From Spirochaetes bacterium GWE1_32_154 (GTDB lineage Bacteria > Spirochaetota > GWE2-31-10), in assembly GCA_001829315.1 (NCBI GenBank), contig MIAY01000015.1, positions 1 to 44,268 of the forward strand: a DNA stretch of 44,268 nt, written 5' to 3'. Each line of letters starts with the position of its first letter. Within the stretch, counting starts at the first letter, position 1. The translations under genes and the position numbers were made by a program. Positions 1 through 44,268 of the stretch are shown piece after piece. The notes beneath the pieces are model-generated. The model was not told where the DNA came from, ran no database searches, and saw only the letters and a program-made list of their open reading frames with translations.

Positions 1-97
1 AGAAGGGAGAAGACATTCTCAGGAAAATAAACAAGGCGAGAAAAATGCTTGGCTGGGACGAGTATAATGTACCCATTTAGAATTCATGACACTAGCA
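1..97 (+). mobile_element. Right-hand end of an insertion sequence, cut by the window edge
   Basis: Bases 3-97 are identical, in inverted orientation, to 44174-44268, and the match stops abruptly at 97/98. Reading plus from base 3 gives 25 codons ending KMLGWDEYNVPI and a TAG at 78-80. This looks like the C-terminus of a transposase ending 17 bases before the element's edge. Both window ends read outwards into the same element. I could not assign an IS family. Confidence 0.6.
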
Positions 98-195
98 AGT
101 TTGTACATTTTTTTTAGAATAATAGCTTCAGTGTCGTTGGTTTTTGAAAGTAAAAAACTAAAATCCTGATTAGATATGTCATTCATATATTCCAT
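98..195 (-). pseudogene. 5' fragment of a small gene interrupted by the IS
   Basis: A minus-strand ATG at 195 has a good ribosome binding site (AGGAG, 205-209) and opens 33 codons beginning MEYMNDISNQDFSFLLSK before reaching the IS end at 97. The frame continues into the IS and stops at 19-21, giving a 58-residue chimera. The native gene is therefore truncated. Nothing in the fragment suggests a function. It is the last recognisable gene on the minus-strand side of the cassette array. Confidence 0.5.
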
Positions 196-266
196 AATAT
201 TTACTCCTAATTAAGTTCACTAAATTACCCTATAGTATATAAGTTGAAAAATAAAATACCAACAAA

Positions 267-764
267 CTACTTTTTGCTATAAAATCTAAAAACATTTCTA
301 ATTGAATTCAATTGGGATTCATCTAAGATTACATCGGTATAATATCCATCATTATTTGATGCCCTAAGTTTTACATTATTTGACTTGGTTATTGATTCAA
401 TTATTTTTAACTCGTTTTCTTTATCTATTAAATCAACTAATCCCATAGTCCCTGACTTATCATTATATGATATATATTCATAATTATTCTTATCGATATT
501 TATAATAAGCTTTTCTATAGTTTGTAACCCGGCAATATATAAGTAAAGCTTCTTGTCACCATTTTTTAAAACTTTACACCTTAAATATATATTATAAGGA
601 AATGCATTTGATGGGTATGATCCTTCCTCTATATTGTTATCCATATCTTCATACCAAGATATATTATCAAAATCATCATTTGTGACAATTAAACGGTCTT
701 CATTTGTTACAGAGAAAATATTGAACATTAAAATAAAACTGATTAAAATAAAAAAATATTTCAT
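267..764 (-). CDS. Hypothetical exported protein, 165 aa
   Basis: The protein starts with a hydrophobic stretch (residues 1-19, MKYFFILISFILMFNIFSV) that looks like a signal peptide and is followed by an acidic region. The start is supported by GGAG about nine bases upstream of the ATG. No known domain is recognised; the body alternates short hydrophobic strands and charged loops, as in small periplasmic beta proteins. It lies 86 bases downstream of the 851-1198 gene on the same strand. A relic of a cassette end lies between the two (811-846), so it may be a separate cassette whose recombination site has decayed. Function unknown. Confidence 0.65.
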   Translation of the reverse strand: MKYFFILISFILMFNIFSVTNEDRLIVTNDDFDNISWYEDMDNNIEEGSYPSNAFPYNIYLRCKVLKNGDKKLYLYIAGLQTIEKLIINIDKNNYEYISYNDKSGTMGLVDLIDKENELKIIESITKSNNVKLRASNNDGYYTDVILDESQLNSIRNVFRFYSKK

Positions 765-810
765 AATTTAAGCTCCTACTAATAAATAGCTTTTCAACCT
801 TACACTAAAT

Positions 811-846
811 ATGTATGTAATTACACCAATACCGAGACGGATGATA
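811..846 (-). repeat. Relic cassette-end motif (degraded junction)
   Basis: On the plus strand this reads TGTAAT..ACACCAA...ACGGATG, matching the order TGTAAT-nCAA-(stem)ACGGATG(stem) found just past the stop codon of the other cassettes (1493-1523, 2414-2446, 4056-4088). The hairpin stem has decayed, and the large palindrome expected next to it is missing. Confidence 0.4.
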
Positions 847-850
847 AATT

Positions 851-1198
851 TTATATTTTTTTTCTTTCTGCTAAAAAGTCTAAACAAAAGTTAATAACTT
901 TATGAATTTCCTTATAAGAAATATCATCCAATAGTAACTTGTAAGCAATATTGTTTAATTCTAATGAATATTTATTATGTAAATCTTCATTATATTCTAA
1001 ACTTTCTAAATCCACACATAATTTCTTAGAACAAATAGCAACTGCAAATTTTAAATCAAGCATTCTTTTTTTATTATCTTTACTAGCTAAGTCATTAATA
1101 TTTGTATCGGCCAAATGAAAAGGGTCTTTTAATCTATCACAATTAAAAGTTTCTTTTACTAAATTCTCAAAATTCATGTTGTCTTCATAAATGTTCAT
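851..1198 (-). CDS. Hypothetical cassette protein, 115 aa
   Basis: This is a small, mostly helical, soluble-looking protein with no signal peptide. It has several charged heptad-like stretches (LKFAVAICSKKLCVDLESL, then a C-terminal helix) and four cysteines without a zinc-binding spacing. AAAAAGGAAA lies about nine bases before the ATG at 1198. Its leader (1199-1298) shares the string TGTATTCGTAT plus a GAGGTC with the leader of the toxin-antitoxin cassette. It is the only intact gene between junction A and the relic junction at 811-846. No family recognised. Confidence 0.6.
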   Translation of the reverse strand: MNIYEDNMNFENLVKETFNCDRLKDPFHLADTNINDLASKDNKKRMLDLKFAVAICSKKLCVDLESLEYNEDLHNKYSLELNNIAYKLLLDDISYKEIHKVINFCLDFLAERKKI

Positions 1199-1298
1199 GT
1201 TTTGATTTCCTTTTTGTAATAATTAGTTTTTGACCTCAAACGAAGTCTTTTTTTGATACATACGAATACAAAAGGTAATAATCTATAAAAGGAATTTT

Positions 1299-1500
1299 TC
1301 TTCGCAGGCACGGAAGCCGGCTCTTCGAAAAACCACCAGTCGCGACCAATTACAACTAACGCCTTGCCCATAAGAGATGTTTTTTTCTTTGCCGAAAAAG
1401 GCGCAATGCCAGGCAAAGAAAAAAATGTCCCCGAAGGGCGCAGTGAGGTACTCCGAACGGAGTCTTATGGGCTGTTAGTTTTCGTTGACCGCTGTAATAC
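1299..1500 (-). repeat. Junction element A (attC-like recombination site)
   Basis: In the cassette direction (minus strand) the element runs as follows. The end of the toxin-antitoxin cassette carries box AACTAAC (1474-1480). Stem GCCCATAAGA/TCTTATGGGC (1463-1472 with 1366-1375) encloses small hairpins and a long stem (1377-1393 with 1412-1428). The start box of the next cassette, GTTAGTT (1354-1360), follows, and then a conserved 45-base stretch ending in a hairpin with a TTCCGT loop (about 1304-1322). Box-to-box length is 127 bp, similar to long attC sites. Stem sequences differ from copies B and C but stay paired. Confidence 0.7.
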
Positions 1501-1511
1501 CAACCAGCTAA

Positions 1512-1523
1512 GCCACGGATGGC
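1512..1523 (-). other. Cassette-end hairpin, loop ATCCGT
   Basis: On the minus strand this is GCC ATCCGT GGC, about 20 bases after the toxin stop codon. The same loop occurs in hairpins at 4073-4088 (ATCCGT) and 2431-2446 (ATCCTT) and in the cassette-start hairpins (TTCCGT, GTCCGT). Confidence 0.5.
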
Positions 1524-1544
1524 GTTATAATATTATCTTAAAAA

Positions 1545-1823
1545 TCATAACTGCTTATACCCACTAATTACTGTCAAAATAGTAATAACACCATCATCAA
1601 TCTTATAAATAATTCTGTAACTTTTATAAATTAATTGTTTAATATCCGGTCTGTCATATTCTGGAACAATGCTGCCTAAATATGGAAAATCTTTTAATTT
1701 TCTTGTTAATGACCGTATTTTTCTAATTGTTTCTTTTGCATAAAACAATGAATCTTTAGAAATGTATTCGGCAATTAATTCTAATGAAATAATTGCCTTT
1801 TCTGACCATATTAATTTAACCAT
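1545..1823 (-). CDS. RelE/ParE-family toxin, 92 aa
   Basis: The length and pattern fit the RelE/ParE fold: an N-terminal WSEKAIISLELIAEYISKDS helix pair, the ...RKLKDFPYLGSIVPEYDRPD region, and the terminal strands YRIIYKIDDGVITILTVISG. The sequence KSYRIIYKI is typical of ParE-type toxins, which inhibit DNA gyrase; RelE-type members cleave ribosome-bound mRNA. Which target applies cannot be told from sequence. The start overlaps the antitoxin gene by 13 bases, as is usual for co-translated pairs. Flanked by junction elements A and B, it forms one cassette; toxin-antitoxin cassettes are common stabilisers of large integron arrays. Confidence 0.88.
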   Translation of the reverse strand: MVKLIWSEKAIISLELIAEYISKDSLFYAKETIRKIRSLTRKLKDFPYLGSIVPEYDRPDIKQLIYKSYRIIYKIDDGVITILTVISGYKQL

Positions 1824-1996
1824 TTAGATAATCTTTCATCCATTTGATTCTCTGTCAATAAATTACCATTTTGTATATCTTCAAGTCCATGTTCTATACT
1901 CTCTCGAACATAAAAACTGTACATTATATCTTCCCAATCATCGTTTTCTGAAAGATTATCTAAAATTTTTCGAGCTTCTTCTTTTACTGCTGACAT
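1811..1996 (-). CDS. Antitoxin of the ParE-type pair, 61 aa
   Basis: This is a small acidic protein directly upstream of, and overlapping, the toxin gene. It has no clear ribbon-helix-helix start, but its C-terminal half (EDIQNGNLLTENQMDERLSK) resembles the toxin-wrapping tail of short Phd/RelB-like antitoxins. Many cassette-borne ParE partners are this short. It has its own promoter (2014-2042) and a GGGAG ribosome binding site just before the ATG at 1996, so the cassette does not depend on an array promoter. The toxin-neutralising role is inferred from position and size. Confidence 0.8.
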   Translation of the reverse strand: MSAVKEEARKILDNLSENDDWEDIMYSFYVRESIEHGLEDIQNGNLLTENQMDERLSKWLN

Positions 1997-2013
1997 ACCT
2001 AACTCCCAGAATA

Positions 2014-2042
2014 ATATTACTCTAAAAATAAAATATCGTCAA
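2014..2042 (-). promoter_or_regulatory. Promoter of the toxin-antitoxin cassette
   Basis: On the minus strand TTGACG (2037-2042) is followed after 17 bases by TAATAT (2014-2019), 18 bases before the antitoxin start. The match to the vegetative consensus is good and well placed. Confidence 0.7.
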
Positions 2043-2213
2043 TTATTGTATAGTTAAACAGTCATAATATAATATCTCCAATTATCATATAAATTCATGC
2101 CGAAAAATCATTTTTGAAAAATAATAAAATTTTCAGACCTCATACTTTGTGATAAATACGAATACACACAATAATATAATTATTTTTCATAGAAAGGACG
2201 ACTGGTTATTCAT

Positions 2214-2420
2214 CTTCGCCGGCACGGAAGCCGGCTCTTCGAAAAACCACCAGTCGCGACCAATTACAACTAACGTTTTGCTCGTATCTGACGTTTTTTT
2301 CTTTGCCGAAAAGGCGGAGCGACAGCGAATGCCAGGCAAAGAAAAAAATGTGGCGTAGCCCAAGAACGGTACTCCGTTCGCAGCAGATACGAGCTGTTAC
2401 TTGGAGTTGGTCGCTGTAAT
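2214..2420 (-). repeat. Junction element B (attC-like recombination site)
   Basis: The architecture matches element A. The end box of cassette 2 is CAAGTAAC (2396-2403, with outer GCGACCAA at 2407-2414). Stem 2384-2394/2280-2290 (GCTCGTATCTG with its complement) encloses GAACGG/CCGTTC and a long ...CTTTGCC/GGCAAAG... stem (about 2291-2306 with 2335-2351). The start box of cassette 3 is GTTAGTT (2268-2274), and the TTCCGT-loop hairpin lies at about 2219-2236. The two outer boxes of this junction do not match each other perfectly, but each matches the far end of its own cassette. Confidence 0.72.
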
Positions 2421-2430
2421 ATCAAAAACA

Positions 2431-2446
2431 CCGGCAAGGATGCCGG
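2431..2446 (-). terminator. Hairpin plus T-run after the 2449-3027 gene
   Basis: On the minus strand CCGGC ATCCTT GCCGG is followed by TGTTTTTG, immediately after the stop codon. It could be a rho-independent terminator. It also carries the conserved cassette-end loop, so it may serve both purposes. Confidence 0.6.
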
Positions 2447-2448
2447 AA

Positions 2449-3027
2449 TTATATTCTTTTCTTTAACTTTTCAATACGTTTTTCCCAATCTCCAGACCAT
2501 CCTTCATTGTAAGCTATTTGACATAATTCTAATGATTCACTGATTTTTTTTTCTTTCTCATAAATTATAGCTAATTGTTCAAATCCAATATGTCTAGGTA
2601 AATTGCAAGAAGGTTGTTCATTCTTAAAGTAAATACTAGCTTCTTTAGATATTTCAATTTGTTTTTTACAATATTCAATTGCCTTTATATACGAATTATT
2701 ATTTTCTCTATCTTTATAATAGAATTCGATTAAAAAAAGATAGTAAAAATGTTTATCATTAATAGAAATATCAGAATCGTATAATTCTTCAGCTTTATAA
2801 ATAAATTTTCTTGCTATTTCTATGTCTTTTGTTGTTAAGAACCAAGTACTAAGATTTGCTAAGTAATAACAAGAACTTCGATTCAAAATGAAATTATTTC
2901 CCTCGATTAAATTTATTCCATATTTTTTTACAATATAACTCATCTCATTTTTATCAAATGTTGAAAACCACCAATCTGTAAGCTGAAAATGTCCAATTAA
3001 ACCTTCAATCTTCTTTTTAAATAACAT
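2449..3027 (-). CDS. TPR-like cassette protein, 192 aa
   Basis: The protein opens with HFQLTDWWFSTFDKNEMSYIV, a pattern I associate with a family of short bacterial tetratricopeptide-like proteins. Helix pairs follow, with TPR-like spacing (ARKFIYKAEELYDS; IEYCKKQIEISKEA; LAIIYEKEKKISESLELCQI), pointing to a protein-protein interaction scaffold. There is no signal peptide. It lies 13 bases downstream of the FN3 lipoprotein gene on the same strand, and both sit between junctions B and C. Cassette 2 is therefore a two-gene cassette, which is uncommon in integrons. Its partner and process are unknown. Confidence 0.7.
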   Translation of the reverse strand: MLFKKKIEGLIGHFQLTDWWFSTFDKNEMSYIVKKYGINLIEGNNFILNRSSCYYLANLSTWFLTTKDIEIARKFIYKAEELYDSDISINDKHFYYLFLIEFYYKDRENNNSYIKAIEYCKKQIEISKEASIYFKNEQPSCNLPRHIGFEQLAIIYEKEKKISESLELCQIAYNEGWSGDWEKRIEKLKKRI

Positions 3028-3040
3028 TTATTTTCCTTTA

Positions 3041-3721
3041 TCATTCATAAACATTTGTAAAAGTAACCTTAGTTTCATACCTATCGTACGCATCCAAACT
3101 ATTTAAATCATAAAAAGTAATACTATATGCAGCTTTACTACCGATAGGAAAATCTTCCATACTTAATGGATATGTAAAGTTAGTATCAACAATAATATCG
3201 TTTTTGTACATCGTATAAGTAACTTTAACAAAATTTGCAACGCAATTTCCAGTACTTTCAACTATTCCTGTAACTTTTAGAAAATTTAATGAGGTTAGTT
3301 CAAATTTCTCATCAGAAAGTTTAAACGAAGCATTTGGAATACTAACAGAAACTATATTTGAAAAATCACTTTCTATATCCAAATTGACAGAGGTTAATTT
3401 ATAATAATAAGCTTTACCAGCTTCAACATTCGTATCATAAGATGATGTAAAATATGTATATTCAAGGAATTGAAAATATTTATCATCATTCACAGATCTA
3501 TAAATATTATATTTACTAGCAACAGAAACACTATCCCACGATAAATTTACATCACCCCCATAAATACCACTACCAATTTCTGCTTTTAGATTTGAAGGTG
3601 CAGTAAGACTATCTTCAGATTTAGTAGTTTCCTTCTCTGCATCAGTTGTATCCAAAAAACCACATGAAGTAATGATAAGTAAAAATGAAAAAAGAACAAT
3701 AAAACGATTAAAATAACTCAT
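3041..3721 (-). CDS. Lipoprotein with a fibronectin type III domain, 226 aa
   Basis: Residues 1-20 form a signal peptide ending in a lipobox (LLIITSC, Cys20), so the protein should be membrane-anchored. Residues about 41-130 (TAPSNLKAEI...VNLSWDSV...YNIYRSVND...YYYKLTSVN...SDFSNIVSVSI) are a typical FN3 domain. The remaining 95 residues are beta-rich and resemble the small FxLYD-type domain of bacterial surface proteins (LNFLKVTGIVESTG, then IGSKAAYSITFYD). AGGAG precedes the ATG. It is the first gene of cassette 2. An adhesion or ligand-binding role is inferred from the domains only. Confidence 0.78.
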   Translation of the reverse strand: MSYFNRFIVLFSFLLIITSCGFLDTTDAEKETTKSEDSLTAPSNLKAEIGSGIYGGDVNLSWDSVSVASKYNIYRSVNDDKYFQFLEYTYFTSSYDTNVEAGKAYYYKLTSVNLDIESDFSNIVSVSIPNASFKLSDEKFELTSLNFLKVTGIVESTGNCVANFVKVTYTMYKNDIIVDTNFTYPLSMEDFPIGSKAAYSITFYDLNSLDAYDRYETKVTFTNVYE

Positions 3722-3849
3722 AAGATCTCCTAAAAAAATAATTTTCGTAACTTTACCAGAAACTGTGTGAAATATAGCTTCACATTAAATAGTATTTTCA
3801 CAAAACAAACAAAATATAATTATTTATAAAAGGAATTCTGTCAGTCTAT

Positions 3850-4060
3850 CTTCGCCGGCACGGAAGCCGGCTCTTCGAAAAACCACCAGTCGCGACCAAT
3901 TACAAGTAACGTCTCGGCCGTATCTCGACGTTTTTCTCTTTGCCGAAAAAGACGGAGCGACAGCGGATGTCAGGCAAAGAGAAAAATGTGGCGAAGCCCA
4001 AGAACGGTACTCCGTTCGCAGCAGATACGGGCTGTTATCGGCTGGGGCTGGGCTTTGTAA
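3850..4060 (-). repeat. Junction element C (attC-like recombination site)
   Basis: The end box of cassette 1 is GCCGATAAC (4034-4042), with the outer GCCCAGCCC tract to 4057. Stem 4023-4032/3916-3925 pairs with one mismatch and encloses the same inner hairpins as copy B. The start box of cassette 2 is GTTACTTG (3903-3910), with outer TTGGTCGC (3892-3899) and a TTCCGT-loop hairpin at about 3856-3871. The two outer boxes of this junction share only GTTA, while each is complementary to the far end of its own cassette. Confidence 0.72.
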
Positions 4061-4072
4061 TACCAAAGAACT

Positions 4073-4088
4073 GCGACACGGATGTCGC
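4073..4088 (-). other. Cassette-end hairpin, loop ATCCGT
   Basis: On the minus strand GCGAC ATCCGT GTCGC lies 12 bases after the stop of the 4101-6056 gene. The T-rich tail is weak (AGTTCTTT), so it may not terminate transcription. The loop is shared with the other cassette ends. Confidence 0.5.
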
Positions 4089-4100
4089 TTTTTAAAATTC

Positions 4101-6056
4101 TTACTTCTTTTTTCTTCGTGTTCTTGGTAAAATTAATTTATCAATTCGTTGAGATATTCTTATCATGTGATTGTTATAATATTCTAATGGAACAAAATAA
4201 AACGAATTGATGTCTATCTGATCATAATCATTAAAATAATATCTTTGATTTACAGTTTGAATTTGTCTTATTTTTCTATTAAGATAATTAATATATTTTT
4301 TTGATAAATTATGCTTTAATATGATATAAACATTTTTTTTAATAATACTATTAATTCTTTTATTATTAACAATATTTGAAATAAACAGTCCTTTTGATGA
4401 AGATACTAACAAGTCTTCGCTGTAATTATTGTATTTTATTATAGCTAAAAACATTTTTAGAATGGAGTATAACATTTTTTCAATTTTTTTATAATCAGAA
4501 CACTTTTGGAAAAAAGAAAAAATTGTTAAATAAATTTTTATGAATACTTTAATATATTCATTTTTTTCTTGTGGGGTAAAATACCATGCCCAGTAAATAT
4601 TAAAGAAAGAAGAAAATGAAATATCATCCAATAATAAATAAAGTTCAAATTCTATTTTATATAGTTGATCAAATATTCCTGAAACATGAGTTCCACCAAG
4701 GAAAATACGATTTATAAGAATATCTATTATTTCGTTTATTATTTTTATTCTGTTTAAGTTATTTATAATTTTAGTTTTGTCATCCTCCTGCATGACTAAT
4801 AAATTAAAAATAACCTTTCCCAATGTTTTGTCATTGTCATAGTTATTAGAAAAATGTGTTGTATAACTATCAAAAACTAGCATAGGGGCTAATAATTTAC
4901 GAGCATCGATGCTTTTCTGTATTTCAAATATTAATGATAAGATATCAAATTTGTTATGGTATATAGGATTAGATAAAATATTATAAGAAATAATATTTAT
5001 TGTCTTGTTAATCATAGATTTATTTAATGAATTATCTTTTGCATATATACTTTCTTTAATATTTGATAATCGAATAATAATAAATTCAATAGAATCTGAC
5101 AAATCAATTTTTTGTATAAATATATTTAAAATTGTTGAAAATTTATTTAGGTCATCAAAATATCTTTCAGGTTCTGTTAGTATGTTATCAAAAAAGAAAC
5201 TACAGAGTAATTTTATATATTCATTGTAATTAATATTGTGTTTTAAGTATTTTGTGTGTTTGTCAAACAAAGTATTTAAAAATAAATCATAGTAGATAAT
5301 ATTTAATGAACTACTTTTTAATTTTTGAATTATCTTTTTGGAGTTATCTAAGAAGTCAAGATAAAAATTATCGATATTAATATAATAATCATCAATATAT
5401 GAAAAATACATATCTAAACAATTAAAAAGACACATAACCCCCTTTTCATATGAGCCATATTGAGATTTTTCAATATTGTAATTGATTACTTCATATATAT
5501 TTTGGAATTTATAAATAAATACAACATGATACTGTTTAAAAATAGTACCTTTTTTAAAATTATCGGGTGCATCTTGAGACGAAATTGCATTTATTATGGT
5601 TTGCTTAAGTGTGCTATATTGATATAGTGGGTTCTTATTTAGTTTGCTGGTGGTTTTAATAAGATGTTTAATAGTATTTTGAATATCGTTTTCAATTAAA
5701 GGGCAGCATGTGTCATATATATCTAGTTGTTTTCTTGTTTTATTATAAAAAATATATGTGTTTATTAGTATTAAAACTAATATTAACGCCGAAATATACT
5801 CAAATATCTGATAATTTGGAATAAATATAAGAATTATTATTTGAAAAATACCAAGTATTAAATTAATAAGTAATGAATTATTTAGTTTTTTATTTTTAAT
5901 AATTATTTGATATAAATTACTAGATACTGATTCACTAATTCTTTGAAATGGGATAATTGCAAGAGAAATTAATAAAGCAACTACGGTAATAGATATTGAT
6001 ACGAGTTCAATTATTTTAGAATCACTGTTAATAACATTAAAAATATTCATATACAC
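4101..6056 (-). CDS. Unknown membrane-anchored protein, 651 aa, first cassette
   Basis: Three hydrophobic segments lie near the N-terminus (about residues 18-38, 62-82 and 86-108: SISITVVALLISLAIIPF, LLINLILGIFQIIILIFI, ISALILVLILINTYIF). They are followed by some 540 residues of Asn/Ile/Lys-rich, probably helical cytoplasmic sequence without a motif I recognise. No Walker, nuclease or protease motif is visible. It is very AT-rich even for this window. It occupies the position nearest the recombinase and is bounded by 24-base inverted ends (4034-4057, 6137-6160), so it is the most recently insertable cassette and is unusually large for one. Large membrane-anchored cassette proteins may act in phage defence, but that is speculation. 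Confidence 0.72.
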   Translation of the reverse strand: MYMNIFNVINSDSKIIELVSISITVVALLISLAIIPFQRISESVSSNLYQIIIKNKKLNNSLLINLILGIFQIIILIFIPNYQIFEYISALILVLILINTYIFYNKTRKQLDIYDTCCPLIENDIQNTIKHLIKTTSKLNKNPLYQYSTLKQTIINAISSQDAPDNFKKGTIFKQYHVVFIYKFQNIYEVINYNIEKSQYGSYEKGVMCLFNCLDMYFSYIDDYYINIDNFYLDFLDNSKKIIQKLKSSSLNIIYYDLFLNTLFDKHTKYLKHNINYNEYIKLLCSFFFDNILTEPERYFDDLNKFSTILNIFIQKIDLSDSIEFIIIRLSNIKESIYAKDNSLNKSMINKTINIISYNILSNPIYHNKFDILSLIFEIQKSIDARKLLAPMLVFDSYTTHFSNNYDNDKTLGKVIFNLLVMQEDDKTKIINNLNRIKIINEIIDILINRIFLGGTHVSGIFDQLYKIEFELYLLLDDISFSSFFNIYWAWYFTPQEKNEYIKVFIKIYLTIFSFFQKCSDYKKIEKMLYSILKMFLAIIKYNNYSEDLLVSSSKGLFISNIVNNKRINSIIKKNVYIILKHNLSKKYINYLNRKIRQIQTVNQRYYFNDYDQIDINSFYFVPLEYYNNHMIRISQRIDKLILPRTRRKKK

Positions 6057-6099
6057 CTTTATTTAACAAATAAAGTAACATATTTTTTTTATATATTTT

Positions 6100-6160
6100 G
6101 CCCGCACGGACGCGGGCTCTTCTTACAGGAACCAGCCCAAGCCCAGCCCTTGCCGATAAC
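6100..6160 (-). repeat. Start half of cassette 1 (boundary with attI-like region)
   Basis: In the cassette direction GTTATCGGC (6152-6160) is followed by AAGGGCTGGGCTT, which matches the reverse complement of the cassette's own far end at 4034-4057 at 22 of 24 bases. Then comes GAAGAG and a hairpin GCCCGC GTCCGT GCGGGC (6100-6117). The hairpin corresponds to GCCGGC TTCCGT GCCGGC in the other cassettes, with paired (compensatory) changes. No central palindrome lies on its upstream side, as expected where a cassette abuts an attI. Confidence 0.7.
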
Positions 6161-6504
6161 TCAAAATATGTGTATTTCGCTTTACGCTACATACTATAAT
6201 CTACAATAAATAATTAATCAACACCAAATCATACAAACAGTAATTAATCGCATTATTTCCTCATAACTCTACAATAAACATCAATTTACATAAACCAGAC
6301 AGAATTACACAATATATGACAAATACTCATACAAGGTGAACTTCGCTTTTTGCCCCGCAGTTGTAAGGTAAATCACAAACTACAACACAACACAAAATAA
6401 AAAAATAAAATACAAAAAATATTCAAAAAACCCCGTTGAAAAAACACAAATTCAGCATTTAATAAAAAGAAACCTAACATCCCGCAAAGAAAAGGAATAA
6501 AAAA
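6161..6504. other. Candidate attI/leader region between array and recombinase
   Basis: This is 344 bases without a gene, between the first cassette and the recombinase start. It holds a promoter towards the array (6193-6221) and an imperfect direct repeat about 69 bases apart (6199-6223 and 6268-6290, both with TCTACAATAAA). TTCGCTTT occurs twice, near 6175 and 6344. Directly repeated recombinase binding sites are expected in an attI; whether these are such sites is an inference. No RNA structure was recognised. Confidence 0.45.
6193..6221 (-). promoter_or_regulatory. Candidate cassette promoter (Pc)
   Basis: On the minus strand TTGATT (6216-6221) is followed after 17 bases by TATAGT (6193-6198). 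It points away from the recombinase gene into cassette 1, 33 bases upstream of the GTTA box, which is the position and direction of an integron Pc. Confidence 0.6.
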
Positions 6505-7302
6505 ATGGACAATCATCTCACACAGTTTAATCAATTATTAAAAATAAAAAACTATTCCAGACGAACAATAAGTATCTACACGACAAATCTAAAGCGATTT
6601 CTTGAATATGCAGACAATACCGATTACGCGCCTGAACTACGAATTATCAAATTCCTAAATACAATAGAATCTGAAGAAATAAGACGTAATTCCTATAATG
6701 CAATTCAATTATTCTACAAACTTGTATTAAAAAAATCATGCCCATATATTTTGAAAATGGTAAAAACAAGAAAACGTCTTCCTCAGGTATTAACAAAAAA
6801 AGAAGTAGAATTGATAATTTCTAAAATCACTAATATAAAACATACACTCATGATATCGATGATGTATGGTAGCGGATTACGGGTTAGTGAAGTTGTAAAT
6901 ATCAGAGTCGCTCATGTTGATATTGAAAATTTACTATTAAATATAAAAAATTCAAAAAACAAAAAGGATCGCATAACGCCACTATCACAGAAATTAAAAA
7001 ACGACTTATCTTCTATTATAAATGAAAGATCAGGAAAAGAATTTCTTTTTAAAACAATACAGAATAATAAATATACAATAAGAACTGTTCAAAAAGTTTT
7101 TGAAAATGCTTTTAAAAAGTCAGGTATTACAAAAAACGCGACCTGTCATACTCTAAGACATTCTTTTGCAACCCATCTGCTTGAAAACGGAATCGATATT
7201 CGGTCTATTCAGAAAATACTTGGACATGCCTCAGTAAAAACGACAATGATTTATTTACATGTCGCTGAATGTACTATAAAAAAAGTTGAAAGCCCTTTAT
7301 AA
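6505..7302 (+). CDS. Tyrosine recombinase, integron-integrase-like but without the IntI insert, 265 aa
   Basis: This is a DNA strand-exchange enzyme of the Xer/IntI type. The N-terminal SAM-like core-binding domain spans about residues 1-85 and the catalytic domain 95-265. Catalytic residues are visible: Arg126 in YGSGLRVSE, a Lys near 151-154, His215-x-x-Arg218 in CHTLRHSFATHLL, His241 in LGHASVKTT, and nucleophile Tyr250 in TMIYLHV. The tail KKVESPL resembles that of IntI proteins. The stretch of about 35 residues between boxes I and II that distinguishes IntI (ALxRKYPxA...) is absent, making it 60-70 residues shorter than IntI1. AAAGGA precedes the ATG. It is divergent from the array and is the likely cassette recombinase. 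Confidence 0.85.
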   Translation: MDNHLTQFNQLLKIKNYSRRTISIYTTNLKRFLEYADNTDYAPELRIIKFLNTIESEEIRRNSYNAIQLFYKLVLKKSCPYILKMVKTRKRLPQVLTKKEVELIISKITNIKHTLMISMMYGSGLRVSEVVNIRVAHVDIENLLLNIKNSKNKKDRITPLSQKLKNDLSSIINERSGKEFLFKTIQNNKYTIRTVQKVFENAFKKSGITKNATCHTLRHSFATHLLENGIDIRSIQKILGHASVKTTMIYLHVAECTIKKVESPL

Positions 7303-7340
7303 AACTTATTTACTACAGAGGCTTAATCGAAAAAATATAA

Positions 7341-9983
7341 TTAAAATCCCGGAAGTTTAAATTTCAATGTAACTTCACCGGTATTCTCATCTATAACTAT
7401 TGATTTACCTTGAGAATCCTCAATAATCGGTTTGCCTGTAGCCATTTGTGAAAGCATACTTAAAAATTTCATACCATGATCAAGTGCACTTTCGAGTTTT
7501 TCTTTCTCAATCTTTGGTTTTTCTTCAACTGACTGAGGAACAATTTCCGGTTCATCAATATTCTCTATAACCTCTTCTGCTGATATATCAATTTCTTCAT
7601 TTTCTTTAAGAATTTCAGGATTGAGAAAACCCGGTGTTTCATCTGGTATTTCCTCTTTGATTGTATCTTTAACAGTATTTTTTTCTTCATCATTAAACAT
7701 TGTTCTGATTTTATTAATAAACTCATTCTTCTTTTCTGCAGAAAAAACAATTTCATCATCACCAAATCCATCAAGAACAGATTTAAAAACATCATTTTTA
7801 AGTTCAATACCTGCAAGAACATTCTCTTCTATTGACATACGACTTACAAGATTGACAACATTTAATGATTTACTTTTTTGTCCTATACGATTGATTCTGC
7901 CTATTCTCTGATTTAGTTTTGCAGGATTCCATGGTAAATCAAAGTTAATAACGCAATCAGCTGTCTGAAGATTAAGACCGACACCGCCGGCATCAGTTGA
8001 CAGAAAAACCTTACATTTAGCGTTATTAGAAAATTCATCTATTAATAATTGTCTTTTATGAACAGGGATTTTTCCTGACAACTCAACAAATTGTATACCC
8101 ATCTCGGAAAGGCATTTTGCAATAAGAAATGTCATAGTTGTCCATTCAGAAAAAATGACTGTTTTTCTATTATTTTCAATAACTATCTCATTTACAATTG
8201 ATTTTAGCTCGGCAAGTTTCGGTGAAATATTGGTAGTTTTGTCGATAAGATACGTCGAATCTGCTACCATACGCATACAAAGAAGAATCTCCTGTATACG
8301 TTGCATATCTATTGCAGTAAGAAATTTTTTATTGAAATAATAAAAAAGCCGGGTAACAAAACCGGCGTGTATTTCGGATTGTTCTTTTTCCATAGGAACC
8401 ATGTATGTATTGACAATGACATCGGGAAGAGATTCAAATACATCTTCTTTTTTTCTTCTTATAATGCTTGTTTTGATTTTTTCATGCAGTTCATTGAGAT
8501 TTTTATACCCTAATACCTTGTTTTTTTTCGCACTGCTCATATTAAAATGATTGGCTGCATATATCCAAAGAGGACTTAATAATTCACTATCGGAAAACTG
8601 AAATAGTGAATATAAATCTTCAAGTTTATTCTCAAGTGGAGTTCCTGTAATAACCAGTGAATGTTCATGAGGTATCAAAAGCACTGCTTTGTGCGTTTTT
8701 GAGTCAAAGTTTTTAATACGCTGGGCTTCATCAAGAATGATAAAATCAGGTTTAAATTTCTGAATAGTTATAACATCCCGCCTGACAGCCTCATAATTGG
8801 TTATCTTAAAAAAATACCTATCATCTTCGTAAATATCCTGTCTATTTTTGTAGTTGCCACTGACAACAATCGCCTTTTCACCGGTAAATTTCTCAATTTC
8901 CTTTTTCCACTGGTCTTTTAATGATGATGGAGTTACAACAAGGACTTTTTTAAACCCGAAAATCTTCTTTTTAAGTACAGCAAGCGTTATTGCCTGTATT
9001 GTTTTACCAAGCCCCATTTCATCAGCTATTATTGCCGATTTCTTAAACAAACAGAAATTAACCCCCTCTTTCTGATAAGGGAATAATGTTGCATTGAGAA
9101 AACTAAAATCTTCCTTATACTCTATTTGTGATTTCTCTAATTCATTTTTGATAAAAATATTGTTTATTTTTTGTAATAAATACGCATCAAATTTGATTTC
9201 CGGTATCTCGTTAAAGTTGTTTTTCAGATTGAATAATAATGTTATATCATCTTTTGTATATAATTTGTTATCATTAAATAACTCTTTTATTACGGTTAGC
9301 AATTTTTCATCACTAATGTTTTCATAATAAACCTGCGGTTTCTGATTTCTTGAATTCCAGGTAAAATGTATAAAAGGAAAAACTTCTGTTTTTATCTGTT
9401 CTTTATACTCATCTTTTTCCTTGATTGTATGTAATGTAAAAATGATATGCTTACAAGTATCAAGATGATTGTTTGAAAAATCCGGGCATGTGCAATGAGC
9501 ATTTTTTTTCTCAGGATCATATATGGTTACTGTATAAGTTTTACTTTGCTTATTGACGACTGTATGTTCACCTTTAATACTATCACCCTCAATTAATACC
9601 AATTCATCTGTCTTAGCACTCTTTTCTCTTGATTTCAAAGCATCAAGACGGATTTCTTCGGCAGTTAAACATTTCTCTTCTATTGTATTGATGGAAGTAT
9701 TATTTTCATTTTTTTGTTTTTCGGATATATCAAGACATGTGGCAATTGTATGTTTACATCCTTTTTTGGGATATGGACAGTCGCAGTTTGTTGTAACAGT
9801 ATCTTTATTTATTTCAACCGTAACGAAATATTCACCATAACTTCCATCAACACCATAAACATATTTATTGTTTCTATATTCTTTTAAACGGAAAGCGCCA
9901 AGAAAATAAATGCTTTCGCCCCGCTTATAAATGGTATCATTATCAGCTATTTTTTGTTTAATAAAATCTTTGGTTAATTTCAT
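7341..9983 (-). CDS. SNF2-family helicase with two SWIM zinc fingers, 880 aa
   Basis: This is a DNA-translocating ATPase of the Swi2/Snf2 group. Two SWIM motifs lie at the N-terminus (CDC..CKH at 67-78; CTC..CKH at about 164-179). The ATPase core has DEMGLGKT (321-328), a DEAQ box (near 430), ITGTPLEN, SEWTTM and the final STDAGGVGLNLQTA...QRIGRINRIGQ block. The C-terminal 150 residues are acidic and low-complexity. I start at 9983, where AGGAAACACG precedes the ATG; an upstream ATG at 10019 lacks a binding site. A small CCTGAA/TTCAGG hairpin (9991-10010) overlaps that binding site. It converges with the recombinase gene. The exact role (repair or transcription-linked remodelling) is unknown. 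Confidence 0.88.
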   Translation of the reverse strand: MKLTKDFIKQKIADNDTIYKRGESIYFLGAFRLKEYRNNKYVYGVDGSYGEYFVTVEINKDTVTTNCDCPYPKKGCKHTIATCLDISEKQKNENNTSINTIEEKCLTAEEIRLDALKSREKSAKTDELVLIEGDSIKGEHTVVNKQSKTYTVTIYDPEKKNAHCTCPDFSNNHLDTCKHIIFTLHTIKEKDEYKEQIKTEVFPFIHFTWNSRNQKPQVYYENISDEKLLTVIKELFNDNKLYTKDDITLLFNLKNNFNEIPEIKFDAYLLQKINNIFIKNELEKSQIEYKEDFSFLNATLFPYQKEGVNFCLFKKSAIIADEMGLGKTIQAITLAVLKKKIFGFKKVLVVTPSSLKDQWKKEIEKFTGEKAIVVSGNYKNRQDIYEDDRYFFKITNYEAVRRDVITIQKFKPDFIILDEAQRIKNFDSKTHKAVLLIPHEHSLVITGTPLENKLEDLYSLFQFSDSELLSPLWIYAANHFNMSSAKKNKVLGYKNLNELHEKIKTSIIRRKKEDVFESLPDVIVNTYMVPMEKEQSEIHAGFVTRLFYYFNKKFLTAIDMQRIQEILLCMRMVADSTYLIDKTTNISPKLAELKSIVNEIVIENNRKTVIFSEWTTMTFLIAKCLSEMGIQFVELSGKIPVHKRQLLIDEFSNNAKCKVFLSTDAGGVGLNLQTADCVINFDLPWNPAKLNQRIGRINRIGQKSKSLNVVNLVSRMSIEENVLAGIELKNDVFKSVLDGFGDDEIVFSAEKKNEFINKIRTMFNDEEKNTVKDTIKEEIPDETPGFLNPEILKENEEIDISAEEVIENIDEPEIVPQSVEEKPKIEKEKLESALDHGMKFLSMLSQMATGKPIIEDSQGKSIVIDENTGEVTLKFKLPGF

Positions 9984-10100
9984 CGTGTTTCCTGAAAATA
10001 AATATTCAGGAAGATACATTTTTATATACCATTTGTCAAATTTTCATTAAAAACTATTCCAATAAACCATCGGAATCTTAAATTTTTCTTAAATCATCTA

Positions 10101-10130
10101 TTGACAATTTTTGATTAATATTAAAAATAT
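10101..10130 (+). promoter_or_regulatory. Possible promoter of the radical SAM gene
   Basis: TTGACA (10101-10106) is followed 18 bases later by AAATAT (10125-10130), about 70 bases upstream of the ATG at 10203. The -35 is perfect but the -10 is weak. Confidence 0.4.
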
Positions 10131-10202
10131 GTCAGCTACAGACTCGAAGTTTTTTACTAAACAGAATGTTGTAAATTAATTGAATATTGTTCAAGGATCT
10201 TT

Positions 10203-11678
10203 ATGATAAAAAAAATATTATTTGTTGAAACAGCGACTCCCGGCGTACATATATTTTCACTCTTTAAAATGCCACGACTTGGTTCACTTATACTGGCAAC
10301 AATCTTATCCAAAAAAGGATATAAAACAAAAGTAATTTTAGAAGAACACAAACCATTAACCCGTGAAGATATTAATGATTTTGATGCCATAGCAGTATCA
10401 TGTTTAACATCCAGTGCGCCAAGAAGTTACGAGATTATAAAATACGCTCACGAATTGGGTAAAGTAGTCATTGCAGGCGGACCTCATGTCACTTTTGAAC
10501 CGGAAGAAGCCTTACGATCCGGTGCTGATTATGTTTTAAAAGGAGAAGCGGAAGAGTCACTTCCTGCATTACTTGAAGCACTTAATACAAAATCCTCTCT
10601 TGATGCAATATCAGGTCTTTCTTATATGAAAGATGATACGTTTGTACACAATAAAACAGAAGACTTTACGCTATCACTTGACGACATACCTGATCCTGAT
10701 TTTTCATTACTTGATAATGACTGGCAAAAGGGCTGGATGATGAAAATCATTCCTGTTATGACCTCACGAGGTTGTCCGTTTGACTGTACATTTTGTACAG
10801 TTACTCAAATGTTCGGGAAAAAATACCGTTTTATGTCACCCGACAGAATTATAGAACTGGTCAAAAAATATAATGACAGCAAACATTTATTATTTTTCTA
10901 CGATGATAATTTCACCGCAAATAAAAAACACTCAAAAGAATTACTCAATAAAATGATTGCTATGAATGTTCAATTTAAATGGATAGCACAAGTCCGGGCT
11001 GATATTGCCGAAGACGCTGAGTTACTCACGCTAATGAAAAAAGCCGGTTGTATTAAAGTTTTCATCGGGTTTGAAACTGTCAATCCTGATGCATTAAAAA
11101 ATATAAAAAAGGGTCAAACTATCCAAAAAATGATTGATTCGGTTAAAAAAATACATAAAGCAGGCATTTCTGTTCATGGTATGTTTATACTGGGAATACC
11201 CGGTGATACTATTGCTACAATGAAAAACACCGTGCGGTTTGCTTTAAAATACAAACTTGAGTCTGCTCAATTTTTAATTCTGACTCCATTTCCCGGAACA
11301 TTGGAGTATAAAAAATATAGAGATGATAATGCAATAATTCTTGATGATTTTTCATTGTATGACACTCATCATGCTGTAATAAAACCGACTGAATTATCAG
11401 CTTCAGAGTTACAAACAATGCAAATATGGGCACATAAAAAATTTTACTCCGGTTTTAATACAGTAATCAGATTATTAACCGGAAAATTTGTTGATGCTTT
11501 TGTATCAATTTACGCGAGTATGATATTAAAATCATGGATATTAACCAATAAAAAATACCTCAATGCAATTAAAGATACTTCAGCTTCAAAAGTTGATTTC
11601 AGTCTCGATCATTCATTTGAAGACGTTCACCCTGATTTAAAACTGCCTCTTCTTATGAGATTATTTGTAAAAAAATAA
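10203..11678 (+). CDS. B12-binding-domain radical SAM protein, 491 aa
   Basis: The N-terminal half has the cobalamin-binding Rossmann pattern (MPRLGSLILATILSKKGY, AVSCLTSSAPRSYEI, VVIAGGPHVTFEPEEAL, VLKGEAEESL). A radical SAM core follows, with the cluster motif SRGCPFDCTFC (Cys-x3-Cys-x2-Cys) and downstream FFYDDNF, IAQVRADI, GFETVNPDALKNIKKGQ and GIPGDT. The arrangement matches the BchE/P-methylase-like family, whose members use a 4Fe-4S cluster, SAM and often cobalamin for methylations or ring chemistry. The C-terminal 110 residues form a helical region typical of the family. The substrate cannot be read from sequence. It stands 133 bases before tsaD. Confidence 0.88.
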   Translation: MIKKILFVETATPGVHIFSLFKMPRLGSLILATILSKKGYKTKVILEEHKPLTREDINDFDAIAVSCLTSSAPRSYEIIKYAHELGKVVIAGGPHVTFEPEEALRSGADYVLKGEAEESLPALLEALNTKSSLDAISGLSYMKDDTFVHNKTEDFTLSLDDIPDPDFSLLDNDWQKGWMMKIIPVMTSRGCPFDCTFCTVTQMFGKKYRFMSPDRIIELVKKYNDSKHLLFFYDDNFTANKKHSKELLNKMIAMNVQFKWIAQVRADIAEDAELLTLMKKAGCIKVFIGFETVNPDALKNIKKGQTIQKMIDSVKKIHKAGISVHGMFILGIPGDTIATMKNTVRFALKYKLESAQFLILTPFPGTLEYKKYRDDNAIILDDFSLYDTHHAVIKPTELSASELQTMQIWAHKKFYSGFNTVIRLLTGKFVDAFVSIYASMILKSWILTNKKYLNAIKDTSASKVDFSLDHSFEDVHPDLKLPLLMRLFVKK

Positions 11679-11690
11679 TTTCACTATACT

Positions 11691-11735
11691 AAGCCTCATG
11701 CAAAAATTCCACATAAAAAGGTATTTTTGCATGAC
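11691..11735. repeat. Palindromic intergenic repeat, copy 1
   Basis: Arms TCATGCAAAAAT (11696-11707) and ATTTTTGCATGA (11723-11734) surround a 15-base loop, just after the radical SAM gene. It belongs to a family also seen at 17219-17271, 18349-18421, 21725-21740, 37031-37054 and 43675-43796. Confidence 0.7.
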
Positions 11736-11811
11736 CGCTTATATCAAAAAAATAACTATTTTAATAAATCAATTTTTCTGTTATAGTAAAAGAAAATTAT
11801 AAAGGTACTCT

Positions 11812-12828
11812 ATGGTAGTTCTCGGTATAGAATCAACATGTGATGAAACATCAGTTGCTATTGTAAGAAACGGTAATGAAGTTTTATCAAATGTTGTAAC
11901 ATCACAAATTAAAGATCACCTTCCCTGGAATGGCGTTGTTCCTGAAATAGCATCCCGTCTTCATTTAAAAAAGATTATTCATTTAACAGAAGAGGCTTGT
12001 AAAGAAGCACATTGTTCAATTAATGATATAGATCTTATTGCAGCAGCCAATCGTCCGGGGTTAATAGGGGGGCTTATTGTCGGCAGTGCCACAGGCAAAG
12101 CATTTGCATGGGCAATTGATAAACCATTTATCGGTATTAATCACATGGAAGCACACTTATATTCCCCTCATATCACCAATGAAATACCATTTCCCTATAT
12201 CGGTCTGCTCGTTTCAGGCGGTCACACAATGATAGTCCTTGCACAGTCACATACAACATTTTCTGTAATCGGTACTACAATTGATGATGCAGTCGGTGAA
12301 GCATTTGATAAACTAGCAAAACACTATGCTATGGGGTATCCCGGTGGTCCTTCGGTAGAAAAACTTGCATTAACCGGTGATGAATCAACGTTTGATTTTC
12401 CCACTTCAAACCTCCACAAATCAGACAGAAAATATGATGTGAGTTATTCCGGTATTAAAACAGCAGCTATTAATTTTCTTGAAAAATATCTCAAAAAAGA
12501 GACGTATACTTTAAACGATATTGCTGCATCTTTTCAAAAAAGAGCATTTTCAGTATTGAAAAAGAAATGCATCTCTGCATGTATCGATTATAACATTAAT
12601 AGAATTGTCGTTGCCGGTGGTGTCAGTGCAAACTTTTATTTACGACACCTTTTCAGTGACATACCCGATATTACGACATACTTTCCCGATATTAAATATG
12701 CAACCGATAATGGTGCTATGATTGCAGGCTATGCCTATCATACATTTAAAGAAAATGGACCGACACCACTTACTAGCGGTGTTTCAGCACGGGTTTCGGG
12801 GTTTAAAATATCTCTGGAGAAAAAATAA
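11812..12828 (+). CDS. tsaD: tRNA N6-adenosine threonylcarbamoyltransferase TsaD, 338 aa
   Basis: TsaD transfers threonylcarbamoyl from threonylcarbamoyl-AMP to A37 of ANN-decoding tRNAs, working with TsaB and TsaE. The family start (VLGIESTCDETSVAIV) is present, as are the metal-binding HMEAH motif (His111, His115), the nucleotide-binding LLVSGGHTMIV and GEAFDKLAKHY...GGP motifs, and the C-terminal VVAGGVSANFYLR. Length is normal. A likely extended -10 promoter (TGTTATAGT, 11779-11787) precedes it, and AAAGG lies before the ATG. The stop overlaps the start of the next gene (TAATG), so the two are co-translated. Confidence 0.96.
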   Translation: MVVLGIESTCDETSVAIVRNGNEVLSNVVTSQIKDHLPWNGVVPEIASRLHLKKIIHLTEEACKEAHCSINDIDLIAAANRPGLIGGLIVGSATGKAFAWAIDKPFIGINHMEAHLYSPHITNEIPFPYIGLLVSGGHTMIVLAQSHTTFSVIGTTIDDAVGEAFDKLAKHYAMGYPGGPSVEKLALTGDESTFDFPTSNLHKSDRKYDVSYSGIKTAAINFLEKYLKKETYTLNDIAASFQKRAFSVLKKKCISACIDYNINRIVVAGGVSANFYLRHLFSDIPDITTYFPDIKYATDNGAMIAGYAYHTFKENGPTPLTSGVSARVSGFKISLEKK

Positions 12829-14240
12829 TGTCATGTAACTGTGCAGAGATTGATGCAATTATTCAAAATGTCCCGATTAATTCAATAATACGATCATTTT
12901 CACAATCAGTTAATAATGAACTATACATTCATCTCACAACAACCACAGGGAATGCAACATTATACATTTCAATTATCGATGGAGAAACAGGCTTTTTCAT
13001 TGTGCCTCTTAACTACTCGAAAAAAATGATTGATGCGAAATTAAAACTTTCATCAATGTTAAACAGTAAATTAAAAGGTGGCCGGATAATTGATATTTCC
13101 CAACCGGAAGGCAGTCGGATTGTAATTATCGGTATACAATTATTTGATACATACTACAGATTAATTGCACGACTATGGGGAACAGGCTCTAACATTCTGA
13201 TTACCGATTCTGATTATACAATTATTGAATTATTAAAAAGGTACCCGAATAGAGGCGAATGGCCAAACGAGAAGTTTACCATCCCGGAGAAAAAAAATGA
13301 TAAACAATTTCAGATTAGAAAAGAACTTATACACGATTGTGTGAATGATGATCTTTTCTACCATTATAGAAATATCAGGGATAATCGTCAATTTTCGATT
13401 AAATTTTCTCAACTTGAAAAAATCATTAATGATGAATTAACAACGCTTAATAATTGTATTGCAAACACTATCGCCAATATCAATTCAGATTCATTATTAA
13501 TATACAAAAAATATGGTGACCTTATTAATGGAGAAATCTATAAAGTTTCAAAAGGTATGGAGAGCATACTAGTTTATGATTACGAAACAGATAAAAAAAT
13601 AATTATTCCGTTAGATCCGCTTTTAACTCCGCAGGAAAATGCATTAAAATACTACGATAAATACAAGAAAATAAAAGCAGGTATTCATATCTGGGATGTG
13701 CAACTTGGTCAATATCAGGAAAAACTATCTCAATTCGAATCATTTCAGGAAAAATTAACTGCCTCAAAAACATTTGATGATCTGATAAAACTTGAAACTC
13801 TTTTAAGCAAAAAAGTTTCCACTCAAAAACAGAGTAATACTGTTTCAAAGAAATTACCCGGTAGAAAAGTTCTTTTATCAGATGGTTTTATTGCATATAT
13901 TTCACGTAGCTCAAGGGAAGCCGATGAATTACTGAAAATAACGGCAAAGGGTAATGATTACTGGTTTCACATTCGCGATAATAACGGTAGCCATGTTGTT
14001 GTAAAAAACCGCCAAACGATTGAAATAACCGATAAAGTTAAACTTGAGGCGGCTATGTTGGCTCTTCACTACAGTAAATCAAAAGATGAACTCTCTGGTG
14101 ATATATATTTCACCAGAGTTAAATATTTACATAAACCTAATAATAATACACCCGGTTTAGTGTTTCCTACCCAGGAAAAAAACATAAAAGTTAAAAAAGA
14201 TCAAAAAACATTACAAAATTTATTAAAAACTATTGAATAA
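12828..14240 (+). CDS. RqcH-like NFACT protein, 470 aa
   Basis: RqcH (Rqc2 homologue) binds stalled 50S subunits and directs C-terminal alanine tailing. An NFACT-N domain spans about residues 8-170 (GGRIIDISQPEGSRIVII...WGTGSNILITDSDYTIIELLKR), a coiled-coil middle region about 200-330, and an NFACT-R domain about 365-440 (LLKITAKGNDYWFHIRDNNGSHVVVKN). It is some 100 residues shorter than Bacillus RqcH, with a short C-terminus. The family's Asp-Arg pair needed for tRNA binding (QAGLDRI in B. subtilis) reads Ser96-Arg97 (QPEGSRI). The family call is firm; full RqcH activity is not certain. It is translationally coupled to tsaD. Confidence 0.82.
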   Translation: MSCNCAEIDAIIQNVPINSIIRSFSQSVNNELYIHLTTTTGNATLYISIIDGETGFFIVPLNYSKKMIDAKLKLSSMLNSKLKGGRIIDISQPEGSRIVIIGIQLFDTYYRLIARLWGTGSNILITDSDYTIIELLKRYPNRGEWPNEKFTIPEKKNDKQFQIRKELIHDCVNDDLFYHYRNIRDNRQFSIKFSQLEKIINDELTTLNNCIANTIANINSDSLLIYKKYGDLINGEIYKVSKGMESILVYDYETDKKIIIPLDPLLTPQENALKYYDKYKKIKAGIHIWDVQLGQYQEKLSQFESFQEKLTASKTFDDLIKLETLLSKKVSTQKQSNTVSKKLPGRKVLLSDGFIAYISRSSREADELLKITAKGNDYWFHIRDNNGSHVVVKNRQTIEITDKVKLEAAMLALHYSKSKDELSGDIYFTRVKYLHKPNNNTPGLVFPTQEKNIKVKKDQKTLQNLLKTIE

Positions 14241-14279
14241 AAAATAGTTACACCTTATAATTTCATAAACGGAGAGAAT

Positions 14280-15110
14280 ATGAATACAATGATTAGACCA
14301 CCTATTGCTGACGGACTTTTATATTACGATGATGAATTAAAACTTAAAAGTTTTGTCAAGTCTTCAATCGCATCAAATATTACCGAAAAAAAAGGTTCTC
14401 CTTTTGCAATGATAACGCCAAATGCCAGCTATCTTTTAGCAAGCAGTGTCTATGGGGCGGCATATTCTCAATTAATTAATGAAGAATATGACACTGTTAT
14501 TATTATTTCACAAGCACATAAAATGTCTTACTATTCTATTGGTTTATCAACAAGCAGTGCATTTGAGACACCGGTAGGTATGCTTGAAGTTGATGAAGAG
14601 TCAAATCAGATTTTAAAGAAATACAATAAAGACTTTTTTGTTGATGGCGAAAACTATCATTTACAGGATCATTCAATAGAATTGCAAATTCCTTATTTAC
14701 TTGAAGTATTAGATAGTGACACTAAAATTCTTCCAATTCTTATGGGAGAACCAAACACTAAATTTACAATTTTATTATCAAAAGCTTTGAAGTATTTATT
14801 TGAAAAATCTGATAAAAAATATTTAATTATTGTAACTACAAATTTGAGTAATGAATATAACTACGATAAATCAGTTATTATCGACTCTAATTTTATAAAT
14901 ATATTAAAGCAAAATAATCCTGACCATTTGTCAGAACAACTTGCATTAAAACAAATCATCGCTGATGGTACAGGTCCGGTAGTTTCACTTGTTCGATTAA
15001 ATAATCTTCTTGATAATAAAGAAATTGTGCTGTTAAAATATCTGTCGTCTGCAGAAATCACTGAAGATCGTTCGAAGGTAGAAGGGTATATGGCAGGTAT
15101 TATTTATTAA
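14280..15110 (+). CDS. MEMO-like (AmmeMemoRadiSam protein B family) protein, 276 aa
   Basis: The overall pattern of the MEMO1 fold is kept: MITPNASYLLASSVYGAAY for the family's PHAGYxYSG, IIISQAHKMSYYSIGLS for GPSHH, HLQDHSIELQIPYL for the EHSLExQLPFL block, TTNLSNEYNY for SSDLSHY, and ADGTGPVV for the CGxxP loop. Of the three metal ligands of human MEMO1, His49 is Asn48 here and Cys244 is Asp229; only the second His (His80) remains. The metal site is probably lost. GGAGAGAAT precedes the ATG, 39 bases after the NFACT gene, so it is likely in the same operon. Function unknown. Confidence 0.75.
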   Translation: MNTMIRPPIADGLLYYDDELKLKSFVKSSIASNITEKKGSPFAMITPNASYLLASSVYGAAYSQLINEEYDTVIIISQAHKMSYYSIGLSTSSAFETPVGMLEVDEESNQILKKYNKDFFVDGENYHLQDHSIELQIPYLLEVLDSDTKILPILMGEPNTKFTILLSKALKYLFEKSDKKYLIIVTTNLSNEYNYDKSVIIDSNFINILKQNNPDHLSEQLALKQIIADGTGPVVSLVRLNNLLDNKEIVLLKYLSSAEITEDRSKVEGYMAGIIY

Positions 15111-15867
15111 CTTTTTTTTGTTGTATAAGGATTTTGATATACGCAAAACCGCCATCGAAATACCGTCTCCACAACCTGCCGGGTTCCTGCAAAATCCTAT
15201 ACATCCATTCCAATCTCATTTTCTGTATAATGACCGGTGCTCTTTTTTTATTTCCTGAATGAAAATCAAATGCTGCACCAACACCGGCAATAACCGGAAC
15301 CTTAATATCGTGCTTATTTCGTGCAATCCACCATTCCTGTTTCGGACAGCCGAATGAAACCCAGAGAATATCGGGTTTTACTTTATTGATCATATCAATT
15401 ATTTTTTTATCCTCATCAGCCGTGAAATCACCAAAAGGTGGGGAGTAAAAACCTTTAACAACCAGGCCTGGATATGATGCCGTAAAATTTTCTGACATTT
15501 TCTCTGCAACACCTTCTGCTGCTCCAAGAAAAAAATGAGTATACTGTTTTACACAGGAGATTTCTATGATATGCGCCATCAAATCAGGCCCCGTTACTCT
15601 TTCTTTCAAAGGGGTGCCAAGATACCGTGCCCCATAGATTATAGAATATCCGTCCGGGATTGTAAGAAAACTACTATTCAAATCATTATAACTGAGATCT
15701 TTATAATGAGCGACTTTATTTAAAATATCCTGGTTTGCAACAAGTAATAATTCACCACCTGAAACTCCGTCATACGATTTGATTTGAGCTTCAACACAAT
15801 CGGCAGCCTCAAGTAACGTTACATTATGAAACAGAACACCACCGATATTAATTCTGCAATCATTCAT
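15100..15867 (-). CDS. WecG/TagA/CpsF-family glycosyltransferase (GT26), 255 aa
   Basis: The family adds a sugar (N-acetylmannosamine or its acid) to a lipid-linked carrier in surface polysaccharide assembly at the inner face of the membrane. Family blocks are visible: LVANQDILNKV, TIPDGYSIIYGARYLG (catalytic Asp in the PDG motif), ERVTGPDLM, FFLGAAEGVAEKM, SFGCPKQEWWIARN, GVGAAFDFHSGNKKRAP and LEWMYRILQEPGRLWRRY. Length is normal. Its end overlaps the convergent MEMO-like gene by 11 bases and its start overlaps proA by 4 bases (ATGA), so it is transcribed with proA. The sugar donor and polymer are not known. Confidence 0.9.
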   Translation of the reverse strand: MNDCRINIGGVLFHNVTLLEAADCVEAQIKSYDGVSGGELLLVANQDILNKVAHYKDLSYNDLNSSFLTIPDGYSIIYGARYLGTPLKERVTGPDLMAHIIEISCVKQYTHFFLGAAEGVAEKMSENFTASYPGLVVKGFYSPPFGDFTADEDKKIIDMINKVKPDILWVSFGCPKQEWWIARNKHDIKVPVIAGVGAAFDFHSGNKKRAPVIIQKMRLEWMYRILQEPGRLWRRYFDGGFAYIKILIQQKKVNK

Positions 15868-17150
15868 TTTACGTCCAGTTTAGTATGTTTAAATTTCTTT
15901 GCGTTACTTCCTGAATAGTCTGCAACGATATGAGCGTTACCTTCTAAGATATATTTGTATATTATTAACCCCTCCAGACCAACCGGTCCCCGTGCATGAA
16001 ATTTATTGGTACTTACGCCAACTTCTGCACCCATTCCATAACGGAAACCATCAGCAAATCGTGTTGAACAATTAACTACAACTGAAGATGTATCAACAAA
16101 TGTTTCAAAATACCGTTTACTCTCAGCATTTTCCGTAATTATACCATCAGTATGACCTGATCCGTAGGTATTTATATGAGTTACAGCCTCTTCGATACTA
16201 TCAACAATTTTTATTGATATAATATAATCCAGATATTCAGTTTTCCAGTCAGTTTCTGTTGCCGGAATAACATCTGAAATGATTTTTTGTGTCCGCTCAC
16301 ATCCTCTGATTTCCACCTTTTTTTCACGCAGAGCTGCAACTACAGGTTTTAATGCTTTTTCTGCAATATTTGCATGAACCAATAACGTTTCTGTGGCATT
16401 ACAAACCGCTACATACTGCGTTTTTGAATCTACAACAACTTTTATTGCAGTATCAATATCAGCGAATTGATCAATATATTGATGACATATCCCGTCTGCA
16501 TGACCTAAAACAGGAATAGAGCTTTTTTTTTGTATATATTGAACAAATTCATTAGAACCTCTGGGTATAATGAGATTTATATATTTGTTAAATTTTAAAA
16601 TTTCGCTAACAGCTTCCCGTGACTCAATAAGTAACACAGTATCAGTAAATCGCGAATCAAATGCAGTCAGAGTTTGGATGATAATATCGGCTAATACCTT
16701 GTTTGTATTCATAGCCTCACTGCCACCTTTTAGAACAACACAATTACCCGATTTAACACAAAGGCTTGCTATTTGTACAAGGGCATCAGGGCGCGATTCA
16801 AATATAACACCGATAACACCGATTGGCACTGATATTTTATTGAGAATAAGTCCGTCATCAAGTAATAAAGAAGACAGTTTTTTATGTACTGGATCTTCAA
16901 GTTTCACTAAACCGTATATTCCGTCAATAACACCATCAATTTTTTCAGAATCAAATAATAAACGTTTCAAAATCGGCTGACTTAAATCTTTTCCGTTGTG
17001 AAGATCTTTTTCATTTGCTTCAATAATCAATTTTCTATTTGAATCAAGACTTTTTGCTATTTCTAATAAAGCATTATTTTTTAATTCACCGGGGATAGCG
17101 GCTAACCCGCATGAAGCTAATTTCATTTTAAACAACTTTTCTTCAATCAT
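15864..17150 (-). CDS. proA: Gamma-glutamyl phosphate reductase ProA, 428 aa
   Basis: ProA reduces gamma-glutamyl phosphate to glutamate semialdehyde with NADPH, the second step of proline synthesis. The aldehyde-dehydrogenase fold is complete: VPIGVIGVIFESRPDALVQIASL, GNCVVLKGGSEA, LIIPRGSNEFV, the catalytic Cys250 in VAVCNATETLLVH, and the C-terminal DTSSVVVNCSTRFADGFRYGMGAEVGVST...ARGPVGLEGL. GGAGG lies eight bases before the ATG. No proB is seen nearby. It is first in a two-gene unit with the GT26 gene; the pairing appears accidental rather than functional. Confidence 0.95.
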   Translation of the reverse strand: MIEEKLFKMKLASCGLAAIPGELKNNALLEIAKSLDSNRKLIIEANEKDLHNGKDLSQPILKRLLFDSEKIDGVIDGIYGLVKLEDPVHKKLSSLLLDDGLILNKISVPIGVIGVIFESRPDALVQIASLCVKSGNCVVLKGGSEAMNTNKVLADIIIQTLTAFDSRFTDTVLLIESREAVSEILKFNKYINLIIPRGSNEFVQYIQKKSSIPVLGHADGICHQYIDQFADIDTAIKVVVDSKTQYVAVCNATETLLVHANIAEKALKPVVAALREKKVEIRGCERTQKIISDVIPATETDWKTEYLDYIISIKIVDSIEEAVTHINTYGSGHTDGIITENAESKRYFETFVDTSSVVVNCSTRFADGFRYGMGAEVGVSTNKFHARGPVGLEGLIIYKYILEGNAHIVADYSGSNAKKFKHTKLDVK

Positions 17151-17183
17151 AATAAACCTCCGGTAAAACCAATTTCTAAAATT

Positions 17184-17210
17184 ACTATACTAAAAATTGG
17201 ATTGTGTAAA
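17184..17210 (-). promoter_or_regulatory. Possible proA promoter
   Basis: On the minus strand TTTACA (17205-17210) and TATAGT (17184-17189) are separated by 15 bases, 34 bases before the proA ATG. The spacing is short, so confidence is modest. Confidence 0.4.
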
Positions 17211-17271
17211 GAGCTTATAGCAAAAATACACTTTTTTTCATCAAGTACTCTTGATTTTTGCAAGAGCCTCA
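17211..17271. repeat. Palindromic intergenic repeat, copy 2
   Basis: On the minus strand this starts GAGGCTCTTGCAAAAATCAA and ends near TATTTTTGCTATAAGCTC, an imperfect long hairpin upstream of proA. The first 30 bases closely match 43677-43706. The rest of the 17151-17492 gap shows nothing I can name beyond AT-rich sequence. Confidence 0.6.
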
Positions 17272-17492
17272 ACTATTTAAAGATACTGATAACAGATGAA
17301 ATCGTAATAAATTGATACGTGTTTGAAAGAAAAAATAATAGCACAAGTTGCTTCTTGATTCCGGAACTAATATCAATCTTTGGAGAAAAAAAAGTTCAAT
17401 TTTAACACCTGTTTTTTCGAAAATGGTGACAAAACAGCATCAAGCTTTATCAGTTTTATGAGATTCCTTCTTAATAAGAAGTTGTTTTGAAA

Positions 17493-17690
17493 TTAACTCA
17501 ATCTTTTCAGCACTTCTTCCAGTGGTTCACCTCCAATACCCCAATTTTCTATAGGAAATTCTTTAATTAAAACAGTAAAAGATGTTTGAGGAATTTTCGT
17601 TATTTCTGACGCAGTCTTAGTTAATGTTCTAATAAGTTCGTTTTTATTTTCTTTTGTAAGTTTTGCGGCCTCAATAATTATATTTGGCAT
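17493..17690 (-). CDS. 4-oxalocrotonate tautomerase-family protein, 65 aa
   Basis: This small tautomerase superfamily protein has the catalytic Pro as residue 2 (Pro1 after Met removal: MPNIIIEAAKLTKENKNEL), the helix KNELIRTLTKTASEI, and strands FTVLIKEFPIENWGIGG. The NWGIGG end matches the active 4-OT dimer-hexamer family; the Arg11 of the model enzyme is not obvious. Such enzymes tautomerise enol/keto acids; the natural substrate here is unknown. It is divergent from a MarR gene and transcribed from a near-consensus promoter that lies inside a palindromic operator. It is thus probably repressed by that MarR protein. Confidence 0.9.
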   Translation of the reverse strand: MPNIIIEAAKLTKENKNELIRTLTKTASEITKIPQTSFTVLIKEFPIENWGIGGEPLEEVLKRLS

Positions 17691-17754
17691 TTTCTCACTT
17701 CCTTCAAAATTATTTAGATTACCTATTCATTCAATAAATAGTATCCATGGAAAC

Positions 17755-17783
17755 AATGTAGTATTAATTAGTTTCCTTGTCAA
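17755..17783 (-). promoter_or_regulatory. Promoter of the tautomerase gene
   Basis: On the minus strand a perfect TTGACA (17778-17783) is followed after 17 bases by TACATT (17755-17760), about 65 bases before the start codon. The -35 box is embedded in the right arm and spacer of the 17762-17793 palindrome. Confidence 0.75.
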
Positions 17784-17793
17784 CTAATTAATA
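17762..17793. promoter_or_regulatory. Palindromic operator, probably for the MarR regulator
   Basis: Perfect 12-base arms TATTAATTAGTT (17762-17773) and AACTAATTAATA (17782-17793) are separated by 8 bases. They lie between the divergent tautomerase and marR genes and over the tautomerase promoter. The inner TAGTT..GTCAACTA resembles sites of MarR/MhqR-type repressors. Binding is inferred. Confidence 0.65.
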
Positions 17794-17862
17794 AATCGAA
17801 CTTGCTGTTGATACTATTTTGTGATAAATTACAAAGACCTTTTAAAAAACAGGGAAAAAATA

Positions 17863-18309
17863 ATGAATAAAAAGGAATTAGCGCCGTTAATAATCGGTAA
17901 ACTACTTAATATTGGCGGGATGTTACAAAAAAAAGGTAATAAGTTACTTCTGCCTTTTAATTTAAATCAACAACAGTTCTCAATACTTTTTTCAATTGAA
18001 CAGAAAAAAAAAGTAAATCAGAAAAATATGATAAATAAACTGGTTTTAGAAAAAGCACACGTATCTAAAGTTGTTAAAAAATTATACAATATGGGTTTGA
18101 TAGACATTGAAACTTCTTCTGAAGATAAACGCTCATCCTGGTTATCGATAACAAAAAAAGGACAAGACACACTGGAAAAATGTAAAGAGTACATAGAAAA
18201 ATGGAATGAAGAGTGGGTAAGTGAGATTGATAAAGATCAACTTTATGTATTACTTGATAGTTTAACAAATCTACAAAATATATTTAAAAACCAGATTGAA
18301 AATAAGTAA
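17863..18309 (+). CDS. MarR-family transcriptional regulator, 148 aa
   Basis: A winged-helix regulator: helix 1-2 region (LAPLIIGKLLNIGGMLQKKGNKLL), DNA-binding helices (LNQQQFSILFSIEQKKKVNQKNMINKLVLEKAHVSKVVKKLYNMGLI), the wing (DIETSSEDKRSSWLSITKKGQDTLEKC) and a C-terminal dimer helix. The DKR motif of the wing is present. I choose the ATG at 17863 (AGGG eight bases upstream) over the in-frame GTG at 17821, which has no binding site. It probably represses the divergent tautomerase gene and itself through the palindrome at 17762-17793. A palindromic repeat follows the stop. Confidence 0.88.
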   Translation: MNKKELAPLIIGKLLNIGGMLQKKGNKLLLPFNLNQQQFSILFSIEQKKKVNQKNMINKLVLEKAHVSKVVKKLYNMGLIDIETSSEDKRSSWLSITKKGQDTLEKCKEYIEKWNEEWVSEIDKDQLYVLLDSLTNLQNIFKNQIENK

Positions 18310-18348
18310 AAATTACAGTCATTATGATACTTTAATTAAATTTATAAT

Positions 18349-18421
18349 GAGACTCATGCAAAAATTCGAGATAAAAAAAGAATACTTTTTTATAAAAAAG
18401 AGTATTTTTGCATGAGGCTCT
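18349..18421. repeat. Palindromic intergenic repeat, copy 3
   Basis: Arms at 18349-18365 (GAGACTCATGCAAAAAT) and 18404-18421 (ATTTTTGCATGAGGCTCT) flank an AT-rich centre. It lies after the marR gene and could end its transcript. This is one of the most complete members of the family. Confidence 0.7.
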
Positions 18422-18422
18422 A

Positions 18423-18452
18423 TTGATTTTTATTTTTAATAAATGATATAAT
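18423..18452 (+). promoter_or_regulatory. Promoter of the SH3b-protein gene
   Basis: TTGATT (18423-18428) is followed after 18 bases by a perfect TATAAT (18447-18452), 41 bases before the ATG at 18494. Confidence 0.65.
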
Positions 18453-18493
18453 GAAATATTAATGATGCCTGTTAAAAATGAAATGGAGTCAAT

Positions 18494-19192
18494 ATGAACA
18501 AACTGCTATGTGTACTACTATTTGTAGTATTAACAACCTTTACCATACATCCAAAATCAAAATACTACATTTCACTCTTAGAAGGTTTGCGATTACGAAA
18601 TTCCCCTGCGATAAAATCAAAAATTATAAGAAAACTCGATCAGGGTGAAGTTGTTCAATTCATCACATTCGGGAAAACAGAAGTTCTTGATAACATTACA
18701 GGTAACTGGATAAAAGTAAGAACAACCAGTAAAGAAACAGGATGGGTTTTTGGCGGATATCTTAACCGGTTTCTTTCCATAGAAAGCCCGTCCGGGTATT
18801 GCGTGTCGTATCCTGAGAAATGGACATTACGGGAAGAAACAAATAATCAGGTTGTGTACCTTCAAGTTGCCAGTTATACAGGAAATGATGAAATAGCACC
18901 CGGTGAGGAAGTATCTGCGGATCAGGTGAAAATTGAAGCATTTATTTTTGACAATATTGACAAAAACGCAATAGACTGGGCTCGTTCATTAGAATATATT
19001 TATGACATCAAAGAAAATCCGAATGCAGAAAGCGGATGTGTTATAGGGGTAAGCAAACACAAATACAAAACAGTTGAACATACAATATTTGTTAAAAACA
19101 GAAAAGGTGTTGTAATAAATTATTATCCGCCGGACAGTATATACAAAAAAGCAGCAGAAAATATTATTAATTCGTTTACTCTTGCTGATTAA
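18494..19192 (+). CDS. Exported SH3b-domain protein, 232 aa
   Basis: A signal peptide (residues 1-20, LLCVLLFVVLTTFTI) is followed by a bacterial SH3 domain at about 25-95 (LLEGLRLRNSPAIKSKIIRKLDQGEVVQFI...GNWIKVRTTSKETGWVFGGYL). SH3b domains of this kind usually bind peptidoglycan or mediate envelope interactions. The C-terminal 130 residues (YCVSYPEKWTLREE...VINYYPPDSIYKKAAENIINSF) look like the soluble beta-sandwich found after such domains in lipid- or wall-associated proteins. GGAG lies before the ATG. It stands alone between marR and the reductase gene. Role unknown. Confidence 0.78.
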   Translation: MNKLLCVLLFVVLTTFTIHPKSKYYISLLEGLRLRNSPAIKSKIIRKLDQGEVVQFITFGKTEVLDNITGNWIKVRTTSKETGWVFGGYLNRFLSIESPSGYCVSYPEKWTLREETNNQVVYLQVASYTGNDEIAPGEEVSADQVKIEAFIFDNIDKNAIDWARSLEYIYDIKENPNAESGCVIGVSKHKYKTVEHTIFVKNRKGVVINYYPPDSIYKKAAENIINSFTLAD

Positions 19193-19210
19193 ATATTTTT
19201 ATATTATACT
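19182..19210 (+). promoter_or_regulatory. Promoter of the CoA-disulfide reductase gene
   Basis: TTGCTG (19182-19187) is followed after 17 bases by TATACT (19205-19210). It overlaps the end of the preceding gene and lies 25 bases upstream of the ATG at 19235, which has AAGGAGA before it. Confidence 0.6.
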
Positions 19211-19234
19211 ATTAGAATATATAAGGAGATAATC

Positions 19235-21727
19235 ATGGCAAGAATACTGATTATTGGAGGAGTTGCCGGTGGAGCTACAACTGCTGCAAGACTGAGAAGA
19301 ATTGATGAAAAATCAGAAATAATTCTTTTTGAAAGAGGAGAACATATTTCGTATGCTAATTGTGGTTTACCATATTATATTGGCGGTGTAATAAGCGAAA
19401 GATCAAATCTTTTTTTACAAACACCCGAAGGTTTTAAAGCAAAATTTAATATTGATGTGCGAATAAACAGTGAAGTTACCGCAATAGACAGAAAAAACAA
19501 AGAAGTTGAAGTGTTATCATTAAAAACGGGTAATAAATCAAAAGAAAAATATGATACAATTGTTTTATCGCCCGGTGCGTATCCGGTTAGACCGCCAATT
19601 AAAGGTGTTGAAAACTCAAGGATTTTTACATTACGAAATGTAACTGACACTGATAAAGTGCATGATTTTATCAAAGATCAACGGCCTAAAAGTGCAATAG
19701 TTATCGGAGCCGGTTTTATAGGGTTGGAAATGGCCGAAAACCTTGCCCATAAAGGTTTACAGGTTACCGTTATTGAAATGGCACCCCAAGTAATGGCTGT
19801 TATAGATTATGACATGGCTTGTATTGTTCATCAGCATATAATGACAAAAGATGTTCAGTTACTTTTAAATGATGGTGTTACCGAATTTACCCCGTACGGA
19901 ACGGGAATTACTGTTACAACTACAAGTGGTAAAAAAATTGATACCGATCTGGTAATCATGTCAATCGGTGTTAAACCTGAAATTAAACTGGCAAAAGATG
20001 CCGGTTTGGAAATAGGCAACTTTGGTGGTATTTCAGTAAATGACTATATGCAGACAAGTGATCCTGATATTTATGCACTTGGTGATGCAGTTGAAGTCTA
20101 TAATCCTATTATCAATAAAAAGATTCTTGTGCCATTGGCAGGGCCTGCAAATAAACAGGGAAGAATTGTTGCAAATAATATTGTTTATGGTAATAAAGAA
20201 AAATATAATGGTTCTATTGCAACTGCCATTGCAAAAGTTTTTGATTTGACCGTAGCATCTACCGGTGCTTCTCAGAAAATGCTTGACCGTGAGAAAATCC
20301 CGTATGAATATACAATTGTTCATTCAAATTCTCATGCCGGTTATTATCCCGGAGCGGTTCGTGTTTCTATAAAACTGATCTACTCAAAAGAAACTGGTGT
20401 AATTCTCGGTGCTCAGGCAGTGGGGTATGATGGAGTTGACAAGCGAATTGATGTAATTTCAGTATATGTTCAAAATAAACTGAAGATTGCAGACCTGATG
20501 GAATTTGAAAATGCTTATGCACCGCCTTTTTCATCGGCTAAAGACCCTTCTAATATTGCTGCATTTGCCGCATCAAATTGCTTGGCAGGTGATGTTAAAG
20601 TAATTTCTGCCGGAGAATTATCAGCTAATAAAGAAGCGTTATTACTTGATGTCAGAAATAAAATGGAAATTGAAGCATCGGGAACTATTGCCGGTTCAAT
20701 TAATATTGCATTTGAAGATATAAGAGAAAGATTATCTGAACTGCCTAAAAATCGAAAAATAATTACTTTTTGTGCAATTGGAGCAAGAGGCTACTTTGTT
20801 GCAAAAATACTTACACAAAATGGATTTACAGAAGTATATAATCTGATCGGCGGTTATGAAACATATAAAAATATTAATGCACATCAGACAAATGCAGGTA
20901 TTTTTGATAATGCTTATACAGCAAAAAATTCAGTTGCGCAAATCAGTGTTGTTGACGACAACTATAGAGAAATAAGCGTTAATGCTTGCGGGCTATCATG
21001 TCCCGGTCCGATTATGAAGCTAAAAACTGAAATAGAAAAACTTTCTGACGGTGAAAAATTAAAAATATCAGCGACCGATCCGGGTTTTTACAAGGATGTT
21101 GAATCATGGTGTAATGTCACCGGTAATTGTCTTGTTTCAAGAACAAACGATAAAGGTGTTATTACTGCAAATATCCAGAAGAGTTCAGGTCTTAAAGATG
21201 ATTTTACCTCGGCACCGGTTGCCGGACAAATGCAAACAGGTTTTCAAAAAGATTTAACAAAAAACAAAACGATCATTGTTTTCAGTGATGACTTTGATAA
21301 AGCATTAGCCTCATTTGTTATCGCCAATGGAGCTGTGGCTATGGGGAAAAAAGTTTCAATATTCTTCACATTCTGGGGGCTTAATGTCATTAAAAAACAT
21401 AAAAAACCACGAGTAAAAAAAGGTATTATGGGAATAATGTTTGGCATGATGTTGCCAAAATCAAGTAAGAAACTGACTTTATCAAAAATGAATATGTTTG
21501 GTATGGGGACTGCTATGATGAGAGCAATTATGAAATCACAAAATGTCACTTCACTTGAAGACATGGTTAAGGCTGCAATGGACAGCGGTGTTGAAATGAT
21601 TGCCTGTCAGATGTCTATGGATGTTATGGGTGTAAAAAAAGAAGAACTTCTTGAAGGAGTTAACATTGGCGGTGTTGCTAATTATTTAGAACGGGCTGAT
21701 AGTGCGAATGTCAATTTGTTTATATAG
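19235..21727 (+). CDS. CoA-disulfide reductase/rhodanese/TusA/DsrE fusion, 830 aa
   Basis: This is a multi-domain sulfur-handling enzyme. Residues 1-445 are a pyridine-nucleotide disulfide reductase of the CoADR type: FAD motif ILIIGGVAGGATTAARLRR, single redox Cys43 in SYANCGLPYYIGG, NADH-binding VIGAGFIGLEMAENL, and a C-terminal dimer domain. Residues about 455-550 form a rhodanese domain with active-loop Cys in TFCAIGARGY. Residues 575-650 are TusA-like (NACGLSCPGPIMKL, CPGP motif). Residues 670-830 form a DsrE/F-like domain with conserved Cys in IACQMSMDVMG. It should be cytoplasmic, passing persulfide sulfur between domains and reducing CoA or persulfides. The native substrate is an inference. 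Confidence 0.92.
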   Translation: MARILIIGGVAGGATTAARLRRIDEKSEIILFERGEHISYANCGLPYYIGGVISERSNLFLQTPEGFKAKFNIDVRINSEVTAIDRKNKEVEVLSLKTGNKSKEKYDTIVLSPGAYPVRPPIKGVENSRIFTLRNVTDTDKVHDFIKDQRPKSAIVIGAGFIGLEMAENLAHKGLQVTVIEMAPQVMAVIDYDMACIVHQHIMTKDVQLLLNDGVTEFTPYGTGITVTTTSGKKIDTDLVIMSIGVKPEIKLAKDAGLEIGNFGGISVNDYMQTSDPDIYALGDAVEVYNPIINKKILVPLAGPANKQGRIVANNIVYGNKEKYNGSIATAIAKVFDLTVASTGASQKMLDREKIPYEYTIVHSNSHAGYYPGAVRVSIKLIYSKETGVILGAQAVGYDGVDKRIDVISVYVQNKLKIADLMEFENAYAPPFSSAKDPSNIAAFAASNCLAGDVKVISAGELSANKEALLLDVRNKMEIEASGTIAGSINIAFEDIRERLSELPKNRKIITFCAIGARGYFVAKILTQNGFTEVYNLIGGYETYKNINAHQTNAGIFDNAYTAKNSVAQISVVDDNYREISVNACGLSCPGPIMKLKTEIEKLSDGEKLKISATDPGFYKDVESWCNVTGNCLVSRTNDKGVITANIQKSSGLKDDFTSAPVAGQMQTGFQKDLTKNKTIIVFSDDFDKALASFVIANGAVAMGKKVSIFFTFWGLNVIKKHKKPRVKKGIMGIMFGMMLPKSSKKLTLSKMNMFGMGTAMMRAIMKSQNVTSLEDMVKAAMDSGVEMIACQMSMDVMGVKKEELLEGVNIGGVANYLERADSANVNLFI

Positions 21728-21740
21728 AGCTTCTTGCAAG
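21725..21740. repeat. Palindromic intergenic repeat, partial copy 4
   Basis: TAGAGCTTCTTGCAAG immediately follows the reductase stop codon. Its TAGAGCTTCTTGCAA is the exact complement of the right end of the 43675-43796 copy, so it is a half element. Confidence 0.5.
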
Positions 21741-21774
21741 AGTTTCTTTAATTTTTTCTCTGCAATGTTTCTAT

Positions 21775-21804
21775 AAAAAAAGTCATGCTTGCATGACTTT
21801 TTTT
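21775..21804. terminator. Bidirectional rho-independent terminator
   Basis: AAAAAAAGTCAT, loop GCTTGC, then ATGACTTTTTTT: a 12-base stem with A and T runs on either side. It lies between the reductase and the HDOD gene. Confidence 0.85.
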
Positions 21805-21944
21805 ATATCTTATTAGTAATAATATATGATATAATAAAGAAAACAAAAATCAGCTTAATACGGGAAGTTGCTTTTCGTTTCTTTCATTATTCACATTTTG
21901 TAAATCCGTAAAATTAAATTTTCACAAAAAGAGGATAAATCATT

Positions 21945-24900
21945 GTGGATCAATTTGAAGATTTCAATAAACAAATATTTTCAACGTGCATTGAGAATTT
22001 AAAAGTAAGAAATTCAAGTGCTCAATACAAAGCAAAATATTCAGATTTAAATTCTCTCCTGCTAAAAACGATCAATAAAGAATTCCTTACAAACTATACT
22101 AGTAAAATAAAAAACACATCGAGTATATACAATCAGTTTCTGACAAAAGATGAGTTAAAGTCACTCAGTATGGAAATAGTAAAACTCGAATTTATCTTTA
22201 TTGCATTTATTAATGACGCAAAAAACATTACTTTTGATATAGTATCAATATGGATTGATATTCTCATTTTACAATTATTCATAGCAAAAATATCAATTAC
22301 AGATCAGGGATATTTTGAGATTTACTTCACAACAGCTGATTCTATTTTCAAATTTATAGAAAATAAAAATGAAAATCCATTTATAATCAGTGATGAACAG
22401 TTAATTACACTGAAACGAATCTATTATTTAGCCAATCATGAATATTATTTCAAATTAACCAATGAATATTACAACGATTTACTTAAACTTATTAATCAGG
22501 ATATATATTATTCAAAAAGTAAATCAATCGAAGAATTGATAACGGTATTAAACCACAGGGCATCAATACTTAATGATTTTTATGAATATCACATCGAGAA
22601 TATGGATGAATTTTTTGACAAAAATATTTTCCAGAAACTATCAGTAGATTTTAAACTTTTAATATCCAAATATCTTTATAAAAAAACAAAAAATTCTGAC
22701 ATTCTTAAATTATCATTAAAAAATATTTTAGATATTGAAATCAGATTTGTAAAACGAAAATTGTTCAATAAAGAAGTAATAGATTTACAGCTCAAGAAAA
22801 AAATTCTTTATTATTCATACATAATTCTTAATTCTTTCAATAACAATTATCACAACATCAATGCATTGTTTACGTTAACTGACTTTTCAAAACTTAATGA
22901 AGAAAGATTGATTGAGGAAGTAAAAAATATAATTATACACACATCGATAGAGACTAATAAACCAATTATTGATGTTATTTATATAATCTATCTTTTTTTA
23001 TCATTATTTCCTGAGTACGTAAAACATTCTTTATTTTTGTATAAATTTATTATGCAACAAATCAGTCCGATTTACTCAAATAGAAGACAAAATATTATTC
23101 TTGCTTTCAGTATTATCAGATTTATATCGGATACCGCTAAAATTGAGAATGAAGTTTTAAAAATAAAAAAAAGTATTGAATGTGATTCTGTAATCGGTTT
23201 AATTACGTTGTACAATTGTCATGTTGAATCATTACATTCTATTAGTAAAGAGAAAATCTCATCACTTAAAATCAGTAATGTAACGATTTCATTACAGAAA
23301 AAAATATCTCATCTTAATAACTTTGTTGATACAAGCATACTCAATTTTAAAAATGAAATAAATAAGAAACCTGATTATAAAATCAGATGTGAATATATTG
23401 ATATTTTCCGTACAGAATTAACTAATATTATTAAAATACTGTCAAACGCCAATCTGGTAACAAATATTTCGCAATATTATTCTGATGTTATCGATAATTA
23501 TACCAAAGAAAATGAATTAGATTTTCGTGAGGATTTTATTAATAAATCAACACTTTTAAAAATGTCATTATTTGATATTAACCCGTTAAACCTTGCACTT
23601 GCGATTTTATTTTTCAAAATCGGTAAATTAAAACTTATTATAACGCATGAAAATCCTGCACGCCTGGGTTTGAAAAAAACCTTTGTCAGCACTATGGAAC
23701 GGGAGGAAATTGCAAAATATCTTGATTATTCACCCGATTTAATTCCCACTACAGACAACAGTATTGACTGGGGTAACGTTAAAGATATTATTAGAAATAT
23801 TAGAAATCCTGCAGTAACTACCGGAAGTGTCGTAAGACCCGAATCAAGGATTTTAAAAGTAATCTCAGCAATTCTTAATAAATTAACCAGAACGAACAGT
23901 GATATCAATAAAATTTTTCCTTCCTTGTATGAAGAGTCGTACTTACCGACAAAACGAGCATGGGATTTAGATCCCATATTAATTCATTATTTTAATATTT
24001 TCTTTACCGGGCAAGGTGTCTTGAAATTTTATAATGAACATTCAGGCAGTGAATTAAGCGTTGTTTTCCAGCTCATTAAATATCCGCCCTTAACAGAAAA
24101 AACAAATAGTTTTATCAAAGATTTAGTTAATACCATTGAATATGACCAGATGAATATTTTGCAGGAATTTAATGATATGATTAAGGATAATGAAATACAG
24201 CTTAATACTGAAAACGGTAAGAAAAATTTTACCATAACCGACGCAACTCTTGCTATCAGTCGCAAAAGGTCAATATCTTTTGAGTCTTCATACTTGAGTG
24301 ACGATGATATTCTCTATCTATATTCAATTATCCAAATATATTGTAACACTCTTGGTAAAAGCTCATATTTTCTTGCAATTAAATATGCGTTTGGTGAATT
24401 ACTCAAAAATGCAAATAAAGCCAATCTTATCCGTGCACATTTTCATTTTAAAAATATCGATATTGATTCTAAATATCTTATTGGTATAAGTTCATACGAT
24501 GAAGCGTTAAAATCAAGAAAAGCAGAATATTGTGAGTATGTAAAAAAATCGGATATGAAAATAAAAATCAGATTTCATAATGATAATGAAGATTTTATTA
24601 TATCAATAATAAATAATTACAAAATCCATGATGAAGAAACAGATGCAATCACCGATAACATTTCAACGGGAAGGAAACTTACTAATCTATCGTTATTGTA
24701 TAAAAATCATTTGCTGGATTCTAAAACAAACGATGAAGGTTTAGTTGTGGCTGTATTACTTCTTAAAAAAATCGGCTTGAAAAATGGCGGTCTTAAAGTT
24801 AATATTGGTAAAGAAGAAACAAAATTTTCTATTACCGTTCCGCTTGTGACTCTTTCAGAAACAGATGACATTACAATTTCAGAAGAAATTATCAAAGAGA

Positions 24901-25688
24901 TTAAAGACATACCGATGCTGCCTGATAATCTTAAAGAATTAAGAGAAACGTTAGATGACGCTGATTCAAGCATTGAGCAAATAGAGGCAATTGTATTACG
25001 CGACCCGTCATTAGCGGCTGATATTCTTAAAATTGCTAACTCATCGTATTACGGACAGTCAAAAAGTGTTATATCAATTAAAGATGGTATTAAACTTCTT
25101 GGTACACAAGCTATGAAAAATATCGTTATGGCTGTTAATTGTTATAAAGTGTTACAGGATAAATTAAAAATTAAAAAAATTGATGCGGTTATTAAACATT
25201 CAGAAGAAACAACATTTTATTCAAGCCGTCTTATTGAAAAACTGAATATTAAACTTGATAATGATAAAGTGTATCTTGCATCGTTACTTCACGATATTGG
25301 TAAAATCGTTGTTGAAAGTATTCAGCCTGATATTTATGAACATATTTCCACATTAATCGAATCAAAAAATATACCGGTTGATGTTCTTGAAGGTATTGCC
25401 GGAGGAATAAATCACTCACTTATCGGCAGTATGTTACTTGCTAAATGGGATTTTCCCGATCAGATCATTGAAATTGTAAAATATCACCATTCACCTCGAA
25501 ATCTAAAAAACTACCCTGAATACGTATTTGTTGTATATCTTGCAAATATGCTGACTCACTTCATTGGCGGTAAACTAAGTTATTACAATATTGACAGTAA
25601 TGTATTAGAATTTTTTAATATACATAGCGAACAGGAATTAAAAAAACTCGGATATGAAATAAAATCCGAGTTCAATGCACGGGAATAG
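21945..25688 (+). CDS. Large HDOD protein with a histidine-kinase-type ATPase-like domain, 1247 aa
   Basis: The start is GTG with GAGGA nine bases upstream. Residues 1 to about 780 are helical and unrecognised. About 810-965 resembles a GHKL/HATPase domain: an N-box-like GELLKNANKAN (about 817-827) and a terminal TNDEGLVVAVLLLKKIGLKNGGLKVNIGKEETKFSITVPL that follows the G2-box/final-strand pattern of kinases. The C-terminal 265 residues are an HDOD domain (IPMLPDNLKELRETLDDADSS, IVLRDPSLAADILKIANSSYYG, SIKDGIKLLGTQAMKNIVM, SLLHDIGKIVVES, VEYHH-like IVKYHHSP). HDOD proteins act in signalling; HD metal ligands are partly kept here (HD in LLHDIGK). No histidine-phosphorylation domain is seen. 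Confidence 0.8.
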   Translation: MDQFEDFNKQIFSTCIENLKVRNSSAQYKAKYSDLNSLLLKTINKEFLTNYTSKIKNTSSIYNQFLTKDELKSLSMEIVKLEFIFIAFINDAKNITFDIVSIWIDILILQLFIAKISITDQGYFEIYFTTADSIFKFIENKNENPFIISDEQLITLKRIYYLANHEYYFKLTNEYYNDLLKLINQDIYYSKSKSIEELITVLNHRASILNDFYEYHIENMDEFFDKNIFQKLSVDFKLLISKYLYKKTKNSDILKLSLKNILDIEIRFVKRKLFNKEVIDLQLKKKILYYSYIILNSFNNNYHNINALFTLTDFSKLNEERLIEEVKNIIIHTSIETNKPIIDVIYIIYLFLSLFPEYVKHSLFLYKFIMQQISPIYSNRRQNIILAFSIIRFISDTAKIENEVLKIKKSIECDSVIGLITLYNCHVESLHSISKEKISSLKISNVTISLQKKISHLNNFVDTSILNFKNEINKKPDYKIRCEYIDIFRTELTNIIKILSNANLVTNISQYYSDVIDNYTKENELDFREDFINKSTLLKMSLFDINPLNLALAILFFKIGKLKLIITHENPARLGLKKTFVSTMEREEIAKYLDYSPDLIPTTDNSIDWGNVKDIIRNIRNPAVTTGSVVRPESRILKVISAILNKLTRTNSDINKIFPSLYEESYLPTKRAWDLDPILIHYFNIFFTGQGVLKFYNEHSGSELSVVFQLIKYPPLTEKTNSFIKDLVNTIEYDQMNILQEFNDMIKDNEIQLNTENGKKNFTITDATLAISRKRSISFESSYLSDDDILYLYSIIQIYCNTLGKSSYFLAIKYAFGELLKNANKANLIRAHFHFKNIDIDSKYLIGISSYDEALKSRKAEYCEYVKKSDMKIKIRFHNDNEDFIISIINNYKIHDEETDAITDNISTGRKLTNLSLLYKNHLLDSKTNDEGLVVAVLLLKKIGLKNGGLKVNIGKEETKFSITVPLVTLSETDDITISEEIIKEIKDIPMLPDNLKELRETLDDADSSIEQIEAIVLRDPSLAADILKIANSSYYGQSKSVISIKDGIKLLGTQAMKNIVMAVNCYKVLQDKLKIKKIDAVIKHSEETTFYSSRLIEKLNIKLDNDKVYLASLLHDIGKIVVESIQPDIYEHISTLIESKNIPVDVLEGIAGGINHSLIGSMLLAKWDFPDQIIEIVKYHHSPRNLKNYPEYVFVVYLANMLTHFIGGKLSYYNIDSNVLEFFNIHSEQELKKLGYEIKSEFNARE

Positions 25689-25709
25689 TTAAACAAACGG
25701 AGTGAAAAT

Positions 25710-28556
25710 ATGAGAAAAACAATTGTATTGTGTATGTTTTTATTGAGTTTCATTGTGGCGTACTCTCAAACAGTTCCATCGATTGTAATTCAGGACAACA
25801 AAGAGTTTGTCAGTCTTAAAATCAGCGATTTAGACATTACGGTAAAAGTTGTCGGGAATATAGCCGAAACGACTATGAATATAACATTTTTTAACGCCTA
25901 CAATAGGATACTGGAAGGTGATTTTTATTTTCCGCTTAAAGAAGGTCAAACGGTTTCCGGTTTTGCTTTAGAGGTTAATGGTAAACTGCGGGATGCTGTT
26001 GTTGTTGAAAAAGAAAAAGGCCGTGCGGTATTTGAATCAGTGGTGCGAAAAAATATAGATCCCGGTCTTTTAGAATGGACGAAGGGTAATAACTTCAAGT
26101 CACGAATATATCCCATACCGGCTAAAGGGTATAAGCAATTAAAAATAACATACCGGGAAGAATTAACTATACGGGATAAAGGTTTTTCATACATGCTTCC
26201 CCTTGCTTTTAAAGAACCAATTGATACATTCAGACTGAAGATTGAAGTTATCAAACAACTGATTAAACCTGAGTTTGGTTCTGATAATGAGTTTGTTAAC
26301 CTTACATTTGAAAAATGGCAGGAATCATATACTGCTTTATTTACACAAAAAAATTATCAGGCAAATAAAGATCTTCATTGTATTCTACCACAAACTGATA
26401 TGTATAAAAAAATGGTTATTGAAAAAAGTACCGATACCAATGATTACTTCTACATACATCTGACACCGGAAATAAAAGTGATGGAAAAGAAAAAACCTTC
26501 AACTATTACGTTATTCTGGGATGCTTCCGGTTCCGGTATTAATCGGGAAATTAAACGGGAAACAACACTGCTTGACGGCTATTTTAAAGAAATCGGTAAT
26601 GTAGCTATCCAATTGATTATTTTTAGAAATGAGGTTGAAACGTCTGAAAACTATACAATTAAAAGTGGAAACTCTCAGGTCTTAAGAAAACGATTAGAAA
26701 ATATTGAATATGATGGAGCGACTCAACTTGGATGTTTAGATCTTACAAAATACAAAGCTGATGAATGTATTATTTCCACCGATGGCGTTGGTAATTTCGG
26801 GAAAAAAGAAATAATACTTTCTAATTCACCGGTATACATTCTTAATTCAAATAATACTGCAAACCATTCCTATCTTAATTTTATAGCACAACAAACCGGT
26901 GGTGCTTATATAAACTTAAAAAAACATACCGATAGTGAAGCAATAAATCTGTTATCACATCAGCTTTATTCTTTTATAAAAGCAGAATATGATACAAAGG
27001 CAATTACTGAAGTGTATCCTGCAATAAAAACGCCGGTGACTCATGACTTTTCGCTGTCGGGGATTCTGCAAAAACCATCAGCACTCATTACATTACATTT
27101 TGGAATCGGCAATACAAGTATGTTTACCGAACAAATTTCTTTATCCACACAGGAATCAGTCAGCGGTGAACTTTTGAAACAGATATGGGCGTCAAAAAAA
27201 CTTACGCAATTGGATATGAACTATGAAAAAAATGCTTCTGCCATTACTGCTTTAGGCAAAGAAATGGGGATAGTAACACGAAATACCTCATTAATTGTAT
27301 TGGATAGAATTGAAGATTATGTGCAACACAGAATAGTTCCTCCGGTAGAACTTCAAAAAGAATATTTTGGCCTTATTGCTCAACAGGATAAGGAAAAGAA
27401 AGAGGTGATTTCTAATCATCTTGATGAAGTTGTCAGAAAATTCAAAGAGCTTGAAACCTGGTGGAATAAAGAGTTTTCATTTGATAAAGTAATCGAAAAA
27501 CCATCCCGCAAAAAAGAAGCAGCATTATCAAGAAGCAGCACGAACGAAGAGCGAATGGTGGAATCAGAATCAAGATTTGAAGACAGAGAACGCTCAGCCC
27601 CGGTTCCAGATTCGGCAAAAACAAATGATGAGGAAAAAGGTTTAACTGCAATTTCAGGAATAACGCTCAAAAAATGGAGTCCCGACACACCGTATTTACA
27701 GGAATTAAATAAAACACCCCATAAACAAATCTATGAAAAATACCTGCAGATGAAAAATGAATATTCAGGAAGCTCTGCATTCTATCTTGATGTTGCAGAT
27801 TTCTTTATTGAAAAAAACGAGATGAAACTTGTACTTAGAATACTTTCAAATATTGCAGAAATGGAGTTGGAAAATCCACAGCTTTTAAGAATACTGGGGC
27901 ATCGATTATCACAACTTGGTTATTATACATTAGCAATTGCTATTTTTGAAGAAGTTTTAGAAATGCGGGGTGAAGAACCTCAGTCATATCGTGATTTAGC
28001 GCTTGTTTGCGAACTTGAGGGGAATTATCAGAGAGCAATCGAGTTACTCTATCATGTTGTCATTAATAGCTGGGATGCACGATTTCCTGACATAGAAATA
28101 ATTGCGTTAACTGAAATGAATAAAATTATTCACAATAATCAAAAACCAGATATTTCTATGATTGATAAGCGATTACTAAAAAATCTCAGTGTTGATATGA
28201 GAGTTGTTTTAAACTGGGATGCTGATAATACTGATATGGATTTATGGGTATTTAATCCAAATGGTGAAAAATGTTTTTACAGTAATCCTCAAACTTTACT
28301 TGGGGAAAAGATGTCCCGTGATTTCACAGGCGGGTATGGACCTGAAGTGTATATGTTACGAAGAGCCAAGAATGGTACATACGAAATTAAGGTAAATTAC
28401 TACGGGAATAATCAGCAAATACTATCAGGTTCAACAACAATTCAAGTTACTCTATTCCGCAACTATGGCAGAAAAAATGAAACAAAAAAAGAAATTACCA
28501 TGCGACTTAAAGATAATAAAGAAGTTATTGATGTTGGTGAGTTTGATATAAAATAA
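25710..28556 (+). CDS. VIT/VWA-like/TPR/DUF2135 exported protein, 948 aa
   Basis: Signal peptide at 1-19 (MRKTIVLCMFLLSFIVAYS). About 25-150 is a VIT domain (LKISDLDITVKVVGNIAETTMNITFFNAYNRILEGDFYFPLKEGQ, then EKEKGRAVFESVVRKNIDPGLLEWTKGNNFKSRIYPIP). About 260-420 is a VWA-like region with DASGSG in the MIDAS position but otherwise divergent. TPR-like helices run about 690-800, and a DUF2135 beta domain closes the protein (VVLNWDADNTDMDLWVFNPNGE...). Such proteins resemble inter-alpha-trypsin-inhibitor-like envelope proteins in bacteria; the function is not settled. GGAG precedes the ATG, and the gene follows the HDOD gene by 21 bases, so the two are probably co-transcribed. Confidence 0.88.
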   Translation: MRKTIVLCMFLLSFIVAYSQTVPSIVIQDNKEFVSLKISDLDITVKVVGNIAETTMNITFFNAYNRILEGDFYFPLKEGQTVSGFALEVNGKLRDAVVVEKEKGRAVFESVVRKNIDPGLLEWTKGNNFKSRIYPIPAKGYKQLKITYREELTIRDKGFSYMLPLAFKEPIDTFRLKIEVIKQLIKPEFGSDNEFVNLTFEKWQESYTALFTQKNYQANKDLHCILPQTDMYKKMVIEKSTDTNDYFYIHLTPEIKVMEKKKPSTITLFWDASGSGINREIKRETTLLDGYFKEIGNVAIQLIIFRNEVETSENYTIKSGNSQVLRKRLENIEYDGATQLGCLDLTKYKADECIISTDGVGNFGKKEIILSNSPVYILNSNNTANHSYLNFIAQQTGGAYINLKKHTDSEAINLLSHQLYSFIKAEYDTKAITEVYPAIKTPVTHDFSLSGILQKPSALITLHFGIGNTSMFTEQISLSTQESVSGELLKQIWASKKLTQLDMNYEKNASAITALGKEMGIVTRNTSLIVLDRIEDYVQHRIVPPVELQKEYFGLIAQQDKEKKEVISNHLDEVVRKFKELETWWNKEFSFDKVIEKPSRKKEAALSRSSTNEERMVESESRFEDRERSAPVPDSAKTNDEEKGLTAISGITLKKWSPDTPYLQELNKTPHKQIYEKYLQMKNEYSGSSAFYLDVADFFIEKNEMKLVLRILSNIAEMELENPQLLRILGHRLSQLGYYTLAIAIFEEVLEMRGEEPQSYRDLALVCELEGNYQRAIELLYHVVINSWDARFPDIEIIALTEMNKIIHNNQKPDISMIDKRLLKNLSVDMRVVLNWDADNTDMDLWVFNPNGEKCFYSNPQTLLGEKMSRDFTGGYGPEVYMLRRAKNGTYEIKVNYYGNNQQILSGSTTIQVTLFRNYGRKNETKKEITMRLKDNKEVIDVGEFDIK

Positions 28557-28559
28557 ATT

Positions 28560-28590
28560 ATTAAAGAGATACCAATGTATCTCTTTAATA
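28560..28590. terminator. Hairpin between convergent genes
   Basis: Arms ATTAAAGAGATAC and GTATCTCTTTAAT with a 4-base loop, right after the 25710-28556 gene and before the convergent M23 gene. The stem is strong (13 pairs) but lacks a clear T-run, so termination efficiency is uncertain. Confidence 0.6.
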
Positions 28591-28606
28591 GTAAAAACCT
28601 GCTATG

Positions 28607-29689
28607 TTACATTCGAGGTAACTTTATAACACCCATCGGGTCGATAATATCTGATCTTCTCTGGTAATTTTTATATGACACATATTTATATGTTGTATTG
28701 TATCTGTTAGTTAATGCCCCGGTACTTGTTCCCATATATACTTCAAGGTGAAGCATATATGAACCACCGGAAGTATTTCTGATTATTGTACCGATTGCCT
28801 GTCCTTTAGACACTCTTGCTCCGGCTCTGAATGAAGATGTAATTTCAGTATATCTGATAATTGTTCCATCATCATTTTTAACTTCAAGAGCATACGTTCC
28901 CGCATAGAAAACATAATATGATAAAACAGTTCCACTTGTCATTGCATAGACTGTTGTTCCCGGTCCGGTTGTCGGCACTAAATCAACTCCTGCGTGAGCC
29001 CTTGCTCCGCCATCACGTGATGCACCGAAATTTCTTGAACCGGTTGTGGTGCTTAAATAACCACTCTTTAACGGAAATCCCCAACTGCTTGCTCTACTTC
29101 CCCAGAAGTCTGTAGGTTGTGTTGATGTATTGCCAAGAAGATATTCCCATGTTGTGACACCAACAACATCAGCACCTGTTAATCCTTTTTTTGATTTAAA
29201 ATCAAGTACTGCTGTTTTTGTTCCATTTCCATATATACCATCTACAGTAACTGAATAACCATATTTAGTTTTTAAAACATCCTGTAAACACTTAACCGCT
29301 GTATTATTATTACCATACTGCACTGTTACAATAAGTTTTCCCCATGTTCCTGAACCGACTACCCCATCGGCTGAAAGACCATTTGAAGTTTGAAATGACT
29401 TAACAATTGTTTCTGTACCACTTCCGAAATTACCATCAACAGTGATGCTATAACCTCTGTGTTTCAAAAAGTATTGAACAGCTTTAGCATTGAGTGATAT
29501 GTCACCTTTTCGGACAACAGGCCATGAAACGGTTACCGCATCAGATCGCTCTAAATCATGAGCATCTGCCGTAACTACGGCATTTTCAATAGAGACACCC
29601 GAAGTTTCATTCCCCACAGCACACGAACTAAAGAAAACAAGACTTGCCACTAAAAAACCTTTTACTACCCATGTAATGCTTTTTCCCAT
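28607..29689 (-). CDS. Lipoprotein with two peptidoglycan-binding domains and a degenerate M23 domain, 360 aa
   Basis: The lipobox is at VFFSSC (Cys23). Two PG_binding_1 repeats follow at about 66-121 (QYFLKHRGYSITVDGNFGSGTE) and 130-186 (CLQDVLKTKYGYSVTVDGIYGNGTK). An M23/LytM domain spans about 205-325. Zinc ligands equivalent to LytM His210, Asp214 and His293 are kept (His232 and Asp236 in HAGVD; His314). The catalytic positions His260 and His291 are Glu282 (RYTEI) and Met312 (YMLHLEV). It probably binds the wall without cutting it, like amidase-activating LytM factors; this is an inference. It has a good promoter (29724-29752) and a GGAG site. Confidence 0.85.
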   Translation of the reverse strand: MGKSITWVVKGFLVASLVFFSSCAVGNETSGVSIENAVVTADAHDLERSDAVTVSWPVVRKGDISLNAKAVQYFLKHRGYSITVDGNFGSGTETIVKSFQTSNGLSADGVVGSGTWGKLIVTVQYGNNNTAVKCLQDVLKTKYGYSVTVDGIYGNGTKTAVLDFKSKKGLTGADVVGVTTWEYLLGNTSTQPTDFWGSRASSWGFPLKSGYLSTTTGSRNFGASRDGGARAHAGVDLVPTTGPGTTVYAMTSGTVLSYYVFYAGTYALEVKNDDGTIIRYTEITSSFRAGARVSKGQAIGTIIRNTSGGSYMLHLEVYMGTSTGALTNRYNTTYKYVSYKNYQRRSDIIDPMGVIKLPRM

Positions 29690-29723
29690 TTTTAATACTC
29701 CATTTTTTTATTAGTATAAAAAA

Positions 29724-29752
29724 ATGATATTCTATAAAATCTACAAATGCAA
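29724..29752 (-). promoter_or_regulatory. Promoter of the M23 lipoprotein gene
   Basis: On the minus strand TTGCAT (29747-29752) is followed after 17 bases by TATCAT (29724-29729), 35 bases before the ATG. Confidence 0.65.
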
Positions 29753-29822
29753 TATATTTTTTATTAATTCTAAATAGTCAATAAATATTAAAAAAAATAT
29801 AATATTTTTACAGGAATAACTG

Positions 29823-30299
29823 TTGATCAATGATGCAAAGGCATTGAGTATTTCTATATTCTCCTCTTTAATTATCTCAAGTAATACTTTAAATGAAGAA
29901 TATATTCCTTTTGATATTGTATCCTTTATTAAATCAGTAATTTCGTTGCTATACTTTCATTTACTATCTCCACTATAGAGCAACAGCGAAAATATAGCCG
30001 AATGTTTTGACGCATTATCCGGTTTATTAAAATCCAAGTAAAGTGAACTTATGTAAATCATAAATCGGATTGGCTTTCGGATTGAGATTGTTCTTGTATA
30101 TTGGATAATTTTTCTCCAATTCTTCTATTTCTATGACCTGATTTTACTACTAAAAACTCTTAATAGGGGGAATTTTGAAAACATTCCATTAAAATCACTA
30201 ATAGAAAACTTTACGTATAAAATGATATTGGAAGTAAATACAGAGATTTTAGAGTCAATCACAGAATATCAATATATTTTTTACAAAAGCAACAAATAA
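29823..30299 (+). pseudogene. Decayed gene with three in-frame stops
   Basis: A single frame of 159 codons opens with TTG (AGGA seven bases upstream) and ends at TAA 30297-30299. It contains TAG at 29976 and TAA at 30039 and 30054. The readable pieces look like real protein (LINDAKALSISIFSSLIIS; SNSENIAECFDALSGLLKSK; YDLILLLKTLNRGNFENIPL; KMILEVNTEILESITEYQYI). No frameshift is needed, so the gene has decayed by point mutations. I recognise no family. The remaining bases of the 29690-30489 gap hold the two flanking promoters and nothing else I can name. Confidence 0.5.
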
Positions 30300-30420
30300 C
30301 GGTTACAGTTATAAGGGAACCCACAGTTTTCCGTGCAAAACATACGCTAAGAAAAATATTCCCACATTTCCGACAAAGCCGGTCACCTACCCATATCCCG
30401 CAAAAAAATAAAAAAAACAC

Positions 30421-30448
30421 TTGCATTTTATAAAATATGTGTTACTAT
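30421..30448 (+). promoter_or_regulatory. Promoter of the trp operon
   Basis: TTGCAT (30421-30426) is followed after 16 bases by TACTAT (30443-30448), 42 bases before the trpE ATG. A short hairpin (GTTTCT/AGAAAC, 30459-30476) abuts the AAGGAG ribosome binding site (30477-30482). No Trp-rich leader peptide or terminator/antiterminator pair is visible. Confidence 0.6.
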
Positions 30449-30489
30449 CAATAGTATCGTTTCTGTTTGTAGAAACAAGGAGTTATTGT

Positions 30490-31926
30490 ATGTTTGATAT
30501 GAAGAAAAACTCAGCTAATCAATCAAAAATAGTGATAAAAAAAATACCGGCTGATCGCTTTACTCCGGTTGGGATTTTAGAAGGACTTGACGCAAAGGTT
30601 CTTTTAGAATCAGCGTATCATGAAACAGGGAAGGGGAAATATTCAATACTGTTAATTGATGAAGCATTTACGATTTATAAGGAAAATGGTCAGTATTATC
30701 TAAAAAATCCTGATACGAAACGATATTCATTAAGTACCAGTAAAAAATTCCTTGATATCCTGGAGGAATTTCGTAGACGGGCGCCTTTTTCTGATGAAAT
30801 AGTACATATTCCATTACCACTTGGTGGTATCGGGTATCTTGGCTATGAATTCTTTGAAGAAATAGAGGATATTACATTTACAAAAACTAATGATCGCGAT
30901 TTATATGATGATGCTTTTATATTCGGTAGAAATTTTATGATTTTTGATCATCTCCATGATGAAGCGTATTTAGTGAGTGTTCAATATGAAGGTGAAATTG
31001 AAGATATTGATTTATCGAAAGAAATAAAGTCACTTGTTAAAAGAATTGAATCAATCGAAATAAGTGCAAGTAATGATGAAAAAATGAAAGCAAAAATCAT
31101 TTCGCCTGATGATAGAAATGATTATATTGAAAAAGTTTCAGTTCTTAAAAATGAAATATATAAAGGCAACCTTCTTCAATGTGTATTATCGCGAACTATC
31201 GAAGTAGAGTCAGAAATAAGTCCTATAACAGCATATCGAAATCTCAGAAGAAAAAATCCGAGCCCTTATATGTTTTATTTTAATTTCGGCAGTTTTATTT
31301 TGTTTGGTGCTTCACCAGAAGTTATGGTAAAAGTAAAAGACGGTGATGTTGAAGTAAGACCAATTGCAGGAACTCGAAAACGGGGAAAAACAATCGCATT
31401 AGACATACAACTGGAAGAAGAGTTAAAAAAAGATCCTAAAGAAAATGCCGAACATTTAATGCTTCTTGATCTTGGCAGAAACGATGTCGGCCGGGTTTCA
31501 AAAGCCGGTTCTGTAACCGTACCTGAAATAATGGTTGTTGAGCGGTATTCAAAAGTTATGCATTTAGTCAGTGCTGTTATAGGAAAACTTGATAAACAGT
31601 ATACTTCTAAAGATGCAATTTATGCAACTTTTCCTGCAGGAACCGTTTCCGGTGCACCTAAAATTCAGGCTATTAAAACCCTTGAGAATTTAGAGGCTAA
31701 AAGACGGGGTCCTTATGCAGGCCTTGCCGGTTATTTTGAATATAATGGTGATTTTGACAGTTGCATTGTGATACGAAGCGCAGTATATAAAAACGGTGTG
31801 TTCTATCTTCAAGCCGGTGCGGGGATTGTCTATGATTCTGTGCCCGAGTCCGAATACGAAGAAACACAAAATAAAATGCTTGCGTTACTTGATTCTCTTA
31901 ATATTGATTTAACAGGAGGTATATAA
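30490..31926 (+). CDS. trpE: Anthranilate synthase component I, TrpE, 478 aa
   Basis: TrpE converts chorismate to anthranilate, using ammonia supplied by the TrpG domain of the next gene. The chorismate-binding domain is complete: SPYMFYFNFGSFILFGASPEVMVKV, RPIAGTRKRG, AEHLMLLDLGRNDVGRVS, FPAGTVSGAPKIQAI and the final QAGAGIVYDSVPESEYEET. The N-terminal LLESAYH contains the LLES motif that binds tryptophan for feedback inhibition. I start at the ATG at 30490 with AAGGAG upstream; an in-frame TTG at 30421 lies in the promoter and would add an unlikely 23 residues. First gene of the operon, 1 base before trpGD. Confidence 0.96.
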   Translation: MFDMKKNSANQSKIVIKKIPADRFTPVGILEGLDAKVLLESAYHETGKGKYSILLIDEAFTIYKENGQYYLKNPDTKRYSLSTSKKFLDILEEFRRRAPFSDEIVHIPLPLGGIGYLGYEFFEEIEDITFTKTNDRDLYDDAFIFGRNFMIFDHLHDEAYLVSVQYEGEIEDIDLSKEIKSLVKRIESIEISASNDEKMKAKIISPDDRNDYIEKVSVLKNEIYKGNLLQCVLSRTIEVESEISPITAYRNLRRKNPSPYMFYFNFGSFILFGASPEVMVKVKDGDVEVRPIAGTRKRGKTIALDIQLEEELKKDPKENAEHLMLLDLGRNDVGRVSKAGSVTVPEIMVVERYSKVMHLVSAVIGKLDKQYTSKDAIYATFPAGTVSGAPKIQAIKTLENLEAKRRGPYAGLAGYFEYNGDFDSCIVIRSAVYKNGVFYLQAGAGIVYDSVPESEYEETQNKMLALLDSLNIDLTGGI

Positions 31927-31927
31927 A

Positions 31928-33520
31928 ATGATACTAATGCTTGATAACTACGATTCATTTACCTATAATCTCTATCAGGTTTTTATGAAATTTAATTATC
32001 CTATAAAAGTAGTAAGGTCTGATAAGATTACTATAGAAGAAATCGAACAATTAAATCCAACATTTATTGTTTTATCTCCCGGTCCGGGAACTCCTCACGA
32101 AGCGGGAATCTGTATCGAAGTCGTTCAGAAATTAAAAGGTAAATATCCGATACTTGGAATATGTCTGGGACATCAGGCAATATTAGCAGCGTTTGATGTT
32201 CCAATCGTTAATGCATCACGAATTGTTCATGGCAAAGTAGAAAAGTTAAATCATACCGGTACCGGACTTTTTAGAAATATTAATGCTGATACAATGGTGA
32301 CGCGATATCACTCACTTGCGGGAAAAGAAAAAGACATTCCTGATTGTTTTGAAATAACAGCAAAAACTGAAGACGGTGAGGTTATGGCTGTTGAACATAA
32401 GGAATATCAGCTTGCCGGTATGCAGTTTCATCCTGAGTCAATCGGGACAAAAGATGGCGAAAAAATGATAATGAATTTTCTCCATTATCGAAGAGAGACA
32501 GTTCCTGTTAAACAGCATATAAAAAAAACACTCGGTATGCAGGATCTTACCTACCAGGAATCGTATGATATTATGGATGAACTGACCGAAGGTAATATGA
32601 CCGATGCTCAAATCGGTTCGTTATTAACAAGTCTGCAGATTAAGGGCGTAACAAGTAATGAACTTGCAGGTTTTGCCTCTGTGTTAAAGAAAAAAGCAGT
32701 TTCATTTCCAAAACCTGCTGAAGGTGAAAAACGGATTGATACCTGCGGAACAGGCGGTTCTCATAACAAAACATTTAATGTTTCAACAATTGTCAGTTTA
32801 ATCACCTCAGCAGCCGGTGCTAAAGTTGTTAAACATGGAAACAGAGCGGTAACATCAACAAGCGGCAGTGCTGATTTGTTTGAGAAACTTGGTATTAATG
32901 TAGATATGTCAGTTGAACGCTGTATAGAAATCTACAATAAAATCGGGGTGACTTTTCTTTATGCCCGAAAGTTTCATGCAGCAATGCGTTTTGCAGCAGC
33001 AGCACGTGCATCACTCGGCTTTAGAACTGCCTTTAATCTCATCGGGCCTTTATCAAATCCGGCATATTCAACACATCAGATAATCGGTGTTTTCGATAAA
33101 GACTATACAAAAACTATTTGTGAATCATTATCAATAATGGGAACACAAAGAGCAATGGTGGTATCAGGTTTAGACGGGTATGATGAAATTTCATTAACAT
33201 CAGATACCCAGATAACAGAATTGAATAATGGCTGGATAAAAACATACAATTTTTCACCATCAGAAATTGGTTTACCGTATTATAAACAGGAGGAACTTGC
33301 CGGCGGTAATGTTGAATGTAATTCGTTAATTGCGATGAACATAATTGCAGGTAAAGACGGTCCGAAAACAGAACTCGTTGCGGTTAATGCCGGGGCAGCA
33401 TTGTATATTTATGGTTTGGCATCTTCAATCAAAGACGGGTATCATCTTGCAAAAAGTGTGATTCACGGCGGAAAAGCAAAAGGTATACTTGATGAATTTA
33501 TTTTATTATCCAATAGTTAG
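31928..33520 (+). CDS. trpGD: Fused TrpG glutamine amidotransferase and TrpD anthranilate phosphoribosyltransferase, 530 aa
   Basis: Residues 1-190 are TrpG: MLDNYDSFTYNLYQ, LSPGPGTPHEAGI, catalytic Cys in LGICLGHQAIL, and QFHPESIGT with the catalytic His and Glu. It releases ammonia from glutamine for TrpE. Residues about 200-530 are TrpD, which joins anthranilate to phosphoribosyl pyrophosphate: DTCGTGGSHNKTFNVST, VKHGNRAVTSTSGSADLFEKLG, FLYARKFHAAMRFAAAARASLGFRTAFNLIGPLSNPA. The fusion is also known from enterobacteria. AGGAGG precedes the ATG, overlapping the end of trpE. Confidence 0.96.
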   Translation: MILMLDNYDSFTYNLYQVFMKFNYPIKVVRSDKITIEEIEQLNPTFIVLSPGPGTPHEAGICIEVVQKLKGKYPILGICLGHQAILAAFDVPIVNASRIVHGKVEKLNHTGTGLFRNINADTMVTRYHSLAGKEKDIPDCFEITAKTEDGEVMAVEHKEYQLAGMQFHPESIGTKDGEKMIMNFLHYRRETVPVKQHIKKTLGMQDLTYQESYDIMDELTEGNMTDAQIGSLLTSLQIKGVTSNELAGFASVLKKKAVSFPKPAEGEKRIDTCGTGGSHNKTFNVSTIVSLITSAAGAKVVKHGNRAVTSTSGSADLFEKLGINVDMSVERCIEIYNKIGVTFLYARKFHAAMRFAAAARASLGFRTAFNLIGPLSNPAYSTHQIIGVFDKDYTKTICESLSIMGTQRAMVVSGLDGYDEISLTSDTQITELNNGWIKTYNFSPSEIGLPYYKQEELAGGNVECNSLIAMNIIAGKDGPKTELVAVNAGAALYIYGLASSIKDGYHLAKSVIHGGKAKGILDEFILLSNS

Positions 33521-33528
33521 GCGAATAT

Positions 33529-34983
33529 ATGGCAGAAATTTTAAAAAAGATTAATGATGTAAGACAGAAAAAAATTGAAATACAAGGGTTTACTTTCGGA
33601 CATGTAATTCCATCAGCACGGAAAGTTCCGCTGGTTGTGCCTGATTTTGAAAATGGTATTGTCATTTGTGAGATTAAAAGAGGCTCGCCTTCAGCCGGTG
33701 TAATCGGGGAGATAAAAAATCCGGTGGAACTTGCCGGTAATTATATTTCTGGTGGTGCCGGTGTTATTTCAGTATTAACCGAAGAAGATCATTTTTTCGG
33801 TTCATTGAATGATTTAATGGATGTAAAAAATAAATATCCGAATGCGTGTATTTTACGGAAAGATTTTATCCAGTATGAAGAAGAAATGGATATTACCTAT
33901 AGAGCCGGTGCTGATATGGTTTTGCTGATAGTTGCATCATATAATGATTGTGATGCATCAAGAAGTCATTTAAAAAAATTGTATGATAAAGCAATTGCTG
34001 TCGGGTTAACTCCTCTTGTTGAAACACATAATGAGGATGAAATTAACGTGGCACTGGGTATCGGTGCAAAAGTAATCGGTATCAATACACGGGATTTAAA
34101 AACGTTTGTAATAGACAGAAATAAAGCATACTACCTGAAAAAGATGCTGCCTGAAGGTGTTTATTCAATTTACGAATCTGGTATACGATCTTCATACGAA
34201 GGTTATCTTGCAGGCAGCGGCGGTTTCAAAGGGATACTTGTCGGTACGAGTTTAGTCAAAGATGCATCCCCGAAAAAAGCAGTTTCAGAGCTGGTAAAAA
34301 ACTATACCTGCGGGCTAAAAAATCAACGGAGTTTTTTTCAATCCATATTTACTGCAATATACTCGGGTAATAAACCGGTTGTTAAAATCTGTGGTATAAC
34401 AACCGTTGAAGATGCAGAAAAAGCGATACATTCAGGCGCTGATATTGTCGGTTTTGTTATGGCAGACTCAAAAAGAAAAGTGAGTTATGAAACTGTAGAA
34501 ACAATATGCAAAGCAATCGGTAATAGAGCATTTAAGGTTGCCGTTGTGACTGATTTTTCAGAGGATGCAATTCGTCTTGTTAATGAACGTGTAATAGATG
34601 CTATCCAGTTTCATGGTTTTTTACAAACCGAAGATGAGTTAAAAAAAGTTACCTATCCCTGGTATCGGGCGGTAAATATGTCAGAGATTTCTGATTATCC
34701 AAAAGAATCGATGAGCCCGTTTATACTCATTGATGCATTTTCAGAAGAAAAGGGCGGCAGCGGTAAAAGAATCGACGATCATCTTGTCAATGAGGTCACT
34801 GAATTAACCGGTAATCACTTATGTATCGCCGGTGGTATAACACCGGAAAATGCCGGTGAAATAATAAAAAAATACAAACCTGATATTATTGACTTATCAT
34901 CAGGTGTTGAGTCTGAACCTGGTATTAAAAATCATAAACGGATTGAACAATTATTTGAAGAAATCAAAAGGAGCAAAGAATGA
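33529..34983 (+). CDS. trpCF: Fused TrpC indole-3-glycerol phosphate synthase and TrpF phosphoribosylanthranilate isomerase, 484 aa
   Basis: Residues 1-265 form the TrpC barrel (CEIKRGSPSAGVIGEI, SVLTEEDHFFGSLNDL, LRKDFIQYEEEMDITYRAGADMVLLI, VIGINTRDLKTF, YESGIRS). Residues about 280-484 form the TrpF barrel (VKICGITTVEDAEKAIHSGADIVGFVMADSKRKVS with the catalytic Cys, VAVVTDF, IQFHGF, LIDAF, CIAGGITPENA, DLSSGVESEPGIKNHKRI). They catalyse consecutive steps in reverse order (F then C). The fusion is best known from enterobacteria. It follows trpGD by 8 bases and overlaps trpB by 4 bases. Confidence 0.95.
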   Translation: MAEILKKINDVRQKKIEIQGFTFGHVIPSARKVPLVVPDFENGIVICEIKRGSPSAGVIGEIKNPVELAGNYISGGAGVISVLTEEDHFFGSLNDLMDVKNKYPNACILRKDFIQYEEEMDITYRAGADMVLLIVASYNDCDASRSHLKKLYDKAIAVGLTPLVETHNEDEINVALGIGAKVIGINTRDLKTFVIDRNKAYYLKKMLPEGVYSIYESGIRSSYEGYLAGSGGFKGILVGTSLVKDASPKKAVSELVKNYTCGLKNQRSFFQSIFTAIYSGNKPVVKICGITTVEDAEKAIHSGADIVGFVMADSKRKVSYETVETICKAIGNRAFKVAVVTDFSEDAIRLVNERVIDAIQFHGFLQTEDELKKVTYPWYRAVNMSEISDYPKESMSPFILIDAFSEEKGGSGKRIDDHLVNEVTELTGNHLCIAGGITPENAGEIIKKYKPDIIDLSSGVESEPGIKNHKRIEQLFEEIKRSKE

Positions 34984-36224
34984 ATAAAAGATCGGATAAT
35001 GGTTTTTTCGGCGAATATGGCGGTCAGTACATTGCTGAGATATTACGGCCTGCATTAAAGGAATTAGAAACATCATACAATCATTATAGAAACGACAAAG
35101 ATTTTATCGAAGAATTTCATTCAACACTGAAAAACTTTGTCGGCCGTCCGACGCCTTTATTATTTGCCGAAAATGTAACAAAACTAATTGGCGGTGCTGA
35201 TATTTATTTGAAACTTGAGGGGCTTGCTAATACCGGTGCTCATAAAATAAATAATGCAGTCGGTCAGGCTTTACTTGCAAAAAAGATGGGTAAGAAAAAA
35301 ATAATTGCCGAAACCGGTGCCGGTCAGCATGGGGTGGCTACAGCTTCTGCCTGTGCCAGACTCGGGTTGGAATGTGAGATATTTATGGGTGAAATCGATG
35401 TGGCACGGCAAAGACCTAATGTCTTCTGGATGGAAATGTTCGGTGCAAAAGTGACACCGGTTACCTCAGGTACAAAAACATTAAAAGATGCAGTCAATGA
35501 GGCGCTTCGTGAATGGTCAAAACGAAAAGATGACACTTTTTATATACTGGGAAGTGCTTTGGGACCGTATCCGTATCCCGATATGGTTCGTGATTTTCAA
35601 AGTATCATCGGTCGTGAAGTCCGTGATCAGATGAAAGGTTATTTTAATAACCTTCCCGATGCAATGGTTGCCTGTGTTGGCGGCGGTTCTAATTCCATCG
35701 GGTTTTTTACAGAGTTTCTGGATGATACATCGGTTACTTTAATCGGTGTCGAAGCAGGTGGTATCGGTGATAATCCCGGTGAACATGCATCCCGAATTAC
35801 CGGTGAAGGCGGATCAACAGGGATTGTGCAAGGTTATAAATCTATTTTCCTCCAGGATGATAACGGGCAGTTGCTTGCGACCCATTCAATCAGTGCCGGT
35901 CTTGATTATGCAGGAATCGGTCCTCAACTGGCATATCTTGCTGATACTAAACGAATAACTTTTACAAAGGCGTATGACAATGAAGTTATAGAAGCACTGC
36001 AGTTATTTGCAAAACATGAAGGAATTATTCCCGCATTAGAATCATCACATGCTCTTGCAGCTGCTATAAAAATTGCCAAAGAATATGGAGCGGGCAAAAA
36101 AATCATTGTGAATGTTTCAGGTCGTGGAGACAAAGATATTTTCATTGTCGCAAAAGCACTCGGTGGTGATGTATGGTTAAACTTTCTTAAACAGGAAATT
36201 GTAAGAATTGAAGGTGGTATGTAA
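34980..36224 (+). CDS. trpB: Tryptophan synthase beta subunit TrpB, 414 aa
   Basis: TrpB condenses indole with serine using pyridoxal phosphate. The family start (GFFGEYGGQYIAEILRPALKEL), FVGRPTPLLFAE, the PLP-lysine motif LANTGAHKINNAVGQALLA (usually GSHKINN), ETGAGQHGVATA, the phosphate-binding VGGGSNSIG, GIGPQLAYL and NVSGRGDKD are all present. Length is standard for TrpB1. Its start overlaps trpCF (ATGA), and TrpA follows directly, so the synthase subunits are made in equal amounts. Confidence 0.97.
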   Translation: MNKRSDNGFFGEYGGQYIAEILRPALKELETSYNHYRNDKDFIEEFHSTLKNFVGRPTPLLFAENVTKLIGGADIYLKLEGLANTGAHKINNAVGQALLAKKMGKKKIIAETGAGQHGVATASACARLGLECEIFMGEIDVARQRPNVFWMEMFGAKVTPVTSGTKTLKDAVNEALREWSKRKDDTFYILGSALGPYPYPDMVRDFQSIIGREVRDQMKGYFNNLPDAMVACVGGGSNSIGFFTEFLDDTSVTLIGVEAGGIGDNPGEHASRITGEGGSTGIVQGYKSIFLQDDNGQLLATHSISAGLDYAGIGPQLAYLADTKRITFTKAYDNEVIEALQLFAKHEGIIPALESSHALAAAIKIAKEYGAGKKIIVNVSGRGDKDIFIVAKALGGDVWLNFLKQEIVRIEGGM

Positions 36225-36225
36225 T

Positions 36226-37008
36226 ATGAATACATTATTGAAAAATCTTGAAGCAGGTATTAATAATAACGATTGTATGTTAATGGGTCATGTCATAGCT
36301 GGTTTTCCTGATGTTAAGACATCTATAGAGGCAGCAAAAGGGATTTGTAGTGGCGGTGCATCATTTCTTGAGGTGCAATTTCCGTTTTCAGATCCGAATG
36401 CTGACGGCCCGGTTATAGAAAATGCCTGTTACACATCAATTGAGAACGGTTTCACTGTTGAAGATGGGTTTAAAATCGTTCGTGAGTTATCAAGTAGCAC
36501 GAAAACGGCAATTATCATTATGACCTATGCAAATATAGTTTTTAAATACGGTGTACAATCATTTGTTAAAAAAGCAAAAGAATGTGGCGCATCTGCACTT
36601 ATCGTACCTGATTTACCCTTAGATCATGATGAAGGTCTTATGCACTATGCTACTGAAAATGACATGGGGGTTATTCTTATTGCAACTCCGGGATGCGATG
36701 GAAAGCGAATTAAAGACTTATCAGAAAAATCATTCGGCATGCTTTATACCGTGGCACGAAGAGGAACAACCGGTAATAAAACAGAGTTGAATGCTGAAAC
36801 GGATGAGTGGATACAGCTTGTGAAAAATAATTCCACAAAACCAATAGCGTTGGGTTTTGGTATTCAATCAAAAGAACAGACTGACAAACTGAAAGGTGTT
36901 GTTCCGATTGTTATAGCCGGCAGTTATTTTGTTACTGTTATTTCAAAACTTAAACAAAATGAAAATGTACAATCTGAACTTGAAAAGGCATCAAAGGCAT
37001 TGTTCTGA
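36226..37008 (+). CDS. trpA: Tryptophan synthase alpha subunit TrpA, 260 aa
   Basis: TrpA cleaves indole-3-glycerol phosphate to indole, which is channelled to TrpB. The catalytic Glu lies in ASFLEVQFPFSDPNADGPVIENA, with the Asp of ADGP also kept. IIIMTYANIVFKYG, LIVPDLPLDHDEGL, ARRGTTGNKTEL and ALGFGIQSKEQ follow the family order; the usual MTYYNP reads MTYANI. I start at the ATG at 36226 (AAGGTGG upstream) rather than an in-frame TTG at 36208 inside trpB. It ends the operon; a perfect palindrome lies 23 bases after the stop. Confidence 0.94.
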   Translation: MNTLLKNLEAGINNNDCMLMGHVIAGFPDVKTSIEAAKGICSGGASFLEVQFPFSDPNADGPVIENACYTSIENGFTVEDGFKIVRELSSSTKTAIIIMTYANIVFKYGVQSFVKKAKECGASALIVPDLPLDHDEGLMHYATENDMGVILIATPGCDGKRIKDLSEKSFGMLYTVARRGTTGNKTELNAETDEWIQLVKNNSTKPIALGFGIQSKEQTDKLKGVVPIVIAGSYFVTVISKLKQNENVQSELEKASKALF

Positions 37009-37030
37009 TAAATCAGTAGTTTGAAATCAA

Positions 37031-37054
37031 TAGAGGCTCTTGCAAGAGCCTCTA
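37031..37054. repeat. Perfect 24-base palindrome (repeat copy 5) between convergent genes
   Basis: TAGAGGCTCTTG and its exact complement directly abut. It looks like two fused ends of the palindromic repeat family with the middle lost. It may also act as a terminator between trpA and the convergent AAA-ATPase gene. Confidence 0.65.
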
Positions 37055-38608
37055 CAGACTGATAAAATCAAATTGTACAACATTTCGTTGTGCTTTGCTA
37101 AAAATAATACCCAGTTCAAAAACATTTTTTCCTGTGATACCACGATATTTTTCTGCGTAGTTCATTTCTTGTATTTGCCTGAGAGCAGAGTTTTCATTAC
37201 CATCACTCACTTCATTTGGAATTAGTGTTATTTCCATGATATAAATGTTGTCACCAAGCATCACCGTCATATCTGCTTGCCCGTGATTGGTTATGTCTTC
37301 CGGTATAATATCACAATTTATTGCTGCAAAAAAAGCATAGAGAACAGAGGCGTAATAACCCTCTGATTCAAGCAGGTTGTTGTTGGTAAAATTGCGGTAT
37401 GGAATTGCAGCAAATAACCGTTTTATCGTTTTTTCCAAAGCAGGTAAATCACCTCTTATCAGTGCATCGTATGAACTTCGTTCATACTGAAGTTTTGCAA
37501 CAGTCAGATCGGTATAACCGGAGATTAAATATTCGTTAAATGATGTTTTTACCTCAAAGTTGGGAAAACCAATTTTAAAGAATAAACGATTCATTTCTAT
37601 AAATGTCTCTTTAATCGTTAAATAACCGGTTTGAAACAGCAATGTCACCGGTTCAATTTTATCAATCTCAAAGGATGACAAAATCTCTTCACCAACTACG
37701 ATGTTATCAAGTTCGGGTAAAAAGTATTCGTTTTTCTGAAACAATTTAATAAGAAATGTCGGTGTTCCCGTTTCAAACCAGTAGTTTCTAAAAACTTTAC
37801 CCTTTTGAATAAATAATAGAATATCAAAAGGATTGTATACTTTTTCACCAAGAAAATTGTAGCCGTTATACCATTTCTTTAACTCATCCCAATCAACACC
37901 GGCAAGATGTTCAGAAAATGAAGTTTGTAAATCATTATGTGTGTATCCGCACACTGAAGCGAATTTTTCATCAAGAGTGATGTCATTTAAGTTATTAATA
38001 CCGCTAAAAATATTCACCTTGCTAAACTTACTCACCCCGGTTAAAAATACAAACTGCAAATTTGCATCCTGTTCTTTGAGTACCGAGTAAAAATTTTTTA
38101 ACCCGTCACGGATTTCTGCAATCATTTCAGGTCTTTCAATGTTATCAAGTAGAGGTTTGTCATACTCATCGATTAAAACGACCACTTTTAAGTTGAATTT
38201 CTTATTGAGGTTATGTATCATTTCAATAAACATCCCCTGAACCGATTGAGCCGTAATCGTTAAATCAAACTTTTTCTGTAGTGCATGCAGTTTTTCTGTT
38301 AACACCAAATCAAGTTCAGCTCTGTTTCGTATCACCCCGCCGGCAAAATCAACCTTAATAACCGGATATTTTTTATCCCAATTCCAATTATCATAAATGA
38401 ATAAACCTTTAAAAAGCTCTTTATTTCCTTCAAAAATTTCTTTTAATGTATCAACAAATAAACTCTTGCCGAACCTTCGCGGTCGGGAAAGAAAGTAAGC
38501 TCCGGCATTTTGGATCAATTTATGGGCAATTTCTGTTTTATCGATATAGATCATATTGTTTTCATCAATTTTCTGAAGGGTATTAATACCAATGGGTAGG
38601 TTTTTCAT
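37052..38608 (-). CDS. AAA-ATPase-like/PD-(D/E)XK family protein, 518 aa
   Basis: The protein begins LPIGINTLQKIDENNMIYIDKTEIAHKLI and has a Walker A variant (SRPRRFGKSLFVDTL) and Walker B (KVVVLIDEYDKPLLDN), as in the AAA-ATPase_like family. The C-terminal 120 residues (ESEGYYASVLYAFFAAINC...GQADMTVMLGDNIYIMEITL) correspond to its usual PD-(D/E)XK nuclease-like domain. There the third catalytic residue is Thr (MEITL) where the family usually has Lys (EFK). Function is not established for the family; a role in mobile-element or host interplay is often guessed. No clear binding site beyond AAGGATTAC before the ATG at 38608. Confidence 0.85.
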   Translation of the reverse strand: MKNLPIGINTLQKIDENNMIYIDKTEIAHKLIQNAGAYFLSRPRRFGKSLFVDTLKEIFEGNKELFKGLFIYDNWNWDKKYPVIKVDFAGGVIRNRAELDLVLTEKLHALQKKFDLTITAQSVQGMFIEMIHNLNKKFNLKVVVLIDEYDKPLLDNIERPEMIAEIRDGLKNFYSVLKEQDANLQFVFLTGVSKFSKVNIFSGINNLNDITLDEKFASVCGYTHNDLQTSFSEHLAGVDWDELKKWYNGYNFLGEKVYNPFDILLFIQKGKVFRNYWFETGTPTFLIKLFQKNEYFLPELDNIVVGEEILSSFEIDKIEPVTLLFQTGYLTIKETFIEMNRLFFKIGFPNFEVKTSFNEYLISGYTDLTVAKLQYERSSYDALIRGDLPALEKTIKRLFAAIPYRNFTNNNLLESEGYYASVLYAFFAAINCDIIPEDITNHGQADMTVMLGDNIYIMEITLIPNEVSDGNENSALRQIQEMNYAEKYRGITGKNVFELGIIFSKAQRNVVQFDFISL

Positions 38609-38695
38609 ATAATGTAATCCTTATTCAGTATATAAATAAGAGTATACTCATTTTTAGATTTTTTTAAAAGTGTTTTGTTTAAAGATAATGCACTT

Positions 38696-39273
38696 AATGT
38701 AAGCGAAACCGCATATTACAAATGGAAACGTTCAAGAAATAAAAAGAAAGCATAGCATCTTCTTCTGGTCAAAATATATGAAATCATTGATGAACATCCT
38801 GATAATGCAAATTATGGAATAGACAGAATAATGATAGCACTGGAACAAAGAGGGGGAAAACACTCGCGCTCGACAGTGATACGAGCAATGAGAAAAGGTA
38901 ATCTCCTCCATAAAAGCAGAAGAAGCCCGAATGGACTGACAAGGGCGGAAAAAAAGGCGCAAAAACCAGATAATTTACTGTCCCAGAACTTTACGGCAAC
39001 TAAACCAGATGAAAAATGGTTTGACTGATATTACAGAGATTCATTGTGCTGACGGAAAGTTGTATATTGCCCCGATATTTGATTGTTATGGCGGTGAAAT
39101 AATAAGTCTGGCTATGGATACGCACATGAAATAAGAAAACCTGGTATCGGTGTTATCGTACATAGTGACGCGGGAAGCCAATATACAAGTAAGGAGTATA
39201 AAAAATTGCTTGGCGAATACCGATTTATTCAAAGTGTGAGCGATGACGGGAAATGCTTTGATTATTCGTATTG
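38696..39273 (+). pseudogene. IS3-family transposase (OrfB) remnant
   Basis: Fragments of an IS3 OrfB are readable in order: NVSETAYYKWKRSRNKKK, a TAG, KIYEIIDEHPDNANYGIDRI, RGGKHSRSTVIRAMRKGNLL, then DEKW. A one-base shift leads into TDITEIHCADGKLYIAPIF (first catalytic Asp), ending at a TAA. After a deletion, GVIVHSDAGSQYTSKEYKKLL (second Asp) is followed by decay. At least one nonsense mutation, one frameshift and one deletion are needed, and the C-terminal catalytic Glu region is missing. This fills the 38609-39261 gap; no intact terminal repeats were found. Confidence 0.85.
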
Positions 39274-40008
39274 ATTATTATCACGTGCTATTTTTTTTTG
39301 TTTATTAATGCAAAAAAACAGTATACTTGCTTGAATAAGAAAGATTGCTAAATTGAAGAAAACAAATGTCCAGTCAAACTCCATTTTTCCTTTAATAGTA
39401 CCTATTGTTGCTCCAATGCACCAGAAAATGGGCCACATTACAAATATGTTTTGAATAACTGAATATATTGATGAAAAAACAATTCCGGTTATAAAGTATT
39501 CAAAAATTGAATCTGCCGGAAATGATCCTATATGGTAAATACCCAAACTTATTCCGGCAAGGATAATTCCGGGGATTATTCCATAGTCTTTACGAAATCT
39601 TGATTGTAACCAGCCAAAGATGAAAAAAGGTTCCCAAAAGATCAGAATATTAAATATCAACTGAGGAAGCCATTTATTACCATGAATCAATGGTATTAAC
39701 TCTTGAAAATCGCCAAAAGCTAATCCGAAACTAATAACTAAAACGGGGATGATATTTTTTGTTGTAATCCCCATTGATGCTATTTTTTCTTTTCGAAATA
39801 ATAATGTATAAATAACAGGAATGCCGACACAACATACAATATTTCCAAACAAACCGAAAACTAAAACTTTAATTAGCAAAGATTCTGTATGATACATTAT
39901 ATAAAATGATATCCACATACCAAGTAGAGTACCAATTGCCACGACTGAATCCATACTTGGATTCCATTTGAATAGTTTATTATCATTTGCATTGATTTGT
40001 AATTCCAT
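39262..40008 (-). CDS. CPBP-like membrane protein, 248 aa
   Basis: An integral membrane protein with about eight hydrophobic segments. The CPBP/Abi-type motifs are recognisable but changed: WEPFFIFGWLQSRF in place of EExxFRGxLxxxF, and GIYHIGSF for the conserved His segment. One of the two catalytic Glu positions is therefore replaced (Trp-Glu). I start at the ATG at 40008, where AAGGA sits five bases upstream; a longer frame to 40116 would run into rsgA. It follows rsgA by 19 bases and is probably co-transcribed. Family members include CAAX-type prenyl proteases; activity here is doubtful. Confidence 0.65.
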   Translation of the reverse strand: MELQINANDNKLFKWNPSMDSVVAIGTLLGMWISFYIMYHTESLLIKVLVFGLFGNIVCCVGIPVIYTLLFRKEKIASMGITTKNIIPVLVISFGLAFGDFQELIPLIHGNKWLPQLIFNILIFWEPFFIFGWLQSRFRKDYGIIPGIILAGISLGIYHIGSFPADSIFEYFITGIVFSSIYSVIQNIFVMWPIFWCIGATIGTIKGKMEFDWTFVFFNLAIFLIQASILFFCINKQKKIARDNNQYE

Positions 40009-40027
40009 TTTTTCCTTTTTTAATACA

Positions 40028-41086
40028 TTATTTATTTTTTTTATAATTTTTAAGCATTTTACCGAAATCTTTATCTTTTTTTCGAATTTCAGCTTTTGTT
40101 TGTTTAAAATGATCAATTTCTTTTTGCAGTTTTCTGTAATTATTGTATGCTTCTAATTCTATTTCACCGGTTTCGATGGCTTTTAAAACTGCACATCCAA
40201 TCTCATGGGTATGAGTGCAATCTGAAAAAGTACACAGTTCAGAAAGTTCTGTTATTTTGTCTGATGATCCTTCTATTGCATAATTTGTATCAACCATTCC
40301 TACTTCTCTCATACCCGGATTATCGATGAGTATTCCGCCATTGGCAATGATTATAATTTCACGATGAGTTGTAACATGTCTGCCTTTATTGGTGCTTATA
40401 CTGATTTCATCTGTTTTCATAATCTGATTTTCGGATAAGTTGTTTATTAATGATGATTTACCAACTCCCGAAGACCCGAGAAAACAGTATGTTTTACCTT
40501 TCAGTATGGTACTTTTTAACTCATTTAAACCATCCCCTGAAGTATTACTCACTAAAAGTACCGGTATAGTATGGATGCGACTGTGAATCGATTCTACTAA
40601 ATCAGTAATTTCTGCCTTAGTAAACAAATCAATTTTAGTAATAACAATAATTGGTGAAATATTCGGATCATTACATATCGCTAAGTACCGTTCAATTCGA
40701 TTAAGATTAAAATCCCTATCGGCTGACTGGACAATTATTGCATAATCAATATTGGTTGCAATTATCTGAATATCTGTTTTTTTTCCAACAGAGCGCCTTT
40801 TAATAATTGAGTAGCGTGGTATTATACTGTAAATTATTGCAAAATTAGTATCATACAAGGACAAAAGCACCCAGTCACCAACAGCGGGAAAGTCTTCCCT
40901 GCCTTTTGCAGAAAAACGCATATTTCCTGTAATCTCTGCATCGCATTCACCATGTGCTGTATATACTATGTAGCGTTCTTTTTGTTCTGAAATAATCCGG
41001 CCTAATTCAAAGCCATCGGTATTAATTTCATTACAATGTTTTTCAATAGTTTTATTGTATCCGATTGTTAATAGATCCATATTCAA
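40028..41086 (-). CDS. rsgA: Ribosome small-subunit GTPase RsgA, 352 aa
   Basis: RsgA is a circularly permuted GTPase that tests late 30S assembly. An OB-fold spans about 25-95 (GRIISEQKERYIVYTAHGE...FPAVGDWVLL). The permuted GTPase motifs follow in the order G4 (VITKID), G5 (VSNTSGDG), G1 (LGSSGVGKSSLIN, about 205-217), G2 (TNKGRHVTTHRE) and G3 (DNPGMREVG). The zinc motif is CTFSDCTHTHEIGC (Cys-x5-Cys-x-His-x5-Cys), and a basic helical tail closes the protein. All catalytic motifs are intact. The nearby ATG with AGGTACATTGA upstream fits a start at 41086 or three residues in. Confidence 0.95.
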   Translation of the reverse strand: MNMDLLTIGYNKTIEKHCNEINTDGFELGRIISEQKERYIVYTAHGECDAEITGNMRFSAKGREDFPAVGDWVLLSLYDTNFAIIYSIIPRYSIIKRRSVGKKTDIQIIATNIDYAIIVQSADRDFNLNRIERYLAICNDPNISPIIVITKIDLFTKAEITDLVESIHSRIHTIPVLLVSNTSGDGLNELKSTILKGKTYCFLGSSGVGKSSLINNLSENQIMKTDEISISTNKGRHVTTHREIIIIANGGILIDNPGMREVGMVDTNYAIEGSSDKITELSELCTFSDCTHTHEIGCAVLKAIETGEIELEAYNNYRKLQKEIDHFKQTKAEIRKKDKDFGKMLKNYKKNK

Positions 41087-41119
41087 TGTACCTCTTTTTT
41101 AATTATGAGCATTTTTTGT

Positions 41120-41605
41120 TCAGGTCAAGCGAATTGAAGTTTCTTCTGCGTATGAACATAATTCTTTTCCGCATCTATTGCATTTCTTTTCATAGTATGA
41201 ATAAGTTAGGCCGCAGTCACATTTCCATTTATTTTCCTGGTTCTGAATCCATTTTTCTATACCGGTATCTGTAAGTTGTTCTATATTTTTAAAAACATCA
41301 ACCCGATGTCGTGCACCTTGCCACTTAAGTCCATCACCCTGGAATTTTTTCAAATCATCGCATGGATACTTCTGACAAAAGCCACAGGAATCAATTTCTT
41401 TTTCCATCGCGCATTTTCTTAATAAACACTTACTGCAATGTTCTGTTAATTTGTTAGTATGACAGCCACTGCAAGAAAGTGTTTCAATGTCTGAAACTTG
41501 AAATTTTTCATTTGAAAGTAAATCTTTTTTCTCTTTTGTAAATGCGAGATAATTATCACATGCACCACAATATAAACCGCAAAAACCAACTAAATCTTTT
41601 TTCAT
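41120..41605 (-). CDS. DUF3795 cysteine-rich protein, 161 aa
   Basis: Eighteen cysteines are arranged as in DUF3795 proteins: FCGLYCGACDNYLAF, SCSGCHTNKLTEHCSKCLLRKCA, SCGFCQKYPCDDLKKFQ, and a C-terminal zinc ribbon KCDCGLTYSYYEKKCNRCGKEL. The last segment is a rubredoxin/zinc-ribbon-like pair. It is cytoplasmic and probably binds zinc or iron; function unknown. I start at the ATG at 41605 (AAAGG seven bases upstream) rather than at 41653, which lacks a site. It sits 33 bases before rsgA on the same strand. Confidence 0.85.
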   Translation of the reverse strand: MKKDLVGFCGLYCGACDNYLAFTKEKKDLLSNEKFQVSDIETLSCSGCHTNKLTEHCSKCLLRKCAMEKEIDSCGFCQKYPCDDLKKFQGDGLKWQGARHRVDVFKNIEQLTDTGIEKWIQNQENKWKCDCGLTYSYYEKKCNRCGKELCSYAEETSIRLT

Positions 41606-41886
41606 CGTATGCCTTTTTTCTGATTCGTTAAGGTAATGAAAAAAATCTATCATAAATCAAGGAGATCTACAAGTGCAGATTTAATGAAAAGTTACTTAAT
41701 GACAAAAAGGGTGAAAAAATATATTATTATCAGAATGAAATGATTGAAACGTGTCGTTTTATTTTTAATATAGATAGCGTTCTTTTAAGTCAGTGGATCA
41801 CATGATAAATCGCTGGATGGATAATGAAATAGGAATTGAATTACTTCGCTTATGTGAATAATAAACCGTTTATGAGGAGATAAATA

Positions 41887-42396
41887 ATGTCATTAAGGAA
41901 TAGAATATTATTGATTTTTATATTAGTATTTTCACAAAGCTGTTTTTTACGATCGTTGTATAATAATAAAGTAGAAGAGTGGGAGTCTGAATTAGTAATT
42001 CCAATTCTATATTCATCAGGTGTGACGAAAAAAGGTTTTTATCTCGATTCAATTCCTACTAAAACATTAAGGATGAAAATAATAATTTTTGTATTAAATA
42101 TTAATAATAGTGGTATTTATGAAGTGTTTTCAAATGAACTAGATACAGTTTCTTATCCAAAAGATGTTTATATTGAGCAAACTCAGGGAGGTAAAGTCTT
42201 TATCAAAATCGGAAGTGATACAACAATACCTATAAATTATTCTTTCCTAGATAAATACAAAAGTTTAATAACATGGGTTGATTTTGAAGAAGACCATAAA
42301 TTGCTTATTAAAATATTTGGAGAGCAATATACATATGACAGTAGCTCTCCAACAATTATAAAAATAAATGCTGATTTTATTCGTTCTAAAAATTAA
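41887..42396 (+). CDS. Hypothetical lipoprotein, 169 aa
   Basis: The N-terminus MSLRNRILLIFILVFSQSC is a lipoprotein signal with Cys19 in FSQSC, a relaxed lipobox of the kind seen in spirochaetes. The rest is beta-rich with no recognised domain. AGGAG lies eight bases before the ATG. The 230 bases upstream contain only two very short frames (41683-41739, 41803-41862) of doubtful reality. It is followed by another secreted hypothetical gene 38 bases later. AT content is higher than in the trp region, which suggests accessory DNA. Confidence 0.65.
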   Translation: MSLRNRILLIFILVFSQSCFLRSLYNNKVEEWESELVIPILYSSGVTKKGFYLDSIPTKTLRMKIIIFVLNINNSGIYEVFSNELDTVSYPKDVYIEQTQGGKVFIKIGSDTTIPINYSFLDKYKSLITWVDFEEDHKLLIKIFGEQYTYDSSSPTIIKINADFIRSKN

Positions 42397-42434
42397 TTAA
42401 ACAAAACTTGAAAGAATCAAAAAAGGAGTAAATA

Positions 42435-43262
42435 ATGTTGAAATATATAATTATTATTTTGTTTATTTCAATAACTTTAATTTGTTACTGTGTTGACGAA
42501 AATAAAATATACATTAATAATCAAGTTGATTTTATGTTTGAATATTCGAGCAGTCTTATATTAAAAGAGACACAATCTGAAAAATATTTGTCAGAAATAG
42601 AAATAAAATCTAATACCGTGATTATCTATTATAAATTGATAGATAAAATTCCTAATGATATTGGTCTTTCATTTGGATTAGATCAAAATTCATCAAAAAA
42701 TGAGTATAAAGATTTAAAAAAAGGAATATTAGGTGAAACTGGTGATTTTAATCTTAATTTAAACTTACATAAGTTTTATAATAAAGATATTTATTATAAA
42801 ACTTATGATGTTTTTTCAAGATATGATTTAGCTGATGTACGTTTTGAAAGAGTTATGATTTTCTATTATAATAATTTTAAGATAATAATTCATTATATTG
42901 GCGATAGAAACATCCTTGTATACAGTTTATTGGAACATTTTTTAATAAATAAATTAGATTATAAATCCATGGATAATTTCATTAATAAAATCACTAATAG
43001 TGAAAAAAATTCTATTTTTAGTGTTTATCAAAAGAACAAAGATAAATATTATTTTCAAATACAAAATAAAGATTCATTTGGTAAATATATTGATTGTATT
43101 TCTGTTTTCAATAAATATAATTTTCAACCTGAATTTGATGAAATCACATGGATAAATATTGAGGATTTTAGTAGTAAAATAAAAGGAAAACAAATGAATA
43201 ATACTTTTAATAATTGGTATATTATGTTTGATAAAATAATTAGTTCATTGAAAGTAAATTAA
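42435..43262 (+). CDS. Hypothetical exported protein, 275 aa
   Basis: A hydrophobic start (MLKYIIIILFISITLICYC) forms a signal peptide; Cys17 or Cys19 could be lipidated, but the lipobox is poor. The body has alternating strands (NTVIIYYKLIDKI, FERVMIFYYNNFKIIIHYIGD) and no domain I recognise; it resembles PsbP/MOG1-type small extracytoplasmic folds only loosely. AAAGGAG precedes the ATG. Very AT-rich. Probably co-transcribed with the 41887 gene. A hairpin follows its stop codon. Confidence 0.62.
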   Translation: MLKYIIIILFISITLICYCVDENKIYINNQVDFMFEYSSSLILKETQSEKYLSEIEIKSNTVIIYYKLIDKIPNDIGLSFGLDQNSSKNEYKDLKKGILGETGDFNLNLNLHKFYNKDIYYKTYDVFSRYDLADVRFERVMIFYYNNFKIIIHYIGDRNILVYSLLEHFLINKLDYKSMDNFINKITNSEKNSIFSVYQKNKDKYYFQIQNKDSFGKYIDCISVFNKYNFQPEFDEITWINIEDFSSKIKGKQMNNTFNNWYIMFDKIISSLKVN

Positions 43263-43293
43263 AATGAATCAATATCAGTAATATTGATTCATT
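43263..43293. terminator. Hairpin after the 42435-43262 gene
   Basis: AATGAATCAATAT and ATATTGATTCATT with a 5-base loop start at the stop codon. There is no T-run after it; termination is likely but not certain. Confidence 0.55.
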
Positions 43294-43316
43294 GGCTGGT
43301 AGGGTAACAACTACAC

Positions 43317-43530
43317 TCGCACTTGCACGATAAACTGAGCAAACCCTGCCCAGATCCGATATTTTGCTATTACAAGAATCAATTAGATTAATATAGAAAG
43401 CAGATACAATAGGTGGGAGTAACCTCCTGAAAATATTGACCGATTGTTTTGTTATAGCAAAAATTGCTTATCAGGGAACCTCCTGTTTTATCACCGAAAT
43501 TAATAAATTTCATCTTGATATACAAGTTGA
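43317..43530. repeat. Diverged ~150-200 bp repeat, copy 1
   Basis: It shares CACTTGCACGATAAAC, CCTGAAAATATTG, CCGAT..TTTTG.TAT.GCAAAAAT.GCT and ATATCACCGAAA-like strings, in order, with 43816-43974. It has several inverted-repeat pieces and no convincing reading frame. Copy 1 carries about 55 extra bases after its first block. Confidence 0.55.
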
Positions 43531-43535
43531 TAATG

Positions 43536-43626
43536 TAATTGGCAAAAGACAAGGATTCTCCGCCTGAACTGGTAAAAATGCTGGAGTACGCAGATCAGCT
43601 GGGAAAATGCATTCAATTTATAGACT
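43536..43626 (+). pseudogene. Short coding relic
   Basis: The frame LAKDKDSPPELVKMLEYADQ, then LGKCIQFID and TAA, is preceded at once by a stop codon. It has the look of a protein C-terminus, but no start, binding site or family is evident. Confidence 0.25.
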
Positions 43627-43632
43627 AACCGG

Positions 43633-43668
43633 AACTCTCCTGTTTAAATTCAGGAGAGTTTATTTTCT
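43633..43668 (+). terminator. Rho-independent terminator
   Basis: AACTCTCCTG, loop TTTAAATT, CAGGAGAGTT, then TATTTTCTTT. A strong 10-pair stem follows the relic frame. Confidence 0.75.
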
Positions 43669-43674
43669 TTATAG

Positions 43675-43796
43675 TGAGGCTCTTGCATAAATCAAGAGTA
43701 CTTAATTTATACTTCCGCCATATGCGATATAATCGCATTACAGGTAACTTTTTTCAAAAAATCGAGATAAAAAGAGTATTTTTGCAAGAAGCTCTA
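43675..43796. repeat. Palindromic intergenic repeat, long copy 6
   Basis: The left end GAGGCTCTTGCATAAATC (43677-) and right end GAGTATTTTTGCAAGAAGCTCT (43773-) enclose about 75 bases, including a small ATGCGAT/ATCGCAT hairpin. This is the longest member and looks like a miniature element with terminal inverted repeats. Confidence 0.6.
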
Positions 43797-43815
43797 GTGA
43801 CTATTTTATTTCCTT

Positions 43816-43974
43816 TGGCACTTGCACGATAAACCGGGGATAACTTTATTCAGTATATTTTCAGGTACACCTGAAAATATTGGCCGATATTTTGCTATCG
43901 CAAAAATCGCTGGAAAGGGTACCTTTTCTTATATCACCGAAAGTAATAAAATTTCATCTTGTTATAAATGTTGA
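43816..43974. repeat. Diverged ~150-200 bp repeat, copy 2
   Basis: Partner of 43317-43530. It contains hairpins TCAGG/CCTGA (43861-43874) and CGAT.TTTTGC/GCAAAAATCG (about 43885-43909). Confidence 0.55.
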
Positions 43975-44090
43975 AAGAATTGAATTTGTTTTATATAATG
44001 AGCGTATTGGAGCATGAAGATGACAGCTATTAGAGAGTTACATGAAATTAAGAACCTGAAATATTTTTTTTTATAAAAGGGGAAAATAAT

Positions 44091-44173
44091 ATGAATAAAA
44101 AAAGATTAATTATTTGTTTAATTGGCGGTGTAATCTGTTCAATTATGTGTGTAACTGGAATGAAATTAACAAA
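44091..44173 (+). pseudogene. 5' fragment of a small exported-protein gene interrupted by the IS
   Basis: The ATG at 44091 has AAGGGG upstream and begins MNKKRLIICLIGGVICSIMC, a signal-peptide or membrane-helix sequence. The native sequence ends where the IS copy begins at 44174. The frame continues 26 codons into the IS and stops at 44250-44252, in the same IS frame as the truncated gene at the left edge. Confidence 0.5.
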
Positions 44174-44268
44174 TGCTAGTGTCATGAATTCTAAATGGGT
44201 ACATTATACTCGTCCCAGCCAAGCATTTTTCTCGCCTTGTTTATTTTCCTGAGAATGTCTTCTCCCTT
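44174..44268 (-). mobile_element. Insertion sequence end, second copy, cut by the window edge
   Basis: It is identical to 3-97 in inverted orientation. The minus strand encodes the same transposase tail (stop at 44191-44193). The element enters a gene that starts at 44091. Confidence 0.6.

Follow-up and report, generated by a model that had tools for sequence, protein, structure and literature searches.

Spirochaete genomes carry a distinct, little-noticed relative of integrons, which is integron-like in its anatomy and, by inference, in its working, but has neither the IntI domain nor an extrahelical base, both of them integron-defining. Its cassettes are bounded by long arms that match their own far end. 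The system is described here from the window, i.e. the whole analysed stretch of 44,268 nucleotides of Spirochaetes bacterium GWE1_32_154 (contig MIAY01000015.1; genome G000, 4.03 Mb in 43 contigs), and from related genomes, above all the nearly complete genome of a relative, G057.

Organization of the cassette array

The array of the window lies on the minus strand and consists of an attI-like boundary at 6160, the complete cassettes 1 to 3, and the start of cassette 4. It is adjoined by a tyrosine recombinase gene on the plus strand (6505-7302). Cassette 1 (4034-6160) contains an ORF at 4101-6056 and cassette 2 (2396-3910) contains two ORFs (3041-3721 and 2449-3027), all without family match. 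Cassette 3 (1474-2274) carries a type II toxin-antitoxin (TA) pair, with a toxin of the ParE/RelE family (1545-1823) and a RelB-like antitoxin (1811-1996), the latter assigned by a weak match below the curated cut-off. The start arm of cassette 4 (1342-1360) has the same letters as that of cassette 3, and its far end is outside the window. Palindromic attC-type sites with AAC/GTT boxes lie between the cassettes, three in the window (113-123 b) and at 105 junctions in G057. In the window, the inner attC of cassette 1 (3911-4033, 123 b) has an inner L stem of 8 bp and no extrahelical base; the L stems of cassette 2 (2275-2395, 121 b) and cassette 3 (1361-1473, 113 b) are perfect over 11 and 10 bp, respectively, all three sites being on the minus strand. 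No transposase was matched inside the window cassettes and their ends lie at attC boxes, so that the hallmark of a transposon with terminal inverted repeats, a transposase between the repeats, is not found.

An attI role is inferred for the leader at 6161-6360, to which no strand is assigned. Leaders of similar sequence precede cassettes or relics at G000 C5:~284, C41:~842, and C43:~17970. Those on C43 (L048, ~17960-18420) and C41 (L052, ~840-1190) stand beside decayed 3' ends of recombinase genes and are putative relics of further arrays in the genome. A GC hairpin, AGAGCCCGCGTCCGTGCGGGC with the loop TCCGTG, is located near the start of cassette 1 (6100-6120, minus strand) and recurs at 3854-3874, 2218-2238, and 1304-1324 (one mismatch). 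Nearly all copies in the genome are found at cassette starts, and a related hairpin stands ahead of the end arm. Whether the cassette-start hairpin is a terminator or an RNA element is raised only as a question. A search of Rfam identified no family, its one match being far below the gathering score.

Matching of cassette ends

The original prediction held that the ends of a cassette match each other rather than the neighbouring cassette. For cassette 1 the coordinates of the two arms are correct (end arm 4034-4057 against the inverse of the recombinase-proximal start arm GTTATCGGCAAGGGCTGGGCTTGG at 6137-6160, minus strand), but the count of 22 of 24 has to be lowered to 21 of 24, with mismatches at bases 10, 11, and 23. 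The counts for cassette 2 (17 of 19; end arm 2396-2414, start arm 3892-3910) and for the TA cassette (14 of 19; end arm 1474-1492, start arm 2256-2274) were reproduced, and the flanks of junction C indeed have only the leading GTTA in common, agreeing at 10 of 24 bases overall. The arm scores of cassettes 1 and 2 were 22.2 and 17.2, and the best of 400 dinucleotide shuffles reached 15.7; as none of the shuffles attained either score, chance in AT-rich DNA is ruled out. The end match of the TA cassette, taken alone, is not significant. The preference for the own end over the neighbour stands at junction C and fails at junction B, where the flanks (16/19) agree better than the ends of the TA cassette, a consequence of the near-identical start arms of cassettes 2, 3, and 4. 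For this reason only junction C discriminates within the window. The window by itself is weak evidence, and the larger set from G057 decides.

The G057 array packs more than 100 junctions into about 109 kb (C1:~3456700-3565900; L063, L134, L135, L142-L144). Short cassettes without ORFs are repeated many times in it. The search for junctions relied on the inner attC sequence and made no use of the arms; all seeds, however, derived from junctions first noticed via their arms. In a first pass (55 junctions) the within-cassette identity was 0.62-1.0 at bases 1-18 but 0.00 at base 11, while the within-junction identity equalled that of random pairing. Addition of seeds for two short cassette kinds gave 105 junctions and 64 distinct cassettes in a second pass. 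Own ends agreed at 15 or more of 18 bases in 53 of the 64 distinct cassettes, compared with 10 of the 105 junctions. Since short identical cassettes recur in the array, 8.4% of randomly drawn pairs also reached 15/18. Across the many junctions of a related genome, within-cassette matching is therefore far above within-junction matching, the latter being at the level of random pairing. At the level of sequence, the G057 array confirms and widens the original observation.

Many more cassettes came from other related genomes. The own-end match covers about 18 bases in G057; elsewhere it spans 19-26 bases. In G006, which belongs to the same order as the window genome, the first cassette starts with GTTATCGGCAATACCCATGCCC and ends with the inverse of GTTATCGGCAGTACCCATGCCC (21/22), and the letters of these arms differ from those in the window. 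Complementarity well beyond the usual box, as originally claimed, is thus upheld at a length of about 19-26 bases (18 in G057), though the classical baseline is 9-11 bases and not 7. Perfect complementarity, which the original prediction cites for the circular cassettes of integrons, is never reached here, base 11 being an invariant mismatch.

Arm anatomy and the mismatch at base 11

The arms are built of 10 paired bases, the mismatch at base 11, and 7-15 further paired bases. In 62 of the 64 G057 cassettes, the start arm has A at base 11 and the reverse-complemented end has G, a combination that gives G.T on the bottom strand and, on the top strand, an A.C mismatch. In a scan over a set of loci, 34 of the roughly 38 strong pairs had A/G at base 11; as counted in both orientations, the strong pairs comprised 34 A/G, 36 G/A, and 8 others. 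The arm with A11 is recombinase-proximal at all 18 loci for which coordinates were compared by hand. Pairing in G057 ends sharply after base 18. Bases 13-18 use all four letters, yet are paired in 43-53 of 53 cassettes; these 53 were picked by their score over bases 1-18, and the pass of 55 junctions serves as the unselected check.

These features bear on two other explanations of the arms. They could be extended binding sites, recognized as double-stranded DNA by a Xer-like enzyme with a conventional mode of recombination, in keeping with the Xer/XerA-like length of the enzyme and with the conservation of GTT, G8, and A11. We regard this as improbable, since bases 13-18 have no consensus and only pair, which suits structure rather than the reading of bases, and since the sites sit on long folded palindromes. 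The arms could also be a relic of cassette birth by copying or snap-back, without being a working part. To our knowledge cassette genesis is unexplained, and long inverted ends could be its footprint; the fixed polarity of the mismatch and the sharp end of pairing argue for upkeep instead, so that a mere relic is very improbable.

The recombinase

The recombinase of the window (265 aa) lacks the IntI-specific additional (I2) domain. Its catalytic positions R126, K151/K154, H215, R218, H241, and Y250 are invariant among its relatives. IntI4 aligns with it in two pieces, leaving out the IntI-specific segment, which is present in true IntI (L125, L126) and absent from the window enzyme and its relatives, here called insert-less. 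The match to TIGR02249 (192 bits) is below the cut-off of 265. In a tree of 62 recombinases, Xer proteins, including those of the same genomes, are separate (100/100), so that the window enzyme does not group with XerC/XerD dimer-resolution recombinases. IntI forms one clade (100/100) beside the insert-less group of the window (95/77), with a second insert-less group outside. Placement of IntI inside the insert-less enzymes is favoured by this tree, but the alternative topology, with all insert-less enzymes in one clade, was not rejected (p-AU 0.365). Long-arm arrays with A/G at base 11 are present in both insert-less groups. At 9 of the 18 loci the recombinase gene is divergent and the array leads away from it; all nine are in the tree branch of the window; at the other nine, array and recombinase have the same direction, and all of these are in the other insert-less branch. 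Many insert-less recombinases have an N-terminal extension of about 80-130 residues (L018, L022, L027, and others), which the window enzyme lacks. That the window enzyme acts on the sites of the window is inferred from adjacency.

The original prediction missed further departures from true integrons, in the enzyme and in the attC stem. The extrahelical base on the R''-L'' arm is absent from all three sites of the window and from 54 of 54 sites in G057, and at other insert-less loci the stem is unbulged in 14 of 16 sites. It is present in IntI arrays, namely in 35/35 sites of Vibrio, 17/19 of the Treponema denticola type, and 3/3 of the IntI array that the window genome itself carries on contig C2; the IntI array of G018 has the bulge in 4 of 5 sites. 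The I2 domain reads the extrahelical base of attC (PMC4792948). In the insert-less arrays the domain and its target base are thus absent together, and the long arm is present.

Comparison with integrons and other systems

Like integrons with IntI, the system has cassette arrays, attC-like palindromes, GTT/AAC boxes, a recombinase beside the first cassette, and ends that are complementary across the cassette. It differs from them in having neither the additional domain nor the extrahelical base, and in an own-end match of 18-26 bases with the mismatch at base 11, whereas in IntI integrons the match stops at 7-12 bases. Classical cassettes were reported with 9-11 matching bases (PMC2727003). In the Vibrio superintegron (36 junctions) the match is high to base 9, drops to 0.55 at base 10, and is near random from base 11; it covers 7 bases in the T. 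denticola-type IntI array (23 sites), 7-12 bases in class 1 cassettes, and 8-11 bases in the C2 array of the window genome. Long arms as a property of all integrons are ruled out by the Vibrio, T. denticola-type, and same-genome IntI arrays. One true IntI array is an exception (G018 C77, L133): it has arms of 15-20 bases, without the mismatch at base 11, so that possession of long arms does not by itself go with an insert-less enzyme. This array is possibly an intermediate or a case of convergence. The IntI loci of G064, G130 (C54), G129, and G146 showed no repeated attC by self-comparison, and their missing long arms are therefore uninformative.

The true IntI of the window genome (G000 C2:45444-46364; L125, L131, L132) scores 398.7 bits and has its own ordinary cassettes. 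Two predicted cassette systems coexist in this genome. The presence of this IntI could mean that the window array is an ordinary integron, moved by the C2 enzyme, with the window recombinase incidental. Its array, however, with short matches and bulged sites, is unlike that of the window; at least eight genomes with long-arm arrays (G057, G069, G142, G111, G011, G104, G140, and G116) yielded no IntI by the search used; and at 18 loci the insert-less enzyme is the neighbour of the array, invariably at the end that bears the A11 arm. We consider this reading very improbable.

Folded single-stranded sites without extrahelical bases, recombined by enzymes without an I2 domain, are also known from CTXphi and IMEX, which use the host XerCD (PMC4792948, PMC7790495). 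These elements have no recombinase of their own and no cassette array, whereas the window-type system has a dedicated clade of enzymes apart from Xer (100/100). Also close to the window enzyme are XerA-like proteins of NF040815 ('site-specific tyrosine recombinase/integron integrase') on Bacteroidota plasmids, which are 35-38% identical, lack the insert, and cluster with the insert-less enzymes in the tree; unlike in the window, no long-arm array with a mismatch at base 11 adjoins them at the four loci that were checked. Among 80 relatives on viral contigs, only 16 chance-like pairs were found, one of them with A/G at base 11. The plasmid loci and the viral-contig relatives rule out long arms as a general XerA-like trait. 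Neither insert-less integron enzymes with cassette arrays nor arms beyond 11-12 bases were found described in the searchable literature, most subscription journals and preprints being outside its scope.

Proposed mechanism

The array probably represents a single-strand cassette system without an I2 domain, in which the long arm forms an outer stem that only the circle completes; this mechanism is inferred and is some way from being established, no recombination, circle, or crossover having been observed. In the free circular cassette, the bottom strand would fold into a hairpin, which the recombinase would use for insertion at G^TT, as in integrons. The R box would be extended outwards by a long stem built from the two ends of the cassette itself. 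Insertion would split this stem, the start of the next cassette taking the place of the partner arm, and would thereby act as a ratchet favouring capture over loss. Base 11, as G.T on the bottom and A.C on the top strand, may help to mark strand and polarity, a task that in true integrons falls to the extrahelical base and the I2 helix.

Predicted folding energies, which leave proteins out of account, are -53.9 kcal/mol for the circle and -33.4 for the array site of cassette 1, and -49.7 and -44.3 kcal/mol, respectively, for cassette 2. With its partner arm replaced, the integrated site would usually fold more weakly than the free site. For cassette 3, whose neighbour has an identical arm, the value is -30.7 for circle and array alike, so the ratchet would fail wherever neighbours share arms. 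In G057 the circle was more stable than the array site in 24 of 24 cassettes (mean -13.5 kcal/mol), these cassettes having been picked for matching ends; the bottom strand surpassed the top in stability in every one of the 24, and with only the arms considered it still did so in 23.

The main rival is pairing across the integrated cassette, in which the two ends would pair in single-stranded DNA and unite the crossover points for excision. The identical complementarity does exist in the array, and the arms are a property of the cassette rather than of the junction. In the array, though, 0.3-4 kb separate the partner arms, against about 90-280 b in the circle; the arms are a direct continuation of the attC hairpin's R boxes; and the missing extrahelical base is left unexplained. 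We consider excision pairing unlikely, without dismissing it, and retain the stem of the free circle as the preferred reading.

As to mobility, a long-arm cassette on contig C17 (L075 4112-6206, equal to G000 C17:90111-92205), with DNA methyltransferase-like and putative restriction genes named by eye, interrupts an ATPase-like gene. When its flanks are joined, the frame GLYIYD-RWNWEK crosses the insertion point, with frameshifts later. The cassette is a putative secondary-site insertion outside an array.

Implications for the origin of integrons

The origin of integrons was described as a chicken-and-egg problem, in that it is unclear how the I2 domain was selected without attC sites, or attC sites without the domain (PMC4792948). 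A tentative suggestion, which we think somewhat more apt to be wrong than right, is that the spirochaete arrays are of the lineage that gave rise to integrons. Folded-strand recombination with long self-paired ends would then predate both I2 domain and extrahelical base, and these would later have replaced the long stem in IntI systems. Three traits are linked in the arrays: no insert, no bulge, and a long arm with a fixed mismatch. Searches that require the IntI domain would miss such enzymes, even though the G057 array, about 109 kb long, comprises more than 100 junctions. A natural domain-less enzyme beside attC-like sites lacking the base is the type of system, be it intermediate or sister, by which the question of origin would become testable.

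Follow-up and report, generated by a model that had tools for sequence, protein, structure and literature searches.

Integrons have been described as stores of anti-phage genes, which are expressed when they stand first in the array (PMC12409362), and the same account questions whether integron defence cassettes benefit their pandemic host. Chromosomal integrons are described in Treponema (PMC3607928), and integron integrases are reported to have acquired single-strand recombination via the I2 helix (PMC7790495). Defence genes, for example DarTG2, are likewise documented between hsdS and hsdR (PMC12255303). Here we analyse a stretch of 44,268 nucleotides from Spirochaetes bacterium GWE1_32_154 (contig MIAY01000015.1, hereafter the window), in which the first cassette of an integron-like array carries the gene of a large membrane protein. 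We tentatively propose, at slightly under an even chance, that this candidate is an accessory, abortive-infection-type defence protein anchored in the membrane, belonging to a spirochaete family that lacks a model in the libraries searched and moves as a cassette.

The gene occupies positions 4101–6056 of the minus strand, where an uninterrupted frame of 651 codons was listed in the preliminary description and is confirmed here; the plus strand across the same positions is crowded with stops. In 300 shuffles of this DNA the longest stop-free run is 129 codons, and this maximum, together with two full-length homologues, identifies the frame as a genuine gene. The listed GTG start is buried in a Shine-Dalgarno-like AAAGGTG. 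For this reason we prefer the ATG at 6050, two codons downstream, as the likely true start, which would give a protein of 649 residues. The gene is single-copy within its own genome and has a GC content of 21%, compared with 27% for the first 6.1 kb and 32% for the whole window. Promoter-like sites in 5950–6560 number three, against 3.0 expected by chance.

Three attC-like repeats set cassette boundaries at 6160, 3910, 2274 and 1360. The boundary GTTA at 6160 and 3910 flanks the cassette of the gene, which is the first after a recombinase gene, as expected from the insertion-proximal position assigned to it earlier. This first cassette (3911–6160, minus strand, 2250 bp), delimited by its boundaries and by arm complementarity, starts at GTTATCGGC and ends with its own attC-like site (3911–4040, minus strand), which is recognised by repeat family and arm pairing and has an R'' box ending at 4034. 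The attI-side junction GTTATCGGCAAGGGCTGGGCTT (6139–6160, minus strand) is 91% complementary to 4034–4055. A second cassette of 1636 bp (2275–3910, minus strand) contains ORFs at 3041–3721 and 2449–3027, a third of 914 bp (1361–2274, minus strand) contains a ParE-type toxin gene (1545–1823; Pfam E = 1.6e-13), and a fourth continues past the contig end. The first cassette is 1.4 and 2.5 times as long as the second and third, respectively, and not four times the usual size as had been claimed.

A 5' end that matches its own R'' side marks cassettes that have circularised. For cassette 1 the pairing with its own arm reaches –39.6 kcal/mol, compared with –15.0 kcal/mol with any of the other three, and for cassette 2 it reaches –23.4 compared with –15.0, –19.8 and –19.8 kcal/mol. 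For cassette 3 the value of –15.7 kcal/mol is tied with that for cassette 4 (the two share their 5' sequence), compared with –11.6 and –12.0 for the others. Because these 5' ends pair with their own R'' side as well as or better than with others, and the 5' end of the first cassette complements the R'' box at the cassette's other end, as in integron cassettes, we conclude that the gene lies in a cassette. By eye, a conserved GC-rich hairpin of the GCCGGC..GCCGGC type follows soon after the core site at each cassette start, and all three attC-like sites are preceded by a short hairpin, with the loop TCCG in two and TCCT in one; hairpins of these cassette starts and pre-attC sites lie at 1294–1320, 2208–2240, 3844–3875 and 6100–6117. 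One of the second-cassette ORFs weakly matches the phage family phrog_22434, which has no assigned function (E = 3.3e-5), and the other, by eye a probable lipoprotein, weakly matches phage tail proteins (E = 3e-5). Isolated fragments of the attC-like repeat of the array occur elsewhere in the genome, on contigs C12, C42 and C17 (L024 10048–10224 and 11264–11333, L026 8304–8341, L027 5376–5409).

The ParE toxin cassette in the same array brings in the reading that the gene stabilises its cassette by addiction, or is otherwise selfish, and gives no anti-phage benefit. Stabilising toxin–antitoxin cassettes are known from integrons. We nevertheless consider this reading highly improbable: the usual toxins are far smaller than a protein of 649–651 residues, and the only other ORF of at least 80 codons in the cassette is an 80-codon frame (3824–4066) that runs over the attC-like site.

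The recombinase gene next to the array (6505–7302, plus strand) is divergent from the cassettes and encodes a tyrosine recombinase of 265 residues. With 192.3 bits on TIGR02249, the integron-integrase model (cut-off 265), and 205.6 bits on a XerA-like model (cut-off 220), the protein passes neither. In our alignment the canonical IntI of the same genome carries an insertion, which we infer to be the I2 helix, opposite a gap of about 30 residues in the window recombinase, and the 11 other aligned rows from the phylum also lack this insertion. The integron setting of the preliminary description thus stands as far as the attC-like cassettes are concerned, but the adjacent recombinase falls outside the canonical integron integrases, having neither the IntI insertion nor a score over the TIGR02249 cut-off.

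Relatives of this recombinase at E ≤ 1e-40 are present in 11 of 60 genomes, its own included. In genome G006, which holds the sole relative among recombinase-bearing genomes whose flanks were inspected, the protein is 53% identical, and this genome belongs to the same taxonomic order as that of the window. The same GTTATCGGC junction adjoins the gene there, together with an R'' arm that matches it, with an own-arm pairing of –39.9 kcal/mol compared with –28.4 kcal/mol with the window's end. A relative on contig C43 is decayed; its leader is similar, and a single attC-like site accompanies it. An insertion-less recombinase therefore accompanies attC-like cassettes, or what is left of them, in three places, the window (contig C15), C43 and G006 (window 6505–7302, L032 1–620 and L023 9357–10430), possibly as an integron-like system run by a different recombinase. 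The genome of the window also has a true IntI, on contig C2 (398.7 bits). This canonical region (L021 15445–16365 and L022 1–7910) contains two 188-nt attC-like repeats adjoining the IntI gene (L022 2336–2523 and 3756–3943), and between and beside them are genes for a KAP-family NTPase, an ion channel and an N6 DNA methylase. BLAST finds no match between these 188-nt repeats and the repeats of the window.

A search of 392 genomes of the phylum Spirochaetota with the window protein (E ≤ 0.05) returns ten, namely its own, G164 and eight that were discarded as noise (E 0.0025–0.032, 13.4–17 bits, short stretches). The homologue in G164, a genome that is probably that of Treponema denticola ATCC 35405, is full-length and 38% identical over residues 6–648 (E = 1.5e-134). 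An earlier set of 149 genomes gave the gene itself and three matches discarded as noise (E 0.0025–0.0093). With a profile of the window and G164 proteins, two of 274 genomes in the family of G164 match at E ≤ 0.001, G164 and G482, the latter with E = 9.1e-97. A profile of all three members against 354 genomes of the phylum (E ≤ 0.01) finds the window's own genome, G164 and one match discarded as noise (E = 0.0076). These samples of 149, 392, 274 and 354 genomes overlap. Exact-peptide scans of genome and viral collections for close relatives of the window protein gave nothing, and tblastn of plasmid and phage records at E ≤ 1 gave no relative, which we counted against a defence function. Plasmids and phages gave no match to the G164 homologue, plasmids none to the G482 homologue, and profile scans of viral contigs returned nothing. 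In the sampled genomes the family appears rare and scattered, as would be expected of mobile accessory genes.

The G164 homologue stands alone in a cassette of 2112 bp, which adjoins seven 39-nt attC-like repeats spaced 0.7–1.5 kb apart. This cassette pairs with its own arm at –9.5 kcal/mol and with the window's end at –5.8 kcal/mol, which differ little. About 18 kb from the homologue, a protein matches bSEFIR in PADLOC (E = 2.3e-81); six other G164 proteins scanned, the homologue among them, have no PADLOC match at E ≤ 0.01. The G482 homologue is encoded on a contig of 5112 bp in the order winged-helix protein, hsdS, homologue, 64-codon ORF and hsdR, and begins 5 nt after hsdS if the first ATG is assumed. 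The hsdS product matches Methylase_S (E = 4.1e-12) and PADLOC Specificity_I (7.8e-40), and the hsdR product, truncated by the contig end, matches HSDR_N (E = 4.6e-39) and PADLOC REase_I (E = 5.9e-121). An operon is only presumed here, as the contig spans 5.1 kb, hsdR is cut, hsdM is absent from the contig and the 64-codon ORF precedes hsdR. The preliminary description had suggested looking for homologues in defence islands; a neighbourhood of restriction–modification (R-M) genes is found for one of the three members (G482), and the other two are cassettes.

The position between hsdS and hsdR would also be taken by a partner of type I R-M that regulates or assists it at the membrane and is not an independent defence protein. 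Against this, the members in the window and in G164 each stand alone in a cassette, and no hsd gene is present among the nine window proteins or the six G164 neighbours scanned, which are a subset of the neighbours; a different contig of the window's genome does carry an N6 methylase gene. We regard such a partnership as very unlikely. For the accessory defence protein that we prefer, independent support comes from the G482 homologue between hsdS and hsdR and from the G164 homologue, which is also a cassette.

Hydropathy predicts three transmembrane helices near the N-terminus of the window protein, at residues 18–36 (5949–6005), 61–79 (5820–5876) and 84–102 (5751–5807, all minus strand), in agreement with the three noted before. 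The hydrophobic segments have counterparts in both homologues, so that the N-terminal three-helix pattern is common to all three members. Directly after the first helix, the alignment of the members contains a conserved positive loop, PFQ[RK]xSxxxS, in which K and R number 4, 4 and 5 and D and E number 1, 1 and 1; over the first helix and this loop, 34 of 46 residues are identical between the window and G164 proteins. According to the positive-inside rule, positively charged loops are on the cytosolic side. Based on this rule and the loop charge we place the loop and the large part of the protein in the cytosol. The large soluble part (residues 111–651; 4104–5726, minus strand) is predicted to be cytosolic from the charges flanking the helices and mostly helical from low-confidence all-helix models. 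Weaker hydrophobic peaks are seen in G164 at 501 and 546 and in G482 at 303, and have no counterpart in the window protein at the same hydropathy threshold.

Conservation is high in residues 176–240, where 21 of 65 positions are invariant across the three members, and a GG[TS]HxxGIxxQxY block is strongly conserved. Residues 481–651 are the least conserved (11 invariant), setting aside the first 14 residues (1 invariant). The family contains no recognised catalytic, nucleotide-binding or pore motif, which we counted against the defence reading. The single-sequence AlphaFold2 model of the whole protein is all helix and unusable (pLDDT 41.2, pTM 0.32). Residues 140–400 also give an all-helix model (pLDDT 60.3), for which Foldseek returns no PDB match at E ≤ 0.001. 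VIA-align of the same residues reaches Z scores of up to 14.6, with designed helical repeats in the lead, followed by PCI and HEAT-like proteins; this level is usual for helical models according to the tool and adds just that the region is a helical array.

No curated domain is found in the window protein, in line with the original statement that it has no known motif. At E ≤ 1, Pfam gives DUF2254 (E = 0.044), YTH (0.1) and DUF7589 (0.22), all sub-threshold, and PADLOC, NCBIfam and PHROGs give no match. The models of PADLOC 2.0.0 assign none of the three members to a family (window at E ≤ 1, G164 and G482 at E ≤ 0.01). A sequence search of the PDB finds no match to the window protein; a PDB match of the family profile (E = 0.51) is at chance level, and one Rfam match of 34 bits is far too low for a gathering score of 99. 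The family has no model in the libraries searched, and we call it undescribed on that basis and not from a complete survey of the literature.

The Pfam result suggests a different reading, in which the protein is a DUF2254-like membrane protein for ion balance or envelope physiology, captured by chance and unrelated to phages. DUF2254 (PF10011) is the best Pfam match for two of the three members (E = 0.044 for the window, 0.066 for G164), and the register agrees, residues 18–129 of the window protein aligning to profile positions 52–167 and residues 17–134 of G164 to 52–168. However, the scores are 13.0 and 12.4 bits against a curated cut-off of 28.8 and G482 has no match, so that none of the three is a member by score. 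When the family is compared by hhalign with a profile of seven DUF2254 proteins together with L045 and L046, the score is 40.8 (probability 32%). None of 100 block shuffles reaches this value (best 32.05), nor do two reversed decoys (23.6 and 23.4). With L045 and L046 left out, the score falls to 23.2, the decoy level. The DUF2254 profile matched 143 plasmid records; among the 12 listed, six were taken and five used, the unannotated two-piece H1 being dropped. L045 (1447–3396) and L046 (481–2058) are proteins from spirochaetes in which the DUF2254 module scores above the cut-off and is joined to a long C-terminal part of a different kind. With 29% identity between them they may form a DUF2254 subfamily, and a scan of genome contigs with both recovered the record of the query itself and a relative at 29%, which is probably the L046 record. 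A single BLASTP comparison of the window protein with L045 gave E = 0.018, which we rejected as proof of kinship, and that with L046 gave nothing useful. The remote-homology search proposed earlier thus yields two homologues and a sub-threshold DUF2254 likeness, and no family above a cut-off. It is possible that a distant common membrane module is shared with DUF2254, and we do not claim membership. The likeness is confined to the membrane module and leaves the hsdS–hsdR position unexplained, and we rate the physiological reading as unlikely. Passages of a paper that mentions DUF2254 concern knots and assign no function.

The suggestion that the protein is a defence or envelope effector gains from one homologue between hsdS and hsdR and another in a cassette, and is weakened by the lack of a PADLOC model. 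For defence we counted the hsdS–hsdR slot, the G164 cassette, the described role of integrons as stores of anti-phage genes, the ParE cassette, the three-helix pattern with the conserved blocks, and the all-helix models. Against it we counted the R-M neighbourhood in one of three members, the lack of a PADLOC model, the low pLDDT values (41 and 60), the chance-level promoters, the published question about the benefit of integron defence cassettes to their pandemic host, and the weak DUF2254 likeness, which could indicate ordinary membrane physiology. The context is independent but thin, with one R-M neighbourhood, and makes defence plausible by location and not by function. An accessory defence protein of this kind would have its N-terminus outside and its large part inside the cell, where a helical-repeat (solenoid) domain might sense a phage component. 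Upon sensing, the membrane module would assemble and damage or depolarise the inner membrane, so that the infected cell would cease to support the phage. The first-cassette position would favour expression.

If the protein is protective, the known defence families gain one that no profile of the searched libraries covers, and this suggests that spirochaete integrons act as stores of defence genes. The three divergent members, one of them beside R-M genes, provide a ready test set. The insertion-less recombinase raises the question of whether attC-like cassettes can be mobile without a canonical integron integrase. In a broader and unlikely scenario, spirochaete-specific membrane-anchored defence effectors circulate in canonical integrons and also in cassettes moved by a small tyrosine recombinase, which lacks the insertion that lets integron integrases recombine folded attC sites; the window would then hold a new defence protein together with an integron-like system that uses another recombinase.

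Compared with DUF2254, the likeness is weak, in the same register and limited to the membrane module of the window and G164 members, whereas all three members are below the cut-off or without a match. The G482 homologue occupies the same slot as the DarTG2-type genes described as embedded in type I R-M operons (PMC12255303); unlike these, the family has no recognised enzymatic motif and is a candidate by position. As with the anti-phage cassettes reported from sedentary chromosomal integrons (Darracq et al. 2025, as cited in PMC12409362), the window has a single-gene cassette in first position, whereas its gene has no PADLOC match and its recombinase differs from canonical integron integrases. 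G164, probably T. denticola, carries its 38% identical homologue as a cassette, which makes a link to the chromosomal integron described for Treponema (PMC3607928), in which the integrase is transcribed toward attI and the array, whereas the recombinase of the window is divergent from its cassettes.
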